Source of the DNA: an uncultured Agathobacter sp.
GTDB lineage: Bacteria; Bacillota; Clostridia; Lachnospirales; Lachnospiraceae
NCBI GenBank assembly: GCA_945910395.1
Contig: CAMDYX010000001.1
Location: 124,001-188,000 of the forward strand
DNA: 64,000 nucleotides
Reading direction: 5' to 3'
Shown here piece by piece: positions 1 to 64,000 of the stretch. A program made the translations under genes and the position numbers. How positions within the stretch are numbered: the first letter of the stretch is position 1; every line of letters begins with the position of its first letter. The notes beneath the pieces were generated by a model that had not been told where the DNA came from, ran no database searches, and saw nothing but the letters and a program-made list of their open reading frames with translations.

Positions 1-2
1 TA

Positions 3-248
3 GAATATCCAGAATTGCTCAAATTGGCATCAGAGTACGTAGAGAAGGCTTCCGACATTTGCACCGATTTGAAAAAGGAGCAAAAAGCCAAAAAGGCAAA
101 AGTAGGGTGTATTGCAAATGCGATGAAGCCGGGGAAAGCAAACCAGGTATCAATTGCGGATGACAATTGGGTATCTCGTAGAACTATGAGCGAATGCTCG
201 ATGTTGAAAATGCTTGACAAGTCATTAAAGGAAATGATATGTAAATGA
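3..248 (+). CDS. 3' end of an unidentified plus-strand ORF (open at window edge)
   Basis: Open frame from the window edge to the stop at 248, followed by a strong intrinsic terminator; no family recognised. Confidence 0.35.
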   Translation, partial: EYPELLKLASEYVEKASDICTDLKKEQKAKKAKVGCIANAMKPGKANQVSIADDNWVSRRTMSECSMLKMLDKSLKEMICK

Positions 249-270
249 GTCTCGACTTTGTCTACAGTCT

Positions 271-298
271 GAGGCTTTCCATTTGGAAAGCCTCTTTT
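271..298 (+). terminator. Rho-independent terminator
   Basis: GAGGCTTTCC-ATTT-GGAAAGCCTC perfect 10-bp stem with 4-nt loop followed by TTTT. Confidence 0.88.
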
Positions 299-358
299 AC
301 AACTTAATAATTCTATATTCGTAAGCGCCTCATAGTGAGCACTCCCACTATAGAGCGT

Positions 359-460
359 TTTCGCTTCAACAATGGAAACCAGTGTGTCAATACCAGATCT
401 CAGGTCCGTATAACCACAGACGATATAGATGTCGTTGGCTACCGAAATATCGCCTAACAT
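359..460 (-). pseudogene. tnpB: IS66 TnpB N-terminal remnant
   Basis: MLGDISVANDIYIVCGYTDLRSGIDTLVSIVEAK resembles the IS66 TnpB N-terminus (IYI..GYTDLR.GID.LASIV); similarity ends and the sequence runs directly into the IS end. Start overlaps the tnpA stop. Confidence 0.75.
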
Positions 461-897
461 AAGGGACCTCTCATCGCAAGTATTACTTGCGTTAACAACG
501 AAGAATCCGTTCCGTTAGGAATTGTCAGCCTGGCACCATTTATTTCAAGAAGCAATGAGTTGGATGAAACCGGTGCTGATTGTTCATCATTAACGACGAG
601 AGCTGATGGTTTTGGAATCACATCCAGCAACACTACATCCTGATGCTGCGCCGGAAGCTTTAATTCATTCCAATTAGATTCCGGAATATCACAGCTTCTT
701 TTGCGGAGTCTGGATACCCAGTTGTAAAACGTAGCCGGACGAATTCCGTTTTCAATGCACCACTGTGCATCGGTCTTGCCGCTTCTGCGGCATTCCATTA
801 CAAGTTTAAGCTGCTGGGCAGCTGAAGTTTTTGAGTTACGACTCATGGATAGATACCTCCCATAATTATTAGAGTAAAACACTCGCTTTACTATCAA
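454..897 (-). CDS. tnpA: IS66 family accessory protein TnpA-like
   Basis: HTH-type protein 'QLKLVMECRRSGKTDAQWCIENGIRPATFYNWVSRLRKR', typical of IS66 TnpA; lies inside the TIR-bounded element. Confidence 0.8.
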   Translation of the reverse strand: MIVKRVFYSNNYGRYLSMSRNSKTSAAQQLKLVMECRRSGKTDAQWCIENGIRPATFYNWVSRLRKRSCDIPESNWNELKLPAQHQDVVLLDVIPKPSALVVNDEQSAPVSSNSLLLEINGARLTIPNGTDSSLLTQVILAMRGPLC

Positions 898-1004
898 TAA
901 TTATGAAGAAGATAGAACAATTAAACAATCCGCCCGATTATTAGGCGCTTACTTTCAAAGTGTACTAAGTATATCAAAAACACATCATAATATTCACCAA
1001 TTTT

Positions 1005-2120
1005 TTAAAATATGTATGGAATACTCGATTTTTTTAGAACTATACCACTTCTAGTAAAACGGCATTCATTGAAGTAATTCTTTAGATCCTCACTATACTC
1101 ACTATCTTTATTTATAGTTTTCATAATTTCACGTATTTTCAATTGAAGAAAAATCTTTGCATCTTCTAAATCCACACTTCTTGTCCATGCTCTATTCGAA
1201 AAAATTTTCTGCAATTCCTTATATTCCTTACATTTTTCTAACTCTTTTTTCCATGGTAATAGATAAGATTTTATTCTCTTAACATACTCCTTCGTATCAT
1301 CACATCCAGCTTTTATCTTTGCATAATTTAAAAAATGTTCAATGCTCTCAAACACCACCTGCTGATTAAATCCGGGACCAATCATTATTTCCCAAATCGG
1401 CCATCCACCCTCACACTCAATATCCAAATAAGGCTTCAATACTTTCTTGTCTGGTCGATACTGCACCAATGGCTCATATGCAGATTCATTTGGTTCAAAT
1501 ACCAGCCTACACTCTTCTTCTTGATAAAAGTCATATCTTTTTACTAAAGTACTGACATATCTCCATCGTTCTTTTTTCCATTCTTCTTGATCTTTCGAAT
1601 TATCTGAATATAGTTGGTCTAAGATAGCATATGCTACATCATTGTATTTTACCTTTTTCTTTTTCATAGAATCTAATGTAAAGTAAAATACTTCCCGTGG
1701 CAAAAGATTCCATTCTGCCATAACTTTATCTTCAGTACTTTTTGTTAAAAATCTATAGTACTCCTTCTCAAATTTCATCTTTATGCTGACACCCGATTCT
1801 TTTGCGTATATCGCCCATTGGCTTAGAAGATCATTTTTCTTACAAAAAGATATGGAATAATATTCCATTTTTTGCATATTTTCAGTCAAATTTTCCTCTG
1901 AAAAAACAGCCTGCATTTTATCTCGCCAGTTCGCATCTAGCCCCTTTTTTTTCATCCACCTTCCTACTAGCTGTGTGTCTTTTGATATCTTATATAGTTC
2001 TTGCAGCCCATTAATATATTCCTCCGAGTCATTCATATAACGAATATTCGTAGCATAAATATCACCTTTTGTCAGCACAAATCGCAATGTATCAGTTGAG
2101 GTATAGTAAAACAAATCCAT
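1005..2120 (-). CDS. DUF2971 domain protein
   Basis: MDLFYYTSTDTLRFVLTKGDIYATNIRYMNDSEEY N-terminus, central 'FCKKNDLLSQWAIYAKESGVSIKMKF', C-terminal 'RSGIVLKKSSIPY': DUF2971 pattern. Confidence 0.75.
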   Translation of the reverse strand: MDLFYYTSTDTLRFVLTKGDIYATNIRYMNDSEEYINGLQELYKISKDTQLVGRWMKKKGLDANWRDKMQAVFSEENLTENMQKMEYYSISFCKKNDLLSQWAIYAKESGVSIKMKFEKEYYRFLTKSTEDKVMAEWNLLPREVFYFTLDSMKKKKVKYNDVAYAILDQLYSDNSKDQEEWKKERWRYVSTLVKRYDFYQEEECRLVFEPNESAYEPLVQYRPDKKVLKPYLDIECEGGWPIWEIMIGPGFNQQVVFESIEHFLNYAKIKAGCDDTKEYVKRIKSYLLPWKKELEKCKEYKELQKIFSNRAWTRSVDLEDAKIFLQLKIREIMKTINKDSEYSEDLKNYFNECRFTRSGIVLKKSSIPYIF

Positions 2121-2123
2121 ACA

Positions 2124-2651
2124 CTAACCCTCCGCTTCTTGAAAATCCTGCAAGGCTTTCACAAAGGTATTTAAGCGTAGTTTTAATATATTATCATTAA
2201 CCTCAGTAACATCAAGTACATGTTCTTTCCCCACTAGCTTTCCTAACGCCTCTTCATTTGCAGTTCCAGTAGCCGTATAAAACCATAGTCGATTGGTAGT
2301 ATAACGGTTTCTATTTCTTGCGTACCGAATGTTTACTCGTCGCATAGGTGTTCCATCCGATCCATCACCATCAAGCATGAAATCCATAATTAAGAAAGTC
2401 CGATTTCTTTTTGAATCCAAGTATTCATCCATTATTTGTCTAAAATTTTCCAATGTAACACGTCTAATATTAAACCCACATTCAGCTTGGCTTTGTACCT
2501 CAATTTCTGCTATCTCTTCTTTAGGGCAAAAATAACAAATATCAGTAACTTCCAGCTGAAGTTCCGGAGATGCTTTGGATAGCTCCACAAACTGATCCGC
2601 TAACGATATGGCTCTTTTTATTTTATCCTCTACAATTACAATATTATTCAT
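2124..2651 (-). CDS. Stand-alone receiver-like (response regulator) protein
   Basis: NIVIVEDKIKRA acidic pocket, FLIMDFMLDGDG phosphoacceptor-like Asp, LWFYTATG strand; no output domain; overlaps the upstream giant ORF by 8 nt. Confidence 0.6.
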   Translation of the reverse strand: MNNIVIVEDKIKRAISLADQFVELSKASPELQLEVTDICYFCPKEEIAEIEVQSQAECGFNIRRVTLENFRQIMDEYLDSKRNRTFLIMDFMLDGDGSDGTPMRRVNIRYARNRNRYTTNRLWFYTATGTANEEALGKLVGKEHVLDVTEVNDNILKLRLNTFVKALQDFQEAEG

Positions 2652-5600
2652 AGTTAGTCTCCTTTCCTTCTTTGAATTTCTCCATAAAAAGTGGAATTTT
2701 CACCCTAAAATAGCATCTTCCATCCTCTTTTTTTTCATGCTCAGGCTGAATTTCATACTCCTGACTTGTTAGACTATTTATCCAATTTCCGACATTTTTA
2801 ATTTCGGTGATAGATAATCGGTTTTCCAAAATACTATGTTCTATTTCTTTTAATCTTGCCAATATCAAAGAATTTATACATTGTCTGATATAGCAATTAA
2901 AGCTCCATAAAGAAATACCGTCCTCTTCCGAGTCAGGCACATGATGCAATTTTCGCTTGATTCGGTCCAAATCTACTGCGCTTTCACACTCATTCTCAAT
3001 TACGAAATATCCATTATCTTTATATATATTTACTATAACTCTTTCCTCGCCTGATTGTATATCGTTTTCTCTAGATTGACGCTTTCCTCTATTTTGTTCT
3101 GCCGCGTTTAATATTAGTGCATATATTAACATAGTTATTTCCCGTATAGAACTTGGACTATCTCTGCATAACATATCATCTTCTACATTTATATCGCATA
3201 CCTTTAACTGAATATTAACCGTTTCCGTTCTGTTTATGCAATACGAGAATTCTTGCCCATCTTTTATTAAAACTGCAAAGTCGCTCCATTTCGCCGCACT
3301 ATCAATCCCCCTATCGTCAGAATAATATTTTCGCCTTAATCCATATCGATAATACTGACTAATATTTATATCTGCCAAAAGTTTAAGTAAATAAGAAGGG
3401 TATTTTTGCACATACTTTGCATTTTCTTCTCCGTTCTGAAAATAGCGTTGTGTCTGTTCAAAAAGTATCTCCTTGGAATAATCTTTTGTATGCGTATAAA
3501 CTTTATTACTATTATATATGTTCAACTCTTGTCTGGCATGTGATAATTTATTCATATAGTCATCATTTTCAGGATTAAATATTTCTCGTTTCAATTCCTG
3601 ATAAAACATCATAACTTTTCGCACGCTTCTTGCAATTCTTAATTCATATCCAGTCTCTGCTGAACACCAATTTTGATTTTCAATGTTAATCCACACACTT
3701 CTTTGATTATTTTCCAATTTCCAAATCACAACACCATTTGTTTTATCAATAATATAATTGTATAGTTTAGATGGTTGATTTTCCATTTCATCAATCAGCT
3801 TTTCTGTTATATCTGATACTTCTGTATTAAAATCTTCACCTCCCGCTTTTTCTACGAGTATCGAATAATGTTTTTTCCCTTTTATACAAATCTTTTTTAA
3901 TTCTCCCTCCCCATTCATTTCACAAACTTTATCAACGATATCATTATACCGCTTCTCTATATCATATTTCCATTCATCTAAATTACTATCCTCCTTATTC
4001 TCAATGATAAATTGTACTTTGTGCGCATTAAGAATTACTTTAAATAAAATAGCCAGTAACTGTACTTTTTCCATTATCGCTAATTCCTTATGCCTACACA
4101 AATCAAGAATTTTTACACAACAAGAAATCATGTCAGCACCATTTGGTAATAATTTTGAATCTTCATAATACCCTTCCTCTTTTAATAATTTATAAAAATT
4201 ACCAAATTGATACATATCTGATTCCGCTTCGATCCATTTTAGTAAATTTTCTTGAGTATCATTTGTTTCTAGCTTAATCTTTATTTGGTCACATTCTTCT
4301 TTCAACTCTTCATGAACAATATCAAAAATAACGGCCAAATTACTGGTTGTTTGCCTCGCATCATTCATTATGCCAACAACACTCAACGTCTTTAGTTCCG
4401 GCAAGCTTTTTAAAAACCTTTCTATTTTATTCTTCATATTATGGGCCATTTCAGAATCCAAGTCTGATTGCCTCCGGTATGTAGCCAGCTCCCCTGCATA
4501 CTTTTTTGCAAAAACCTCAGCCATTTCATAGGCTCTTGAGTAATCGTATTCTTCTTCAAGTTCATAAATCCTAGTATTTACTGTTTCACAAAACTCTTTG
4601 GAATTTACATTTTCCTCATAAATTCTTTTATATAGCTTTTCAATTCCATCTCTAAACGTCCTTGTATTTTCTAACAGTATCCATATTCGGAATTTTTCCG
4701 GCACATATTTGAATCTATTATTAAATGTAGTATTATCCAGCCAAATACTTTTATTCGTATCAGAACTTGCACCCACCAAGCGATCTATTAACGTCAGATA
4801 ATATTTTTCAAAAGACTCATTACTCTCCCCTTTCATAAACGCAAAAATGCCTTCCATTTTTTCCGGTCGAATAATATAGTTACTTTTTAACTCCGTCAAT
4901 TGCTTCATCAATAGTTTCACAAGATCTTTCTTATTTTCATCGCTTAATTCTGTGCTTTTTATAATATTATTATTTAATCTATTAAAATTTATTATTAATT
5001 TCCGTTCCTCCAAGTATGGCTTGTCCGTCTTAATTTCTTTTATTATCTCACGCAAACTCACATTACGCACAATTGCATCAATCAGTATCAGCATTATATC
5101 AAATATTGCCTCTTTAATTGCTTTTTTGAACACCAAAAAAGGACGCGAAATACATTTCAGATAAGACAAAAAATATTCATACTTATCTTCTTTACGCGCT
5201 TCAAAATCTGTATTTAACAATTTTAGAATCAGATAAATTGCCTGCACAGTATTGTTCCCATGAAATTTTTCTTTCAGCACACACTGTGCCATGTGCGTGC
5301 AAAATAGCCTTCTAAATTGTTTTTCATAATCTGGCTGTTCATTTTCCGTATTATATTCTTCTAAAGAGTATAGTTGAAATTTATCTGAACAATGTTTCCA
5401 ATAGTCTGCTATTGTTTTCGTAGAAGCCATGCCAAACAATAAATCTGCCTCTTTTTTTAAATTACAATATACACAAGAATCTCCATAATTCCTTAATGAT
5501 GATATATTCACCGTAACAAAGGCATAAAAATCTGATTTACAATTAGTTACATATTGGTTTCTACTTTCTGATGAGTTACGATCTACTAAAACAAATACTT

Positions 5601-8600
5601 TGTCAAAAACTTTGATTTTAATGGAGTTTGAATTTTTTTTATCTAAGCTAAGAACGGATTGCATCAAGCTCTTTGCACGATGAAATGTTCTTCCACTTAT
5701 AATAGCATCATCGACATAATGCACGCACACAGTTCCTCCAAAATGTGCCTCATCCAATTGTTTAATATAATTCCTCAGGTATGAGTATTTTGTGTATGCA
5801 TTGCATCTATATTCTTTGTCAAAATCAATTCTAAGCAGTATAGCGTTTCCATCAAACACCACATTGTTAACTAACTCAACAAATCCTGCGTTACTAAAAT
5901 GCATAGGCGAAACAATAATATTATACTGCAAACTATTACTTAATTTTTGTTTTCTCCTCCACTCATCTAATGATATTTTTATATTATCTTTCTGCTTAAT
6001 GCATATATTTTCTGTTCTAAAATAATATAGGAAATGATTTTCATTCCTAAGTACATGTCCATAAGCAAATTCATTTTTCAAACACTCCAGCTTTTCTTCT
6101 TCCTCTTGAATATACTTATAATCTAATTTTAGTTCCTCTATATATTTATTTTCAACAATTCCAAAAGCCTGGTTTGGTATTGTAGATGCAGCATTCACCT
6201 CAATAAGAGGAACTTCTGCCACCGGGTTTGTTGGAAAACACTGGGTGCACTCTGATGGTTCCTGATAATCTGCATCTACCTGAATGAAGTATTTCGGTGT
6301 TGGAGATATCTTTCCATTTTGTAGTATAACACTATTATCCTCTAATCTCCAATATCCATTTGTATTAGCACTGCCAACTAATATTACTGCATAGTTTTTT
6401 ATCAGCCAATGACAATCTGCTGCACTAATATCATTCTCCTCTCTGAACAGATTTATCAAACGCATATGTGTTTTTAAAGTAGAATTAATTAGTACAATGG
6501 TTGCCACCTTTCTATCTTTAAAATAATTAACTCTTTCTTCATTTGAGTAAAAATGCTTATTATATCGAATTTTATCTTTATGTAAAAAACCTCTTCGCTC
6601 TTCCTCCCTTTCCAGAACAATATAGTCTATATCCTTTTTTTCAGGGTATAAACAATCAATCATCTCTATCATTTGTACCAGTACAGTTTCAGAATATGTA
6701 CCATATCCATACAGTGTAAGTTTGGAAATATCTCTAATATCTTCTTTCATGTCTTTTACTAACAGTAGAGCGAAGCGTGAAACAAAAAGTCTATTGCCAA
6801 ACAAAATCTCTGCCTCATAAAACTTGTCAATATGTATGGTTGAACCTAATCTCATATGAGTATGCTCTAACTTACATCCAAATTCATTTTTTTGAATACT
6901 ATTTTTCAAAATACTTTCCGTGTAATGCTCAAACAAGGTTTGTTTTTTATCTTGTATTGTAACTCTATATAGTACATCACAAGGAACATAATATGCAGCC
7001 CCTATATTTAGGTCAATGCTATCTATATCTTCACTCAAATACCCCTCTTCTGGGCTAATACATTTCATATGGGCAATATATGCATTAATACTATCCGTCT
7101 TTTGCATACTACTTAACTCTAAAACAATTTCTTCAAAATTTTTAGAGTACAATATCACTTGAGTTCTCTTATCAAAGAACATTCCCTCAATATCCGCATT
7201 AATGTAAAAAATTCGCATAGTATCATATATACCTTTTTTTACACTATCTGAGCATTGATAAAGAACTATTGATACATCTTTTTTAAATTGATATAATGCA
7301 ATTGTTAATGCCTTTGCTATAATTTCTCCAGAATTGTCTTCTACATCCCCTAGTGAAACGTAAATAATGTCCTTATTTGCATTTTCTAATTGCATTTTCA
7401 TCCTATCTGCCAGTTTCTGGATTTGCTCATTCTTTTGTTCTTGGGATTGATAAATCACAATCTCATCTGAGAAAGTTATTTCATCTATCGTATATGATAA
7501 ATAGTCATTAACACGACCGACAATATTAAAGCCACTATCCAAACTCAAGTCCTGACGCCTAATCACCTTTTTAACATTCTCTATCGGAAGCACAATGTGA
7601 TAACGCGTTCCAGGCATACAAATTTGAGTTTCACTTCCCTGATAAGATAAAAACGAATCTCCAGGCATATTTATATAGCCGCAGTGACTCTCTGCACCAA
7701 ACATTCCTCCAAATGTCGAAACTACCGATTGAAAAATTCGAAGTCCAAAATGTTTACCTATATTTTCCGGATTTCGATAAAATGCATTCCATGCATTCTT
7801 AAATGTATCATCAGAATCATGCCCAAAGAACGATTTAGGTTGTAGTCCATTAAATGCCTTCTTAGCATTTTCATCCACAAGATTTGATATAAAATTATCA
7901 GATATATTACCATTCAAATTTTCTCTGCAAAAATCACTTACGATTATTTCCAAATATCTACTCGCCGTATCTTCCACTTTATATTTACAACTAATATAAG
8001 ACGATTTTTTTTCATGCAAACGAACTGCTATAACACCGCAGCCGTCTTTTGAATGATATACAATGTTTTCTGCCAGCTGGCGTACAGCATTTGAATACTG
8101 TTGCACTTGAAACGCATATTTCTCCAGCAAAGGAAGCTCTATTTCTTCCTTTTCCTGACAAAGTATATAACATAGGAAAACAAAAGCCAAGACATCCAAC
8201 TTTTGTAACACTTGAATATACTGTTTTTCAAAAAGTCTTGAATACTTTTTCCTTGCATCAAGCAAAATCTTAAATGCGCCTTCAAGCAAATCGTCATATT
8301 TTACACTATCCAATTCAGTTGTAAATGTTAATGAACGAAGATAGTCACTCGTAACCAGTCCTTTACATTTTTTAAATAATCTTTCAATATTATCCTTATC
8401 AACAATCTGCAACGGTGTAAAAAACCTTGAGAAAGAAATACTATTAATCTGCGCCCTCTTAAGTTGACCCTTATTTACAAAATAGCATTCATTATAAAAT
8501 TTCTTATTTTTAATTCCAACACTATATAAAAATTGCGACACAGAAAAATATTCGCTATCATCACATTCTGGGAATAAAGCCAATATTTTTAATTCTGAAT

Positions 8601-8931
8601 AGTGTTGTTTAATTAAATACAAGTTATATAAATCTATAACATCTGCTGTTTTATCAACACAAATACAATATATTACTTCATACCGTTCTGTAATATTTTT
8701 AATTTTATGTGGCTCGTTTATCTTCAAAAAAGTATCTGTATCTCTTATTATATACTGCGCCCATTCTGCAAGAACTCTATTTCTATTTTTTAGATAATAT
8801 TTATAAGAAACCCTGTCAACATCTTTTTCTGTCATCCTAATCTGCGTTTCACGCTTATAAATAAAATTGGCAATCTCAGCATAGCTTTCTTCATTATTTA
8901 CATTTAAGCAAAAAACAATTGTATCTTTCAT
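2644..8931 (-). CDS. 2095-aa multidomain protein: two GHKL ATPase regions, DHp/H-box, phosphoribosyltransferase-like domain(s)
   Basis: GHKL-1 'VRQLAENIVYHS...GKHFGLRIFQSVVSTFGGMFGAES'; PRTase loop 'VCVHYVDDAIISGRTFHRA'; H-box-like 'SEMAHNMKNKIERF'; GHKL-2 'LIYALILNAAEQN...VIENE...DGISLWSFN'. Confidence 0.75.
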   Translation of the reverse strand: MKDTIVFCLNVNNEESYAEIANFIYKRETQIRMTEKDVDRVSYKYYLKNRNRVLAEWAQYIIRDTDTFLKINEPHKIKNITERYEVIYCICVDKTADVIDLYNLYLIKQHYSELKILALFPECDDSEYFSVSQFLYSVGIKNKKFYNECYFVNKGQLKRAQINSISFSRFFTPLQIVDKDNIERLFKKCKGLVTSDYLRSLTFTTELDSVKYDDLLEGAFKILLDARKKYSRLFEKQYIQVLQKLDVLAFVFLCYILCQEKEEIELPLLEKYAFQVQQYSNAVRQLAENIVYHSKDGCGVIAVRLHEKKSSYISCKYKVEDTASRYLEIIVSDFCRENLNGNISDNFISNLVDENAKKAFNGLQPKSFFGHDSDDTFKNAWNAFYRNPENIGKHFGLRIFQSVVSTFGGMFGAESHCGYINMPGDSFLSYQGSETQICMPGTRYHIVLPIENVKKVIRRQDLSLDSGFNIVGRVNDYLSYTIDEITFSDEIVIYQSQEQKNEQIQKLADRMKMQLENANKDIIYVSLGDVEDNSGEIIAKALTIALYQFKKDVSIVLYQCSDSVKKGIYDTMRIFYINADIEGMFFDKRTQVILYSKNFEEIVLELSSMQKTDSINAYIAHMKCISPEEGYLSEDIDSIDLNIGAAYYVPCDVLYRVTIQDKKQTLFEHYTESILKNSIQKNEFGCKLEHTHMRLGSTIHIDKFYEAEILFGNRLFVSRFALLLVKDMKEDIRDISKLTLYGYGTYSETVLVQMIEMIDCLYPEKKDIDYIVLEREEERRGFLHKDKIRYNKHFYSNEERVNYFKDRKVATIVLINSTLKTHMRLINLFREENDISAADCHWLIKNYAVILVGSANTNGYWRLEDNSVILQNGKISPTPKYFIQVDADYQEPSECTQCFPTNPVAEVPLIEVNAASTIPNQAFGIVENKYIEELKLDYKYIQEEEEKLECLKNEFAYGHVLRNENHFLYYFRTENICIKQKDNIKISLDEWRRKQKLSNSLQYNIIVSPMHFSNAGFVELVNNVVFDGNAILLRIDFDKEYRCNAYTKYSYLRNYIKQLDEAHFGGTVCVHYVDDAIISGRTFHRAKSLMQSVLSLDKKNSNSIKIKVFDKVFVLVDRNSSESRNQYVTNCKSDFYAFVTVNISSLRNYGDSCVYCNLKKEADLLFGMASTKTIADYWKHCSDKFQLYSLEEYNTENEQPDYEKQFRRLFCTHMAQCVLKEKFHGNNTVQAIYLILKLLNTDFEARKEDKYEYFLSYLKCISRPFLVFKKAIKEAIFDIMLILIDAIVRNVSLREIIKEIKTDKPYLEERKLIINFNRLNNNIIKSTELSDENKKDLVKLLMKQLTELKSNYIIRPEKMEGIFAFMKGESNESFEKYYLTLIDRLVGASSDTNKSIWLDNTTFNNRFKYVPEKFRIWILLENTRTFRDGIEKLYKRIYEENVNSKEFCETVNTRIYELEEEYDYSRAYEMAEVFAKKYAGELATYRRQSDLDSEMAHNMKNKIERFLKSLPELKTLSVVGIMNDARQTTSNLAVIFDIVHEELKEECDQIKIKLETNDTQENLLKWIEAESDMYQFGNFYKLLKEEGYYEDSKLLPNGADMISCCVKILDLCRHKELAIMEKVQLLAILFKVILNAHKVQFIIENKEDSNLDEWKYDIEKRYNDIVDKVCEMNGEGELKKICIKGKKHYSILVEKAGGEDFNTEVSDITEKLIDEMENQPSKLYNYIIDKTNGVVIWKLENNQRSVWINIENQNWCSAETGYELRIARSVRKVMMFYQELKREIFNPENDDYMNKLSHARQELNIYNSNKVYTHTKDYSKEILFEQTQRYFQNGEENAKYVQKYPSYLLKLLADINISQYYRYGLRRKYYSDDRGIDSAAKWSDFAVLIKDGQEFSYCINRTETVNIQLKVCDINVEDDMLCRDSPSSIREITMLIYALILNAAEQNRGKRQSRENDIQSGEERVIVNIYKDNGYFVIENECESAVDLDRIKRKLHHVPDSEEDGISLWSFNCYIRQCINSLILARLKEIEHSILENRLSITEIKNVGNWINSLTSQEYEIQPEHEKKEDGRCYFRVKIPLFMEKFKEGKETNYE

Positions 8932-8974
8932 ATACCAGTCTCCTCAAACAAAAAAATCTTTTCCCCTAAATACA

Positions 8975-9465
8975 TCATAGTACGCCACAAGTGTAGACGC
9001 AATGGCAAAAGTAAAAAACTATTTCTAGATTAATAATTTCTGTAGACCACTGCTTCATCATTACAATTGGCAATAGTTTTTCTAGAAATTCCTTATCTTC
9101 TAATGAAAACTCCCTGCTACTACAGATTTGTAATAATTCATTTGACCTATACTCTGGAAACTTTTCATTAGCCAAAATGAAAAATTTCTAATAATAGGTT
9201 GCCAATATTTCCGCATTGAACAATTTGAATTTTCCAAGCAGTTTTGAACTTTATCTACTAGCCCGTTGTTTACTACATCAATTATTACTTCATCCATATC
9301 TGACGTATTGGATTTTATCATCTCTAAGAACAATACTCGTTTATTGTACTCCAATTCTTTTTCAGGCATACTTTCCAAGAAAAATGTAATATACTTTGTT
9401 GCTTTTAAATTTTCAATTGCCCGATACATAACAGTAGCGACATTAACCACTTTTCCGTTTTCCAT
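8975..9465 (-). pseudogene. Small helical protein of unknown function split by an apparent 1-nt frameshift
   Basis: 121-aa ORF (9100-9465) and 66-aa ORF (8975-9175) join to a coherent reading '..PIIRNFFILANEKFPEYRSNELLQ..' if one T is added at the T5 run (9180-9184). Confidence 0.55.
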
Positions 9466-9491
9466 CTGCTAAACAAACATTTTTATGCATT

Positions 9492-11108
9492 TCAAATCTC
9501 TTCAAAACTTACCTCATTAACAAACATCGGATTACACTCAAATTCCGTATCTAGCAATTGAATTAATTCCTCTTCGCTGATATCTTTTTCTACACCCTTC
9601 GGTAATAAGTATTTAATTCCCACGCTAACCGGACCATATCTATTATCATTAAAAATATTATCTACAACCACTACACCTTTATACTTACCACTATGATTAA
9701 ACAACTCTATGAGCCACAAAAAATAATCAACAATTTCCATTTCTGAATATCCCAATCCGCCATCCTCTCTTACACCGATATTGACCAATACATTTCCACA
9801 TAAAATTGTCCCACCGAATGTATCTTCTTCTATTATTCTACAATCATGTCGAAAGCTATACTCAGAATAATCATCTTCATAAAATTCATACTCTTCGAAA
9901 TCTGTATCCTTTGAATCATTCACTTGAAAATCACGCAATCTTTGAAACTCTATCTTTTCATCATTTAATAATTCCTCAAACTTATCTTTTCCAAATAACA
10001 ATATCAACTTTGCAATTTGCTCATTCTTCGCACTATTCGAATGAAAATACACGGTAGTAACAGTATTTTCAAACATTATTAATCCCGTCAATATATCCTT
10101 ATCTGTAATGTCTAAAGAATGCCCCACAATATGGAGGTGGTTTACACTCTTTTCATTTAGCATCTTCTTCAAACGAAAAGAAGTTCCTTTCTGAATACGT
10201 TGATAATACTTTTTAAATTTGACAAATCGCAAATCCATATTACTTTGCTGATCTTTTTGGTCTGCATTAATTCCCAACACAATCCCATTTTCAATCTCAT
10301 TCATACTACCATGTACATAAAATACTTTTGTGTCTTTAGAATATAATCTAGAATATGTATCTGTATAATTAAAGTTAATTACTTCATCTATATTGTAAAA
10401 AAGGGGATTATTCGATCTTTTGTCTATTGCAATACTCTGAACAAACTGTTCTAAATATATACATAATGCCTCTGATAAATCCTCTAAATCTTGTTCCAAC
10501 ATATATATAATCTTTTTTTCGTCTATTTTTAAAATCTTTTTCCCCTCTATGTCTTTAACATAATACTCGTCTTTTACTTTCAATTTTCCCCCTAATTCCT
10601 TATAAAAGGGGACGCGCATCAAAATATCTATATCACTTCTAGACAAAATATTTTCATCAATATGTATACCATTCTGTAAAAAATTTTTCTCGTCTCCAGA
10701 TACACAGTCAAAGTAATTGGTTATAGCATTTATTACCTGAGCCATCTCTTTCTCAAAATCAATCCATCCGATATTTCTACTACACATTTTCGAAAAATAT
10801 TTTATCCAAACATTATCTTTAGAGATTTCAACCAATCGTTCAATTCTATCCTGTTTCAGTTCAACATTTTTCATAGAACTACTATGAATCTGATAGCACT
10901 TCATAATATGTTCATCACTATACAAAGGACTACCCGGACCAAACATATAATTTACATATGAACATCTCTGCAATCTTTGTTCCTCTGCAAGTTCCAGCAA
11001 CCTATTAACTACGTTAATAAAATCAATATATCTCGTTGGTAAACAGTGATATAAATCGAATCCATTTCCTATTACTAGAATATTTTTCTCTTTTTTTGTA
11101 TCTGTCAT
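9492..11108 (-). CDS. AbiH-like abortive infection protein with C-terminal extension
   Basis: N-terminal 'NILVIGNGFDLYHCLPTRYIDF', central 'FNYTDTYSRLY...VFYVHGS', 'LHIVGHSLDITDKDIL': AbiH signature motifs. Confidence 0.85.
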   Translation of the reverse strand: MTDTKKEKNILVIGNGFDLYHCLPTRYIDFINVVNRLLELAEEQRLQRCSYVNYMFGPGSPLYSDEHIMKCYQIHSSSMKNVELKQDRIERLVEISKDNVWIKYFSKMCSRNIGWIDFEKEMAQVINAITNYFDCVSGDEKNFLQNGIHIDENILSRSDIDILMRVPFYKELGGKLKVKDEYYVKDIEGKKILKIDEKKIIYMLEQDLEDLSEALCIYLEQFVQSIAIDKRSNNPLFYNIDEVINFNYTDTYSRLYSKDTKVFYVHGSMNEIENGIVLGINADQKDQQSNMDLRFVKFKKYYQRIQKGTSFRLKKMLNEKSVNHLHIVGHSLDITDKDILTGLIMFENTVTTVYFHSNSAKNEQIAKLILLFGKDKFEELLNDEKIEFQRLRDFQVNDSKDTDFEEYEFYEDDYSEYSFRHDCRIIEEDTFGGTILCGNVLVNIGVREDGGLGYSEMEIVDYFLWLIELFNHSGKYKGVVVVDNIFNDNRYGPVSVGIKYLLPKGVEKDISEEELIQLLDTEFECNPMFVNEVSFEEI

Positions 11109-11126
11109 AGAGCATTATCCTCTTTA

Positions 11127-11309
11127 CTATTTGTGCAATGCACTTATATCCCATGCAGTAACATCTGTTTCCTCGGCAAAAAGCCCCTTACTTTTCATGA
11201 AGTCATTTACAACTCCATCAACACTAATTAGGAACAACGGCACACTAGCATAACACCGTTTATATTTGTAGTAACTATAATTATAAACAAAAAGCACAAA
11301 ATTTTCCAC
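11127..11309 (-). pseudogene. 60-aa fragment, probably the N-terminal remnant of a larger protein
   Basis: Short ORF with low-support start (GTG) between the GT8-like gene and AbiH; 'VPLFLISVDGVVNDFMKSKGLFAEETDVTAWD' looks like the start of a longer domain that then terminates. Confidence 0.3.
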
Positions 11310-11337
11310 TCCTAAATATCACTATTTCCGTGATAAA

Positions 11338-12267
11338 TTACCCAAAAACTTTATGCTTTAACTTACAACCAACTTTAGAGACATAATTACACTTACTTTT
11401 TATCTTCTTCCAAAAGCATAACATATAGTATCGCATTTTCATTTGATACATCATTTTTCCCCAAAATGGAGCCTTTCCATTTTCGTACTTAATCCGATAT
11501 TTCAAGCACTCAACATTATAACAATATAAAGGTTCATATGTTTGGTTTGTGCCCCAATGCAGCAAAATACCTTTTTCTGTACTGGTGCCCCAGGCGGTCT
11601 CGTAGGTTAATACATCATTCAGTAGATCCGCCTTCAATGTCGTCAAGCAAGGGCATGCAGCCATCATATGAACCTTTTCAGGTATCGCTAGCATATTATT
11701 CATCGGCATCGCAATTCCCATAATGCATTCATCCAAAGAATTGGGGCAAGTGTGAAAATGCAATTTGTCCAGATTGTTATATAATTCTATACAATCGTTG
11801 TACATTTTCATGTTTTTTTCAGATTTTCTAATAAAACATACACCTAAATGAACACGGGTTTTATATTGTATTTTATCAGCATATTCGCCGATTCCGCTCA
11901 CGTCATACCACGCGCTTCCATCTTCATACTTCGGGTGAATTCCCCCCAAGCTGGAAAAATCTGTTGCATCCTTAAAGAAATCCCAATACTCGTTTAAATC
12001 ACCATATGCCAATGAATCCGCATCAAAAAAAATCGTTTCATCATAAGGACACAATTTCAACAATAAGAACTTATCTAAAAAGGAACATTTTGCCTCATCA
12101 GTAATAATCACATCATCAAATAGTTGTGTATATTCGTTATGTTTATCAGCAATAATCGCAACAGGCAAAGGGCTCTCTGCAAAAAATCTGTATGATAGTA
12201 AAAAATTTGCAGCCAATTCAAAATAATGTTCATTACCTGTTTCGATAGTAATTAATCCTCTTGTCAA
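11338..12267 (-). CDS. GT8-like glycosyltransferase
   Basis: 'FLDKFLLLKLCPYDETIFFDADSLAYGDL' DxD-type motif; TTG start preceded by GAGGAGG. Confidence 0.7.
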   Translation of the reverse strand: MTRGLITIETGNEHYFELAANFLLSYRFFAESPLPVAIIADKHNEYTQLFDDVIITDEAKCSFLDKFLLLKLCPYDETIFFDADSLAYGDLNEYWDFFKDATDFSSLGGIHPKYEDGSAWYDVSGIGEYADKIQYKTRVHLGVCFIRKSEKNMKMYNDCIELYNNLDKLHFHTCPNSLDECIMGIAMPMNNMLAIPEKVHMMAACPCLTTLKADLLNDVLTYETAWGTSTEKGILLHWGTNQTYEPLYCYNVECLKYRIKYENGKAPFWGKMMYQMKMRYYMLCFWKKIKSKCNYVSKVGCKLKHKVFG

Positions 12268-12284
12268 TCTATGTCCTCCTCATA

Positions 12285-12310
12285 ATATTTTCTTAGCAAG
12301 CAGAAAATAT
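12285..12310. repeat. Perfect 9-bp dyad upstream of the GT8-like gene
   Basis: ATATTTTCT (12285-12293) - 8 nt - AGAAAATAT (12302-12310). Confidence 0.7.
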
Positions 12311-12347
12311 ATGCTTATTGTAATCACAAAAATTGAGCACATTTCAG

Positions 12348-12776
12348 CTAATCTATTGTTTCCGTCAGACATACTTCCTTTAATTTCAATCGTGCTCCAC
12401 ATTTTTCTCTAAACTTTCGAAACTTAACGTTTTGAATCTTATGTGTTTTAGCCTTACTGCATACAATTCGATAGAAAAAAGTATACCCGATCAGTTCCTC
12501 TTTACACTTTTGTTCTCCTGCTTCTAATTGCTCTACAGCATCATCTATGTTCCCGCCCTTCAATTCAATTAAATATGCTTTTTTTCTGCTATCATTGATA
12601 AGCAAAAAATCACAACACTTTGTCTGCTGGATTAACACTCCATCCAGTTTATAATGTCTTAAATCAAATACTTTCTGTGGGTTTTCCGCACGATGTTCCC
12701 TTTGTGCGCCTCTATCTCTCGAAACAACAATAGCCGCATTTTTTTCGCACAAAGATTTCTCTGGAGTAAGAAGCAT
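12348..12776 (-). CDS. PD-(D/E)XK-like nuclease domain protein
   Basis: 'CDFLLINDSRKKAYLIELKGGNIDDAVEQLEAGE' fits D-x(n)-ELK. ATG at 12774-12776 lies one nt after the ATPase stop and has GGAGG upstream, so it is a better start than 12803. Confidence 0.6.
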   Translation of the reverse strand: MLLTPEKSLCEKNAAIVVSRDRGAQREHRAENPQKVFDLRHYKLDGVLIQQTKCCDFLLINDSRKKAYLIELKGGNIDDAVEQLEAGEQKCKEELIGYTFFYRIVCSKAKTHKIQNVKFRKFREKCGARLKLKEVCLTETID

Positions 12777-12777
12777 A

Positions 12778-14079
12778 TTACTTTTCCTCCGTTCCACTAT
12801 CATATATTAAGTCTACCATTTTTTCATAATCAGCATTTATTTCGTCCGAAGCACCATCAATAATCTCATTATTAATAGCTTTAAAGTCTTTATCCAGACA
12901 AGATTGAATCACTCCGGCTTCTACATAATAAGCAGACATTTTTTCAAAATCTAACCATTTTAAAGGATTCATAATTTTTTCTAATTTAGTTTTATTAACC
13001 TCTTTAGAAATCTTATTTGCATACAGCATATTATTTATGGTTCCTAAAATATATGGACTATGTGTCGTTAAAAGTATTTTATTCCCACCATTTTTAGCTA
13101 ACGAAATAAATTCTGTAATTAATTTTTGTGCATTAGGGAACAAATGTGATTCAGGTTCTTCAATAATGAAAAAAGATTTCTTATTATTGAGTAGATAATA
13201 AAATACTACGTTTAATATCCACACTGCTTCTTGTTGACCAGAAGAAGCAAAATTGATTTTCACATATCTATCTGCTGCTACCTGTAATCTTTCTTCTCCG
13301 TCAATATTTCTATACTCACCATGTAAAATCTGCTTCATCAAATCAGCACATTGTTGCAGATTTTCCCTGTCTATTTTAACATCAGTTAATTCGATTTTGT
13401 TTTTTATTAATGTCTGTATACTATTAACAAAAGATGGTTTCAATTGCATGATCCGCTCAAGATAATTTTGAGTACAGTAGTCTAAACTTCTTTTCTGATC
13501 ATCATTCATCACGCTATACATAAACATCAACTGCGAACTGAACAGCGTCATCATGCTTCTTCCGGCAGGAATATAAATCACTTCTTCCCCATTTTCAAAA
13601 AACTCATCAATATCCTTCTTTATGCTTCCGTTATTACGAGCATGAGTCAGTGCATCAATTTGCATATTATCATATGTTTTAAGAAAATTAATCCATTCTT
13701 CACTTAAATCAATCCATATATAATTTGGGGATACAGGATCATTTTTTAAACAGATTTTTATATAGATTGTGTCTGTGTAATAATACTCTATCGACATATC
13801 ATTATCCATGCACCATGTCGTTCCAAAAGTCTGTAAAAAATTCGAACGAATTTCTTTTAACAAACGGTTTTTAGTAGACAATTCAACTGTATCGCTTTCT
13901 CCTAAAAAGCGCTTGTTAATCTGCATCAATAGGAGATTTTTGATATTTTTAAAGAAAAAAATACTTTTTGCAATCGTACTTTTCCCCGATGCTTGCGGTC
14001 CAGTAAAAACCATAAAATCCTTTATTTCCAAATTACAATGTTTGATTGGGCCTAATCTATTTATTACTATTCTCTCCAT
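12778..14079 (-). CDS. AAA family ATPase (RecF/OLD-like, AAA_15/AAA_21 type)
   Basis: Walker A 'GPQASGKST', signature-like 'ASSGQQEAVW', Walker B 'FFIIEEPESHLFP', 'LLTTHSPYIL'. Confidence 0.9.
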   Translation of the reverse strand: MERIVINRLGPIKHCNLEIKDFMVFTGPQASGKSTIAKSIFFFKNIKNLLLMQINKRFLGESDTVELSTKNRLLKEIRSNFLQTFGTTWCMDNDMSIEYYYTDTIYIKICLKNDPVSPNYIWIDLSEEWINFLKTYDNMQIDALTHARNNGSIKKDIDEFFENGEEVIYIPAGRSMMTLFSSQLMFMYSVMNDDQKRSLDYCTQNYLERIMQLKPSFVNSIQTLIKNKIELTDVKIDRENLQQCADLMKQILHGEYRNIDGEERLQVAADRYVKINFASSGQQEAVWILNVVFYYLLNNKKSFFIIEEPESHLFPNAQKLITEFISLAKNGGNKILLTTHSPYILGTINNMLYANKISKEVNKTKLEKIMNPLKWLDFEKMSAYYVEAGVIQSCLDKDFKAINNEIIDGASDEINADYEKMVDLIYDSGTEEK

Positions 14080-14111
14080 ATTTCAGCACCTCCAATGATA
14101 ACTACAGCATA

Positions 14112-14139
14112 AGTATAGCATATAAAGATAAGAACGCAA
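14112..14139 (-). promoter_or_regulatory. Sigma-A-like promoter for the ATPase/nuclease pair
   Basis: Minus strand TTGCGT (-35, 14134-14139), 16-nt spacer, TATACT (-10, 14112-14117); RBS GGAGGTG at 14087-14093 upstream of the ATG. Confidence 0.6.
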
Positions 14140-14315
14140 AGTTCTGTTTTACCCATACTACATAATTGAAAACAAAAATAAGCGTTCTTTAATAATTGTA
14201 TTCTTCTTTCCAATTTTCTAATCAAAAAAGTAATCTACTCACACCTTCTCTGACATCGTTTTCCCCACCAAAGATAAAAATTTGTCACTATCGTCAAATA
14301 AAACAATCCCATATT

Positions 14316-14516
14316 TTAAATCATATATCGATAAGCCGGGAAGATAAAAACAGCCACTCCAAAGCTATTTATAAGAATAAGCAACAGCAAAAAGACAGAC
14401 CATTCCACAGCCCTTCTGTTCTTTCGATTTGCAATGAGCCGTCCAACATATACTATATATAACAACAGAGAGGCTATACGAAAACCTTTTATATCGAGAA
14501 AAGTAGTTCGGATCAT
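14316..14516 (-). CDS. Small two-TM membrane protein
   Basis: Start overlaps the PIG-L stop by ATGA; two hydrophobic helices separated by 'RLIANRKNRRAVEW'. Confidence 0.45.
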   Translation of the reverse strand: MIRTTFLDIKGFRIASLLLYIVYVGRLIANRKNRRAVEWSVFLLLLILINSFGVAVFIFPAYRYMI

Positions 14517-15210
14517 TTCTCATCCGGTCGAATTCGAATGCGCTCATTCCACAAAAAAGCAGGATTATCCGTTCGGTTATCCTCAAAACTGTTGCAAGTC
14601 GGAGCATATTCATAATAATCATCAGGGCCTTCCCATGTTCCGGCATATCCAAATTTTTTCAATATAAGTGGAAAATATCCATCCTTTTCTTTTAGTATTT
14701 CCCCCATACATTCTTCGAAAAGAAGGGAGGTTGCTCTATGATCCGGGTGAATGTCATAATCCACACAAAAGCATATGTCCGGCATAATATCTGTAATTGC
14801 ACTTTTTAAATCTGCCTTGAAATTATCCCTTGTATAACTATGATGCAGATGATATTTCTGCCAGCAATATTCCGGATGATTTTTTATGCCATATGTCTCG
14901 GTTCTCCCTGCTACAGATAATATGCACTCGTTTGATTTGCTATTATAGATGTGCGTTGCTCCCTGCCATTCATTTCCATAGCCAAGAAATATCACATTAC
15001 TTTCTTTCACGCCCAATAAATCTAGGGAATGAATTGCTTCTTTCATTCGAATGGCATCTTCCCATGCACAACCGTCTCATCCGTTGTTAATATAACAAAG
15101 CACTCGTTTTGTGGATCTTTTGCAAATGTGTACAACATTTGTCCTGCAACAGACAATTCATCATCTTCATGTGGAACTACAACAAGTATTTTTGACATTT
15201 CTTTTATCCT
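14513..15210 (-). pseudogene. PIG-L/LmbE family deacetylase, apparently frameshifted
   Basis: N-part 'MSKILVVVPHEDDELSVAGQMLYTF' and C-part 'MKEAIHSLDLLGVKESNVIFLGYGNE...FCVDYDIHPDHRAT' lie in different frames; adding one G at the GGG (15061-15063) gives HGEDAIRMKEAIHSL. Confidence 0.8.
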
Positions 15211-15254
15211 CTGTAAATATAGCGGCTTTCTCTTTTGGTTTACCTTACTACCTT

Positions 15255-17240
15255 CTATCGCCCATATTGTACAAGATACCATGTATCATTTAGTAAATAC
15301 CACACTTTCCATTCCTTCACTTCATCAATATTTATTTTTACTGTAGCATCATAATAAGAATATTTCCCCGATAAATCATCTTCGAACCATTCTTCTCCTT
15401 CATATTGAGTCATTTCGTCGTAATATACTTTTCCATCCTTCGTAATTGTCTGTATATACGCCTTTCCCTGAAAGGAACTTTCTCCATTGATAAAAACATT
15501 ACCATATATGTGAAGATCGTCATTCGATGTATCAACGTTCAACCTACAAAAACCATCCTCAGGCAATCCTTCCTGATAGTCCCCGATATTAATATCCAAA
15601 TCCTTACTTCTTATAGAATAAAAATCTCTTCCATCAATGACTTTGACTAAAGAAGCATATGTTTCCTCATTATAATGACTTCTTAAATACCCTATATACT
15701 GTTCTAATGCATTGCTGTTAACATATACATTTTCTGCATCAATCACATCTGAGAACATATTTGAAATCCCATATTTTATTAATGGTACCTGACTATTCGG
15801 AAGATATGTTTTCCATCCCCCCATTGTCATGACATTATCATAACGACCTTGCTCACACCAATCACCATATCCTATCACTTTTGATAAAGCATCTGCATTT
15901 AATGTCGAGAAAATGTATAAATGCTCTTTGTCCTCTGAAATCATCTGAGCGACTTCTTCTGCTTCGTCATAATAATCTTCCCACGCTTTATACTCTTGAT
16001 TGTATGAATATAACTGCGCGAAAAATATGGAAATCAATACTGCCATCCCATACATTCCATTAGCTTGTCCATCTTTTACTTCAGCCTTTCTTTGAAAAAG
16101 AATAGTCACAAAAATAAAAGCAGCAAAGAATATACTCCAATCAACTCTTTCAAGTTGATATCGACCTTGATGAGTCAAATAAAATTCAATCGCTGTGGTT
16201 ACCGCCAAAATATAGACGATTCCAATCAAATTATTCTTTCGTTTCCATATTGCCAATACTACACACAATAAAAATCCGGTAAACCAACTGTAATAGAATA
16301 GTTCTAGTGGATACCATTGCCTGAATGTATCAATACTTTCTTTTACGGTATTTACTTTTATATGCGAAGCAATTTCTTTTGCTGTCTCTAAGTTAAAAAC
16401 ATTCTGATCAGCAAAGTCCCATAACTGAAACAGTTGTAAATCATATTTAGAAATATTTAGTTTCTGATACAGTTCTTCATTTTCCTGATAATCCGGCCAT
16501 GCATAGTCTGTCATTTGGGCACGATACTTATTAAACTCTGTATAATAACGTAAATCAGGATCTCTGTAATACGAATATTGGTCTAAAAGATCAAGCCCGA
16601 TACAAATTCCCAAAACGCAACCTACTACAAGAACTGTTTTCCATATTTGTCTTGCATTATTTCTGTGGTCTAATATGTACACTGCCACCAATCCGCTTAA
16701 AACCAGTAGGCAGCAAAAAAACATATCATCACGCAAGCAGATTCCTAAAATCAGAAAAACAACTCCGATAACTATCTTTTTCCAATTAGCTTTCTCAACA
16801 ACGCCATAATACAAAACCATGGCTCCTGCAACTGTTGCAAGTGCTGATACTTTTGAAAATTGTACTCTCACATATGCATTTGTCCCAAAAAATGTCAACA
16901 TCGCAAAGGACAAAAACAATCCCAGATTATAATCCTTTTCCATCATACAATCAGATATAATTGTAAAAGAGACAAACATAATCAGTGTCAAAACAACACT
17001 ATACCATGGCACATTTGGAACCAGAAAACATAATAATTTCAACACAAATCCTAATAATACATTAATGTAGACCAAGTGTGCACTCGCTATGCCACTTGCT
17101 CCATACAGAATTTCCTGCATTGCATTGTCATCGTTAGAATCAAACCTTGGTTGTCCCCAAAATAGAACTACTGCCATAAAAACAATATTTATAATTAAAG
17201 CCATTCTTATTGGTTTATTTTTCATTTTAGATAACCTCAA
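15255..17240 (-). CDS. Polytopic membrane protein, GT-C-like glycosyltransferase
   Basis: Many TM helices, early 'FDSNDDNAMQEIL' acidic motif, soluble C-terminal domain; located in a glycan cluster. Confidence 0.6.
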   Translation of the reverse strand: MRLSKMKNKPIRMALIINIVFMAVVLFWGQPRFDSNDDNAMQEILYGASGIASAHLVYINVLLGFVLKLLCFLVPNVPWYSVVLTLIMFVSFTIISDCMMEKDYNLGLFLSFAMLTFFGTNAYVRVQFSKVSALATVAGAMVLYYGVVEKANWKKIVIGVVFLILGICLRDDMFFCCLLVLSGLVAVYILDHRNNARQIWKTVLVVGCVLGICIGLDLLDQYSYYRDPDLRYYTEFNKYRAQMTDYAWPDYQENEELYQKLNISKYDLQLFQLWDFADQNVFNLETAKEIASHIKVNTVKESIDTFRQWYPLELFYYSWFTGFLLCVVLAIWKRKNNLIGIVYILAVTTAIEFYLTHQGRYQLERVDWSIFFAAFIFVTILFQRKAEVKDGQANGMYGMAVLISIFFAQLYSYNQEYKAWEDYYDEAEEVAQMISEDKEHLYIFSTLNADALSKVIGYGDWCEQGRYDNVMTMGGWKTYLPNSQVPLIKYGISNMFSDVIDAENVYVNSNALEQYIGYLRSHYNEETYASLVKVIDGRDFYSIRSKDLDINIGDYQEGLPEDGFCRLNVDTSNDDLHIYGNVFINGESSFQGKAYIQTITKDGKVYYDEMTQYEGEEWFEDDLSGKYSYYDATVKINIDEVKEWKVWYLLNDTWYLVQYGR

Positions 17241-17294
17241 TATCTACTCATAACACAAATAATTGTACTTCTGCTTTTTTTCTGCTAAAATTCT

Positions 17295-17300
17295 TATAAT
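17295..17300 (+). promoter_or_regulatory. -10 element for the divergent plus-strand gene
   Basis: TATAAT 24 nt upstream of the ATG at 17324, in the divergent intergenic region; -35 weak. Confidence 0.4.
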
Positions 17301-17323
17301 GAATCACACAGAAAGGACATACT

Positions 17324-19042
17324 ATGAAAAACGCGAAAACTATTTCTTATTGGATTATAATCCTTTTAATTATTTTAATTCCTTTTATTTACCTAGGTAA
17401 CAATCCCGGTCTTTATTTAGATGCAATTACCCCGGATTATGCAGCGGTTCAAATACTTCATCCTTCCGAGCACTCTGTCAATTGGTTCGTAGCATTTCCT
17501 ATTTTATGTGCCATGTATCATGGCTGTATCAATGTTCTGATATCTCTTATTACTGTTGGAATATCCGGTCATGCAAGTGTTCTTCAACATCATCTTACCA
17601 ATGGCATCATTGTTTTTTTCATTATCCTTTTATTAGATAAGCTTCTTCAAAAGCACCATGTGTCCGATTGCATACGTCGCATTGGTTTACTTTTTGTTGC
17701 AACTCTTCCAACCTTAATGACCTTTAGTCTCACGCAATATTATATTGAGCTTCCCGGCTGCATCTTGCTATTGCTTGCAACATTATTTTATGAAAAATCA
17801 ACGGAGCAAAAGCATACAAAAGTAATTACAATCAGTCTCTGCTTTTTCTTTTTAGGACTGGCGTTCTACAGTTACTTCAATTTTTTATTTTTCTTTCCCG
17901 GTTTTGAAATCCTATGCCTAATGCAGGCAAATGATGTTCTATCTAAAATTGATATCTTTATCATTGCATGCTATAGCTTTGCATGTGGCTCCGTCTTATA
18001 TTTTATTGGATACAGTATGATTTTTTTAAATCAAACCAACCACTCAACTTGGATTATTCCATGCGGAATTACAATTTTTATGTTTGTATATGGTATAAGT
18101 GCACTTGTTTTGCGCTCATATATTCACAACAACAAACGCATACCACGCATCCTCACTGCTATCTTAGTCCTTATTGCCGCCATCACCCTCATAATCATTG
18201 CACCAACATTTTTAAGAATGTATTCCGATATTGGTGTAATGGGACAACCAACCAATTTTCTAAACAGGTTTGTTTGCTTATATCAAATTATATATGAGAC
18301 CATAACCGGTACTTCAGCAGAAAAACTGATATATGGTGACATCCGTTCCCACGCACAGTGGACTATTTTGTTGTTCACGGGACTTATATGTGTACTCTTT
18401 ATCCTATTAGCCATAAAAAAGAAATTTAGCTTCAAAAAGGATTTGATTCTTCAATTTTTATTTGTATTGCTTGTCTATTGTGTCTGCTGCATTCCTTTTA
18501 TTACTCACATGCATACACAACATTTTATTCCAATTGCTATCTGGATTTTATTTATAACTTTACTTGAAATAGATACTATACTGCATGCCATCACAAAAGT
18601 ACCACAATATATTATACCAATAATCTTCAGCATATTTATTGCCCTTAACTGTTGGAATCAAGCTACTATAGCTCGTACAATAAAAACAACCGGTGGAACA
18701 GGCCTGTATACCAATCAGATTAATATTCTTGCGGAAGAAGCTCTCGAAAAAGCAGACGCCGGATATAAAGAAGCATATCTTTTCCCTGAGTGGGGATTTT
18801 TATGCGGATTCGACTATTTGACTCAGAACACAATTGCATTCTCTGATACTGCAGATACCGCAACTGTAAAGATGTTTCTGAATGAGGGATACACCATTCA
18901 ACTTCTTTACTGGAATTATAATGACACAGATAAATATTTAGCCATATTAGATGGGTTAGATGTATCCATAGAGCTAAAAGAATACTCTCTTGCTAACAAA
19001 CAAGGTGTGGCTTTTATCCGTATGCAGCTTTCACAAAATTAG
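17324..19042 (+). CDS. Polytopic membrane protein, GT-C-like
   Basis: Multiple TM helices, RBS AAAGGA, short C-terminal soluble domain; only large plus-strand ORF in the window. Confidence 0.6.
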   Translation: MKNAKTISYWIIILLIILIPFIYLGNNPGLYLDAITPDYAAVQILHPSEHSVNWFVAFPILCAMYHGCINVLISLITVGISGHASVLQHHLTNGIIVFFIILLLDKLLQKHHVSDCIRRIGLLFVATLPTLMTFSLTQYYIELPGCILLLLATLFYEKSTEQKHTKVITISLCFFFLGLAFYSYFNFLFFFPGFEILCLMQANDVLSKIDIFIIACYSFACGSVLYFIGYSMIFLNQTNHSTWIIPCGITIFMFVYGISALVLRSYIHNNKRIPRILTAILVLIAAITLIIIAPTFLRMYSDIGVMGQPTNFLNRFVCLYQIIYETITGTSAEKLIYGDIRSHAQWTILLFTGLICVLFILLAIKKKFSFKKDLILQFLFVLLVYCVCCIPFITHMHTQHFIPIAIWILFITLLEIDTILHAITKVPQYIIPIIFSIFIALNCWNQATIARTIKTTGGTGLYTNQINILAEEALEKADAGYKEAYLFPEWGFLCGFDYLTQNTIAFSDTADTATVKMFLNEGYTIQLLYWNYNDTDKYLAILDGLDVSIELKEYSLANKQGVAFIRMQLSQN

Positions 19043-20817
19043 TTGCCTGTCAATATTTCTGACTTGTCACGCACGATTGCTTTTCCATCTTTTATCTCAT
19101 AAATTACATCACAATTTTTTAAGGTGGAAAGGCGATGTGCAACAATAATCAAAGTCTTTTCTTTTTGCAGTGAATCAATTGCTTCCATAACAACACGTTC
19201 TGTTTCGCTATCCAACGCAGAAGTAGCTTCATCCAATATTAATATACTTGGCTCTGAATATAATGCTCTGGCAATTGCGATTCTTTGGCGCTGTCCTCCG
19301 GAAAATTTAATTCCACGCTCTCCCACTATTGTGTCTAATTGCTCCGGCAAAGCCTCCACATAGGTTTTCAGATTCGTCATTTCAAGAATTTTCCATATTT
19401 CTTCATCCGACTTTATATTTCTCCCCCAGATGATATTATTACGGATTGTATCATCCAACAAAAATACCATCTGTGGGACATATCCTATCATTTGACTCCA
19501 TTTAAGCGGCATCTGATAAATACTTACCCCATCTACTGTTACGCTACCCTCTTTAGGTTCATATAACCCCAAAAGGATATCTGACAATGTAGATTTTCCA
19601 GCTCCGGATTCACCGATAATTCCAATAGCTTGTCCCTTTTCTATTCTCATATTTAATCCGTTCAAAACAGTTTTAGAACTATTATATTGCCATTCAAGGT
19701 TTTCTAAAACAATGGCGTCTGTCATATCTTGAATTCCAGTTTTCGTCTCTTTCACTTCCAAAGTAGTATAATAATGTCCGGATTCTCTCGCCTCTTTCAC
19801 ATTATTATAGCAAGCTTCTAGCGGCAAACGATTGAATATAAATCCCGCCATATGACCTGTCATTCTCGAAATAGAAGGCATCATACGAACTGCTGCAACG
19901 GCAAAAGCTGCCAAGCTAGCTGCAAAACTTTGTATATCATATCCAATTAACATACGAATAATTACGACCAGCATCATTCCTGCAATACATACTGTTTCAA
20001 TAATTCTTTCCGGCAATGCTGTTATAAAAGCATACTGTATGCATGCATCAATTCTTTTTTCAAAAGATTTCTTATACTTACCTAAAAACGACTCCTGTGT
20101 CTTGGTAACATATATTTCTTTTATTCCTGCTGTAATTTGTACAACCTGCTGATTATTTTCTTCGATTGCTTCTCTGCTGCTTTTACTAACATACGTAATA
20201 CGGTTCTTTGTTCCAAGCAAAAGAATTAGTGCACATACTCCGCCTACACATATTACACCGATTGCCATGATCCAATCCGTATAAAACAAAAAGCCTCCTA
20301 GCAGAAGAACTACAAAGAACTCAGATAAGAACAAAAATAGCTTCTCCATAATATCATGTACACCGGAACAATCATCTGTCACTCCGCGAATAATCTCCCC
20401 GCTATTTGTATTAACAAAAAATTCATACGGGCGAGACATATAAGACTTCAACATCTGAACTGACAAGTATTCTAACAAGCGACTTTTGTATGCGCCTTGG
20501 AGATAGGCTGAAAAAGCGAGTACTGCATTTTTAATTACAAAAATCAATGCTATACATATGCATAGCACAATAAGCAAGTGAAATGGATTCTTCACTCTAA
20601 ATATACTTGTCAAAATATTGATGTACCACTTATCCAATAATTGCTCCGGAGCAATGAATGATTGGATTAAAGGTAGCAAGGAGGATATACCTATCATCTC
20701 CAGAATAGATCCTAACAAAATCACCAAAAAGATTCCAACGGCACCTCTTTTTTGTTTTCGATCCAATATATATCCCAATTGCTTTATCATTGAAAAAAGT
20801 GTCTTGATATCCTTCAC
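19039..20817 (-). CDS. ABC transporter, fused permease/ATPase (PglK/MsbA-like)
   Basis: Walker A 'GESGAGKST', 'FSGGQRQRIAIARAL', 'LILDEATSALD', N-terminal TM domain. Confidence 0.9.
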   Translation of the reverse strand: MKDIKTLFSMIKQLGYILDRKQKRGAVGIFLVILLGSILEMIGISSLLPLIQSFIAPEQLLDKWYINILTSIFRVKNPFHLLIVLCICIALIFVIKNAVLAFSAYLQGAYKSRLLEYLSVQMLKSYMSRPYEFFVNTNSGEIIRGVTDDCSGVHDIMEKLFLFLSEFFVVLLLGGFLFYTDWIMAIGVICVGGVCALILLLGTKNRITYVSKSSREAIEENNQQVVQITAGIKEIYVTKTQESFLGKYKKSFEKRIDACIQYAFITALPERIIETVCIAGMMLVVIIRMLIGYDIQSFAASLAAFAVAAVRMMPSISRMTGHMAGFIFNRLPLEACYNNVKEARESGHYYTTLEVKETKTGIQDMTDAIVLENLEWQYNSSKTVLNGLNMRIEKGQAIGIIGESGAGKSTLSDILLGLYEPKEGSVTVDGVSIYQMPLKWSQMIGYVPQMVFLLDDTIRNNIIWGRNIKSDEEIWKILEMTNLKTYVEALPEQLDTIVGERGIKFSGGQRQRIAIARALYSEPSILILDEATSALDSETERVVMEAIDSLQKEKTLIIVAHRLSTLKNCDVIYEIKDGKAIVRDKSEILTGN

Positions 20818-20819
20818 TG

Positions 20820-23030
20820 CTATTCTCCATCTTCTTTAATTGTCATATAATTTACTGTAACTACCTGATCTGTGTGGTTTACAATATCTACCTTAATATC
20901 GGCTCCTCTGTACGAATTATGCACATATACTTGTATAGTATCATCGGTCCGACTAATTTCTTCCCATGAAAGATCCTCATTTAAGTATGAATACACATTA
21001 TATTCTGCAGCATCTAAATTTTCTCCTCGTACTTCTACGATATAATCCCCCGGGATCATATCAAGAGCCGGGCAAGTAACGATTCCCTCTTTGCAAACTT
21101 GAACTGTTACTTCATCAACATTACAGGACTCATTTACCCTCATTTCAAGCGGATACAGCACGCCGTCCAATGCTCCGTTTTTATATTTCATAATATCGTG
21201 ATCATAGACATAAACATGCATACCTTCAACCAAAAAATAGTTTATTGGAGTACCACAAATGCTCTCTAATTGTTCTTCAATTATTGCATTTTCTTCTTCT
21301 GTTAGCATAAGAAATGAATTTGGTGAATCTTCACAAAACTTTCCACTATCCACCAGCCATTTATATGGTTCTATATTGCTAGCGCTTATATTTACTGCAC
21401 TAATATCCAGAGTCATATCTGAATATACATCATTATTGTACGCATTCCAGTAAGTAGCATAGCCCTTAGTTGTCCCACATAGTTCCAGTACCTGAATAAA
21501 CTCAAGTTTTGTTTGCAGGGAATGCGTCCAGCCTCGGCTCAAAACTAAAATAAACCCTCCCATCACAATCGTAGTAGCAGAAATCATGGTTCCCCAGCAT
21601 AGACTTTGTAAATTCCACTCATTCAACCAGTATTTCCATATATATCTGGATGAAATAACTATGCACAAGAAAAATGAACTAAGCAAATATCTTGGTGTCG
21701 TATATCCACACCAAATAACCATCAAAAGCATAATCAGGTTATGCAGAGCAGAAAATGTATAAAACCCCTTCACTTCTTTGCTCTCTTTCGATATTTTTTT
21801 CATTTGCAAAATTGGAATTATGAATATTATTAATGTACATACAATTGCAGACAATGCATTACGTACTCCCTGTATGGAAAACAATTCCACATTTGGAGAA
21901 TATCCAAACGCCCTATAGCAATTTGTAAATGCAAGAACGGAATTATTCCAGCATTCTTTCACAGAATCGGCAAATTGTGGGCTCCTTACCAAGGTTGATA
22001 GATAGTGCTTTGATATCAAATACTTATATATAACTTCCCCAATCAATGCAGGAACTATAAAAAAAAGGCAACTAGCCAGTATAGCCCCTGCTTTTCGAAA
22101 TAGTTTTCCATCCGGAACACTCTCTTTGTTTTCGATATAAAATTGTATCAACACTGCCCCCAGAATAGGAATAACACACTCCGCAAGCTGACGAATTCCT
22201 CCCATACACAATAAAATTGTCAGTACACTATATGACAAGCCTGCAAATACTTTGACTTTCCCTTTCTTTGTAAAAAACCAATAACCTAACAGCGTAGACA
22301 ATAATAACCAAATTAATTGAGAAATATATGCGCCCTGATATAATATGTTATCTGCTACACTATTAAGAAATGTTTCATCGAGGAAGTCTGTTCCTTCTCG
22401 CAAACATAATAAAATAATCGGTATACTAACAATCCATGAATTATCTTTCCAGTACTTTTTACTATGGAAGATAACAATTCCAATTGTAACCACAAGTACC
22501 AATGCGGTTCCTAATACTCTTGCCCGAACCATGCTTTTCAGTATAACATAAAACGGAAGTGTCCAGAAATTCATTCCCAGTATCCACAGCTCATCATTCA
22601 CATAACACCAGTTGTCCGGAAAAAAGCTTTTACTTTCTTTCTGCGCCTCCAGCAATGCCACCGCCGTTGCGGTATCTGAATGCATCCGTATCTGCCCATA
22701 TGTAAGTGTAGAGTATAAAGCGACTGCAATTGCCAAATAGCACACAACACGCATTATTTCACCCATCCGAATAGGCTTTCGCAACAAAATCGGTAAAATA
22801 ATACCTCCTAAAACACAAGACAATATCACTTGTAACAATGTACATTCATAATTAGACCATTCTTTTCCTATTACCACATGTAGCAAAAGTGTCAATAAAT
22901 TGGATATTACCACAACACTAATCACGCTTACATATACTTGCTTTTTTTCATAACCAAATAACTTTCCGAAATGTATTGAAATCAAACATGAGATTACAAT
23001 AAACATAATGCTAATTAACAATATTTTCAT
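20820..23030 (-). CDS. Polytopic membrane protein, GT-C-like, with C-terminal beta-type domain
   Basis: Multiple TM helices, 'MHSDTATAVALLEAQ' loop, C-terminal 'IPGDYIVEVRGENLDAAEYNVY' module. Confidence 0.6.
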   Translation of the reverse strand: MKILLISIMFIVISCLISIHFGKLFGYEKKQVYVSVISVVVISNLLTLLLHVVIGKEWSNYECTLLQVILSCVLGGIILPILLRKPIRMGEIMRVVCYLAIAVALYSTLTYGQIRMHSDTATAVALLEAQKESKSFFPDNWCYVNDELWILGMNFWTLPFYVILKSMVRARVLGTALVLVVTIGIVIFHSKKYWKDNSWIVSIPIILLCLREGTDFLDETFLNSVADNILYQGAYISQLIWLLLSTLLGYWFFTKKGKVKVFAGLSYSVLTILLCMGGIRQLAECVIPILGAVLIQFYIENKESVPDGKLFRKAGAILASCLFFIVPALIGEVIYKYLISKHYLSTLVRSPQFADSVKECWNNSVLAFTNCYRAFGYSPNVELFSIQGVRNALSAIVCTLIIFIIPILQMKKISKESKEVKGFYTFSALHNLIMLLMVIWCGYTTPRYLLSSFFLCIVISSRYIWKYWLNEWNLQSLCWGTMISATTIVMGGFILVLSRGWTHSLQTKLEFIQVLELCGTTKGYATYWNAYNNDVYSDMTLDISAVNISASNIEPYKWLVDSGKFCEDSPNSFLMLTEEENAIIEEQLESICGTPINYFLVEGMHVYVYDHDIMKYKNGALDGVLYPLEMRVNESCNVDEVTVQVCKEGIVTCPALDMIPGDYIVEVRGENLDAAEYNVYSYLNEDLSWEEISRTDDTIQVYVHNSYRGADIKVDIVNHTDQVVTVNYMTIKEDGE

Positions 23031-23058
23031 TCATCGCTCCTTGTTCTAGAGTAATATT

Positions 23059-24276
23059 TTAAATAGACATCGGTCTGATTACAATTGTTCTCGTCAATCG
23101 TTCAAAAAGATTATATCCATCCCAAATCATGTCAAAATCCATAGTTTTTCCAATTGGTACTACACGATCCACTCCCTTTATTCCGGATTTTAATAATGGA
23201 ATAAATATTCTGGCATCTCCCAAATAGCCGATTGTCTGACAATGTGTATTATTACATATATCTCTTAACTCCATGATATCTTCGCAGTCATATTCAAAGA
23301 AATATCCTGAGTTATCCTTCAATTCCATAACTGAGCTGTCTAGTTTTGGAATATTGACCCGAACAATTAAATTGTTTTCATGAGGCTCAATAATTGTTCC
23401 CTCCTGCTGAACCGCCATTAAATAACTACTTGTCAATTTATTGATTCCCTGAATTGCCTGAAACGTATACTTTCTCTCAACGAATTGCAACAACTGTTCC
23501 CAAAACGCCTCTTTTGCTTCCTGCTTATGGTCTCCATACCAAATCACAACTCTTGGACTTGTGCAAGCATTCTGATCTGTAAGAAAGGTATCATTATAAA
23601 ATTCTTCTGCTATCCTCTCTTTATTTTCACTGGATATATATGCATCACTATCCAATACCGCAAGCGAATATCGATCCGCAAAGGTTATCTCAGTCGCTCT
23701 TGGCTTAAGTGGCGATTTCCTTATTTCAGCAATGGTAGCATCCCCGCCCCATACAATCCTCACATCAGAAAGAGATGAAAAGAAATCATTTATCTCATTC
23801 TCTCTTCCGTATCTTACAAGACAAATATATGCCTTTATCTGCTCTTTCTCTTCAAGAACTGCATTGATTGCCTCATTGATTAATTCGACCTGTGGAAAAT
23901 CTTTGGATGGAATTCTTACGATATTAGCATTTCCTGTAAGCAGACCTGCCACTAATGAATAAGCATAATTTACGGGGACATTGGAAGGCGCAATATGAAA
24001 TGCAACTCCCCTTCCCACTTTTACCGTATCATTCGTCTCTTGTAAGAATCGTTCCTTTAATTGCAGCAATGACGCCTTTCTAAGCCAGAATCCCAATGTT
24101 ACAACATCCGGATACTGCTTTGCCTCCTTAGAGCGGAGCAATCGTTTCGATATTTCATTTAAAAAATCTATAATTTCATCATCAAACGGTTCCCTCACCG
24201 GTATATTCTGAATACCTGCGACAACTTTTTCGTTTCCCACTAAATAAGTTATTTTGTCATTAAAATTTTGCTGCAT
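23059..24276 (-). CDS. LuxC-type acyl-CoA reductase
   Basis: 'VGRGVAFHIAPSNVPVNYAYSLVAGLLTGNANIVRIPSKDFPQ', 'FLTDQNACTSPRVVIWYG' catalytic Cys region of the LuxC/ALDH-like family. Confidence 0.88.
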   Translation of the reverse strand: MQQNFNDKITYLVGNEKVVAGIQNIPVREPFDDEIIDFLNEISKRLLRSKEAKQYPDVVTLGFWLRKASLLQLKERFLQETNDTVKVGRGVAFHIAPSNVPVNYAYSLVAGLLTGNANIVRIPSKDFPQVELINEAINAVLEEKEQIKAYICLVRYGRENEINDFFSSLSDVRIVWGGDATIAEIRKSPLKPRATEITFADRYSLAVLDSDAYISSENKERIAEEFYNDTFLTDQNACTSPRVVIWYGDHKQEAKEAFWEQLLQFVERKYTFQAIQGINKLTSSYLMAVQQEGTIIEPHENNLIVRVNIPKLDSSVMELKDNSGYFFEYDCEDIMELRDICNNTHCQTIGYLGDARIFIPLLKSGIKGVDRVVPIGKTMDFDMIWDGYNLFERLTRTIVIRPMSI

Positions 24277-25348
24277 AGGTATCACTGCACCCCCTGATTT
24301 CAGCATTCTTCAATCTTCCAATTACCTTAAAATATTTTCCTTTTCTGCCGCATGGACAATCATCTTCACCAAGAAGTATTCCTTCATCTTCTGTAATGAG
24401 TGAATGTCCCGGATAGGACTCAGGAATTGTAGATACTACCTGAATAATACCCTTTTCTCCAACCTCACATTCTGTAAAATCCATTGGACGTCTCATAATC
24501 ACATCTGAAAAAACACTCGCATGAAGGTGTCCACACTCGCATTGCATATAGATACACCCGGTCTGCTCAACCATACCATAATAATCATGTATACGATCAA
24601 GCCCACACGCTTCTTTCAATCGATTGTGGAATTCTTCCGGGCTCACAGCCTCATTCACAAGCTTCTTCCATCCGCCTCCATGGATTAAAATGCCATTTGA
24701 CAAATCGAAGGATATATTCTCTTTCTTCAGTCGGATTAACTCTTTATAGAAATGCTGCCATACCATAAACGTAAATCCAAACAACAAAATGGTCTGTCCT
24801 TTGTATAAATCCAAAAACTCCTGCAGTCCTTCCACATCCAGATTCATATCATCATCCAGCGCATACATTTTCTTTGAGCCAAAAATGGAAAATCCCAATA
24901 TTCCTGCACCTCTTGCAGAGAACATCGCACGATTTTTCACAACGGACGGACAGTCTAATATAATCATAGGCATTCTCCCGGATCCGGTAAAGCTATTTAC
25001 AATTTTAACCATAGCTTTTTGTTGGTTAGACGAAGTTGCTTTATCCAAATAGATCTTTGAAACTGCTTGCCCGGAAGTTCCGGAGGATGTCATCGTTTTA
25101 ACAATTTCCTCATCTGAAATGCTCTTCAGGCTCAACTCTTTAAAAAGTCGGACCGGTAAAAAAGGTAACTCCTTGTAGCTTTTGATGCTTTCCATATGGA
25201 AGTCTATGCTTTTTAGTATTCTTGCATACTCAGGACATTTTTCCCTATGAATATCTGTCAATTCACACAATCGCGCAGTCAGAATTTTTTCCTTTTCCTT
25301 TTTCTCAAGGGAATATGGTTCAATCTCCAAAATTTCATCAAAATTCAC
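24260..25348 (-). CDS. LuxE/PaaK-like acyl-protein synthetase
   Basis: 'TMTSSGTSGQAVSKIYLDKAT' and 'HDYYGMVEQTGCIYMQCECGHLH': LuxE family. Confidence 0.88.
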   Translation of the reverse strand: MNFDEILEIEPYSLEKKEKEKILTARLCELTDIHREKCPEYARILKSIDFHMESIKSYKELPFLPVRLFKELSLKSISDEEIVKTMTSSGTSGQAVSKIYLDKATSSNQQKAMVKIVNSFTGSGRMPMIILDCPSVVKNRAMFSARGAGILGFSIFGSKKMYALDDDMNLDVEGLQEFLDLYKGQTILLFGFTFMVWQHFYKELIRLKKENISFDLSNGILIHGGGWKKLVNEAVSPEEFHNRLKEACGLDRIHDYYGMVEQTGCIYMQCECGHLHASVFSDVIMRRPMDFTECEVGEKGIIQVVSTIPESYPGHSLITEDEGILLGEDDCPCGRKGKYFKVIGRLKNAEIRGCSDTYAAKF

Positions 25349-26058
25349 GATAGTACTCCTATCCTTTCTTCTATCTTCCGTGCAATTTCATCACAATGTT
25401 CCTGTATAAAAAAATGATTTCCTTCATAGCAGAAAAAATTACAATCCCCGGTAAAAATCTCCCCCCAATGGCTCATCTCATCAAAAGGAGTGTCCTGCTC
25501 GGAATAGAATACCGTCGCAGGAATCTGAAATTTCATCCTCAAATTCTCAAAACTATACTTTCCAATTATTGCGTAGTCAGCTCTGTAAATAGGAAGATAC
25601 ATTCGCCAAAAAGCTCTGTTATTCAATAATTGTTCCGGTATTCCTCCGAATTTTATTGTTCTTTCCTTAACCTTTTCATCTGCCTCTTTTCCTGAAAAGC
25701 TTGCAAGCTCCATCTTTGTTCTAGGCTCGTGTGCTGCCAAAAAAACATGTAAAGGTAATTCCATTTCCCCTTCTGAAACAATTCGAGTCATTACCTCAAT
25801 AGCAGAAATACTCCCCATACTATAACCCATAAGTGCATACGGGATACCGGGAGTATACTGTGCTTTTATACAATTATACATATCATCTGCCAACTCGTTA
25901 AAGTCCGCATAGAAATTTTCGTTATGCCTGGCCCCATGCCCTGCATATTCCATTTTTCGTAATTGAATATATGGAGATATCGCTTTTTCCAATTGATCAT
26001 AGAATGAAGCATTTCCGCCTGCATAGGTAAAGCAATAAAGTATTATTTTAGGATTCAT
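25345..26058 (-). CDS. Type II thioesterase (GrsT-like alpha/beta hydrolase)
   Basis: 'LYCFTYAGGNASFY', 'MGYSMGSISAIEV', 'GNHFFIQEH'; likely start at the internal Met overlapping the ligase end. Confidence 0.85.
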   Translation of the reverse strand: MNPKIILYCFTYAGGNASFYDQLEKAISPYIQLRKMEYAGHGARHNENFYADFNELADDMYNCIKAQYTPGIPYALMGYSMGSISAIEVMTRIVSEGEMELPLHVFLAAHEPRTKMELASFSGKEADEKVKERTIKFGGIPEQLLNNRAFWRMYLPIYRADYAIIGKYSFENLRMKFQIPATVFYSEQDTPFDEMSHWGEIFTGDCNFFCYEGNHFFIQEHCDEIARKIEERIGVLS

Positions 26059-27460
26059 AATATTTCGATAATTCTTTGTATAAGGTCTTGCCGGCATCGT
26101 TTTTCGGAATTGCATCAATAACAATCATCTGAAATGCTGCCGGATTAAGTTTCGTAGTATGAACCACAAAATCTTTTACCGGAGCTGCATAAGACTCATC
26201 CGTAACAAAAATATACATATGGTCATCAACACCGGCGCTCGCGCAATCAATATTATCAAATTTTCCCTTAATCAGACGGTCTATCTCATCCAGATTTACG
26301 CGGTTTCCGTAAATCTTTAAAAAACGCTTTTTGCGTCCGACAATGTAATAATATCCATCTTCATCAAACTGTGCCATATCACCGGTTTCAAGTCTTCCAT
26401 TTCGTTCATCTGATTTTGCAAGATCTTCTCCACACTCGGCATATCCAAGAGTAACGTTTGCACCTTCATACACAAGTTCACCTGTGACAAATGGTTCTTT
26501 TACATCATTTCCGTTTACATCTATCAAATGGAACTTTCCACCCGGAATTGCAATTCCCATTGAACCACACTTTTCAACTGCTTTTTCTGCCGGAAGATAA
26601 CCCATTCTTGCCGTAGCCTCGCACTGACCATACATTACAATGAATTTCTTACCATTCTCCTCTGCATATTCTGCAAATTTTTTATGTAATTCCGGGATTA
26701 GCTTTCCCCCTGCTTGTGTCATGTATCGTAATGATGGCAATTGCATTCGTGAAAAGCGAAGACGATCCAGCATCTCATAGGTATATGGAACCCCACCAAA
26801 AGAAGTAGCATTTTCATTCTTAAAGAAATTCCAAAACTCCTTTTGCATCAATCCTTTCTCTGTTACAAGCAAGGTTGCTCCCACCAGGAAATGGCTGTTA
26901 ATGATTGACAAACCATATGTATAATTCATCGGCAACGTTGTGATTGGCCTTTCCGTCTCATCAAGTTTCAGATATTGAACGATAGACTCCGCATTTGCCT
27001 TAACATTCGCATAACTTTGTCTCACAAATTTTGGACTTCCTGTAGACCCCGAAGTTGTAAGTAATAAGCACAACTTATCATATAGCTTATAGCAGTTACT
27101 ATAATTTGTTTTAAGCAAAGCATATCCGTAAGACTGATATACTTTATCTGTATCCGGGAAATTAGCTATCTGTTCCTCCGGAACCCACAAAAAGGATGGG
27201 CAATACGTATTCAAAAGATTATCTAACAGTTCTTTCTCTAAATGTGCATTTAGCAATACCGGAACAATATTATGCTCAATAAATGCTGCGTAGCCCAATA
27301 CTGATCCTATTGTATTTTGACACAAGGAAAAGACCAGACAACGCTGGCCTATTTCTTCTGCTATTTTTTTCCCTTCACATACCAATTCTTTATAGCTTAG
27401 CTTTTCTCCAAACTCATCGAGAATTGCTATATGACTGCTGTATTTTTCAAATTCCCACAT
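26048..27460 (-). CDS. AMP-dependent acyl/aryl ligase
   Basis: 'LLLTTSGSTGSPKFVRQSY', 'MYGQCEATARMGYLP', 'ETGDMAQFDEDGYYYIVGRKKRFLKIYGNRV', C-terminal 'NDAGKTLYKEL'. Confidence 0.9.
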   Translation of the reverse strand: MWEFEKYSSHIAILDEFGEKLSYKELVCEGKKIAEEIGQRCLVFSLCQNTIGSVLGYAAFIEHNIVPVLLNAHLEKELLDNLLNTYCPSFLWVPEEQIANFPDTDKVYQSYGYALLKTNYSNCYKLYDKLCLLLTTSGSTGSPKFVRQSYANVKANAESIVQYLKLDETERPITTLPMNYTYGLSIINSHFLVGATLLVTEKGLMQKEFWNFFKNENATSFGGVPYTYEMLDRLRFSRMQLPSLRYMTQAGGKLIPELHKKFAEYAEENGKKFIVMYGQCEATARMGYLPAEKAVEKCGSMGIAIPGGKFHLIDVNGNDVKEPFVTGELVYEGANVTLGYAECGEDLAKSDERNGRLETGDMAQFDEDGYYYIVGRKKRFLKIYGNRVNLDEIDRLIKGKFDNIDCASAGVDDHMYIFVTDESYAAPVKDFVVHTTKLNPAAFQMIVIDAIPKNDAGKTLYKELSKYYES

Positions 27461-27477
27461 GTACTTTTCCCTTGTTA

Positions 27478-27717
27478 TTAAAATTCTATATTATAGTTAT
27501 TGGCAAGAATCTCTTTTCCTTTTTCAAATGAGCTAAAGTCAATGATATCATCGGTATCCATCATGATATCAAAAGCATCCTCGATTGCAGCAACAAGTCC
27601 CATGTGACCAACGGAATCCCATGCTTCAATTGCCTGATATTCAAGTGTAACCGCCACATCTTTTGATACTCCTAAAGTCTCAACAAATGCATTTAGATAT
27701 TTTTCGAAATTATTCAT
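27478..27717 (-). CDS. Acyl carrier protein
   Basis: 'AWDSVGHMGLVAAIEDAFDIMMDTDDI' with DS 4'-phosphopantetheine site; 79-80 aa from Met at 27717. Confidence 0.88.
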   Translation of the reverse strand: MNNFEKYLNAFVETLGVSKDVAVTLEYQAIEAWDSVGHMGLVAAIEDAFDIMMDTDDIIDFSSFEKGKEILANNYNIEF

Positions 27718-27718
27718 T

Positions 27719-28720
27719 TTACTTACTCTCCTTACTTTTTGTATAAAATTGTAAAATACTGGACGCCAGTTCGTCGGGTTGAAGATGATATTCACTCAAC
27801 AATTCTTCATATTGCGCAGCATGAGCATAATAATCTTCCAAACCATATATTTTCAATGGTGGATATCCTATCTTATCCGAATAGAATTCTGCAATGGCAG
27901 AACCCAGCCCACCGATTTTACTATGTTCTTCAATGGAAACAATCATATCATATGTTTTTAGTCTAAGCAAAAAACCTGTGTCTAACGGCTTTATCGTGTG
28001 CATATCAGCGACCATACAGGATAGCCCGCTTTCTTCTAATACTTTCGCAACTTTTAATCCGACAGACACCATCGTTCCGGTGGCGATTATGGCAATATTG
28101 CTTCCACTCTGTAGTTCATTGGCTTTTCCTATCTGAAAATCATAATCCTCTTTATATACAATATCATTATTCATTCCGCCTGTCAGTCTTAAATATACCG
28201 GTTTATCATATTTTGCCAATGCCATCGTAGCTTTGACCGTTTCTGTACAATCTGCCGGAGAGATAATGGTTACATTCGGGATTGCCCGCATAATAGCGAT
28301 ATCCTCCATACTAATATGCGTTGCCCCCAAAATGCCTACTGATAATCCAGATGTTAGGCCGATTAATTTGATTGGTAATTGCATATAGCCCATATTCGTT
28401 CTCACTTGATCTAATGCTCGCGAGGTTGCAAATGAAGCATAGGTAGATACAAATGGATTAAAACCTTCTTTCGCCAATCCCGCAGCAATCCCTACCAGAT
28501 TCTGTTCTGCAATGCCAACATTATACAATCGATCCGGATATTTTTGCTTAAACCGATCTAACCCCGAGTAAAAACACAAATCTGCTGTACATGCCACTGT
28601 TTTTTCATCCAACTCCGGTAGTTCCATCATCGCCATTCCATAGGCTCCACAAGAGCCTAAACGGGACCACATTCTTATATTTGAAGAAGAAAACTCCATT
28701 TTACATTTCCTCCTTCTCAA
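27719..28720 (-). CDS. Transketolase C-terminal subunit (Pyr/C domains)
   Basis: 'LYNVGIAEQNLVGIAAGLAKEGFNPFVSTYASF' and 'VADMHTIKPLD': split transketolase beta type. Confidence 0.88.
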   Translation of the reverse strand: MRRRKCKMEFSSSNIRMWSRLGSCGAYGMAMMELPELDEKTVACTADLCFYSGLDRFKQKYPDRLYNVGIAEQNLVGIAAGLAKEGFNPFVSTYASFATSRALDQVRTNMGYMQLPIKLIGLTSGLSVGILGATHISMEDIAIMRAIPNVTIISPADCTETVKATMALAKYDKPVYLRLTGGMNNDIVYKEDYDFQIGKANELQSGSNIAIIATGTMVSVGLKVAKVLEESGLSCMVADMHTIKPLDTGFLLRLKTYDMIVSIEEHSKIGGLGSAIAEFYSDKIGYPPLKIYGLEDYYAHAAQYEELLSEYHLQPDELASSILQFYTKSKESK

Positions 28721-29522
28721 TTTCTTCTATCGCCTGACGATACTGCTTCTCATTTAAAGAATGGTTATGCCATAAAGGATTATTTTCCATAAAAGAAACA
28801 CCCTTCCCTTTTACGGTATGTGCTATAACAACTAATGGTTTTCCGTGTTTTGTCTGAAAAGCATGGTACAAGTCCTCAACATTATGTCCGTCACATTCTA
28901 CCACATCCCAACCAAAAGCTTTCCATTTATCTGCCAAATTGATTTCATTCATAACTTGTTCGGTGGGTCCATCATATTGCAAATCATTTTTATCAACAAC
29001 AGCAACCAAATTTGAGCATTCAAAATGGCTTGCAGATTGAGCGGCTTCCCAAACTGACCCCTCATTGCATTCCCCATCGCCGAGCACAACATATATTGTT
29101 GAGATATTATTTCCTTTTCGCCTTAAGCCCAGACTACATCCTACCCCTAATGACAGACCTTGTCCTAAACTGCCACTTGAAAATTCTATGCCTCGTTTCT
29201 TATTCATCGAAGGATGTGCATACAAAAAAGTTTCTTTTTGCTTGTATGTAAACAATTCCTCTTGGCTAATCATTCCGGCATATTTCATTACAGGATATAA
29301 TGCAAGTGTCCCATGTCCTTTACTAAAAATCAATCGGTCTCGCTCATCTTCCAATACATTTTGCGGGTTGATATTCATAATCCCAAGATAAAGAACCACC
29401 ATAATTTCCACTAAGGAAAGAGCGCCTCCAATATGCGCCCCGGTATTTCCTAATTGATAGGTTAGGCTAATTGCGTCTTTTCTTACTTTTTTTGCAATCT
29501 CTCTATATTCACTAAAATCCAT
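28701..29522 (-). CDS. Transketolase N-terminal subunit (ThDP-binding)
   Basis: 'GAHIGGALSLVEIMVVLY', 'SKGHGTLALYPV', 'VLGDGECNEGSVWEAAQSASHFECSNLVAVVDKN' ThDP GDG-NK motif. Confidence 0.9.
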   Translation of the reverse strand: MDFSEYREIAKKVRKDAISLTYQLGNTGAHIGGALSLVEIMVVLYLGIMNINPQNVLEDERDRLIFSKGHGTLALYPVMKYAGMISQEELFTYKQKETFLYAHPSMNKKRGIEFSSGSLGQGLSLGVGCSLGLRRKGNNISTIYVVLGDGECNEGSVWEAAQSASHFECSNLVAVVDKNDLQYDGPTEQVMNEINLADKWKAFGWDVVECDGHNVEDLYHAFQTKHGKPLVVIAHTVKGKGVSFMENNPLWHNHSLNEKQYRQAIEEIEKEEM

Positions 29523-30265
29523 TACATTCCTCCGTCCACGCGTATTACCTGACCATTAATAAAAGAAGCATGATCCGAAGCTAAGTACACTACTACATCT
29601 GCGATTTCATTTGGCTTTCCCAATCTTTTCATTGCAGAATTCTCAATCATCGCATTTGCAGCCTTTTGTTCCATAAGTTGTGCCATATTTGTATCCGTTA
29701 GCCCCGGTGCAACCGCATTCATACGAATATTATAATTGGCCAATTCTTTTGCGACAGATTTTGTAAAAGCTATCACCGCTGCCTTTGAAGCTCCATATGC
29801 ACAGTTTCCAGCCTCTAAATCCATACCGGCTATCGAAGCAAGGTTTATAATTACCCCTCCCCCGTTTCGCACCATTATCCTTGAAACGATCTGTGTAAAC
29901 AAAACCATAGAAAAATAATTTACTTCAAAAACCTCCCTAATTGTTTTCAAGGAAGTCATCTGTAATAATCCACCATGTGCAACTCCGGCATTATTAACTA
30001 AAATATCAACCGGAATTTTCTTGCGCACAATATCCGTTTGAAGCATTTCTTTAATCTGTGCCTCATCTGACAAGTCGCAATATACACACATAATTTTTTT
30101 CTTAGTGTCTTTTTCAATTTTATTCGCAAAACTTGTGAATTCTTCGTTCGGTTTTCTTAGCTGAGCCAAAACATCACAACCACTATTTGCAAAGGCCTCC
30201 ACCAAACTGCGGCCAATTCCACCATTTGCACCGGTAATCAAGACCGTTTTATTTTCAAACAGCAT
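29522..30265 (-). CDS. Short-chain dehydrogenase/reductase (FabG-like)
   Basis: 'VLITGANGGIGRSL', 'NNAG', 'YGASKAAV'. Confidence 0.9.
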   Translation of the reverse strand: MLFENKTVLITGANGGIGRSLVEAFANSGCDVLAQLRKPNEEFTSFANKIEKDTKKKIMCVYCDLSDEAQIKEMLQTDIVRKKIPVDILVNNAGVAHGGLLQMTSLKTIREVFEVNYFSMVLFTQIVSRIMVRNGGGVIINLASIAGMDLEAGNCAYGASKAAVIAFTKSVAKELANYNIRMNAVAPGLTDTNMAQLMEQKAANAMIENSAMKRLGKPNEIADVVVYLASDHASFINGQVIRVDGGM

Positions 30266-30999
30266 TAATATTCTCCTTTATGCTTAACAAGAATATACTG
30301 CATATCCTTTATCTCATACCCAAATTGCATATGCAGACGTAAAATTGGAAGATTATTTGATGATACGTGCGTAACAATCGTTTTACCGCCATTCAAGATT
30401 ATCATCTCATTATTGGCCTGTATTGCTAGAAATCCCAAGCCTTTATTTGCAGACTCCTTAAATACGCCTCCTAAAAATGCATCATATTTATTTTCATCAA
30501 TTTTTTTTGATATTCCAAAAGCTACCGGTTCCTCCTTATAATACGCAATTGATACTTTAGCCCCTTTTTCTATCTCATCTTTTGCCCAATTGCAATATCT
30601 TCTTCCTGCTATCTCAGGAGAGAAAATGGGATCTATTGCAATTCGATCTGTTGAAAAAATCTTACCCTCTTGGATTTCATCCAGCATTTTCTGTATCAAA
30701 AAATCATCTGCCATGCGAAATGAAATCATTGGTTTAAATCTCTGATATATCTTAGGCAATTCGATCTTTGCAATTTTTCCTTCAAGCATTATGGAAGTTT
30801 CCACCATTTTGTATCCATTTTCCTGGACACACATCAATAAATCAAAATTTCCCACAGGACATTTCACAACGGAATATGGCATACTTACTTTCTGCAATAC
30901 GTAACTAACATCTATTATATCATCTTCAGTCGCTAACTCAATTTCACATACATCACAACCAAGATTTCTCTTTTCCCAAACAGCATCAATTATTTTCAT
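30265..30999 (-). CDS. GNAT-type N-acyltransferase, WecD-like
   Basis: C-terminal 'GGVFKESANKGLGFLAIQANNEMIILNGGKTIVTHVSSNNLPILRLHMQFGYEI'; immediately follows WecE/GT. Confidence 0.7.
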   Translation of the reverse strand: MKIIDAVWEKRNLGCDVCEIELATEDDIIDVSYVLQKVSMPYSVVKCPVGNFDLLMCVQENGYKMVETSIMLEGKIAKIELPKIYQRFKPMISFRMADDFLIQKMLDEIQEGKIFSTDRIAIDPIFSPEIAGRRYCNWAKDEIEKGAKVSIAYYKEEPVAFGISKKIDENKYDAFLGGVFKESANKGLGFLAIQANNEMIILNGGKTIVTHVSSNNLPILRLHMQFGYEIKDMQYILVKHKGEY

Positions 31000-31011
31000 A
31001 TAATTTCTATA

Positions 31012-31953
31012 TCAATCCTTATCAATATTTATTGTGTTTCTAATTACATATTGTGGGGAATCATTAATACAAATATATATTCGCCCTAAATACTCACCTA
31101 TTAATCCCAACATTACCATAATAAGTCCCGATGAAAACAGTAATATTGCCAAAAGAGAGCTGTATCCCAGCAAAATTTCCGGATGAATTATTTTTCGAAT
31201 AATCGTAATTACGCCATATCCAAAACCAAGTGCAGCAAAAATGCATCCGCACAATGATGCTATTCGTAATGGCTTTACAGAAAAAGCAGTCAACCCGTTT
31301 AAAATCAAAGAAATTGACTTCTTTAATGTAAAACCAGACGCATTATCATCTCCTCGATCGCGCTGCTCCATTTTAACTGACTTTACACGATTTGTTACCC
31401 TAAATGTCAATCCCTCCAAATAAGGATATGGATTTTTGTAATTAACGATTTCTTTTGCAACGAAGGCTTTTATCACACTAAAATTTTCCATTCGCATTCC
31501 TTTTGGTTTTTCCAGCATGATTTCAGACATTTTCAGATTAATATCACTGCCAATTCGTTTATAGAATTTTTCCTTTTTGACAAGATATTCTGCGGTTGCA
31601 CAATCACACTCGTCGTTTTCCACGAGTTCCATGAGTTTCCACAACTCATTCACCGGACTCTGATAATCGTCATCCAGATTAACTACATATTCTCCTGATA
31701 TTACGGAATATCCTGCAATAACTGCTGCATGCTTTCCCATATTTTTAGCAAAATTTATGACTTTAATTTTCTTATCTTCTTTTGCTAACCTAACCAATAC
31801 CTCATATACCCCATCCGGAGAGCAGTCATTTACTGCAACAATTTCGTAATCATACCCATCCCGCTCATGAACCGTATTCTTAATTTCTTCTATTACCTTT
31901 TCAATGGTATGCTCACTCCGATAGCAGGGTATTACAAAGCTAATTCGCGTCAC
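31012..31953 (-). CDS. GT2 polyprenyl-phosphate glycosyltransferase (GtrB/ArnC-like)
   Basis: 'SFVIPCYRSEHTIEKVIEEI', 'NLDDDYQSPV', two C-terminal TM helices, 'IGEYLGRIYICINDSPQYVIRN'. Confidence 0.85.
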   Translation of the reverse strand: MTRISFVIPCYRSEHTIEKVIEEIKNTVHERDGYDYEIVAVNDCSPDGVYEVLVRLAKEDKKIKVINFAKNMGKHAAVIAGYSVISGEYVVNLDDDYQSPVNELWKLMELVENDECDCATAEYLVKKEKFYKRIGSDINLKMSEIMLEKPKGMRMENFSVIKAFVAKEIVNYKNPYPYLEGLTFRVTNRVKSVKMEQRDRGDDNASGFTLKKSISLILNGLTAFSVKPLRIASLCGCIFAALGFGYGVITIIRKIIHPEILLGYSSLLAILLFSSGLIMVMLGLIGEYLGRIYICINDSPQYVIRNTINIDKD

Positions 31954-31989
31954 TTACTTTTCCTCCGAATAAATTTTTCCTATCGTCAG

Positions 31990-33147
31990 CTATTTTGCCA
32001 AATAGAAGGCATGAATCAATCCCATTACTTTCTCTAAAGCCTCTTCCTTTATACCATAATACATTGGCAGTCTTAATATGCGCTCGCTTTCCTTTGTGGT
32101 ATAACGATCCTCGCCATCAAAGCGACCAAATTTTCTTCCTGCCGGAGCAGAATGTAATGGAATATAATGGAATACAGCATTTACCCCATTCTCTTTCAAA
32201 TAGGAAATCAACTTTGTCCGTTCTTCCAAATCTTTTGCTTTAATATAGAACATGTGCGCATTGTGCTGGCACTCATCCGGAATATATGGAAGTTCAATGA
32301 ATCCTTTATCCTTCAAATCCTTTAATCCCTCATAATATTGATTCCATGAACTCAGACGATTTTGATTAATTTCATCTGCCACTTCAAGTTCTGCATACAA
32401 ATATGCAGCATTCAGCTCACTAGGAAGATAGGATGAACCGTAATTGACCCACGTATACTTATCAATTTGGCCTCGGAAAAATTTACTCCGATTGGTTCCT
32501 TTTTCTCGAAGTATTTCAGCCTGTTCAGCCATATCCTCATTTTTGATAAGTAAGGCTCCGCCTTCGCCCATAGAGTAATTCTTAGTCTCATGAAAGCTGT
32601 AACAGCCATAATCACCGATAGTACCTAAAGCTTTTCCTTTATATGTACTCATGACACCTTGTGCAGCGTCTTCAATGACCATAAGATTATGTCTTCTTGC
32701 AATATCCATAATCGTATCCATCTCGCAGGCAACTCCTGCATAATGTACCGGAACAATTGCCTTCGTCTTCTTTGTAATAGCTTTCTCAATCAGTTTTTCA
32801 TCGATATTCATAGTATCCGGTCTGATATCAACAAAGACAACCTTTGCACCTCGAAGCACAAATGCATCTGCGGTTGACACAAAGGTATAGGATGGCATAA
32901 TCACTTCATCTCCCGGTTGAATATCACATAATAGTGCAGCCATCTCCGTTGCATGCGTGCAGGATGTGGTAAGCAGAACTTTAGGTGATCCGGTTTTTTC
33001 TTCCAGCCACTGGCTACATCTCTTTGTAAATTCACCATCACCGCATATCTTATGATTTTCGATTGCCTGAATTACATACTCTTTTTCTTTTCCTACACAA
33101 GGCGGTACATTAAAAGAAATCATTTCATCCTCCACGTATATATCCAT
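31990..33147 (-). CDS. wecE: dTDP-4-amino-4,6-dideoxygalactose transaminase (WecE-type)
   Basis: Close match to E. coli WecE as recalled: 'GDGEFTKRCSQWLE', 'IQPGDEVIMPSYTFVSTADAFVLRGAKVVFVDIRPDTMNIDEKLIEKAIT', 'VPVHYAGVACEMDTIM', 'EDAAQGVMSTYKGKALGTIG', 'FHETKNY', 'REKGTNRSKFFRGQIDKYTW'. Confidence 0.92.
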   Translation of the reverse strand: MDIYVEDEMISFNVPPCVGKEKEYVIQAIENHKICGDGEFTKRCSQWLEEKTGSPKVLLTTSCTHATEMAALLCDIQPGDEVIMPSYTFVSTADAFVLRGAKVVFVDIRPDTMNIDEKLIEKAITKKTKAIVPVHYAGVACEMDTIMDIARRHNLMVIEDAAQGVMSTYKGKALGTIGDYGCYSFHETKNYSMGEGGALLIKNEDMAEQAEILREKGTNRSKFFRGQIDKYTWVNYGSSYLPSELNAAYLYAELEVADEINQNRLSSWNQYYEGLKDLKDKGFIELPYIPDECQHNAHMFYIKAKDLEERTKLISYLKENGVNAVFHYIPLHSAPAGRKFGRFDGEDRYTTKESERILRLPMYYGIKEEALEKVMGLIHAFYLAK

Positions 33148-33210
33148 TTATATAAATCTTATTTTCTCACATATATCATAGTTTTTCAAGAAAAGCCAAT
33201 ATCCTGCATA

Positions 33211-35736
33211 CTAATCTATACAATATGAGTATATCCTTGCAGTATCATTCACTTCTTCCGGAACAATCTGTACTCCTTCCGTCAGATTGTCAACATAGAA
33301 TTCCATTAAAGTGTAGTCATCTGTTCTGTCAATCACCCCGGATTCAAACTCATAAAACTCTCCATTATAATAATAGCCGATTTGGATTTTAACCGAGTTC
33401 AGATTTTCCCCTTCCACTCTAAGTACATGTCCTCCCGGCATTAATGTCAAGCTGGTCTGATCTGCATTCTCAGCATCAATAATCATACTATATGCAGGAT
33501 ACTCCATACGTTCGAATAAACTGATTTCGTACTCAATTTTGCTGATTTCACATTGTTTTCTACTTGAATTTTGAATTGACAGCTTTACTTTTTCGCCAAC
33601 CGAAGCATTTGTTATATTAAGAATCGCTCCACATCTTCCAGCAGTTTCAAGTTCATACTCACAGGCCCCAATCAGTTCATAGTCAAGCTTGGTCATACCG
33701 GTTCCGGTAACAATTATCCGAAAGCTTTCTTCCGGAAGGACAAAGTCATATTCCACGTTTTCCTTTGCATTTACCATTATACCATTTTGTTCCAAATCAA
33801 CTGCTGCATAGGTGCAATAGAAATCCAACTTCGAAACAGTCAGTTCATGATCTGTGGTATTGAAGATTTCCACATTTAATTCACAGGAAGACAGACAATT
33901 TATTTCATATACACTCAAATTATCATCCTTGGATATCTCTGTAGCACTATACTTATCTGATTTTCCGAATAACACGCTTGCTTTTGATAAATCATTTCCA
34001 TTTAATTCCAATCGATATGTCCCCATATCTAATGGTACTATATACTCTAAATTTTCACCTGCATACAAATCATAGGTATTACGATGTGCTTTTCCTTCCG
34101 GAAACGCTGAAAAAGGAGTTGTTCTGATATCATAGTCGTACACATACAAATCTGCATATGGCTCTCCTAATGCATTATAGTACTCCTGCTTGTCAACATA
34201 ATCTCCATACTGTTTCAACACATCTGATGAAGTAATTCCACCATAATCATATATTGTAGAATCTAAATAGAAGTTTGTATAATTACCCGCTATATATGTC
34301 AAATAATTAGCTGATACATTAAATGGATTGCCCTCTCCGGCATTACTTGTTCGGGTTAGGGTCACATTTCCGTTGGACATAATCTCCATCAGATCGATTT
34401 CCCCAAGCTCACTAAAGCCATAATGTAAATTGTTATGGCGGGCATATTCATTAAAATCCATACAGGCCTGATAGTCACTGGTATTACTGTTTACAAACAG
34501 ATTTTCTCTTGTTTGATATACATTTGCGATTCCGAATCCTAAAAATACCACACAACAGACTACAGCGATTCTTCCTACCCAAATATGAATCGTTTTGATT
34601 GCATGTCCATCCTCATATTTTTCTATGATGTCAGCAATATTCCTGCAAAGTACAATTCCCAAAAGGTACAGGGTCGGTTGTCCATATCTCATACCCGTTC
34701 CTGTAATAACCCCCGCAACCAGATTAACCATTACACAAACGGAAATCAGAAGCGTCAATGAGTTCACCTTATGCATGTCAATCATTCCAACGACACAATT
34801 ATATATTACCCAACCTATTCCGGCTAATAGCAATACAATTTTTAACAAATACAGCGGATTATTTCCTATTATCCCTTTCCCATAATCATGTGCATCAAAA
34901 AAGACCAATGCAAGCTTAGCCATATCTGTTATTGTCTTTACTGAAAAATCAAATGTTATATATTGGGCTCCACGTAATCCAACGAGTCGATTTGCTATAT
35001 CCTCCCATTTGATAACAATTGCACCAAGGGGACCGAATAAAAGTATGACAGCTATAACTATCGTATACCATTTTTTTATAATCCAACGAATTACCACTTT
35101 ATAGTATTTCATAAAAGCATAGACCAAGACGGTTCCCCATGCACATTCAATAAATAATAACCCTTCTACACAATAAAAAGTCCACCATGTCAAAAGAAGT
35201 AACGTTCCGGTCATTATTGCCAGCTTAAAGAACCGATTCATATTTTTCTTTTCCAAAATATGAAATACAATAAAATAAAGCATCACCGCCATAACCGGAA
35301 TCGGATGTGTATATTTCCACCACATAATCTTATAGGGATCACTAATTATCGATACCTGAATCCCAAACGCAAAAGAGGGCATCATCAGGAAACAGTATAT
35401 CCACAATGCCCAAATCTTAGATGCCTTATTTTCTGAAATCAGGTAGAAAGCAAACATCATACATATAAAATTATTGATTACCAGTGGAATAATGCAATTA
35501 ATCCAATTATGTCCAAAAAGGAGATAACTCCACAAAGCCTCATCTAAAGTTAGATTCAGATACTGTAGAGGCGACGTAATACCCAAATTTTTTATTCCAA
35601 AGTCAACAGCAGCGCCAAAATATCCATAAAAAGCAATACTGTCTGCGTGTGCATAACAATTAAAATAATAAAAAAAGCTAAATCCAATCGCTATCAAAAA
35701 CAATACTAGCATTGTCTTTTTCTTAGCTATATTCAT
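33211..35736 (-). CDS. Polytopic membrane protein, GT-C-like, with repeated C-terminal beta modules
   Basis: N-terminal TM array; about 280-aa C-terminal extracytoplasmic region containing what look like three repeated beta modules. Confidence 0.65.
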   Translation of the reverse strand: MNIAKKKTMLVLFLIAIGFSFFYYFNCYAHADSIAFYGYFGAAVDFGIKNLGITSPLQYLNLTLDEALWSYLLFGHNWINCIIPLVINNFICMMFAFYLISENKASKIWALWIYCFLMMPSFAFGIQVSIISDPYKIMWWKYTHPIPVMAVMLYFIVFHILEKKNMNRFFKLAIMTGTLLLLTWWTFYCVEGLLFIECAWGTVLVYAFMKYYKVVIRWIIKKWYTIVIAVILLFGPLGAIVIKWEDIANRLVGLRGAQYITFDFSVKTITDMAKLALVFFDAHDYGKGIIGNNPLYLLKIVLLLAGIGWVIYNCVVGMIDMHKVNSLTLLISVCVMVNLVAGVITGTGMRYGQPTLYLLGIVLCRNIADIIEKYEDGHAIKTIHIWVGRIAVVCCVVFLGFGIANVYQTRENLFVNSNTSDYQACMDFNEYARHNNLHYGFSELGEIDLMEIMSNGNVTLTRTSNAGEGNPFNVSANYLTYIAGNYTNFYLDSTIYDYGGITSSDVLKQYGDYVDKQEYYNALGEPYADLYVYDYDIRTTPFSAFPEGKAHRNTYDLYAGENLEYIVPLDMGTYRLELNGNDLSKASVLFGKSDKYSATEISKDDNLSVYEINCLSSCELNVEIFNTTDHELTVSKLDFYCTYAAVDLEQNGIMVNAKENVEYDFVLPEESFRIIVTGTGMTKLDYELIGACEYELETAGRCGAILNITNASVGEKVKLSIQNSSRKQCEISKIEYEISLFERMEYPAYSMIIDAENADQTSLTLMPGGHVLRVEGENLNSVKIQIGYYYNGEFYEFESGVIDRTDDYTLMEFYVDNLTEGVQIVPEEVNDTARIYSYCID

Positions 35737-35790
35737 TTACCAAATCCTCTCTTGTATAAGAATTGTTGAATCGGTCTATGCCAATAATTT

Positions 35791-36789
35791 TTATCCATAT
35801 GTTTTCTTTATAAAAAACAACTGCATTATTTTTCCCAAAATAACAGCTAAGCAATTCGGCAGATATCGGCATGTAAGATACTGCACTTTATATGGCAAGG
35901 ACATCTTCCATTTTTTTTGTTCCACCTTTGCCCATGGAGACAATTTATAATATTTATCATAATCCCGTTTCCTTGGATGCTTAGAATTTCTATACCATGG
36001 ACGTATGAAGGTCTGTCCGCAAAAATGCAGTACAACCGCCTCCTGTGGCATCCGCCACTGTGATTCTTCCCAGTAATATGGCGGATTAAGTTCATATACT
36101 TTTTTTGTCCCTTTATAGCCATACAAATTGTATTGTGATAAATAATTGAATCGCATATCAATTAATGTAACTTCTTGTCCGAGAACAACATTTATAAAAT
36201 CCTGATCCACCAAAGGATAACTATTTCTCACATTACATAAATGATCCCATATACGTTCCCTACATTGTTTTTCCTTCCACTTTTCAATATCAATGACCAT
36301 AACTCCGGAATTATAATAGTTTGCCGTTTCAGCCATGCTAATATATTTTTTATATCGATTCTGCAATGTATCAAAGGCCATTCCAATCGGATTTTCATGT
36401 AGGTCAATCGTATATAGCGGCTCTACATCTCCAACAATCAAGGTATCACAATCTAGATAGATCACCCGGTCTGCATCCGGAATCAATTCCGGGATATAAA
36501 GCCTGGCATATGCCGTTAAGCCCTTATCTACTGCATTGTCATATCCTTTGGTTCCTGCGTTCTTAAAATTCTTCAGAACGTTTTCTGTATCAATTATTTC
36601 GACTATGCGGCTATAGGATTTTCCTATTCCGTATAATTTTTCTTTGCTCTCCTTGCTAATATCATCCGCCAATATATACACCCTGATTTCAGATATATGT
36701 TTGTTATTTTCAAGCAAAGATAGCATGGATACACCGGCTAACGGAACATATGCTTCATTTGTTGCATATACAATATCGCATCTTTTCAT
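35791..36789 (-). CDS. GT8 family glycosyltransferase
   Basis: 'DIVYATNEAYVPLAGVSMLSLLENN', 'RVIYLDCDTLIVGDVEPLY', 'YYNSGVMVIDIEKW', 'DQDFINVVL'. Confidence 0.92.
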   Translation of the reverse strand: MKRCDIVYATNEAYVPLAGVSMLSLLENNKHISEIRVYILADDISKESKEKLYGIGKSYSRIVEIIDTENVLKNFKNAGTKGYDNAVDKGLTAYARLYIPELIPDADRVIYLDCDTLIVGDVEPLYTIDLHENPIGMAFDTLQNRYKKYISMAETANYYNSGVMVIDIEKWKEKQCRERIWDHLCNVRNSYPLVDQDFINVVLGQEVTLIDMRFNYLSQYNLYGYKGTKKVYELNPPYYWEESQWRMPQEAVVLHFCGQTFIRPWYRNSKHPRKRDYDKYYKLSPWAKVEQKKWKMSLPYKVQYLTCRYLPNCLAVILGKIMQLFFIKKTYG

Positions 36790-36807
36790 TCTTATCCTCT
36801 ATTTTGT

Positions 36808-37902
36808 CTATACTTTTTTTGATTCATGCGCTTTACTTTTTGACCACTTTCCAAATAATAAACCTGCAATAAGATTTGTTTTATATAAAAAAATTGCCAT
36901 AACACAATATATCACTATCGCAATAATAGTAATACAGGCTATATTCCACCATGAACCGGAGGTCTTATGTGCAATACAAGTCCCTAATGCTATGGTTCTC
37001 CAATTCAAAATATAAATAGCCATAGAATAATATCCTAACATTTTAAGCGCTTTAGTAAAGACCGATAAAAGATTCCATTTCTTTGCAACTAAGATCAACG
37101 TATTTGCTACTATCATAATACTTATACATCCTAATATGCCAATTAGGAGACGAATACAATCAATCCCTAATTGCCAAATTACATTTTCGCTTTTCAAAAC
37201 AGTAATTCCTGTTGTATAAAAGTATGTATTATAGTTATACAAATATTTTATTGCAAGATAATATAGTATCAAGGTCATTGCTTGTCCAAAATAAGTTTTT
37301 CTTTTTTCTATACTACATAGCCAATCTCTTATCCTATGATTATGCTTTTTTACAAAATATCCTAAAACATAATATGGAAATAAAAATTTTATCGCACCTA
37401 AGTACTTTGCATCTGTAATAAACGGGGATAAAATAATTATCAAAAAATACAAATATATATTATCTTTAAATAATTTGTTAACTATGATTACTATAAGCGC
37501 ACAACCATAAAGCGCCCAGAGGAACCATAATGAACTCCCCAAAAAGTAGCGATATGTCTGCAAAACATATAGCAATGTTATTTTTTTCTCTTTAATTAGC
37601 AGTATGCAGGTGTCAATTCCACCCCAAACAAGAATAGGTAATAGTAGTGATTTTGTCTTAGAAATGAAAATAGAAACAGCATCTCTCTTCATCGTATTGT
37701 ACATAAAATAACCACTAATAAGTGCAAATATAGGCATATGGAAACCATATATCATTTTAAACCAAATATAATCCCAATAGGTTCCTGAAGAGGCCATTTC
37801 TCCAGACCATGATTGCATACTATGTCCAATAACAACCAATGCTATTGCTATGCCTCTTAATATATCCCAATAGTCTTCTCTTAAATCTTGTCTATTCATC
37901 AT
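36808..37902 (-). CDS. Acyltransferase family 3 (OafA-type membrane acyltransferase)
   Basis: 'YWDILRGIAIALVVIGHSMQSW', 'FKMIYGFHMPIFALISGYF'. Confidence 0.88.
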   Translation of the reverse strand: MMNRQDLREDYWDILRGIAIALVVIGHSMQSWSGEMASSGTYWDYIWFKMIYGFHMPIFALISGYFMYNTMKRDAVSIFISKTKSLLLPILVWGGIDTCILLIKEKKITLLYVLQTYRYFLGSSLWFLWALYGCALIVIIVNKLFKDNIYLYFLIIILSPFITDAKYLGAIKFLFPYYVLGYFVKKHNHRIRDWLCSIEKRKTYFGQAMTLILYYLAIKYLYNYNTYFYTTGITVLKSENVIWQLGIDCIRLLIGILGCISIMIVANTLILVAKKWNLLSVFTKALKMLGYYSMAIYILNWRTIALGTCIAHKTSGSWWNIACITIIAIVIYCVMAIFLYKTNLIAGLLFGKWSKSKAHESKKV

Positions 37903-37949
37903 ATAAAAATCCCATTAATTTGTATTTCAAAAAACTTTTATAACAATCT

Positions 37950-39041
37950 CTACTCTAAATGTGAACTAGTCTTATCAAAATTATACATTTGAAAAACATT
38001 CACAATCCTAATCATTGATTTTCTTGCCCCATGCCTAAGAATTCGAACATATATACATTGTGGCACTATTTTTGACAATATCTGTTGAATCATTGAATTT
38101 CGATTTGCAGTATAGCTTCTCTTAATATACACTCCATCCCATAAAGATTTCTGAAAATATTCATTCCAAATTGGTGAGTATATATGATGATTTCCATTTT
38201 CCCAGGGTCTTCCAGCCGCCGGATCAGAGCAATGATATACGACAGGCTTATTCTTTCGAACCTCATTATACTCTATCTTTGAATAATAGTTTTTTTCATT
38301 CATCCCATATGCCGTACATAGATTTTTATATGTATACAGCATAACACGAGGATTTACATTATAGCGCATAGGAAGCGTAGATATCTCATTGTGCAAGACA
38401 CAATTAATCAAATCCTGATCAACAAAAGGGTACATTGCCTGCACTGTTCTCATATGTTCAATAATTCGTTCTGTACATCTTTTTGCTTCCCATGTAGCTA
38501 AATCAATTAACATAAATCCGGTATTGTAATATGCTGCATCCATTGGCAATTCAAGCAACGTTCGAATTTCCACACGATTATAGTCTTTTACCAGTCCAAT
38601 AGCTTTTCCCTGCAAATCCCACAAAAGAATTTCTTCCAATGATCCATCTATTATTAAATCACAATCGCAATATATTGCCCGCTCCACATTATATGGTTGC
38701 AAAAGTTTCTGTAAGTAAAGTCTAGCGTATGCACAGTAAGATTGCTTTTCCCCCCATCTTCCTGCTCCGGTATCTGCAATCTCTTTCAATTCCTTATCGA
38801 CATCAATGATATGTATTTCTCTATGATATTTTTCTGCACACGCTTCTAATCTTTCTCTACTTTGCTTACTTATGTTATCTGCAAGGAACCATACTCGAAG
38901 TTCTTCAATATCTGCATTATTCTCAAATACGCTTGTCATCGAAACTCCGGCTAGAAACACATAATTCTCGTCTGCAGCCCAAACTAAATCTAAGCATTTA
39001 TCCATGTTATAGTTTTCTTCCCTCTTTAAGAACCCACACAA
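37950..39041 (-). CDS. GT8 family glycosyltransferase
   Basis: 'DLVWAADENYVFLAGVSMTSVFENN', 'ERAIYCDCDLIIDGSLEEI', 'YYNTGFMLIDLATW'. Confidence 0.9.
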   Translation of the reverse strand: MCGFLKREENYNMDKCLDLVWAADENYVFLAGVSMTSVFENNADIEELRVWFLADNISKQSRERLEACAEKYHREIHIIDVDKELKEIADTGAGRWGEKQSYCAYARLYLQKLLQPYNVERAIYCDCDLIIDGSLEEILLWDLQGKAIGLVKDYNRVEIRTLLELPMDAAYYNTGFMLIDLATWEAKRCTERIIEHMRTVQAMYPFVDQDLINCVLHNEISTLPMRYNVNPRVMLYTYKNLCTAYGMNEKNYYSKIEYNEVRKNKPVVYHCSDPAAGRPWENGNHHIYSPIWNEYFQKSLWDGVYIKRSYTANRNSMIQQILSKIVPQCIYVRILRHGARKSMIRIVNVFQMYNFDKTSSHLE

Positions 39042-40050
39042 GCCATTGCAAATTTGCAGACCAATGTCTTGCCTTTATATAAAGCCATTCTGCTAATGGC
39101 ATAGGTAAAAATTTAAATAAAAGTCTAAAAAAACGTTCTGAATAATTCAATGGTGGATTTGGTTGTATTGGTTTCATATCATGCCATGGAGACATACTAC
39201 AATACTCCCACCACATATCATTTAGCCGATCCATACTTTCCTCTTCACACGGGCGGTATAAAAAAGTTCTAGCTAAATGAATGATTTCCGGTTTCTCATA
39301 AGCTTTTCTAATTTCTTCTTCAGTAAGAATCGGTGCATTATTGAAACGTACTCGATTATTTTGGGTAAAGTAATATGTCATTCCATATACATTATACTTT
39401 AAAGGTAATTGTTCATATTCCCCTATAAATTGCGTGCATAAAATTCCTTGATCTTTGCTTCCATATATATCACCATACTTTTTTATGTGTGTTAGTATTC
39501 TTTCTTCACAATTATGTTTTCGCCATTCAGGCAAATTGAAGTAAATCATCTCCGCAACACAATATTGAGCCGATTTCGGATATCTAGGGAATCGCATATA
39601 TTCGCTCCAGTTCATAGCAAAGGGTTGTCCCTTAAAGTCAAAATCTGCCAACTCTTCTAGCGAACCAGTCACTAACGTATCTGCTCCAATATGTAAAATC
39701 TTATCTACACTCTCATCATGTTCAAAAAATCGATTCAGTAACAGTTTGTAGTATGTAACCCAAGATCCTCTATGAGATGGTACATTCCAGCTTTCAACTT
39801 CTACTTTGCAAATCGAAGCGTCTAAAAACTTTAAATGAACATCTAAGTCCTCTCCTTTTCTGTTTTTCCTCTGCGAGACAATTCTATATTTTTCCCTATT
39901 TTCTTCACTCATATCTGGTGTAAGAACATATACATAATAAGCTATATTAGGCGTAGCATTTAACATTAAAGATGTAAATGCTACACCTGCCATAAACGCA
40001 AAATTATTATCGCATTGAAATAGTATATTTATTCTCTTTCTCATAACCAT
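39007..40050 (-). CDS. GT8-like glycosyltransferase
   Basis: 'NILFQCDNNFAFMAGVAFTSLMLNA', 'DKILHIGADTLVTGSLEEL', 'YFNLPEWRKHNCEERI'. Confidence 0.85.
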   Translation of the reverse strand: MVMRKRINILFQCDNNFAFMAGVAFTSLMLNATPNIAYYVYVLTPDMSEENREKYRIVSQRKNRKGEDLDVHLKFLDASICKVEVESWNVPSHRGSWVTYYKLLLNRFFEHDESVDKILHIGADTLVTGSLEELADFDFKGQPFAMNWSEYMRFPRYPKSAQYCVAEMIYFNLPEWRKHNCEERILTHIKKYGDIYGSKDQGILCTQFIGEYEQLPLKYNVYGMTYYFTQNNRVRFNNAPILTEEEIRKAYEKPEIIHLARTFLYRPCEEESMDRLNDMWWEYCSMSPWHDMKPIQPNPPLNYSERFFRLLFKFLPMPLAEWLYIKARHWSANLQWLVWVLKEGRKL

Positions 40051-40101
40051 ATAAATCCATCAAAACCATCTTCACAAAGTAACCGCCATTAGCTTAGGGT
40101 C

Positions 40102-41922
40102 CTACATATTCAACAATACTTCTGACTTTTTCTTTTGAATAATTTTTCCAGCCTTTATTTCATATATCTTATCACATTTTCTTATTGTAGAAAGTCTATG
40201 GGCAATGATAATTATTGTCTTCTCCCCCTGCAACGACTCAATTGACTCCATTATCGCCTGCTCTGTCTCACTATCAAGTGCGGATGTAGCTTCATCCAAT
40301 ACCAATATCTTTGGATCATTATATAATGCTCGAGCTATTGCAATTCTTTGTCGTTGTCCTCCTGACATTTTTACCCCACGTTCTCCAACAATTGTATCTA
40401 AACCACTTGGTGTTGCATCAACATACTCTTTCAACCTTGCCTTTTCTAATGCTTCCCATACTTTATTATCATCTACATTCTTTTCTCCAAATGCGACATT
40501 ATTACGTATAGTAGTATCCATCAAATAAATACTCTGAGGTACATATCCAATCTGTTTACTCCACCATTGTAGATGCTCATAAATATTAATTCCATCATAA
40601 GTTACACAACCAACCGCCGGTTCTAAAATTCCTAGAATAACATCTGCCAATGTTGTTTTCCCAGCACCTGACTCACCAATAATTGCAATTGATTCACCAT
40701 AATTGATTTCTAAACTTACACCATCTAAAACATTTTTATTTGAATTTCTATATTTCCAAATTACATTTTGAACCAAAAGAGAAGCGCCTTCGCTCGCATT
40801 ATGTTCTTCCATAATGCCACAATTAATCTGTTCCTTATTCAAATTATCCATAATGTTTTTATACTTTTCAAAATTCTCATGCGCTGAATTTAAAGCAGGA
40901 CGCAATGAAACAATATGGGTCAAATTGCTTGAAACAACGGCCAATGATGGAATTACCTTTATCATTGCAACACCAAAGGCCCCCATGATTGGAGTTGCCT
41001 GAATCATTTTTATTCCATCATTTCCAAATACCAAAACAACACAAAGAAGAATACTGATAATAAAAGTGGATTCTATTATTCTTGTAGGGCATCCTGGAAT
41101 AAAACCACTTACAATTGTCGCCTTTTCTAATTCAGAATAATCTTTTTCATATTTTTCACAGAAATAATCCGTCTTACCTGAAACCGCTATCTCTTTCATG
41201 CTATTTAATGATTCAAGAGCAGATTGATTCGTTTTTGCAGTTGAATTTCTTAACTTAATTCCAGCAATTCGCATAGGTTCTTTAAATGCATACGAAATAA
41301 TTCCCACTATAGTTGCCATCCCCACCATTGCTATGCATGTCAACTTTGGGGAAAGGTACAACAAGTATCCACATATAAATATAGATGTGATGGAATTAGA
41401 TGCTATTTGAACCAAGCAATCAATGGTCTTATAAACACCAGCCGTATCAGAATTTATTCCTCTCATCATTTGGCCAGAATTAAGTTCGATAAAGTCAATA
41501 TATGGGCTTCGCATATATGAATACAGCATTTTTACAGCCAAATCTTTTTGAATACCAACCCGATATTTCAATTGCAAATAATTCACAAATAGAGCATATA
41601 ATTCTTTAATTACAAAAAAAAATGCAAATGCTCCAACTATCATACAAATAATCTGGAAATTAGACTTGTCATCCAAATAAACCGCTATATACTTCCAATA
41701 TCTTCCTTCTCTTATAGTATCTATTTGCGTTAGAACAGATAAAAAAGGCACTATTAATGACACTCCGAAGGTTTCTAATACAGATAGTACAAATAGATTT
41801 AAAAAAACTACTATTCCTTGTTTTTTTTGCTTAATTTGTAAAATGTCTAAAATTTTTTTCCACACATCAATCAATGCTCGCACCGCATTCATATTTCTAT
41901 TTCCTTTTTCTCTTTCTATCAA
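40102..41922 (-). CDS. ABC transporter, fused permease/ATPase (PglK-like), paralogue of 19039-20817
   Basis: 'GESGAGKTT', 'IGYVPQSIYLMDTTIRNNVAFGE', 'MSGGQRQRIAIARALYNDPKILVLDEATSALD'. Confidence 0.9.
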   Translation of the reverse strand: MIEREKGNRNMNAVRALIDVWKKILDILQIKQKKQGIVVFLNLFVLSVLETFGVSLIVPFLSVLTQIDTIREGRYWKYIAVYLDDKSNFQIICMIVGAFAFFFVIKELYALFVNYLQLKYRVGIQKDLAVKMLYSYMRSPYIDFIELNSGQMMRGINSDTAGVYKTIDCLVQIASNSITSIFICGYLLYLSPKLTCIAMVGMATIVGIISYAFKEPMRIAGIKLRNSTAKTNQSALESLNSMKEIAVSGKTDYFCEKYEKDYSELEKATIVSGFIPGCPTRIIESTFIISILLCVVLVFGNDGIKMIQATPIMGAFGVAMIKVIPSLAVVSSNLTHIVSLRPALNSAHENFEKYKNIMDNLNKEQINCGIMEEHNASEGASLLVQNVIWKYRNSNKNVLDGVSLEINYGESIAIIGESGAGKTTLADVILGILEPAVGCVTYDGINIYEHLQWWSKQIGYVPQSIYLMDTTIRNNVAFGEKNVDDNKVWEALEKARLKEYVDATPSGLDTIVGERGVKMSGGQRQRIAIARALYNDPKILVLDEATSALDSETEQAIMESIESLQGEKTIIIIAHRLSTIRKCDKIYEIKAGKIIQKKKSEVLLNM

Positions 41923-42704
41923 ACACTATGCAATCCTTTTATATACTGCATATCTGAAATCACTTTACTGTTTTTACTACTCTGCAAATATGCCTTATTA
42001 ATATTCCTTAGGCTGATACATCTCTTCATTTTTTTTGAGCTAATAAATTTTGAAGTGAATAAGAACAAATTATTGTTAACCTGTATACAATTTTTATGAA
42101 ACAATTTTGCAATATATTCAAGAGTATTCATATCATAAAAAACAATATGCTGCCCGCTTTCAAAAGAAAAATACCACCAATTTACTCCCTCTTTTTCATA
42201 TGCCGATACAACTTGTGTGGAAATCAAAACGTTTTCAGCAATCGAAAACCAGTTTTTAAATGTTTCAATTGGATTGACTAAATGCTCGCAGACTTCAAAT
42301 GCAGAAAGAAATTCAACCTTCTGTCCACTCCATTCAAACATTCGTGCAAAAATGTTATTACAGTATTTATCTTCCCAAAAATAATTCCATCCCAAATCCC
42401 TCATAAGACGAGTAAAAATTCCATGTCCGCCCCCATAATCAAGTGCGCTTTCTATATTAGGGAAAAAGTCGCTTAAAACAGCGTTCAATATTTTGCTATA
42501 TCCAATATTTCTTACCATAATTCCGGTATCGATATCCGCAATTCCACTCTCTTCTCCATAAGCTTCTTCGAGCCAAAATGGTTGTTCTGTAAAAACAGCA
42601 CCACAACATTTGCACTTATAGTACGCTACTTCATACTTTTCCAATACCGTATGACAAAATATTTGTTCCGAATAATCATCATGGCATATAATGCATCTCA
42701 TCAC
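41919..42704 (-). CDS. Class I SAM-dependent methyltransferase with N-terminal Cys-rich motif
   Basis: 'CIICHDD...CKCCGAVF' plus 'ALDYGGGHGIFTRLMRDLG', 'FEVCEHLVNP'. Confidence 0.8.
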   Translation of the reverse strand: MMRCIICHDDYSEQIFCHTVLEKYEVAYYKCKCCGAVFTEQPFWLEEAYGEESGIADIDTGIMVRNIGYSKILNAVLSDFFPNIESALDYGGGHGIFTRLMRDLGWNYFWEDKYCNNIFARMFEWSGQKVEFLSAFEVCEHLVNPIETFKNWFSIAENVLISTQVVSAYEKEGVNWWYFSFESGQHIVFYDMNTLEYIAKLFHKNCIQVNNNLFLFTSKFISSKKMKRCISLRNINKAYLQSSKNSKVISDMQYIKGLHSV

Positions 42705-42786
42705 TATATTCCTTTCCCAGAGTTCCGCAGAAACACGTCCAATAGAAATTAATTTTATTAACTATTCCTTCAATTACTATTGTTTT

Positions 42787-43935
42787 TTATCTGACTTTTT
42801 CTCTGCTCACGTCTTCATACAATGCTAATAGTTTATTAACAATAGTTTCTGTTTCAAATTCCTCGGCTCTTTCGCGCCCTCTCTGTATATACTCATCTCT
42901 TATATCAGGAGTATCTACAATATAATTTAATTTGTTAGTAATATCCTGACTATCCATAGGGTCAAAATAAATTGCTGCTTCATCTGCTACCTCTGGAAAA
43001 CAACTTGCATTTGCCAGCAGAACTGGGCAATCGCATCTAAAAGCTTCTATTATTGGTAGGCCAAAGCCTTCATACAAAGAAGGAAATACAAATGCATATG
43101 CATGCCTATATAAAAAGCACAATTGCCAATCCGATACCTCCTTTTGAATTACATTTTTTTCTATATCGAGTTGCTTAATAAGTTCTCTTTCATCTTCGGT
43201 GAACGTCCCGCCCCCAACACATATCAAATAAAAATCTTGATGAGTCTTTTGGAATTGAGAATAAGCATTTATAAATGTTCCGAAATTTTTATATGCCTTA
43301 CGATTTCCAACAAAGAGAACATACTTTTCAGGAATCTGAATATTATTCTCTTCGCTAATGTCTTCTAGTTCATCTACTGCATAAACAACTTCCACCCTTT
43401 TACTATTCAAATCTGGATATATTTGTAATAGATCTTTTTTAGTATTCTCAGACACACATATTACCACATCTGCTGCTTCTAATATTTTTCTTTTTTTCTG
43501 TACTAACTCATCAAAGTAACTATATTCTGAAACAAATTTCTCTGGTATCATATCATGAATTGTTACCACTTTAACGCACTCATCAAACATATGATTGTTT
43601 ACCCAATACAAATCATAATAAGTTGAATGAAAGATATCTACTTTTCCATACTTTACAATTATTCCAGTTAATTTTTGGTTAATCCCAATTATTGCCTTCC
43701 TTAAAAATGGATTCGTAACATTTTTCCCATAATCCGGAACACCAATATTCCTAAAATAATGATTTTTTGATAAAAGCGCCGGAATCATTACTTTTACTTT
43801 TTTTTCTTTCAATTTTACCGCTAATACATAAAACAGACGTGAAATTCCACCGTATGTCTGCATTGTTACAGCTTGATAATCATATAGAATTTTCAAACCG
43901 TTTCCTCTCTTTCTATCGACTTTCTTGTTGTACAA
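42787..43935 (-). CDS. GT4 family glycosyltransferase
   Basis: 'YGGISRLFYVL', 'VSENTKKDLLQIYP', 'FVFPSLYEGFGLPIIEAFRCDCPVL'. Confidence 0.92.
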   Translation of the reverse strand: MYNKKVDRKRGNGLKILYDYQAVTMQTYGGISRLFYVLAVKLKEKKVKVMIPALLSKNHYFRNIGVPDYGKNVTNPFLRKAIIGINQKLTGIIVKYGKVDIFHSTYYDLYWVNNHMFDECVKVVTIHDMIPEKFVSEYSYFDELVQKKRKILEAADVVICVSENTKKDLLQIYPDLNSKRVEVVYAVDELEDISEENNIQIPEKYVLFVGNRKAYKNFGTFINAYSQFQKTHQDFYLICVGGGTFTEDERELIKQLDIEKNVIQKEVSDWQLCFLYRHAYAFVFPSLYEGFGLPIIEAFRCDCPVLLANASCFPEVADEAAIYFDPMDSQDITNKLNYIVDTPDIRDEYIQRGRERAEEFETETIVNKLLALYEDVSREKVR

Positions 43936-44618
43936 AAATGCACGTATTCCATAATCTGCATTTCAAATCATATCCGCATTTATCTAAATAAATACTTATC
44001 TCGTGGTTACAAATTTCTTTTAAAGATAATGCGCCATCAATTTCTATTGAAATAACACGTGGATGGTATTTATCCCAGTCATTGGATTGTAAAACATCAA
44101 AATCAAATCCCTCCACATCAATATCGAACAGTTCAATTGCTTGCCCTTTCGGTAAATTATTATCCAAAACGCTCTTCAACGAGCAAATAGGGATTTCTGT
44201 TTTACTTACAAGTTCAAATCCTTTCTCTATTGTTCTCTCCGCGCTATCCTTATCAAAAGTATTTAGTGCATTTTCCTTAAAAGACCAGTATGTCAGTTTT
44301 GTATCCCCTGAGCAATTGCCCAATCCAGTTTCTACTACAATATCCCTCGGCCGAAATTTATTGTATAAATCTTTCGTTCCGGGTAAAGCATCTATAACTA
44401 TTCCATCCCTTTTGATATAACTTGTAGGTATTGGAAAACCTAATCGGATGATTTGCTCCGCAATCGACATAAAATCCCATTGAAGTTCCAGAAAAAATCC
44501 TGTCGAAAATTCTCTCCTCCCCTTCCTGTGAATAGCAACGATTTATTTTTGCCTTCTCAAATTCCATTCTCTCTTTATCTACGCTTCGTAACCTATGTGC
44601 TTCGAATAAATTCCTCAT
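43913..44618 (-). pseudogene. FkbM-type methyltransferase split by a frameshift
   Basis: N-part 'CYSQEGEERIFDRIFSGTSMGFYVDCGANHPIRFSNTYKLYQKGWN' and C-part 'GIVIDALPGTKDLYNKFRPRDIVVETGL' join as '..QKGWNGIVIDALPG' if a TGGAA unit is restored at 44400-44406. Confidence 0.82.
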
Positions 44619-45553
44619 TTTCGTTTCTCCCAATATTTTTTTATGGCACTAATATAGAATCCTTTCAATCTTTTTTTTAAAAGTTTGTAACCTGTAGCAG
44701 GTTTAAAATTTTCTTGAAATTCCCTCATCAGTTTATCGTCTATCGCAACATGCTCCAATTGGTATGTAAAATTATCATTCAAAATAATTTTATATTTATC
44801 GGAAATACCTTCTGAAAAGTGCGCTCCTGATTGAAAGCCAATATTTTTTACCAAAGATTTCTTTGGAAGAATCGTATATTGATTATCCCGACATTGTTGA
44901 AAATTCCATTGAACATCCCATGTGTCTAATTTTCCTTCATATTGAGCTTTCAGCATTTCATACATATCTTCTCCGCTGCAGGCAACTCTTGTCTGCAGTA
45001 GCTTATCTGACAAATACTCCTCATACCAATTCATTTCAAAATCAATTCTATTCCAACGATTTTCCCAGGACGCCCACCCCCAACTACATACTCGATATGA
45101 AGCATACACGTCATGTCTATACTTTTTTAGTGGCTTATCTAATCCAAAAGAACATCCTCCAATTGCCCATACAGTAGCATCCTTCTCATAGAATTCCAAA
45201 GCATCGTTCATAAATTGAAGGAAATTGTGTGCAACTATCAAATCGTCCTCTACTACAATTATTTTTTTATATTTATTAATAACCTCTGATACGCCAGAAA
45301 CGATTGATGTCTTTAGCCCTTTATTCTGATCACTTAGTTGTACATGTACCTTTCCGAAATTATTTTTTCCTTCAAAAGAATGGATGACTTCTCTTACCTT
45401 CATTACACCCTCATAATCATCCTTTCCCTTAAAGCCATCAGAAAAAATAAACATTTCGGTTTGCTTAGCCAAGTCATTCTTATCCAAGCTTTCCAACGCT
45501 TCTGACAATAAATCAGCTCTATTATATGCGAATACTGCGACTGGTGCTACCAT
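44615..45553 (-). CDS. GT2/GNT-I-like glycosyltransferase
   Basis: 'VAVFAYNRADLLSEALESL', 'IIVVEDDLIVAHNFLQFMNDAL', 'SWGWASWENRW'. Confidence 0.8.
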   Translation of the reverse strand: MVAPVAVFAYNRADLLSEALESLDKNDLAKQTEMFIFSDGFKGKDDYEGVMKVREVIHSFEGKNNFGKVHVQLSDQNKGLKTSIVSGVSEVINKYKKIIVVEDDLIVAHNFLQFMNDALEFYEKDATVWAIGGCSFGLDKPLKKYRHDVYASYRVCSWGWASWENRWNRIDFEMNWYEEYLSDKLLQTRVACSGEDMYEMLKAQYEGKLDTWDVQWNFQQCRDNQYTILPKKSLVKNIGFQSGAHFSEGISDKYKIILNDNFTYQLEHVAIDDKLMREFQENFKPATGYKLLKKRLKGFYISAIKKYWEKRK

Positions 45554-45568
45554 TGAATTCTCTCCTAA

Positions 45569-46477
45569 TTAATGAATTAATCCTACTCTTTTCAAGAATC
45601 GCAAAACATTATGATATAGAAAATACGAAATTGTAATCCAGGGTTCTGTAAAATGGTAATTGAAAAGTGCTGGAATGCATGCCTTTTTCCCCCCTTGAAG
45701 CTGTATTCCATATGCAGGTCTTAACTTTCCTTGTTTATCAATAAAATAAGGCTTTCTGTCTTTCTTTATCATTTTTTTCATTGTATTCCGAAACGGATGA
45801 GTCTGCATTGTAAATCTACCATTATCATCTAAACCGATATTAGAATCAAACCATCCTTCATACTTGTCTTCATAAAAATCGTATACCTTAAAACTTTTCT
45901 GATTTTGATTCCACAAATATACTAATGTCATATCACATATTCCACCATATATTCCCTCTTTCTTATGTGCCTCTATTTTTGGAATAAAAACCTCTACAGA
46001 ATTAGCATAAGTATATATCATATAATTAATCAGGCTTTCCAACACATCTATGGTAAAATACATAACTGCAGGACATATACTCCACGCATATTTCCATGCT
46101 GAAGGCAACATAGTCATCGCAGCATCATAGTCCTCAAAATTCCAATTACTCAAATCAACATACAACATTTCATCGCTATCCACCATAATCGCCGATGAGA
46201 GATTACTTCTCTTTAGGAACTCATATATAACAAAATATCTTCGGAAACAAGCCAGCTCATAGTTTTCTGGATTTGGTGACATGTGCCTATACACTTTTAC
46301 AAACTGATCCCACTTTTCGTTCAAATAATCGAATTGATTGTATCCTTCAGAAGCAACATTTATGTTACTCTCGTCTCCTAATAGTATAACTCTCTCGCAG
46401 CATCTCTCTGCCTGTTTAATTGTTCGTTTTAAATAGTATTGTTTCCCTGTATGCACAAAAAAAACTGGTCTGCTCAT
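45569..46477 (-). CDS. Putative glycosyltransferase
   Basis: 'SSAIMVDSDEMLYVDLSNW' DxD-like motif; neighbours are glycosyltransferases. Confidence 0.5.
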   Translation of the reverse strand: MSRPVFFVHTGKQYYLKRTIKQAERCCERVILLGDESNINVASEGYNQFDYLNEKWDQFVKVYRHMSPNPENYELACFRRYFVIYEFLKRSNLSSAIMVDSDEMLYVDLSNWNFEDYDAAMTMLPSAWKYAWSICPAVMYFTIDVLESLINYMIYTYANSVEVFIPKIEAHKKEGIYGGICDMTLVYLWNQNQKSFKVYDFYEDKYEGWFDSNIGLDDNGRFTMQTHPFRNTMKKMIKKDRKPYFIDKQGKLRPAYGIQLQGGKKACIPALFNYHFTEPWITISYFLYHNVLRFLKRVGLIH

Positions 46478-46559
46478 TATTACTTTTCCTATCCTTTTAT
46501 CTTCTATTGTCTTGCTCCCTTTCAGATACTATATTTCCATTACTAGCTTATAAAGTTCT

Positions 46560-47543
46560 TTAATTCAACTCTAATGTATTAAAAATTCTAATATAGAGAG
46601 TCAATAACCCATAATGACTTTGTTGCAAAAGTTTACATATTTTCTTTTCATTTTTATTTAGCTTTGCTATATTTCCATTTCTTAACACATACTGCATTTC
46701 TTCTGTATTTGCAAGCATTTTCAATTTATTCTTATTGGGTAGCGCGGCAACTAAAAAAAGTATTCTTTCCGACAATATTTTTTGATCTAGCATTTCTAAT
46801 AATTGAGAGTACCCATCAAAAGACTGATGGAGCCTTCTATATGTCAAGGCATAACTTTGCGCTTTAATAAATGCTCCTCTACCAGAGGGAGATCGATGTT
46901 CTAGCCGATAGTGATATCCTGGAATGTTCAGCATATAAATACTTTCCGCCTCCATAATAGCAGGATAAGCAGCTTGCATATCATTACTTACTTGTGTATG
47001 TAAATCCACATTCTCTATATGTTTTTTTACTTTGTCAACCCTAAAAATTTTTCCCCAAAGTGACGGAGCTATAGAAAAAATATCATTTTTTAATGTTTCT
47101 AACTCTTCTTCACGATAGATTTTGGTTTCAAATTCTTTTCCAACTATTTCTTGACAATCTCTTGACTCTTTTATGTACATATTATCACATACAATATCTA
47201 CTTTTTCTTCAATCGCCTTTTCCATCATACATGCATATAAATTTTCATCCACCCAATCATCTCCATCTGGAAATGTAATATATTGTTTCGCTGATGCTCT
47301 TATACCTGCTTTTCTAGCATGAGCAGCTCCTTTGTGCTCTATTTTTACCACTTTTATTCTAGCATCAGCTTTAGCAAATTTCTGTATTATTTCCAAACTA
47401 TTGTCAGTAGACCCGTCATCAACAACAATAATTTCCATATTTTTAAATGTTTGATTACAGATACTATCTAAGCATTTTGCAATAAACTCCTCATTATTAT
47501 AATTTGTTACAACAACGCTCAAGCCCTCCTGCAATTCTACCAT
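46560..47543 (-). CDS. GT2 family glycosyltransferase
   Basis: 'LSVVVTNYNNEEFIAKCLDSICNQTFKNMEIIVVDDGSTDNSLEII'. Confidence 0.92.
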   Translation of the reverse strand: MVELQEGLSVVVTNYNNEEFIAKCLDSICNQTFKNMEIIVVDDGSTDNSLEIIQKFAKADARIKVVKIEHKGAAHARKAGIRASAKQYITFPDGDDWVDENLYACMMEKAIEEKVDIVCDNMYIKESRDCQEIVGKEFETKIYREEELETLKNDIFSIAPSLWGKIFRVDKVKKHIENVDLHTQVSNDMQAAYPAIMEAESIYMLNIPGYHYRLEHRSPSGRGAFIKAQSYALTYRRLHQSFDGYSQLLEMLDQKILSERILFLVAALPNKNKLKMLANTEEMQYVLRNGNIAKLNKNEKKICKLLQQSHYGLLTLYIRIFNTLELN

Positions 47544-47582
47544 TTGCTGCTTACTCCTTTTGCATAAAAAGTATTTTATCTA

Positions 47583-48302
47583 CTATAATTTCCTTGCCCT
47601 AACCATATAACCAAAACACAGCAATTCATTTGAATTGTTATCTGATATAATATGCTTTTTAAAAGTAAAAATCAGAGCATAAGCTAGTAGTCTCATGATT
47701 AAACACTTTTTCCCCGTATACCTTACAAGGACATCATGAATTCGAAGAATTTCCTGTCTCATATATGCAAAAAAGTTACCATTTGGCACTATTTCTAATA
47801 TCTCGAACCCTGAATCTAATAATACTTTTTTATACCAATATTCACTAAATCCCGTAGAATAATGATAAGGTGCAAAGTGGGTCAGGCTACAAAAGGGAGC
47901 CGTAATTAGTAAAATTCCATCTTCCTTTAATATTCGGCTAAATTCCTTGATCGCCAATTCAGGATATGGTAGATGTTCTAATACTTCAGAACATAAAATG
48001 GCATCAAATTCAGAATCTTGAACTGGAATATCTATAATATCACTTACAATATCGATTTCGTTAATATCCCATTCTTCATGTTGCAAACCTTTACCATTTT
48101 CATCTCCCTTATATTCGCAAAAATCTTGTGATATATATTCTAGATGATTACAGCACTTTTTCCACTTTAACTCTCCAGCTCCAGCATCTAGTATTTTCAT
48201 CCCCGGAGCGAGTTCGCTTAGGTTCTTTTCAATCCACTTATTTCTCTCTTTAGAATTTGTATCTTGGCCAACTAAAAAATCATATAATGACATAACTCTC
48301 AT
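47583..48302 (-). CDS. Class I SAM-dependent methyltransferase
   Basis: 'MKILDAGAGELKW', 'FDAILCSEVLEHLPYPELAIKEFSRILKEDGILLITAPF'. Confidence 0.85.
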   Translation of the reverse strand: MRVMSLYDFLVGQDTNSKERNKWIEKNLSELAPGMKILDAGAGELKWKKCCNHLEYISQDFCEYKGDENGKGLQHEEWDINEIDIVSDIIDIPVQDSEFDAILCSEVLEHLPYPELAIKEFSRILKEDGILLITAPFCSLTHFAPYHYSTGFSEYWYKKVLLDSGFEILEIVPNGNFFAYMRQEILRIHDVLVRYTGKKCLIMRLLAYALIFTFKKHIISDNNSNELLCFGYMVRARKL

Positions 48303-49309
48303 TCAACCTCCAACATTCTCTTCCCATTTTTATTGATTCCATTATCAATCAAATAAAAATTTTCAAACACTTCATTTCTGCTCCGCTTGAACAGCCTTGC
48401 TGCCAGTCCAACCTGAGAATAGCCGCATATTAATCCATGACACAAACTAAGTGCATAAACATCTCTTATTACTTCCAATCCAAGCAAATACTTATGGTCA
48501 TCTCTATCAGAAACACTAAATGCAACAGACTGATCTGTCCCTCTATATGTATCATTAAAAATAATAAGCCTATCTCCCCATTCTTCCATAAAATTTTGGG
48601 CAGCGTCTTTATCGTCTGTCGCCAAAAATATTTTTTCATAATTATGCAAATTAATGAATTCTGTAACTTTTTCCTTTACTTGCTGTATATTTACTTTAAT
48701 TGGATGGTCATTATATCCCCTTTTAAAATCCGTTCCACGAAAATGGACTCCTAAAATTTTACTTTTTACATCTAAAGGTTTACACTCATCGTTTAAATAG
48801 TTTCTAGTAAACTCGTTAAATTTTATGTACTTACCTAAAATTTTCCCCATCTCATTAATGAATCTATCCGTAGTAATATACTTTTTATTATTAAAAACCT
48901 CTTCAATATAATGTGAATGCTTATATTCCGCATACAAAAGATTTTTAGATTTATCTACATTTTGAATATTTGAGACAGGTTCAAAATAGTATAAAAAAGC
49001 ATTCTCTTCTCCTCTTATCCCTTCTTTTTGATAGTATAGAAAGTTTTCTTTCCATTCTACATAAGGAACCATTCCAAGATTTTCAGCAAAATATAACTTT
49101 CCTAGCATAGCTCTAAACTCAGCAAAAAATCCCCAATTTGAGCCTTGCTCTCTTATCAGAAATACTATCATCCCCTCATTCTCTTCACCAAGATGATTTA
49201 TTTCTAATAGATTCGTATTTTCCTCCCAATTCATTATATTATTAACAAACTTATCGTCTTTCCTTTTGCAATAACATTTCCACAAATAATGTAATTGATC
49301 TATCACCAA
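48299..49309 (-). CDS. Putative fucosyltransferase-like glycosyltransferase (GT23/NodZ-like)
   Basis: 'ILGVHFRGTDFKRG' and 'KIFLATDDKDAAQNFMEEWGDRLIIF'. Confidence 0.55.
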   Translation of the reverse strand: MVIDQLHYLWKCYCKRKDDKFVNNIMNWEENTNLLEINHLGEENEGMIVFLIREQGSNWGFFAEFRAMLGKLYFAENLGMVPYVEWKENFLYYQKEGIRGEENAFLYYFEPVSNIQNVDKSKNLLYAEYKHSHYIEEVFNNKKYITTDRFINEMGKILGKYIKFNEFTRNYLNDECKPLDVKSKILGVHFRGTDFKRGYNDHPIKVNIQQVKEKVTEFINLHNYEKIFLATDDKDAAQNFMEEWGDRLIIFNDTYRGTDQSVAFSVSDRDDHKYLLGLEVIRDVYALSLCHGLICGYSQVGLAARLFKRSRNEVFENFYLIDNGINKNGKRMLEVE

Positions 49310-49321
49310 CGCATACTCCTA

Positions 49322-50146
49322 TCAAATAATTGTCCATTTATCTAAATATATCCTTGACATATCCTTTGTATTGTTCCACTTTCTAGGTGCAATAACAATC
49401 TTTGAATCATTATCATTCAACCAAGCCCCCCACCAACTATATGTACTATTTGCAATGATATGGTGTTCGCATAGGCTCATCAAATACAATGACTCTGCAT
49501 CATTAACAAGGGCATCAAAATAATATATGTTTTCTCCTTTAAAATTTTGTTTTACCCACTCTATATCATCAGAAAAGAATAGAAATTTGCAGCCTTGCAC
49601 TTTCTTATTCAAATAATCAATTGCCGTTTTGTAATAATCGTGTGTACAAATTCCGCCTCTCGCTTCAACATTATTTTGAAATAAATAATCTCCTCTTCTC
49701 ACATGAACCGATAGCATTTTATTGCTTTTTATTATACTTTCCCACTTTTTTGTCAATTCAGAAAACTTTTTTAAAATAATTTCATTGACTAATTTTTGCT
49801 TACTATGAGCAAAATATTTTTCTGATTGCCAATATCCATCCACTATCACATTATCAACTCGACCTAATTTTTTATCTAAATTCTTCTGTTCTTCCGATAT
49901 ATAATAATGACGATTCAGTATCGGAATTTCAAGAAACTTGCATTGCTTTTTGAATTTTGAAAATTGTTTTTCTTCCAATTCATTTATTGAAATATTAAAG
50001 TTATTTAATTGATAATCTCTTTCATTGCATTCACGAAACCAAGATAAATCCAAAAAAACTTCTTTTCCATATTCAGCCAATTCTCTTGCAAATGCATATT
50101 GAAATAGTTGATTTCCTAATCCTCCGTATACCTTTACTATAACCAT
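49322..50146 (-). CDS. GT11 alpha-1,2-fucosyltransferase-like
   Basis: 'VYGGLGNQLFQYAFARELAE', 'SVHVRRGDYL', 'HHIIANSTYSWWGAWL'. Confidence 0.92.
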   Translation of the reverse strand: MVIVKVYGGLGNQLFQYAFARELAEYGKEVFLDLSWFRECNERDYQLNNFNISINELEEKQFSKFKKQCKFLEIPILNRHYYISEEQKNLDKKLGRVDNVIVDGYWQSEKYFAHSKQKLVNEIILKKFSELTKKWESIIKSNKMLSVHVRRGDYLFQNNVEARGGICTHDYYKTAIDYLNKKVQGCKFLFFSDDIEWVKQNFKGENIYYFDALVNDAESLYLMSLCEHHIIANSTYSWWGAWLNDNDSKIVIAPRKWNNTKDMSRIYLDKWTII

Positions 50147-50193
50147 CGCTTTTGTCCTACTTTTTAAACATAATACATAATATTGAAACCAAT

Positions 50194-51174
50194 TTAGTCA
50201 GCCTTTTTCATTATGACCTTACACAGTTTTGATACACTATTCCAAAAATACTGTTTATATATTCTTTTCTTTTCATATGTACAAACACTTTTTATGGATT
50301 CAGATGATGCAAATTTACTTTCAATTAGTTGTGCTTTTATAATACTAATCCCCTTAACAGTTTTTAACACTTCCCCCAAATTATCTAATTGCTGTCCTCT
50401 TGTAAATTTTAAAATAGGTAAACTATATGTATTTTCCAATTTTAACTTACACATTTCCCAATATTCTTGATGAATTGCATCATGCCATTTATACCGCAAT
50501 TGTTGATTTTTCTTTTTTGTTACTTGCGTCAGTCCATTTTCGTTTATTCGATACTGATAAAATTTTACGGGTAAAATATTGATTTTCCCTACACGTGTGA
50601 AATCACACCAAAACTTATATCCTCCCACCGCAGGATACTCTTCCGGAAATCGAATGCAGTATTTTTTTAAAATATCTCTCCTAAAAGTAGCACTACTATC
50701 AGCAATTACACACTCAAAAATTAATCTTACTTTTACATTTTCCGAGCCTAAGAATTTCAGTTTATCTTTGTTAATAGTAATCTTTCCGTTCATATCTAAA
50801 TAATCAAAATAGCCTGATACTGCGCCTACATCCGGATGATTTTCCAAATATTCAATTTGCATTTTTAACCGATCAGGATATGCCATATCATCAGCATCCA
50901 TTAATGCAATATAGCGTCCACAGCTTTTTTCTATCCCGTAATTTCTTGAAAAACTTATTCCACGATTTTTATCATTTTTATAATATTTTATCCGGCTTTC
51001 ATCAATAGCCAGCTTCTCTATAAGTTCAAAACTTCCGTCATCAGAACAATCATCTACTATAACCAACTCCCACGCTCGAAAGCTTTGATTTATTATACTC
51101 TGAATAGCTAAACCAACATATTCAGCCGCGTTATAACAAGGCATTACAATCGAAACTATTGGTTCCATTTTCAC
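50194..51174 (-). CDS. GT2 family glycosyltransferase
   Basis: 'VSIVMPCYNAAEYVGLAIQSIINQSFRAWELVIVDDCSDDGS', 'YIALMDADDMAYPDRL'. Confidence 0.92.
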   Translation of the reverse strand: MKMEPIVSIVMPCYNAAEYVGLAIQSIINQSFRAWELVIVDDCSDDGSFELIEKLAIDESRIKYYKNDKNRGISFSRNYGIEKSCGRYIALMDADDMAYPDRLKMQIEYLENHPDVGAVSGYFDYLDMNGKITINKDKLKFLGSENVKVRLIFECVIADSSATFRRDILKKYCIRFPEEYPAVGGYKFWCDFTRVGKINILPVKFYQYRINENGLTQVTKKKNQQLRYKWHDAIHQEYWEMCKLKLENTYSLPILKFTRGQQLDNLGEVLKTVKGISIIKAQLIESKFASSESIKSVCTYEKKRIYKQYFWNSVSKLCKVIMKKAD

Positions 51175-52866
51175 TCATCCTCTAAAATAATTTTTATATA
51201 CCGACATAACTGTCATTGTTTGCGCTTTTTCTTGAGCATTCCCATTCAAAAACAACTGACACAAATCCTTGTTTAATTCTGGCAATTCAATTGGATTTGT
51301 ACAATAATCTTTGAAATAGCTATTAGCCCAATCTCTTACATTTCCTTTTGAAGAATAAAAATAATCCATTGGAACCATAACATTTTTGTCAGATATATTA
51401 ATTTTTTTCTTTATCTCATCTGTCAATCTATAATATATATACCTTACATATTTTTTCCATTCTTGATTCTTTTGTGGCTTAGTGCCTCTCCAACGTTCCC
51501 ACCCAAAATCACCTGCTTTTGGATACTTTTTACTTATCCATTTTAAATACAAATTATTATTAGCTCTTTGCTCAAAAGGTATTTTATACATTGCTTGCAT
51601 TAAATCCACATCCATAAATGGTGAAGAAGTCTCAATATAGTTTTGTCTTATAAAATATGACGATTGAGCACCAAGCATTCCCCTCGTATAAATGGCAAGC
51701 AATTCCTTATTTTCATACTCATTAAGCACATTTTGAGGGACTGTACATTCTATCTTATTGGAATACTGCAATTCTCCTGCCACGGGATGCGCATAATTTT
51801 CTTCTACTTTTTTATAAAATGTTGAGAAAATAACATCCCCCATCATGCCCGTATGCTCTATACCAAATTTAGACATATTAAGGATATCCAGCAATCTATA
51901 ACCACCCGATATCCCTGTATATAATGCAGCACCATTATTCTTTTGAACAATTTCATCCACATCCATGTACCATTTGAAATCATCCAAAAATTTAAAAATG
52001 TATTCATGATTAAGATACTTTGCTATCTCTTGTGAGATTCTATAATCTAAATACCCACTTTGACAATATGTAACATTTACCTGATTAGAATACCCCATCT
52101 CGTGTGCAACCCACGTTGTCATTCGACTATCCAATCCGCCGCTCAAATCAACCAAATGTTTATATTCATATTCCAAATCTTTCGAGAATTCTCTTTCTAT
52201 CGCCCTTCGAAAATAATTATCCATTCTTTCAATTGCATCAGTTTCAGAAATACTCTCGCTACTATTTGAAAGCATATAGTATCTTTGCTTCCATATTTTA
52301 TGTGTATCAAGATCAATCTCTATGATTTGTCCTGGCAATACTCTCTTTATCTGTTCTGAAAAAGTTGAATCATCCAAAGCATATCCGTAAGTCAAAATAT
52401 ATCTAGCCATCTGCTCATCAAAAGAATACTTTATACCCTTTTCCTTTAGCAAATTTACCACCATATTCCATCTAGATGCTAGTATAATGTTTTTATTTCC
52501 AATATAGTAATATACTGCTCTGTTTCCAACCTGATCATTAAAAAAAATTACTTTTCTGTTATTGTATAATAATCCACAAAACCCTCCTCTAAGTTCTCGA
52601 AGAATGTCAATTAAGCCCCGTAGTTCTATATCATCTATACAATTCACATTTTCATGAAACCATGTTATAATCTTCTCCTTTGCGAAATTACTTGTTATGT
52701 ACCCATCTATATAGATACCTTTTTCTTTCTCAATAATCTTAATTGTATCATTTTCAAATTTCCCTAATGTATTGCATTCCAATGAAAAAGAATTATGTTT
52801 TTCTTCATTATTTCCACCTTCACTATCAACAAGAAATTTCCAACCTTTTATATCACATCTACCCAT
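51175..52866 (-). CDS. Asparagine-synthase-like protein
   Basis: PP-loop 'HLVDLSGGLDSRMTTWVAHEMG', N-terminal Ntn-like region 'ELRGGFCGLLYN..VIFFNDQVGNRAVYYY'; N-terminus MGRC rather than MCG. Confidence 0.82.
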   Translation of the reverse strand: MGRCDIKGWKFLVDSEGGNNEEKHNSFSLECNTLGKFENDTIKIIEKEKGIYIDGYITSNFAKEKIITWFHENVNCIDDIELRGLIDILRELRGGFCGLLYNNRKVIFFNDQVGNRAVYYYIGNKNIILASRWNMVVNLLKEKGIKYSFDEQMARYILTYGYALDDSTFSEQIKRVLPGQIIEIDLDTHKIWKQRYYMLSNSSESISETDAIERMDNYFRRAIEREFSKDLEYEYKHLVDLSGGLDSRMTTWVAHEMGYSNQVNVTYCQSGYLDYRISQEIAKYLNHEYIFKFLDDFKWYMDVDEIVQKNNGAALYTGISGGYRLLDILNMSKFGIEHTGMMGDVIFSTFYKKVEENYAHPVAGELQYSNKIECTVPQNVLNEYENKELLAIYTRGMLGAQSSYFIRQNYIETSSPFMDVDLMQAMYKIPFEQRANNNLYLKWISKKYPKAGDFGWERWRGTKPQKNQEWKKYVRYIYYRLTDEIKKKINISDKNVMVPMDYFYSSKGNVRDWANSYFKDYCTNPIELPELNKDLCQLFLNGNAQEKAQTMTVMSVYKNYFRG

Positions 52867-52949
52867 TGTTTTTTAATAATTACAGATCTATTCCTTTCGT
52901 TTTTTCAAAATCCAAATTCTATTATACTTTCAAATATTTCGCATACTTT

Positions 52950-53747
52950 TTACTTTCGGAATATAAATAGTCCACAATCAAAATCTCCTAACCTAGACTC
53001 CATTTCCCCAATTAAGTTTTTATCAATTTCAAATATTTTCATCTCGTGAATATATGCAAATGATAATAAATCAAGCTCATTTAGTGTCTCAACAATTGTT
53101 TTAGGTACAAAAACTCTATGTGCATTAAAACATAACTTCTGTTCTTTCCCTATTGGAACGCTAAGATATAAATAGCCTCCCTTAGCAAGCTTTCGCTGCA
53201 TCGATTTCAAGGCTTTTCGCCAACCTTCGGGATCAATAGGATCTCCATATCTTCCTAATCCAAAGTGCTCAACAGCATGAAGCGAAGAGAGTGATTGTAG
53301 GCTATTATCATCAATTTCGTTTAAATTAGTGGCATCGGTTTGTAAAAAGTCCAAACCGGGAAATGATATAGGGAGTGGACGTATATCTAATAATATTACT
53401 TGCTTAATCATCCCAGATGCTAATAAATGTGTAATTAGCCCCTCCACTCTGCTTCCAACATCATAGTGAGTTTCAACCTCCGATTGAAGTATTTTTTTTG
53501 TCATATAAATGTCTTGTAAAAAATAGTGTCCGTCAACTTTCCCCGCCGGTAAAGCTCTATCATATAATCTTGGATATAGTTCTCTTTTACTGATAACAAA
53601 CTCGTCAGTCATATTTAAAACATTATACTTTTTTATTTGCTTTCGAAATTGCCCTTTCGAAATTCTATTTTTATATCTAACAACTTTCAACACTAAATTA
53701 TTATAAAAATTATTATAAAAATCATTAAAATACATGCTTCTCTCCAT
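52950..53747 (-). CDS. DUF268-like/methyltransferase-like protein
   Basis: 'HYDVGSRVEGLITHLLASGMIKQVILLDIRPLPISFPGLDFLQTDATNL', 'SLSSLHAVEHFGLGRYGDPIDPEGW'. Confidence 0.75.
   Translation of the reverse strand: MERSMYFNDFYNNFYNNLVLKVVRYKNRISKGQFRKQIKKYNVLNMTDEFVISKRELYPRLYDRALPAGKVDGHYFLQDIYMTKKILQSEVETHYDVGSRVEGLITHLLASGMIKQVILLDIRPLPISFPGLDFLQTDATNLNEIDDNSLQSLSSLHAVEHFGLGRYGDPIDPEGWRKALKSMQRKLAKGGYLYLSVPIGKEQKLCFNAHRVFVPKTIVETLNELDLLSFAYIHEMKIFEIDKNLIGEMESRLGDFDCGLFIFRK
53697..53720 (-). repeat. Two tandem 12-bp units encoding FYNN-FYNN
   Basis: ATTATTATAAAA x2 on the plus strand within the 5' end of the DUF268-like gene. Confidence 0.7.
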
Positions 53748-53759
53748 TTGAAAACTATT

Positions 53760-55016
53760 TCACATTTCTAACTCTTCTACTAAAGCCAAACCATTTTTAT
53801 CAATGTTAAACATTTCTTTCCATAACGTCATAGACTTTCTCTTCATTTTTTCACTATTCACTCTATCTATAATTAGAATTTTTTCTATGGCATTTTTTAC
53901 ATTCTCTACATTAGGGTTCATCGGCAATAATATCCCGTTTCCTTGAATCATCTCCGTTATTCCACCAACATCTGTCCCAATAATCGGGATTCCAAAAAGC
54001 ATTGCCTCTTGTATTGCCATGGGGCATCCTCCTTCCGTCTCGGAAGTTGTTATAAAACAGTCAACCTCATTATTCTGATAAAAGTCACGGATATCCCTAT
54101 TGCTTATATTTCCCACCAGTTCATATTCTATATTATCTTTTGCTTTCAATTTATCTTTTGCTAATTGGCACAGATTTTCATATATCTGTCCTCCTCCAAA
54201 ATGAATCCACCGGATTTCTATATCATTAATAAGTGCCAGAGCATTAATAATCAAATCAATCCTCTTAAGCGGAATGGTATAGGAGCAACTTACCACAACA
54301 AATTTGTCATCTTTTCGACGTTTATTTATCGCTACCTCTTCTCTTTTTGATCCTAATCGTTGCAAACAGTACTTTTTCTCATCATCAATCCCGTTGGCAA
54401 ATGTATCAATATAGTATTTTTTCCCATACTGACATGCAAATAAAATTTTATCGACTTTGCCGTCCATTATCAATTTGAAAGGTTGCCTGTTTCCCCTGCA
54501 ACGTTCCTGATACAAATCCAGTCCATGTGTTCTGGAAATAATTTTCATGTTGCTAAAATGCTTTTTACACATGACTGCACCGTAACATAACTGTGTATAC
54601 CAAAAACTATAATAAATGAATTCCTTTTGCCCTTTTAAAATGGCTTTAAGGAAAAAATAATATTTTCTAGAAGTAATATAGAAAGTAATCGAATCCAGCA
54701 ATCGGTAGTATATGTTCCTTTTTGTTTCAAAAATATTTATCACTTCACGCCAAAAATCCCGGTCAAATACTGCAAGTAATCCATATATCAAGTAATCCCG
54801 TCTTTTTCGATCAGAAGGATATCGAATGATCTTTATATCTTTATACTCACTTTCAAGCTCCTTATTCGCATAAAAAAACTCATCCGTTGCATGGGAAATA
54901 ATTGTCAGATCAAATTTTTCTTTTAAAAATTCTATTTCGGGTCCAACAAAATTACATTCTCCCCCACCATATGGAAATGTAGCAGTTGCCAAAAATAACT
55001 TCCTTTTCTCGTTCAT
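53760..55016 (-). CDS. GT4 family glycosyltransferase
   Basis: 'VVVSCSYTIPLKRIDLIINAL', 'CFITTSETEGGCPMAIQEAMLFGIPIIGTDVGGITEMI'. Confidence 0.92.
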   Translation of the reverse strand: MNEKRKLFLATATFPYGGGECNFVGPEIEFLKEKFDLTIISHATDEFFYANKELESEYKDIKIIRYPSDRKRRDYLIYGLLAVFDRDFWREVINIFETKRNIYYRLLDSITFYITSRKYYFFLKAILKGQKEFIYYSFWYTQLCYGAVMCKKHFSNMKIISRTHGLDLYQERCRGNRQPFKLIMDGKVDKILFACQYGKKYYIDTFANGIDDEKKYCLQRLGSKREEVAINKRRKDDKFVVVSCSYTIPLKRIDLIINALALINDIEIRWIHFGGGQIYENLCQLAKDKLKAKDNIEYELVGNISNRDIRDFYQNNEVDCFITTSETEGGCPMAIQEAMLFGIPIIGTDVGGITEMIQGNGILLPMNPNVENVKNAIEKILIIDRVNSEKMKRKSMTLWKEMFNIDKNGLALVEELEM

Positions 55017-55978
55017 TAGATATGAATCTCTACCTCATCCCAATTATTCTTTGGTGCAATCACAATTTTCTTTTCTTGTGAACTTAAATAATAGCCCCAC
55101 CAGCTAAATGAGCTATTAATCAAAATATTATGCTTACAATATGTCATTAACTGCATATCCCGAAAGCTTTTCTCTCCTATATTCCAGTCAATAAAGTACA
55201 CATTATCCTGCGTACTTAATCCCAGGATGTCCAAATTTTTTTTGCACCATTCCGCTTCTTCCGAAAACACGAAAAAAACTGGTTCTTTCACATGAGCTTT
55301 CATATATGAGACCGCTTCTTTTATATATCCACTATCATATAACCGACCATTATCATACATATGATCGCTTCTTCTCACATGAATAGCAATGGATTCTGTT
55401 TGTTTTATTCGCTCAGCAATATCAACATTTTCTTTTTCTTCGAATTCCGGAAATTGAAATATTTTTTTTAACTGTACTTTATCTTTTAAAATATACTTAT
55501 CAGACAAATGATTAAACTCATCAAAGTACTGAATCTCATTGCTTTCCCAATAACGCTCTCTATATTTGTCCTTCTTATGAAACCAAATCTGCGGCAAATA
55601 GGTTATGTACCAATGTATTTTTCTAAAAAATTCACTTTGAGTCCTTTGTAGTTCATCTGCTGTACGATACGACTTTTCTTTCCCTTTGAAAAAGCGTGTA
55701 ACCGGACACTTGTAGGTTTCTATGAGCTGAAGAACTGCATATTTCCATGATTCCATATTTCTTGCATCTTCTAAATAATTTTCCGGATATAAAGAAACCA
55801 TATCCTTTTCTTTAATTCCAAAAATTCGCTCTAACTCATATCCATTCCACACCTTATTCAGATGATATGAAGTAGTATCAATCCAACACTCTTCTTTGCT
55901 CTTTTCCCGTATATTCAGAAAAAAAGCATACTTAAACATTTGGGAGCCTAACCCGCCTAAAATCGCAACAACCTTCAT
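55016..55978 (-). CDS. GT11 alpha-1,2-fucosyltransferase-like (second copy)
   Basis: 'ILGGLGSQMFKYAFF', 'IAIHVRRSDHM', 'HNILINSSFSWWGYYL'. Confidence 0.9.
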   Translation of the reverse strand: MKVVAILGGLGSQMFKYAFFLNIREKSKEECWIDTTSYHLNKVWNGYELERIFGIKEKDMVSLYPENYLEDARNMESWKYAVLQLIETYKCPVTRFFKGKEKSYRTADELQRTQSEFFRKIHWYITYLPQIWFHKKDKYRERYWESNEIQYFDEFNHLSDKYILKDKVQLKKIFQFPEFEEKENVDIAERIKQTESIAIHVRRSDHMYDNGRLYDSGYIKEAVSYMKAHVKEPVFFVFSEEAEWCKKNLDILGLSTQDNVYFIDWNIGEKSFRDMQLMTYCKHNILINSSFSWWGYYLSSQEKKIVIAPKNNWDEVEIHI

Positions 55979-55985
55979 AAACTTC

Positions 55986-57125
55986 TCATTTCACAAATAC
56001 CGATTGAATCATTTTAATAACTAACATTTGCTCTTCCTCACTTATATATGGAGAAAATGGAATTCCGAAGGATTGTTTGCTATACCAAACAGCATTCTCA
56101 AATTTTTCCCCATAAGTTTCGTTTCCTTCAAACACCGGCAATAAATGCATCGGTGTAGGATAATACAAAATTGTCGGTATGCAATTCTCTTTTAGCGTTT
56201 CTAATATAGTGGTTCTTTGTTCTTCACTTTCTGCTACTACCACATACTGTGCATATGCAGAAATACATTCCTTATTAATCACCGGACATTTTAGATATTG
56301 TCCTAAATTTTCCGAATATGTGCGTGCGATCTTCTGTCTCTTTGCGATTTCTTCCTCTAATACATGAAGCTTTGGAAGAAGTACTGCCGCCTGTATCGCA
56401 TCCAGTCTGGAATTGATTCCGATACGAACATTATCATACTTTGTCTTGCCTTTTCCATGCACCCGCAATGACCGAATGATTTTATCAATATTCTCATCAT
56501 CCGTAAAAACTGCTCCCCCATCACCATAGCATCCTAACGGTTTTGATGGGAAGAATGAAGTGGCCGCAATCTCAGAACAGGAACAACATTTCGCTCCTCG
56601 ATATGAAGCCCCCATTCCTTGTGCTGCATCCTCAATAAGCAATAACTGATATTTTTCAGCAATTTGCCTTAATCTGGAAAAATCTGCCGGATTCCCCAAA
56701 AAATCTACCGCTACAATGGCTCGTGGCCGAAGCTTTCCTTCTTCTATTACATAATTAATCTGTCTTTCTAAACTGTCCGGATCAATATTATAGGAATCCT
56801 TCTCAATATCACAAAAAACCGGGGTTGCACCTAGAAGACATGCCGGTTCGATAGAAGCAATAAAGGTCATATCAGGGCAAAAGACCACATCCCCCGCTCC
56901 TATTCCATAAGCCATATAAATCAACTGTAACGCAGCCGTTCCATCTGAACATGTTATAGCATATTTACGATTCACAAAATCTGCTAATTCTGTCTCAAAT
57001 TGCTCAACCTTATCTCCCAGAATAAAGCCGGTACTATTAATTACATCATCTATGTTCTTATCAATGTCCTGTTTTAAATACTGATATTGTCTTTTTAAAT
57101 CGATGAATTCCATATCCTGCTCCAC
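55986..57125 (-). CDS. DegT/DnrJ/EryC1 PLP-dependent aminotransferase (WbpE-like)
   Basis: 'FIDLKRQYQYLKQDID', 'LLIEDAAQGMGASYRGAKCCSCSEIAATSFFPSKPLGCYGDGGAVFT', 'HGKGKTKYDNVRIGINSRLDAIQAAVL'. Confidence 0.92.
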   Translation of the reverse strand: MEQDMEFIDLKRQYQYLKQDIDKNIDDVINSTGFILGDKVEQFETELADFVNRKYAITCSDGTAALQLIYMAYGIGAGDVVFCPDMTFIASIEPACLLGATPVFCDIEKDSYNIDPDSLERQINYVIEEGKLRPRAIVAVDFLGNPADFSRLRQIAEKYQLLLIEDAAQGMGASYRGAKCCSCSEIAATSFFPSKPLGCYGDGGAVFTDDENIDKIIRSLRVHGKGKTKYDNVRIGINSRLDAIQAAVLLPKLHVLEEEIAKRQKIARTYSENLGQYLKCPVINKECISAYAQYVVVAESEEQRTTILETLKENCIPTILYYPTPMHLLPVFEGNETYGEKFENAVWYSKQSFGIPFSPYISEEEQMLVIKMIQSVFVK

Positions 57126-57701
57126 TTAATCTGAAATACACTTAACGCCCATCTCTGACTGTTCATAAATCAAATGGCATTCCTCGCACTCAGCTTTACT
57201 ATTTCTAAAATGTAATTTACATCCACACTTACAAACATACCCCACTATTTTAGATGGATTTCCAACAACTAATGCATAGTTCGGTACATTCTTTGTAACA
57301 ACTGCTCCGGCCCCAACCAAAGCATACTCCCCAATTTCGTTTCCGCAAACAATAGTAGCATTTGCTCCAATTGAAGCTCCTCTTCGTATTTTAGTTGCCT
57401 TAAACTCATCTTTGCGTTCAATAAAGCTTCTTGGATTAATCACATTCGTAAATACGCAATTCGGTCCCAGGAAAACATCATCTTCACATTCTAACCCTTT
57501 ATATAGGGCAACATTATTTTTTATCTTTACATTATCGCCAATGATTACTCCGTCTTCAACGAATACACCTTGTCCGATATTACAATGTTTTCCTATCTTT
57601 GCGCCATTCATAACGTTGCAAAATTGCCAAATCCGGGTTTCCTCTCCCACGATAGCCTCTTCACCTATAAGACTTGATGAATGTACCCAATACTTTTCCA
57701 T
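57126..57701 (-). CDS. Hexapeptide-repeat N-acetyltransferase (WbpD/WlbB-like)
   Basis: '[42 protein letters not shown]', '[30 protein letters not shown]'; C-terminal CxC..CxxC. Confidence 0.9.
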
Positions 57702-57710
57702 TTCCGTTCC

Positions 57711-58781
57711 TCAAAATCTTCCAACAAAATCCATTGTGCTACATTCCTCAAGAGGTAATTTCACGCTTTGCCCGGTAGCTGCCGATTTGTAAATTGCCAG
57801 TACAAGCTCCAATGCCCTCTTTCCGGCTTCCGCATCCACGAATGGTTTTCTATCATTTCTAATTGCATCTATTACATCTGCATACAATTTTGTATGTCCA
57901 AATCCATATACATTTGGCGGAATCTCACTACATTCCTTTTTAATTACCTGCGGATCATCCAAATAGTCGGAGAAATTCCATTCCTCGATGATGTTAACTG
58001 CCTCACCGCCGGCTTTCACGGTTCCTTTTTCACCAAACAAATATAATGTTTCTTCCAAATTCTTTGGATAAATATCCGTAGTCCCTTCAACGATGCCATA
58101 ACTTCCATTTTTAAAGCGGATAAGTGCAATTCCTAAATCTTCCGCTTCAATGTAATCATGCTTAAGCCGATCGGTCATTCCAACGACTTCAACTATTTCA
58201 TCGCCCATTAACCATCTTAATAAGTCAATATCATGAATACACTGGTTCATAAGGGCTCCTCCATCCTGTTCCCAGGTGCCTCTCCATTTTGCCCTTGCAT
58301 AATACTCGTAATCTCTTGCCCAGCGTATATGTGCAGTCCCATAAAGCATTTTTCCAAATCGTCGCATTTCAACTGCTTCATGGATTTTCTGTATTGATTT
58401 ATTAAATCGATTCTGATGGCAGGCACATACCTTTACATTTTTTTCTTCTGCCTTTTTTATAATCGCATCCGCATCCTGTATGGATAGCGCAATGGGCTTC
58501 TCAATAATCAGATTACACCCATACTCTATACAATCTAATGCAATCTGTGCATGCTTTCCGCTTTCTGTTGCAATCGAAACCAGTTCCGGTTTCTCGGTCT
58601 TAAGCATTTCTATATAATCGGTATATTGGTGAACGGTCTCCGGAAGCTTAAATTTTAATACTTTATCTTCCATGTTATCTTTAACCAAATCACAGATTGC
58701 GACAATTTCTAAGTTGTTATTCTGCGCAGCAACAACATGATTGTTCGAAATTCTTCCACATCCAATTAGTGCATATTTCAT
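57711..58781 (-). CDS. Gfo/Idh/MocA family NAD-dependent oxidoreductase (WbpB-like)
   Basis: 'YALIGCGRISNNHVVAAQNN', 'NLIIEKPIALSIQDAD', 'GGALMNQCIHDIDLLRWLMG'. Confidence 0.9.
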   Translation of the reverse strand: MKYALIGCGRISNNHVVAAQNNNLEIVAICDLVKDNMEDKVLKFKLPETVHQYTDYIEMLKTEKPELVSIATESGKHAQIALDCIEYGCNLIIEKPIALSIQDADAIIKKAEEKNVKVCACHQNRFNKSIQKIHEAVEMRRFGKMLYGTAHIRWARDYEYYARAKWRGTWEQDGGALMNQCIHDIDLLRWLMGDEIVEVVGMTDRLKHDYIEAEDLGIALIRFKNGSYGIVEGTTDIYPKNLEETLYLFGEKGTVKAGGEAVNIIEEWNFSDYLDDPQVIKKECSEIPPNVYGFGHTKLYADVIDAIRNDRKPFVDAEAGKRALELVLAIYKSAATGQSVKLPLEECSTMDFVGRF

Positions 58782-58786
58782 ATTTA

Positions 58787-59404
58787 CTAAACCCTTTCGT
58801 CTCCATGAGGAAACATATTTTCTGATCCACGTCTATTTATTATTGTTGCAGGGATTCCGGCTACAGTCACATGATCCGGAACATCCTTATTTACAACGGC
58901 ATTCGCCCCAATCGCCACATCATTTCCAATTACAATATTTCCATATATTTTTGCTCCCGGACCTATATAAACATTATCTCCAAAAACCGGAGGTTTTGAT
59001 GAGATCCATTCTCCCTTTTCGTCCAAGGTTCCAAACTGTCCTACATTAACTCCTGCATGAATTCTGGCATTTGCGCCAAATTTACAATCCCCATTTATTA
59101 CAATTGTTCCTGTATGGCATAAGCAAAGTCCCGGGCCAAATACATTTTGCTTTATTGTATATCCCAGCTTTAATCCTAAAACTTTCAGTCTATATTGGAG
59201 CCAGCATGTATATGTCTTTATAAAAAGGTTTTTTTGATTTTTACAGTTTAAAAAATATTCGGTTTTTCGTAATCTCTCTTCAAATCTCCATATTTCAGGG
59301 ACAATTAAACTTTCTAATCTCCAAAATAAATTCGGTTTTTTTATCCCAAGAGCTCTCCGATCACACTCCACGTAAAAACGGTAATCTTCCTTACTCTGTA
59401 TCAT
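58787..59404 (-). CDS. Serine acetyltransferase-like hexapeptide O-acetyltransferase
   Basis: 'GLCLCHTGTIVINGDCKFGANARIHAGVNVGQFG', 'GPGAKIYGNIVIGNDVAIGANAVVNKDVPDHVTVAGIPA'. Confidence 0.88.
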   Translation of the reverse strand: MIQSKEDYRFYVECDRRALGIKKPNLFWRLESLIVPEIWRFEERLRKTEYFLNCKNQKNLFIKTYTCWLQYRLKVLGLKLGYTIKQNVFGPGLCLCHTGTIVINGDCKFGANARIHAGVNVGQFGTLDEKGEWISSKPPVFGDNVYIGPGAKIYGNIVIGNDVAIGANAVVNKDVPDHVTVAGIPATIINRRGSENMFPHGDERV

Positions 59405-59407
59405 AAA

Positions 59408-60517
59408 TTACACCTCTTCAATATACTTTCTAATGGGTTCAAGAGTAATTTCATTATCAATTGTTTTATATGCCATATTTCGAATATCCTGTGCCAATTG
59501 CATTCTCGTTTTTCCAATGCGCAACTGATCATAAAAGCAAACGACCTTTTCTATATCAATCATTGAACTGTCATTCGGGAATTGCACGCAATATTTTCCA
59601 TCTGTATCGTCAAATGCATCTTCTCTTGCCCCCGAAATAACCGGAAGACCCTCAGCCAGGTATTCTCGTACCTTCAACGCACTTGATTTCGTAACACCAT
59701 CTTTATAAAATCCTAATGCAGAAACGGCTATATCAGATACATCATATATCCTTTGTAGGCTTTCTCCGTATTGCGCTCCCATAAAGCATACATGTTCCTG
59801 TAGTTGCAGTTCATCAACAAGTTTTTCGTAATATTCTTTTTCCGGGCCCTCTCCGACTATACGCACAAGAATATCTCTTGTTCCGCCATTCTTATAGTAG
59901 AAAGACAGCCCCTGAAACAATCGCTCATATCCGTGATGTGGTTTTAAAACTGCGACCGCCAGAATATTCAGTTTGCTTTCGTCATACTCTACACATTCTT
60001 TTATAGTATTGACTTCACATACATTAATTCCATTTTTAACACAAATGGTTTCTATTCCAAATATCTTTTCATCTGACGAATATGTAACTATTCTATCAAT
60101 ATATTTATTAAGCCTTGTCCAATAGTTATAATAATCCTTTATGAGCATAACTCCCATTATGCTTTGTAAACTCTCTCTCCAAAATGGATAGGTTGGTATT
60201 TCGACTATTATCTTGCAGTTGGGATATTTTTCTTTAATGTACTTCAAAAAAATATAATGCTTTCTATCCCCACTTGCTCTTCGTATATAGATAAAATCAG
60301 GATCTATGATATCTTGATATGCTTTACTGTAATCCCACTTAATGCAAAAAAAGGGAAAAACCGCTAATGCGTTTTTAATCTTACTCTTCGTTGACATCTT
60401 AATATCAATTTCACTCATTGTATAATACTTTCTAAATGAAGTTAATTGCATATCAATTTTTTTAGAAACACCAACCGTATCCCTTGCATTAAAATGTATA
60501 TAGTATCCCTTTTTCAT
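59408..60517 (-). CDS. GT4-like glycosyltransferase
   Basis: 'ILAVAVLKPHHGYERLFQGLSFY', 'VRIVGEGPEKEYYEKLVDELQLQEHVCFMG', 'KVREYLAEGLPVISGAR'. Confidence 0.85.
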   Translation of the reverse strand: MKKGYYIHFNARDTVGVSKKIDMQLTSFRKYYTMSEIDIKMSTKSKIKNALAVFPFFCIKWDYSKAYQDIIDPDFIYIRRASGDRKHYIFLKYIKEKYPNCKIIVEIPTYPFWRESLQSIMGVMLIKDYYNYWTRLNKYIDRIVTYSSDEKIFGIETICVKNGINVCEVNTIKECVEYDESKLNILAVAVLKPHHGYERLFQGLSFYYKNGGTRDILVRIVGEGPEKEYYEKLVDELQLQEHVCFMGAQYGESLQRIYDVSDIAVSALGFYKDGVTKSSALKVREYLAEGLPVISGAREDAFDDTDGKYCVQFPNDSSMIDIEKVVCFYDQLRIGKTRMQLAQDIRNMAYKTIDNEITLEPIRKYIEEV

Positions 60518-60524
60518 TCTTGGT

Positions 60525-61532
60525 CTATCTTATTCTCCCTATCAATCTATTCAAAGCATACATTCCACAATATTCTACCCTTAGTTTTGTGGCAATCATT
60601 AAAAGGAATTCCATAAATCTAAGATTCCTATCCCCATTTGTGTTTTTAAACCACTTTTTAACTACTTTATCCAAATTTTGAATTTTTCTGATATTATGCA
60701 CAGATAACCTTAATATCTCACGCAGTAAGGCCGTATTCCTTATATGTCTAGTTAATAAACAGCTTAATACTATCAACTGTTCATACAACATACCCCTTAT
60801 CATCATCGCTTTGTCTCTGCATATTTCCATATCAGATGTTTTATCAATTAATAATTCGATATCCGCAAACGGAATCTTTTCTATACTCAATTCTGTAAAA
60901 CTTTTCTTTCTAGAGGTAGAGTTTTCGTTGCAAAAATTCACATACAAATTCTCATTTATAAAGAACATTTGCTTGGCATACAAATTTACTTGTGCGACAA
61001 AAATCATGTCTTCAGTCAAACATCCAATTGGAAAATGTATGTTATTATCCTCTAGAAACGATTTCCTATAGACTCTATTCCATATTGCAGTTGTTCCATA
61101 ATATATATAGTTCTGTCTTGCATCGTCTTTCGGGAAAGTGTGAAGTATCTTCTCTTCTTTATCAACGATCTCAAATCCACACATAACCACATCAAGCTCG
61201 TTGTTGCTATTTATTGCGTTAGAAAATTTCAACAAATAATCGTTTTTATAATAGTCATCACAATCCAAGAAGCAAATCCAGTCTCCGGTAGCATGAGTTA
61301 TTCCCTGTTGCCTAGCCGAACTGATTCCGCTATTTCTTTCCAATTTTATCTGATGTACTTTTTCGTTCTTCGAAATTTTTTCTAAATACTCATTCGTTTT
61401 TTTCTCGGTGGTTCCATCGTTAACAAGTAGAATCTCATAATCATTATAATATTGCGAAAGTACTGATTGAATCGCTCGATCAATTAGCTCTGGTGGATTA
61501 TTATATACCGGAATAATTACTGAGAATCGCAT
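60525..61532 (-). CDS. GT2 family glycosyltransferase
   Basis: 'FSVIIPVYNNPPELIDRAIQSVLSQYYNDYEILLVNDGT', 'WICFLDCDDYY'. Confidence 0.92.
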   Translation of the reverse strand: MRFSVIIPVYNNPPELIDRAIQSVLSQYYNDYEILLVNDGTTEKKTNEYLEKISKNEKVHQIKLERNSGISSARQQGITHATGDWICFLDCDDYYKNDYLLKFSNAINSNNELDVVMCGFEIVDKEEKILHTFPKDDARQNYIYYGTTAIWNRVYRKSFLEDNNIHFPIGCLTEDMIFVAQVNLYAKQMFFINENLYVNFCNENSTSRKKSFTELSIEKIPFADIELLIDKTSDMEICRDKAMMIRGMLYEQLIVLSCLLTRHIRNTALLREILRLSVHNIRKIQNLDKVVKKWFKNTNGDRNLRFMEFLLMIATKLRVEYCGMYALNRLIGRIR

Positions 61533-62494
61533 TCCTTACCCTCTTTATTGGATTCAATATTGCTTTCCTTCACTAAGCATATTGGTCTCTTCTTTACTTC
61601 CATATATATTCGCGCAAGATATTCTCCAATGATACCCAGCAAGGTTATTATTACACCGCCTAAAAACAGCATAATCAAAATGATTGTAGCACGCCCCGTG
61701 CTATTCTCCGGATGGATCAATACTGCGGCTGCTGTATATATCGCATAAATTGCCGCAGCCACTACAATCATCATTCCAACCCAGATTGCTGCACGAAGTG
61801 GTGTTGTTGCAAATGCTATAATACCGCTACTTGCATAATTAAACAGGTTCGTAAATGACCATTTAGATTTGCCTGCTACACGTTCTACATTCTGATATGG
61901 TAGCCATTTTGTCTTAAATCCGACCCATGCATAGATTCCTTTGGTAAATCGTTCTCTCTCTCCTAGAGAAACTACCGCATCGGCCATCTGCCTTGTCATC
62001 ATTCGGTAATCGGTACTTCCCGGCTTTAAGTCAATGATGGTCATTCGGTTCATCACATGGTAAAACATGTTGGAAAAAAAGCTTTTTATTTTTGATTCTC
62101 CTTTTCGATTGGCACGTTGTGCTGCGCAGCTGTCGTAGCCTTCTTCTGTAATCGTTCGAATCATTTCCGGAAGAAGTGCAGGTGGATGCTGAAGATCGGC
62201 ATCCATCAATACTACATAGTCTCCTGTACTTCTGGATAATCCCTCATAAATAGCCGGCTCTTTTCCAAAGTTTCTGGAAAACGAACTATATCGAATAATA
62301 TCCTTCCCATACTCATTTTCCAACTTTTTTATTTCTTTTAATGTTCCGTCGTTACTTCCGTCATCAATGAAAAAGAAGCGACAATCAAAATCCGGAATTT
62401 CTTCTTCAAATACTTTTGTTACTGCATCATAAAAAAGCTTTATACATTTCTCCTCATTGTAACAAGGTACAACAACCTCAATAATCTTTTTCAC
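61517..62494 (-). CDS. GT2 polyprenyl-phosphate glycosyltransferase (GtrB/DPM1-like)
   Basis: 'VVPCYNEEKCIKLFYDAV', 'DYVVLMDADLQHPPALLPEMI', two TM helices, 'GIIGEYLARIYMEVKKRP'. Confidence 0.9.
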   Translation of the reverse strand: MKKIIEVVVPCYNEEKCIKLFYDAVTKVFEEEIPDFDCRFFFIDDGSNDGTLKEIKKLENEYGKDIIRYSSFSRNFGKEPAIYEGLSRSTGDYVVLMDADLQHPPALLPEMIRTITEEGYDSCAAQRANRKGESKIKSFFSNMFYHVMNRMTIIDLKPGSTDYRMMTRQMADAVVSLGERERFTKGIYAWVGFKTKWLPYQNVERVAGKSKWSFTNLFNYASSGIIAFATTPLRAAIWVGMMIVVAAAIYAIYTAAAVLIHPENSTGRATIILIMLFLGGVIITLLGIIGEYLARIYMEVKKRPICLVKESNIESNKEGKECDSQ

Positions 62495-62512
62495 AACGTT
62501 CTCCTTCGTATT

Positions 62513-63553
62513 TTACTGCTTCCAATTATCTCGATTGGCAGCCTCTTTCTTTCCAAACCAGCCAAGTATTGTTCCCCATCCATAGATCCATAAGGTTATC
62601 CAGCAGGCAACTATATGAAAAAGCCATGCTGTTATATCCGGTTTTCTACAAAATCCGACAATTGCCTGGAGTAATAATGGTATTATTGTAACACAACATA
62701 ATGCAAATAGCACTATTTTTCCTTTTCCCAGCTTATTCCATGGATACTTGCGGCCTTTTGCATCGCTAAAATAGAGAAAATCCTTAATTCTACGATTTTG
62801 CTTTCTGCAAAAAGTCTTAACATCCGGGCAGAACAAATGAACAATGCCGGTTTTCACTTTCGCAACACGAAGTTCAGGATCTTTTAAAAAAAGTTCCCAT
62901 AAGACATCGATATCGAATAGATAGTCCCCCTCAAAGTTTTCCTTCAGTTCCTTTGTTCTCATCAAAAAGCCATTAGCGCCAATGGTAGGAATCATATTCG
63001 CTTGGAACTTAATAGAAAGATAATCGCCACAGTCAATCTCTTCCCGCTCTACCTCTGTCCATTTTCCGGTGATTCTGCAATATCTGTCATAATTTCCGGT
63101 AAACATACATAAGGGATCATTCATCCCAATTAACGCACAATACCGATTGATTACCCCATCCTCTTTTCGATAGGTATATTCAATCGGTTCACTAGCCACA
63201 ATCTTCTCATCTTCGAATGGTGCCATCATTCGGTTGAGCCAATCATTGTCCGGTATGATATTATCAGAATCCAAAAGCAGCACGACATCGCCCTCTGCTT
63301 GTTTTACCCCTACCGCTTTTCCCGCTTCTGCAGTGCGAAGCGGGTTTTCATATACGGATATTTTAATATCGCATTTCTTTTTATATTCCTCAAACTTTTC
63401 TAAAGTTCCGTCCGTAGAACCGCCATCTGCAAATATGAACTCCAGTTTTTCATGCGGATAGGATTGATTCATCACAGCTTCCATATACAAATCTATGGTT
63501 CTCATGCAATTGAAAGTCGGTGTCACAATTGAAATTGTCTTTGGTTCACTCAT
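62513..63553 (-). CDS. GT2 family glycosyltransferase
   Basis: 'SIVTPTFNCMRTIDLYMEAVMNQSYPHEKLEFIFADGGSTDGTLE', 'DVVLLLDSDNIIPDNDWL'. Confidence 0.9.
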   Translation of the reverse strand: MSEPKTISIVTPTFNCMRTIDLYMEAVMNQSYPHEKLEFIFADGGSTDGTLEKFEEYKKKCDIKISVYENPLRTAEAGKAVGVKQAEGDVVLLLDSDNIIPDNDWLNRMMAPFEDEKIVASEPIEYTYRKEDGVINRYCALIGMNDPLCMFTGNYDRYCRITGKWTEVEREEIDCGDYLSIKFQANMIPTIGANGFLMRTKELKENFEGDYLFDIDVLWELFLKDPELRVAKVKTGIVHLFCPDVKTFCRKQNRRIKDFLYFSDAKGRKYPWNKLGKGKIVLFALCCVTIIPLLLQAIVGFCRKPDITAWLFHIVACWITLWIYGWGTILGWFGKKEAANRDNWKQ

Positions 63554-64000
63554 TTACTTATCCCCTTTGCCTCCAAAGTCTGCCAGATGCCCGAACACTT
63601 TTCCGGCTGCCCGGAAGATAAATTTTACATCCTCCCAGGATCGGATTCCGATGATTCGATGCCAGATAAATTCCGGATGAAAAGCAACCTTATATACAGA
63701 CTGAACCGCCTCTTTGATCTTCTCTGACCCCATCGGTGTCTTCATGACCGGCATACGCTGATCATAATCCTCGTAATTTTCAGTTAATAGCCATCCATTT
63801 TCCTTACACTCCTGATATAACGGGGTTCCCGGATACGGAATAAGTACCGTTGCCTGGAGAGTATGTGCCCAGTTTTTCTTTAAGATTTTCTGTCCTAGGC
63901 ATACCGTATTCTGCACCTGCTGTTCGTCTTCCCATGGATAACCGAACATGATCGTAATATGCGGAGACAATCCTGCCTTTTTCGCAAGGTTACAGCTTTC
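63554..64000 (-). CDS. B12-binding/radical SAM protein, C-terminal part (5' end beyond window)
   Basis: 'ESCNLAKKAGLSPHITIMFGYPWEDEQQVQNTV..' reads through the window edge without a stop; typical radical SAM C-terminal 'IPYPGTPLYQECKENGWL'. Confidence 0.75.
   Translation of the reverse strand, partial: ESCNLAKKAGLSPHITIMFGYPWEDEQQVQNTVCLGQKILKKNWAHTLQATVLIPYPGTPLYQECKENGWLLTENYEDYDQRMPVMKTPMGSEKIKEAVQSVYKVAFHPEFIWHRIIGIRSWEDVKFIFRAAGKVFGHLADFGGKGDK

Follow-up and report, generated by a model that had tools for sequence, protein, structure and literature searches.

The locus studied here raises the question of what a single protein of 2095 amino acids does when it is predicted to join two GHKL ATPase modules, a histidine H-box and phosphoribosyltransferase (PRTase)-like domains. 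The window, that is, the whole stretch of DNA analysed, comprises 64,000 nucleotides from an uncultured Agathobacter sp. (contig CAMDYX010000001.1), and the features of the locus are listed in Table 1. The claimed frame was found to be a single open reading frame with an ATG start and zero internal stops, and it is taken as real because relatives of the giant protein are encoded at 18 further loci (19 loci with the window). The peptides quoted in the original prediction were all located, at most about 20 bases from where it had placed them, and the conservation of residues in GHKL-1 and the PRTase core indicates that they did not arise by chance. The giant protein had no meaningful sequence match in Pfam, PADLOC, NCBIfam or PDB, and separate PDB sequence searches with the PRTase core, GHKL-1, the C-terminus and the DUF2971 protein also gave nothing meaningful. 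The highest 19-residue hydropathy mean was 1.83, with peaks at residues 239–257 and 1275–1293, which agrees with the earlier claim that no transmembrane segment is present; a cytosolic location of the protein is therefore plausible from its sequence. The family was rare and patchy: each search of 151–399 genomes found it in one or two beyond the genome of the window. A search for copies carried by a phage or plasmid gave no match.

Table 1. Positions of the features of the locus in the window
Feature	Position	Strand	Basis
Giant protein, 2095 aa (GHKL-1, tandem PRTase fold, helical part, GHKL-2)	2644..8931	-	Open frame; relatives at 18 further loci
GHKL-1 ATPase domain, about residues 262–450	7582..8148	-	hhalign; motif conservation
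GHKL-1 N-box QLAENIVYHS	8050-8079	-	Peptide located
GHKL-1 G2-box GKHFGLRIFQ...GAES	7687-7758	-	Peptide located
GHKL-1 GT-box	7585-7614	-	
PRTase-1, degenerate, about residues 685–850	6382..6879	-	Weak profile alignment, model, Foldseek
CxxCFP pair, putative metal site	6232..6249	-	C895 and C898 in 18/19
PRTase-2, about residues 985–1160	5452..5979	-	Profile score, Foldseek, motif conservation
PRTase-2 PRPP loop HYVDDAIISGRTFHRA	5674-5730	-	
RNxxDxCxxC, putative metal site	5464..5496	-	C1153 and C1156 in 19/19
H1814 codon, candidate phospho-acceptor	3490..3492	-	Sole invariant His in the C-terminal part
GHKL-2 domain, partly degenerate, about residues 1930–2090	2662..3144	-	hhalign
Receiver-like protein, 175 aa	2124..2651	-	17-member alignment, hhalign, adjacency to giant
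DUF2971 protein, 371 aa, proposed effector	1005..2120	-	Pfam, operon position

Domains of the giant protein

Both GHKL modules were recovered by profile-profile alignment (hhalign) against 26 histidine kinases from the same genome, with 200 shuffled controls. GHKL-1 matched the histidine kinases with E=3.1e-7 (probability 93) and GHKL-2 with E=1.2e-6 (probability 91), and the score was reached by 0 of the 200 shuffles in either case. In GHKL-1, the residues E288, N289, H293, G396, L397 and P449 were invariant across 18 loci. The peptides LIYALILNAAEQN and DGISLWSFN, on which the claim of a second module had been based, were located at 3091–3129 and 2896–2922, respectively, but this second module was found to be partly degenerate. 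Conservation of the N-box Asn thus held for GHKL-1 (N289) but not for GHKL-2, where it was substituted by Ser in several members. The G1 Asp of GHKL-2 was substituted by Asn, and an intact N-box Asn together with the G1 Asp was not found in this domain in the alignment of members. The predicted kinase activity is therefore uncertain.

A PRTase fold is present between the two GHKL modules in the AlphaFold model of residues 225–1262, because this model matches the solved structures of HGPRT, OPRT, PyrR and APRT (Foldseek probability 0.90–1.00). The best Foldseek E-value to a PRTase was 4e-3, and many independent PRTases were matched with a probability of about 1. Profile alignment and motif conservation agree with the model, which places the fold where it had been predicted, and the model suggests that it probably occurs twice, in tandem. 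The profile score of PRTase-2 exceeded that of 200/200 shuffles, with the alignment falling on the PRPP loop. The peptide VCVHYVDDAIISGRTFHRA, previously described as PRPP-loop-like, was present at this loop and its motif residues were conserved, G1080 and R1085 in 19/19 members each. The Asp pair proposed there as conserved was kept at its first position in 18/19 members (D1074), but at its second position in only 15/19 (D1075). The peptide VATIVLINSTLKTHMRLI, noted as a degenerate Rossmann/PRTase-like segment, was found at 6454–6507 in PRTase-1, but the acidic pair is missing from this copy, which contains INSTLxT at the PRPP-loop position. The profile alignment of PRTase-1 with type I PRTases was co-linear but weak, and by profile alone this copy was not separated from 200 shuffles (5/200 as good). 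Its strand and helix order is visible in the AlphaFold model, and the Foldseek matches to PRTases were obtained with the model as a whole. The conserved CxxCFP and RNxxDxCxxC motifs are possible metal sites.

The H-box SEMAHNMKNKIERF was located at 4414–4455 with its His codon (H1497) at 4441–4443, as predicted, but the His column was unconserved. This His, about 445 residues ahead of the GHKL-2 N-box, was rejected as the H-box His. H1814 fits better as a candidate phospho-acceptor: it was kept in 16/16 type I members and lies 128 residues ahead of the GHKL-2 N-box (125–178 across all type I members). The giant protein gave no match to the HisKA family. A GAF-like domain, suspected by eye at residues 1560–1800, failed confirmation.

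Partner genes, type II loci and neighbourhood

The giant protein is encoded by the first gene of a tight operon, followed by the genes of the receiver-like and DUF2971 proteins, which makes a complete signalling system a likelier meaning of the locus than an odd fusion. The 5' start of the receiver-like gene overlaps the 3' end of the giant gene by 8 bases. The receiver-like gene adjoins the giant gene in every type I locus, and DUF2971 was third in the operon in 16/16 type I loci with a contig reaching far enough; this order was maintained in unrelated flanks. The divergence of the three proteins was correlated (pairwise identities r=0.79–0.87; 0/2000 permutations). Both partner genes lie outside the coordinates of the original prediction, in which the conserved three-gene operon was overlooked.

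The receiver-like protein was very divergent and gave no match in Pfam. It matched 27 response regulators with E=5e-5 (probability 67; hhalign), and 0/200 shuffles reached this score; its profile against PDB gave the RcpA response regulator in register with a non-significant E=1.2. In the alignment of 17 members, the acid pair and the Asp were present in about 90%, the Thr/Ser was mostly kept and the Lys was ambiguous in divergent members. The third protein scored 20.1 bits (E=0.0016) with DUF2971 (PF11185), where the gathering cut-off is 22, whereas its orthologue at locus L008, with which it shares 30% identity, scored 36.5 bits (E=1.3e-8). Foldseek found no PDB or viral match for its model (pLDDT 89). 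An ADP-ribosyltransferase, considered because of the motif order YxYT, SxSF and ExE, was not supported, there being no significant Foldseek match in the PDB and viral libraries.

In two loci (type II), a calcineurin-like phosphoesterase (Metallophos, 2e-14) stands in for the C-terminal kinase, the receiver and DUF2971; the output is therefore exchangeable. Among the neighbours at several loci are BREX, KAP, GmrSD and AbiH genes, an apparent enrichment near defence genes, as well as integrases and polysaccharide clusters. The neighbour matches were BrxC (E=0), KAP/PDC-S20 (3e-157), GmrSD (5e-29) and AbiH (6e-37), and the mobility genes were a phage integrase and a serine recombinase. The AbiH gene of the window (9492–11108) was rejected as a further member of the system, since it was not found in most relatives; an AbiH/SIR2-related gene near the giant gene was found, among the relatives, only at L008.

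Proposed mechanism and alternatives

In our reading, to which we assign a probability of about 0.5, the genes of the locus form a two-component-like signalling system that is cytosolic and most likely serves anti-phage defence. The giant protein would be both sensor and kinase, with GHKL-1 and the tandem PRTase-fold core as its input part. The ligand of PRTase-2 is probably PRPP, a nucleotide or a nucleobase, the level of which would shift on infection. Binding may alter the GHKL-2 end so that H1814 becomes phosphorylated; the phosphate would be handed on to the receiver Asp, and the small receiver protein, once phosphorylated, would activate the DUF2971 protein as a toxic effector. In the sister type, this output would be exchanged for the phosphoesterase. 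Tentatively, such a giant soluble kinase-like protein, reading nucleotide or PRPP through a tandem PRTase core and serving exchangeable outputs (a phosphorelay to the DUF2971 effector, or a phosphoesterase), could represent a new class of immune signalling.

It is unlikely that the PRTase core is instead an enzyme making a nucleotide-like signal, with GHKL-2, the receiver and DUF2971 (or the phosphoesterase) sensing or processing its product in a second-messenger defence. The PRPP loop with both Asp residues in 15/19 members, the degenerate GHKL-2 and the phosphoesterase output of type II would suit such an enzyme, and in Ter systems PRTases together with phosphoesterases have been proposed to produce a nucleotide derivative that signals a threat (PMC7824862). 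However, the second Asp is lost in four members, both type II ones among them, the first is lost in L015, and PRTase-1 is devoid of any PRPP-loop acids; the invariant His and the receiver-like partner would also be left unexplained. If the giant protein and the receiver were a pseudokinase scaffold that keeps a DUF2971 toxin inactive without phosphotransfer, in the style of a toxin-antitoxin guard, there would be no function for the same His at its kinase-like distance, nor for the acid pair, Asp and Thr positions retained in the receiver. We regard this scaffold as rather improbable, although the degenerate nucleotide-binding residues of GHKL-2, the divergent receivers and the fact that the three genes are tightly coupled and diverge together are consistent with it.

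About 7/19 loci, by eye, adjoin polysaccharide or nucleotide-sugar genes (the window, L018, L017/L033, L022, L025, L026 and L028), which would suit a cytosolic protein that regulates cell-surface polysaccharide genes or metabolism and has no part in defence. Such a regulator is quite unlikely: a DNA-binding output domain is absent, the distribution is patchy, and other loci adjoin BREX, GmrSD, KAP, integrases or unrelated genes. Polysaccharide clusters are, moreover, themselves variable regions in which defence genes gather.

Relation to known systems

Detocs is described as a defence family of three genes whose PNP effector cleaves ATP (PMC11249213). The present operon resembles it in combining a kinase-type protein with a receiver and a probable effector. 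Neither the giant nor the receiver matched any PADLOC family, and Detocs was not recognised here. In Detocs, the toxic domain of the effector, PNP-type or similar, is fused to a receiver domain of its own, whereas here the effector is a DUF2971 protein without an attached receiver, the sensor has PRTase folds in addition to a second GHKL domain, and a phosphoesterase variant without a receiver exists. By analogy, the best reading is that the system works like Detocs but is not a member of it; the operon is probably an undescribed anti-phage signalling system. With soluble histidine kinases it shares a GHKL domain (E=1.2e-6), a conserved His at a kinase-like distance and an adjoining receiver, but it differs from them by the lack of a HisKA match, the degenerate N- and G1-boxes, the 2,000-residue scaffold and the absence of a DNA-binding response regulator.

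The core has the fold of type I PRTases and PRTase-fold regulators (OPRT, HGPRT, APRT, PyrR; Foldseek probability 0.90–1.00) and a PRPP loop of the form VDDxIxSGxT. Unlike in these proteins, the fold is probably in tandem, with no PRPP-loop acids in its first copy and with Cys/His-rich inserts, and is embedded in a kinase-like protein with no sequence-level family match. Ter-dependent stress and phage-resistance systems also include PRTases (PMC7824862), in a probable defence-signalling setting like the present one, but here no Ter genes were noticed adjacent, the PRTase shares a polypeptide with GHKL domains, and a receiver is coupled to it. According to its figure legends, the DefensePredictor study includes one validated system that contains a PRTase and, among its predictions, systems with HATPase and REC domains; DUF2971 is unmentioned in these legends (PMC13092281).

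If the proposed mechanism is true, a signalling kinase would have a PRTase fold as its intracellular sensor, and bacterial defence would use two-component chemistry not only in Detocs but also in a nucleotide-state sensor with swappable effectors. DUF2971, a family without known function, would become a candidate effector. The operon supplies testable residues for this, namely H1814, the receiver Asp and D1074/D1075.

Domains and conserved residues of the giant protein

The predicted reading frame was found to encode a single 2095-aa protein without internal stop codons, and all the peptides quoted in the original prediction were present at most about 20 bases from their expected positions. 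The giant had no meaningful family match in Pfam, PADLOC or NCBIfam, and none among PDB sequences. Reference profiles covered three protein classes (histidine kinases, response regulators and PRTases), taken from the genome of the window and from near relatives, and 200 column shuffles served as control. As predicted, two GHKL modules were recovered: GHKL-1 and the C-terminus aligned with the kinase catalytic domain (E = 3.1e-7 and 1.2e-6, respectively), and the small protein aligned with receivers (E = 5e-5). None of the 200 shuffles reached these scores, and off-target comparisons always gave E > 0.02.

The proposed PRTase-like domains stood in part. PRTase-2 aligned on the PRPP loop and scored above all 200 shuffles, but the PRTase-1 score was reached by 5 of 200, although its alignment was co-linear over 123 columns. 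The AlphaFold model of residues 225–1262 (21 sequences, mean pLDDT 76.6) matched human HGPRT, OPRT, PyrR and APRT in a Foldseek search of the PDB, with a probability of 0.90–1.00, target-normalised TM of 0.39–0.55 and a best PRTase E of 4e-3. F1-ATPase chains in the same list were taken as chance matches (rmsd ~17 Å). Because this list gives no model region per match, the tandem arrangement of the PRTase parts rests on strand/helix order and sequence.

GHKL-1 contained invariant E288, N289 and H293 (n = 18), with Gln at the usual catalytic Glu position. In PRTase-2, G1080 was conserved in 19/19 and the first Asp of the pair, D1074, in 18/19, but the second, D1075, in 15/19 only, being substituted by T in L005 and L015, E in L032 and Y in L017 (loci carrying relatives). 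The CxxC pairs 895/898 and 1153/1156 were near-invariant. GHKL-2 was partly degenerate. The His originally assigned to the H-box, H1497, occupied a column that was not conserved among relatives; H1814 was the only invariant His among the C-terminal 834 residues, with the N-box following after 125–178 residues in each of the 16 type I members in the comparison.

Gene order, distribution and replacement of the output

In the window, the start of the 175-aa receiver-like gene overlapped the giant's end by 8 bases, and the DUF2971 gene began 3 bases after it. This order and strand recurred in all type I loci with the downstream side on the contig; that of L005 stopped ahead of the third gene. The giant was split over two genes in L008/L029, L030, L031 and L032. 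Since flanks vary between loci and the three proteins show correlated pairwise identities (r = 0.79, 0.87 and 0.83; 0/2000 permutations), the three genes seem to be inherited together. L018, with a transposase-like gene inserted after the giant, is a decaying copy.

Among type II loci, a calcineurin-like phosphoesterase in L017/L033 replaced the C-terminal kinase part within the same protein, and in L015 the phosphoesterase was a separate adjoining gene (Metallophos E = 2e-14). Neither receiver nor DUF2971 adjoined these loci. GHKL-1 and both PRTase parts were retained in both and are therefore the core.

Relatives of the giant were found at 18 loci besides the window. One full-length relative came from a different family within the window's order, and one from a different family within its class. 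Family searches gave 3 further relatives and a genome-collection scan 16 loci, 3 being copies of known ones. The hosts were Lachnospiraceae, Oscillospiraceae, Christensenellaceae and other Clostridia; one metagenome contig was Gastranaerophilales by label only. PRTase core identity to the window was 28–69% (16 loci compared). The gene was rare, occurring in 1–2 genomes besides the window's own per search of 151 to 399 genomes, and was not found in phage, plasmid and viral-contig collections. The L011 core fragment is probably a pseudogene.

Proposed signalling and genomic neighbourhood

The giant would act as sensor/kinase, passing a signal to the receiver and then to the effector in a two-component-like chain; phosphotransfer, ligand, effector action and a defence role are our inferences. 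The PRTase core may be a sensor of PRPP or of a nucleotide. Alternatively, it may make a nucleotide signal, by analogy with the proposal for PRTases of Ter systems (PMC7824862). The conserved polar residues of the DUF2971 protein (N30, D31, E34, Q101, W102, K194, E201, E203 and R205) suggest an enzyme. Its AlphaFold model was good (pLDDT 89.4) and had no significant match among PDB and viral structures; one member matched the PADLOC candidate PDC-S31 (3e-4). In its mode of working the system most resembles Detocs, a defensive two-component system of three genes (PMC11249213), but it falls outside that family by its effector and by the lack of a match in the defence model library. A 2026 study (PMC13092281) lists one PRTase system as validated, along with HATPase and REC systems as predictions; one of these may be the system described here.

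Among the neighbours, L008/L029 adjoined BREX (BrxC E = 0) and PDC-M54A, L021 KAP/PDC-S20 (3e-157), L032 GmrSD (5e-29) and a recombinase-like gene, L019 a STAND-type ATPase, and L023 and L027 integrase and serine recombinase. By eye, clusters of polysaccharide or nucleotide-sugar genes bordered the system in about 7 of 19 loci. In the window, the AAA_15 ATPase and the 151-aa protein are a possible second defence pair.

Features of the window and of related loci
Feature	Position	Strand	Remark
IS66-like transposase genes	window 1-897, left edge		adjoining DUF2971 gene; by eye only
DUF2971 protein, 371 aa	window 1005-2120	-	proposed effector
Small receiver-like protein, 175 aa	window 2124-2651	-	
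Giant	window 2644-8931	-	
121-aa gene	window 9100-9465	-	no family named; between AbiH gene and giant
AbiH-family gene	within window 9100-11108	-	Pfam 6e-37
AAA_15 ATPase, AriA/PD-T4-4-like, then 151-aa protein	within window 12348-14079	-	PADLOC 2e-26 (ATPase); D...ELK nuclease-like motif (151-aa protein)
Polysaccharide/nucleotide-sugar neighbourhood	window 11338-64000; L018, L022, L025, L026, L028, L017		by eye
Close relative	L018 7934-17443		Sporofaciens musculi; 69% core identity; giant in several frames at C-terminus, separated from receiver and DUF2971 by the transposase-like gene
System adjoining BREX cluster with SIR2/AbiH-like gene and PDC-M54A candidate	L008 3075-19001 and L029		Pseudoflavonifractor sp. 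An44
PRTase core fragment	L011 1501-1719		short, interrupted; another genome (G697)
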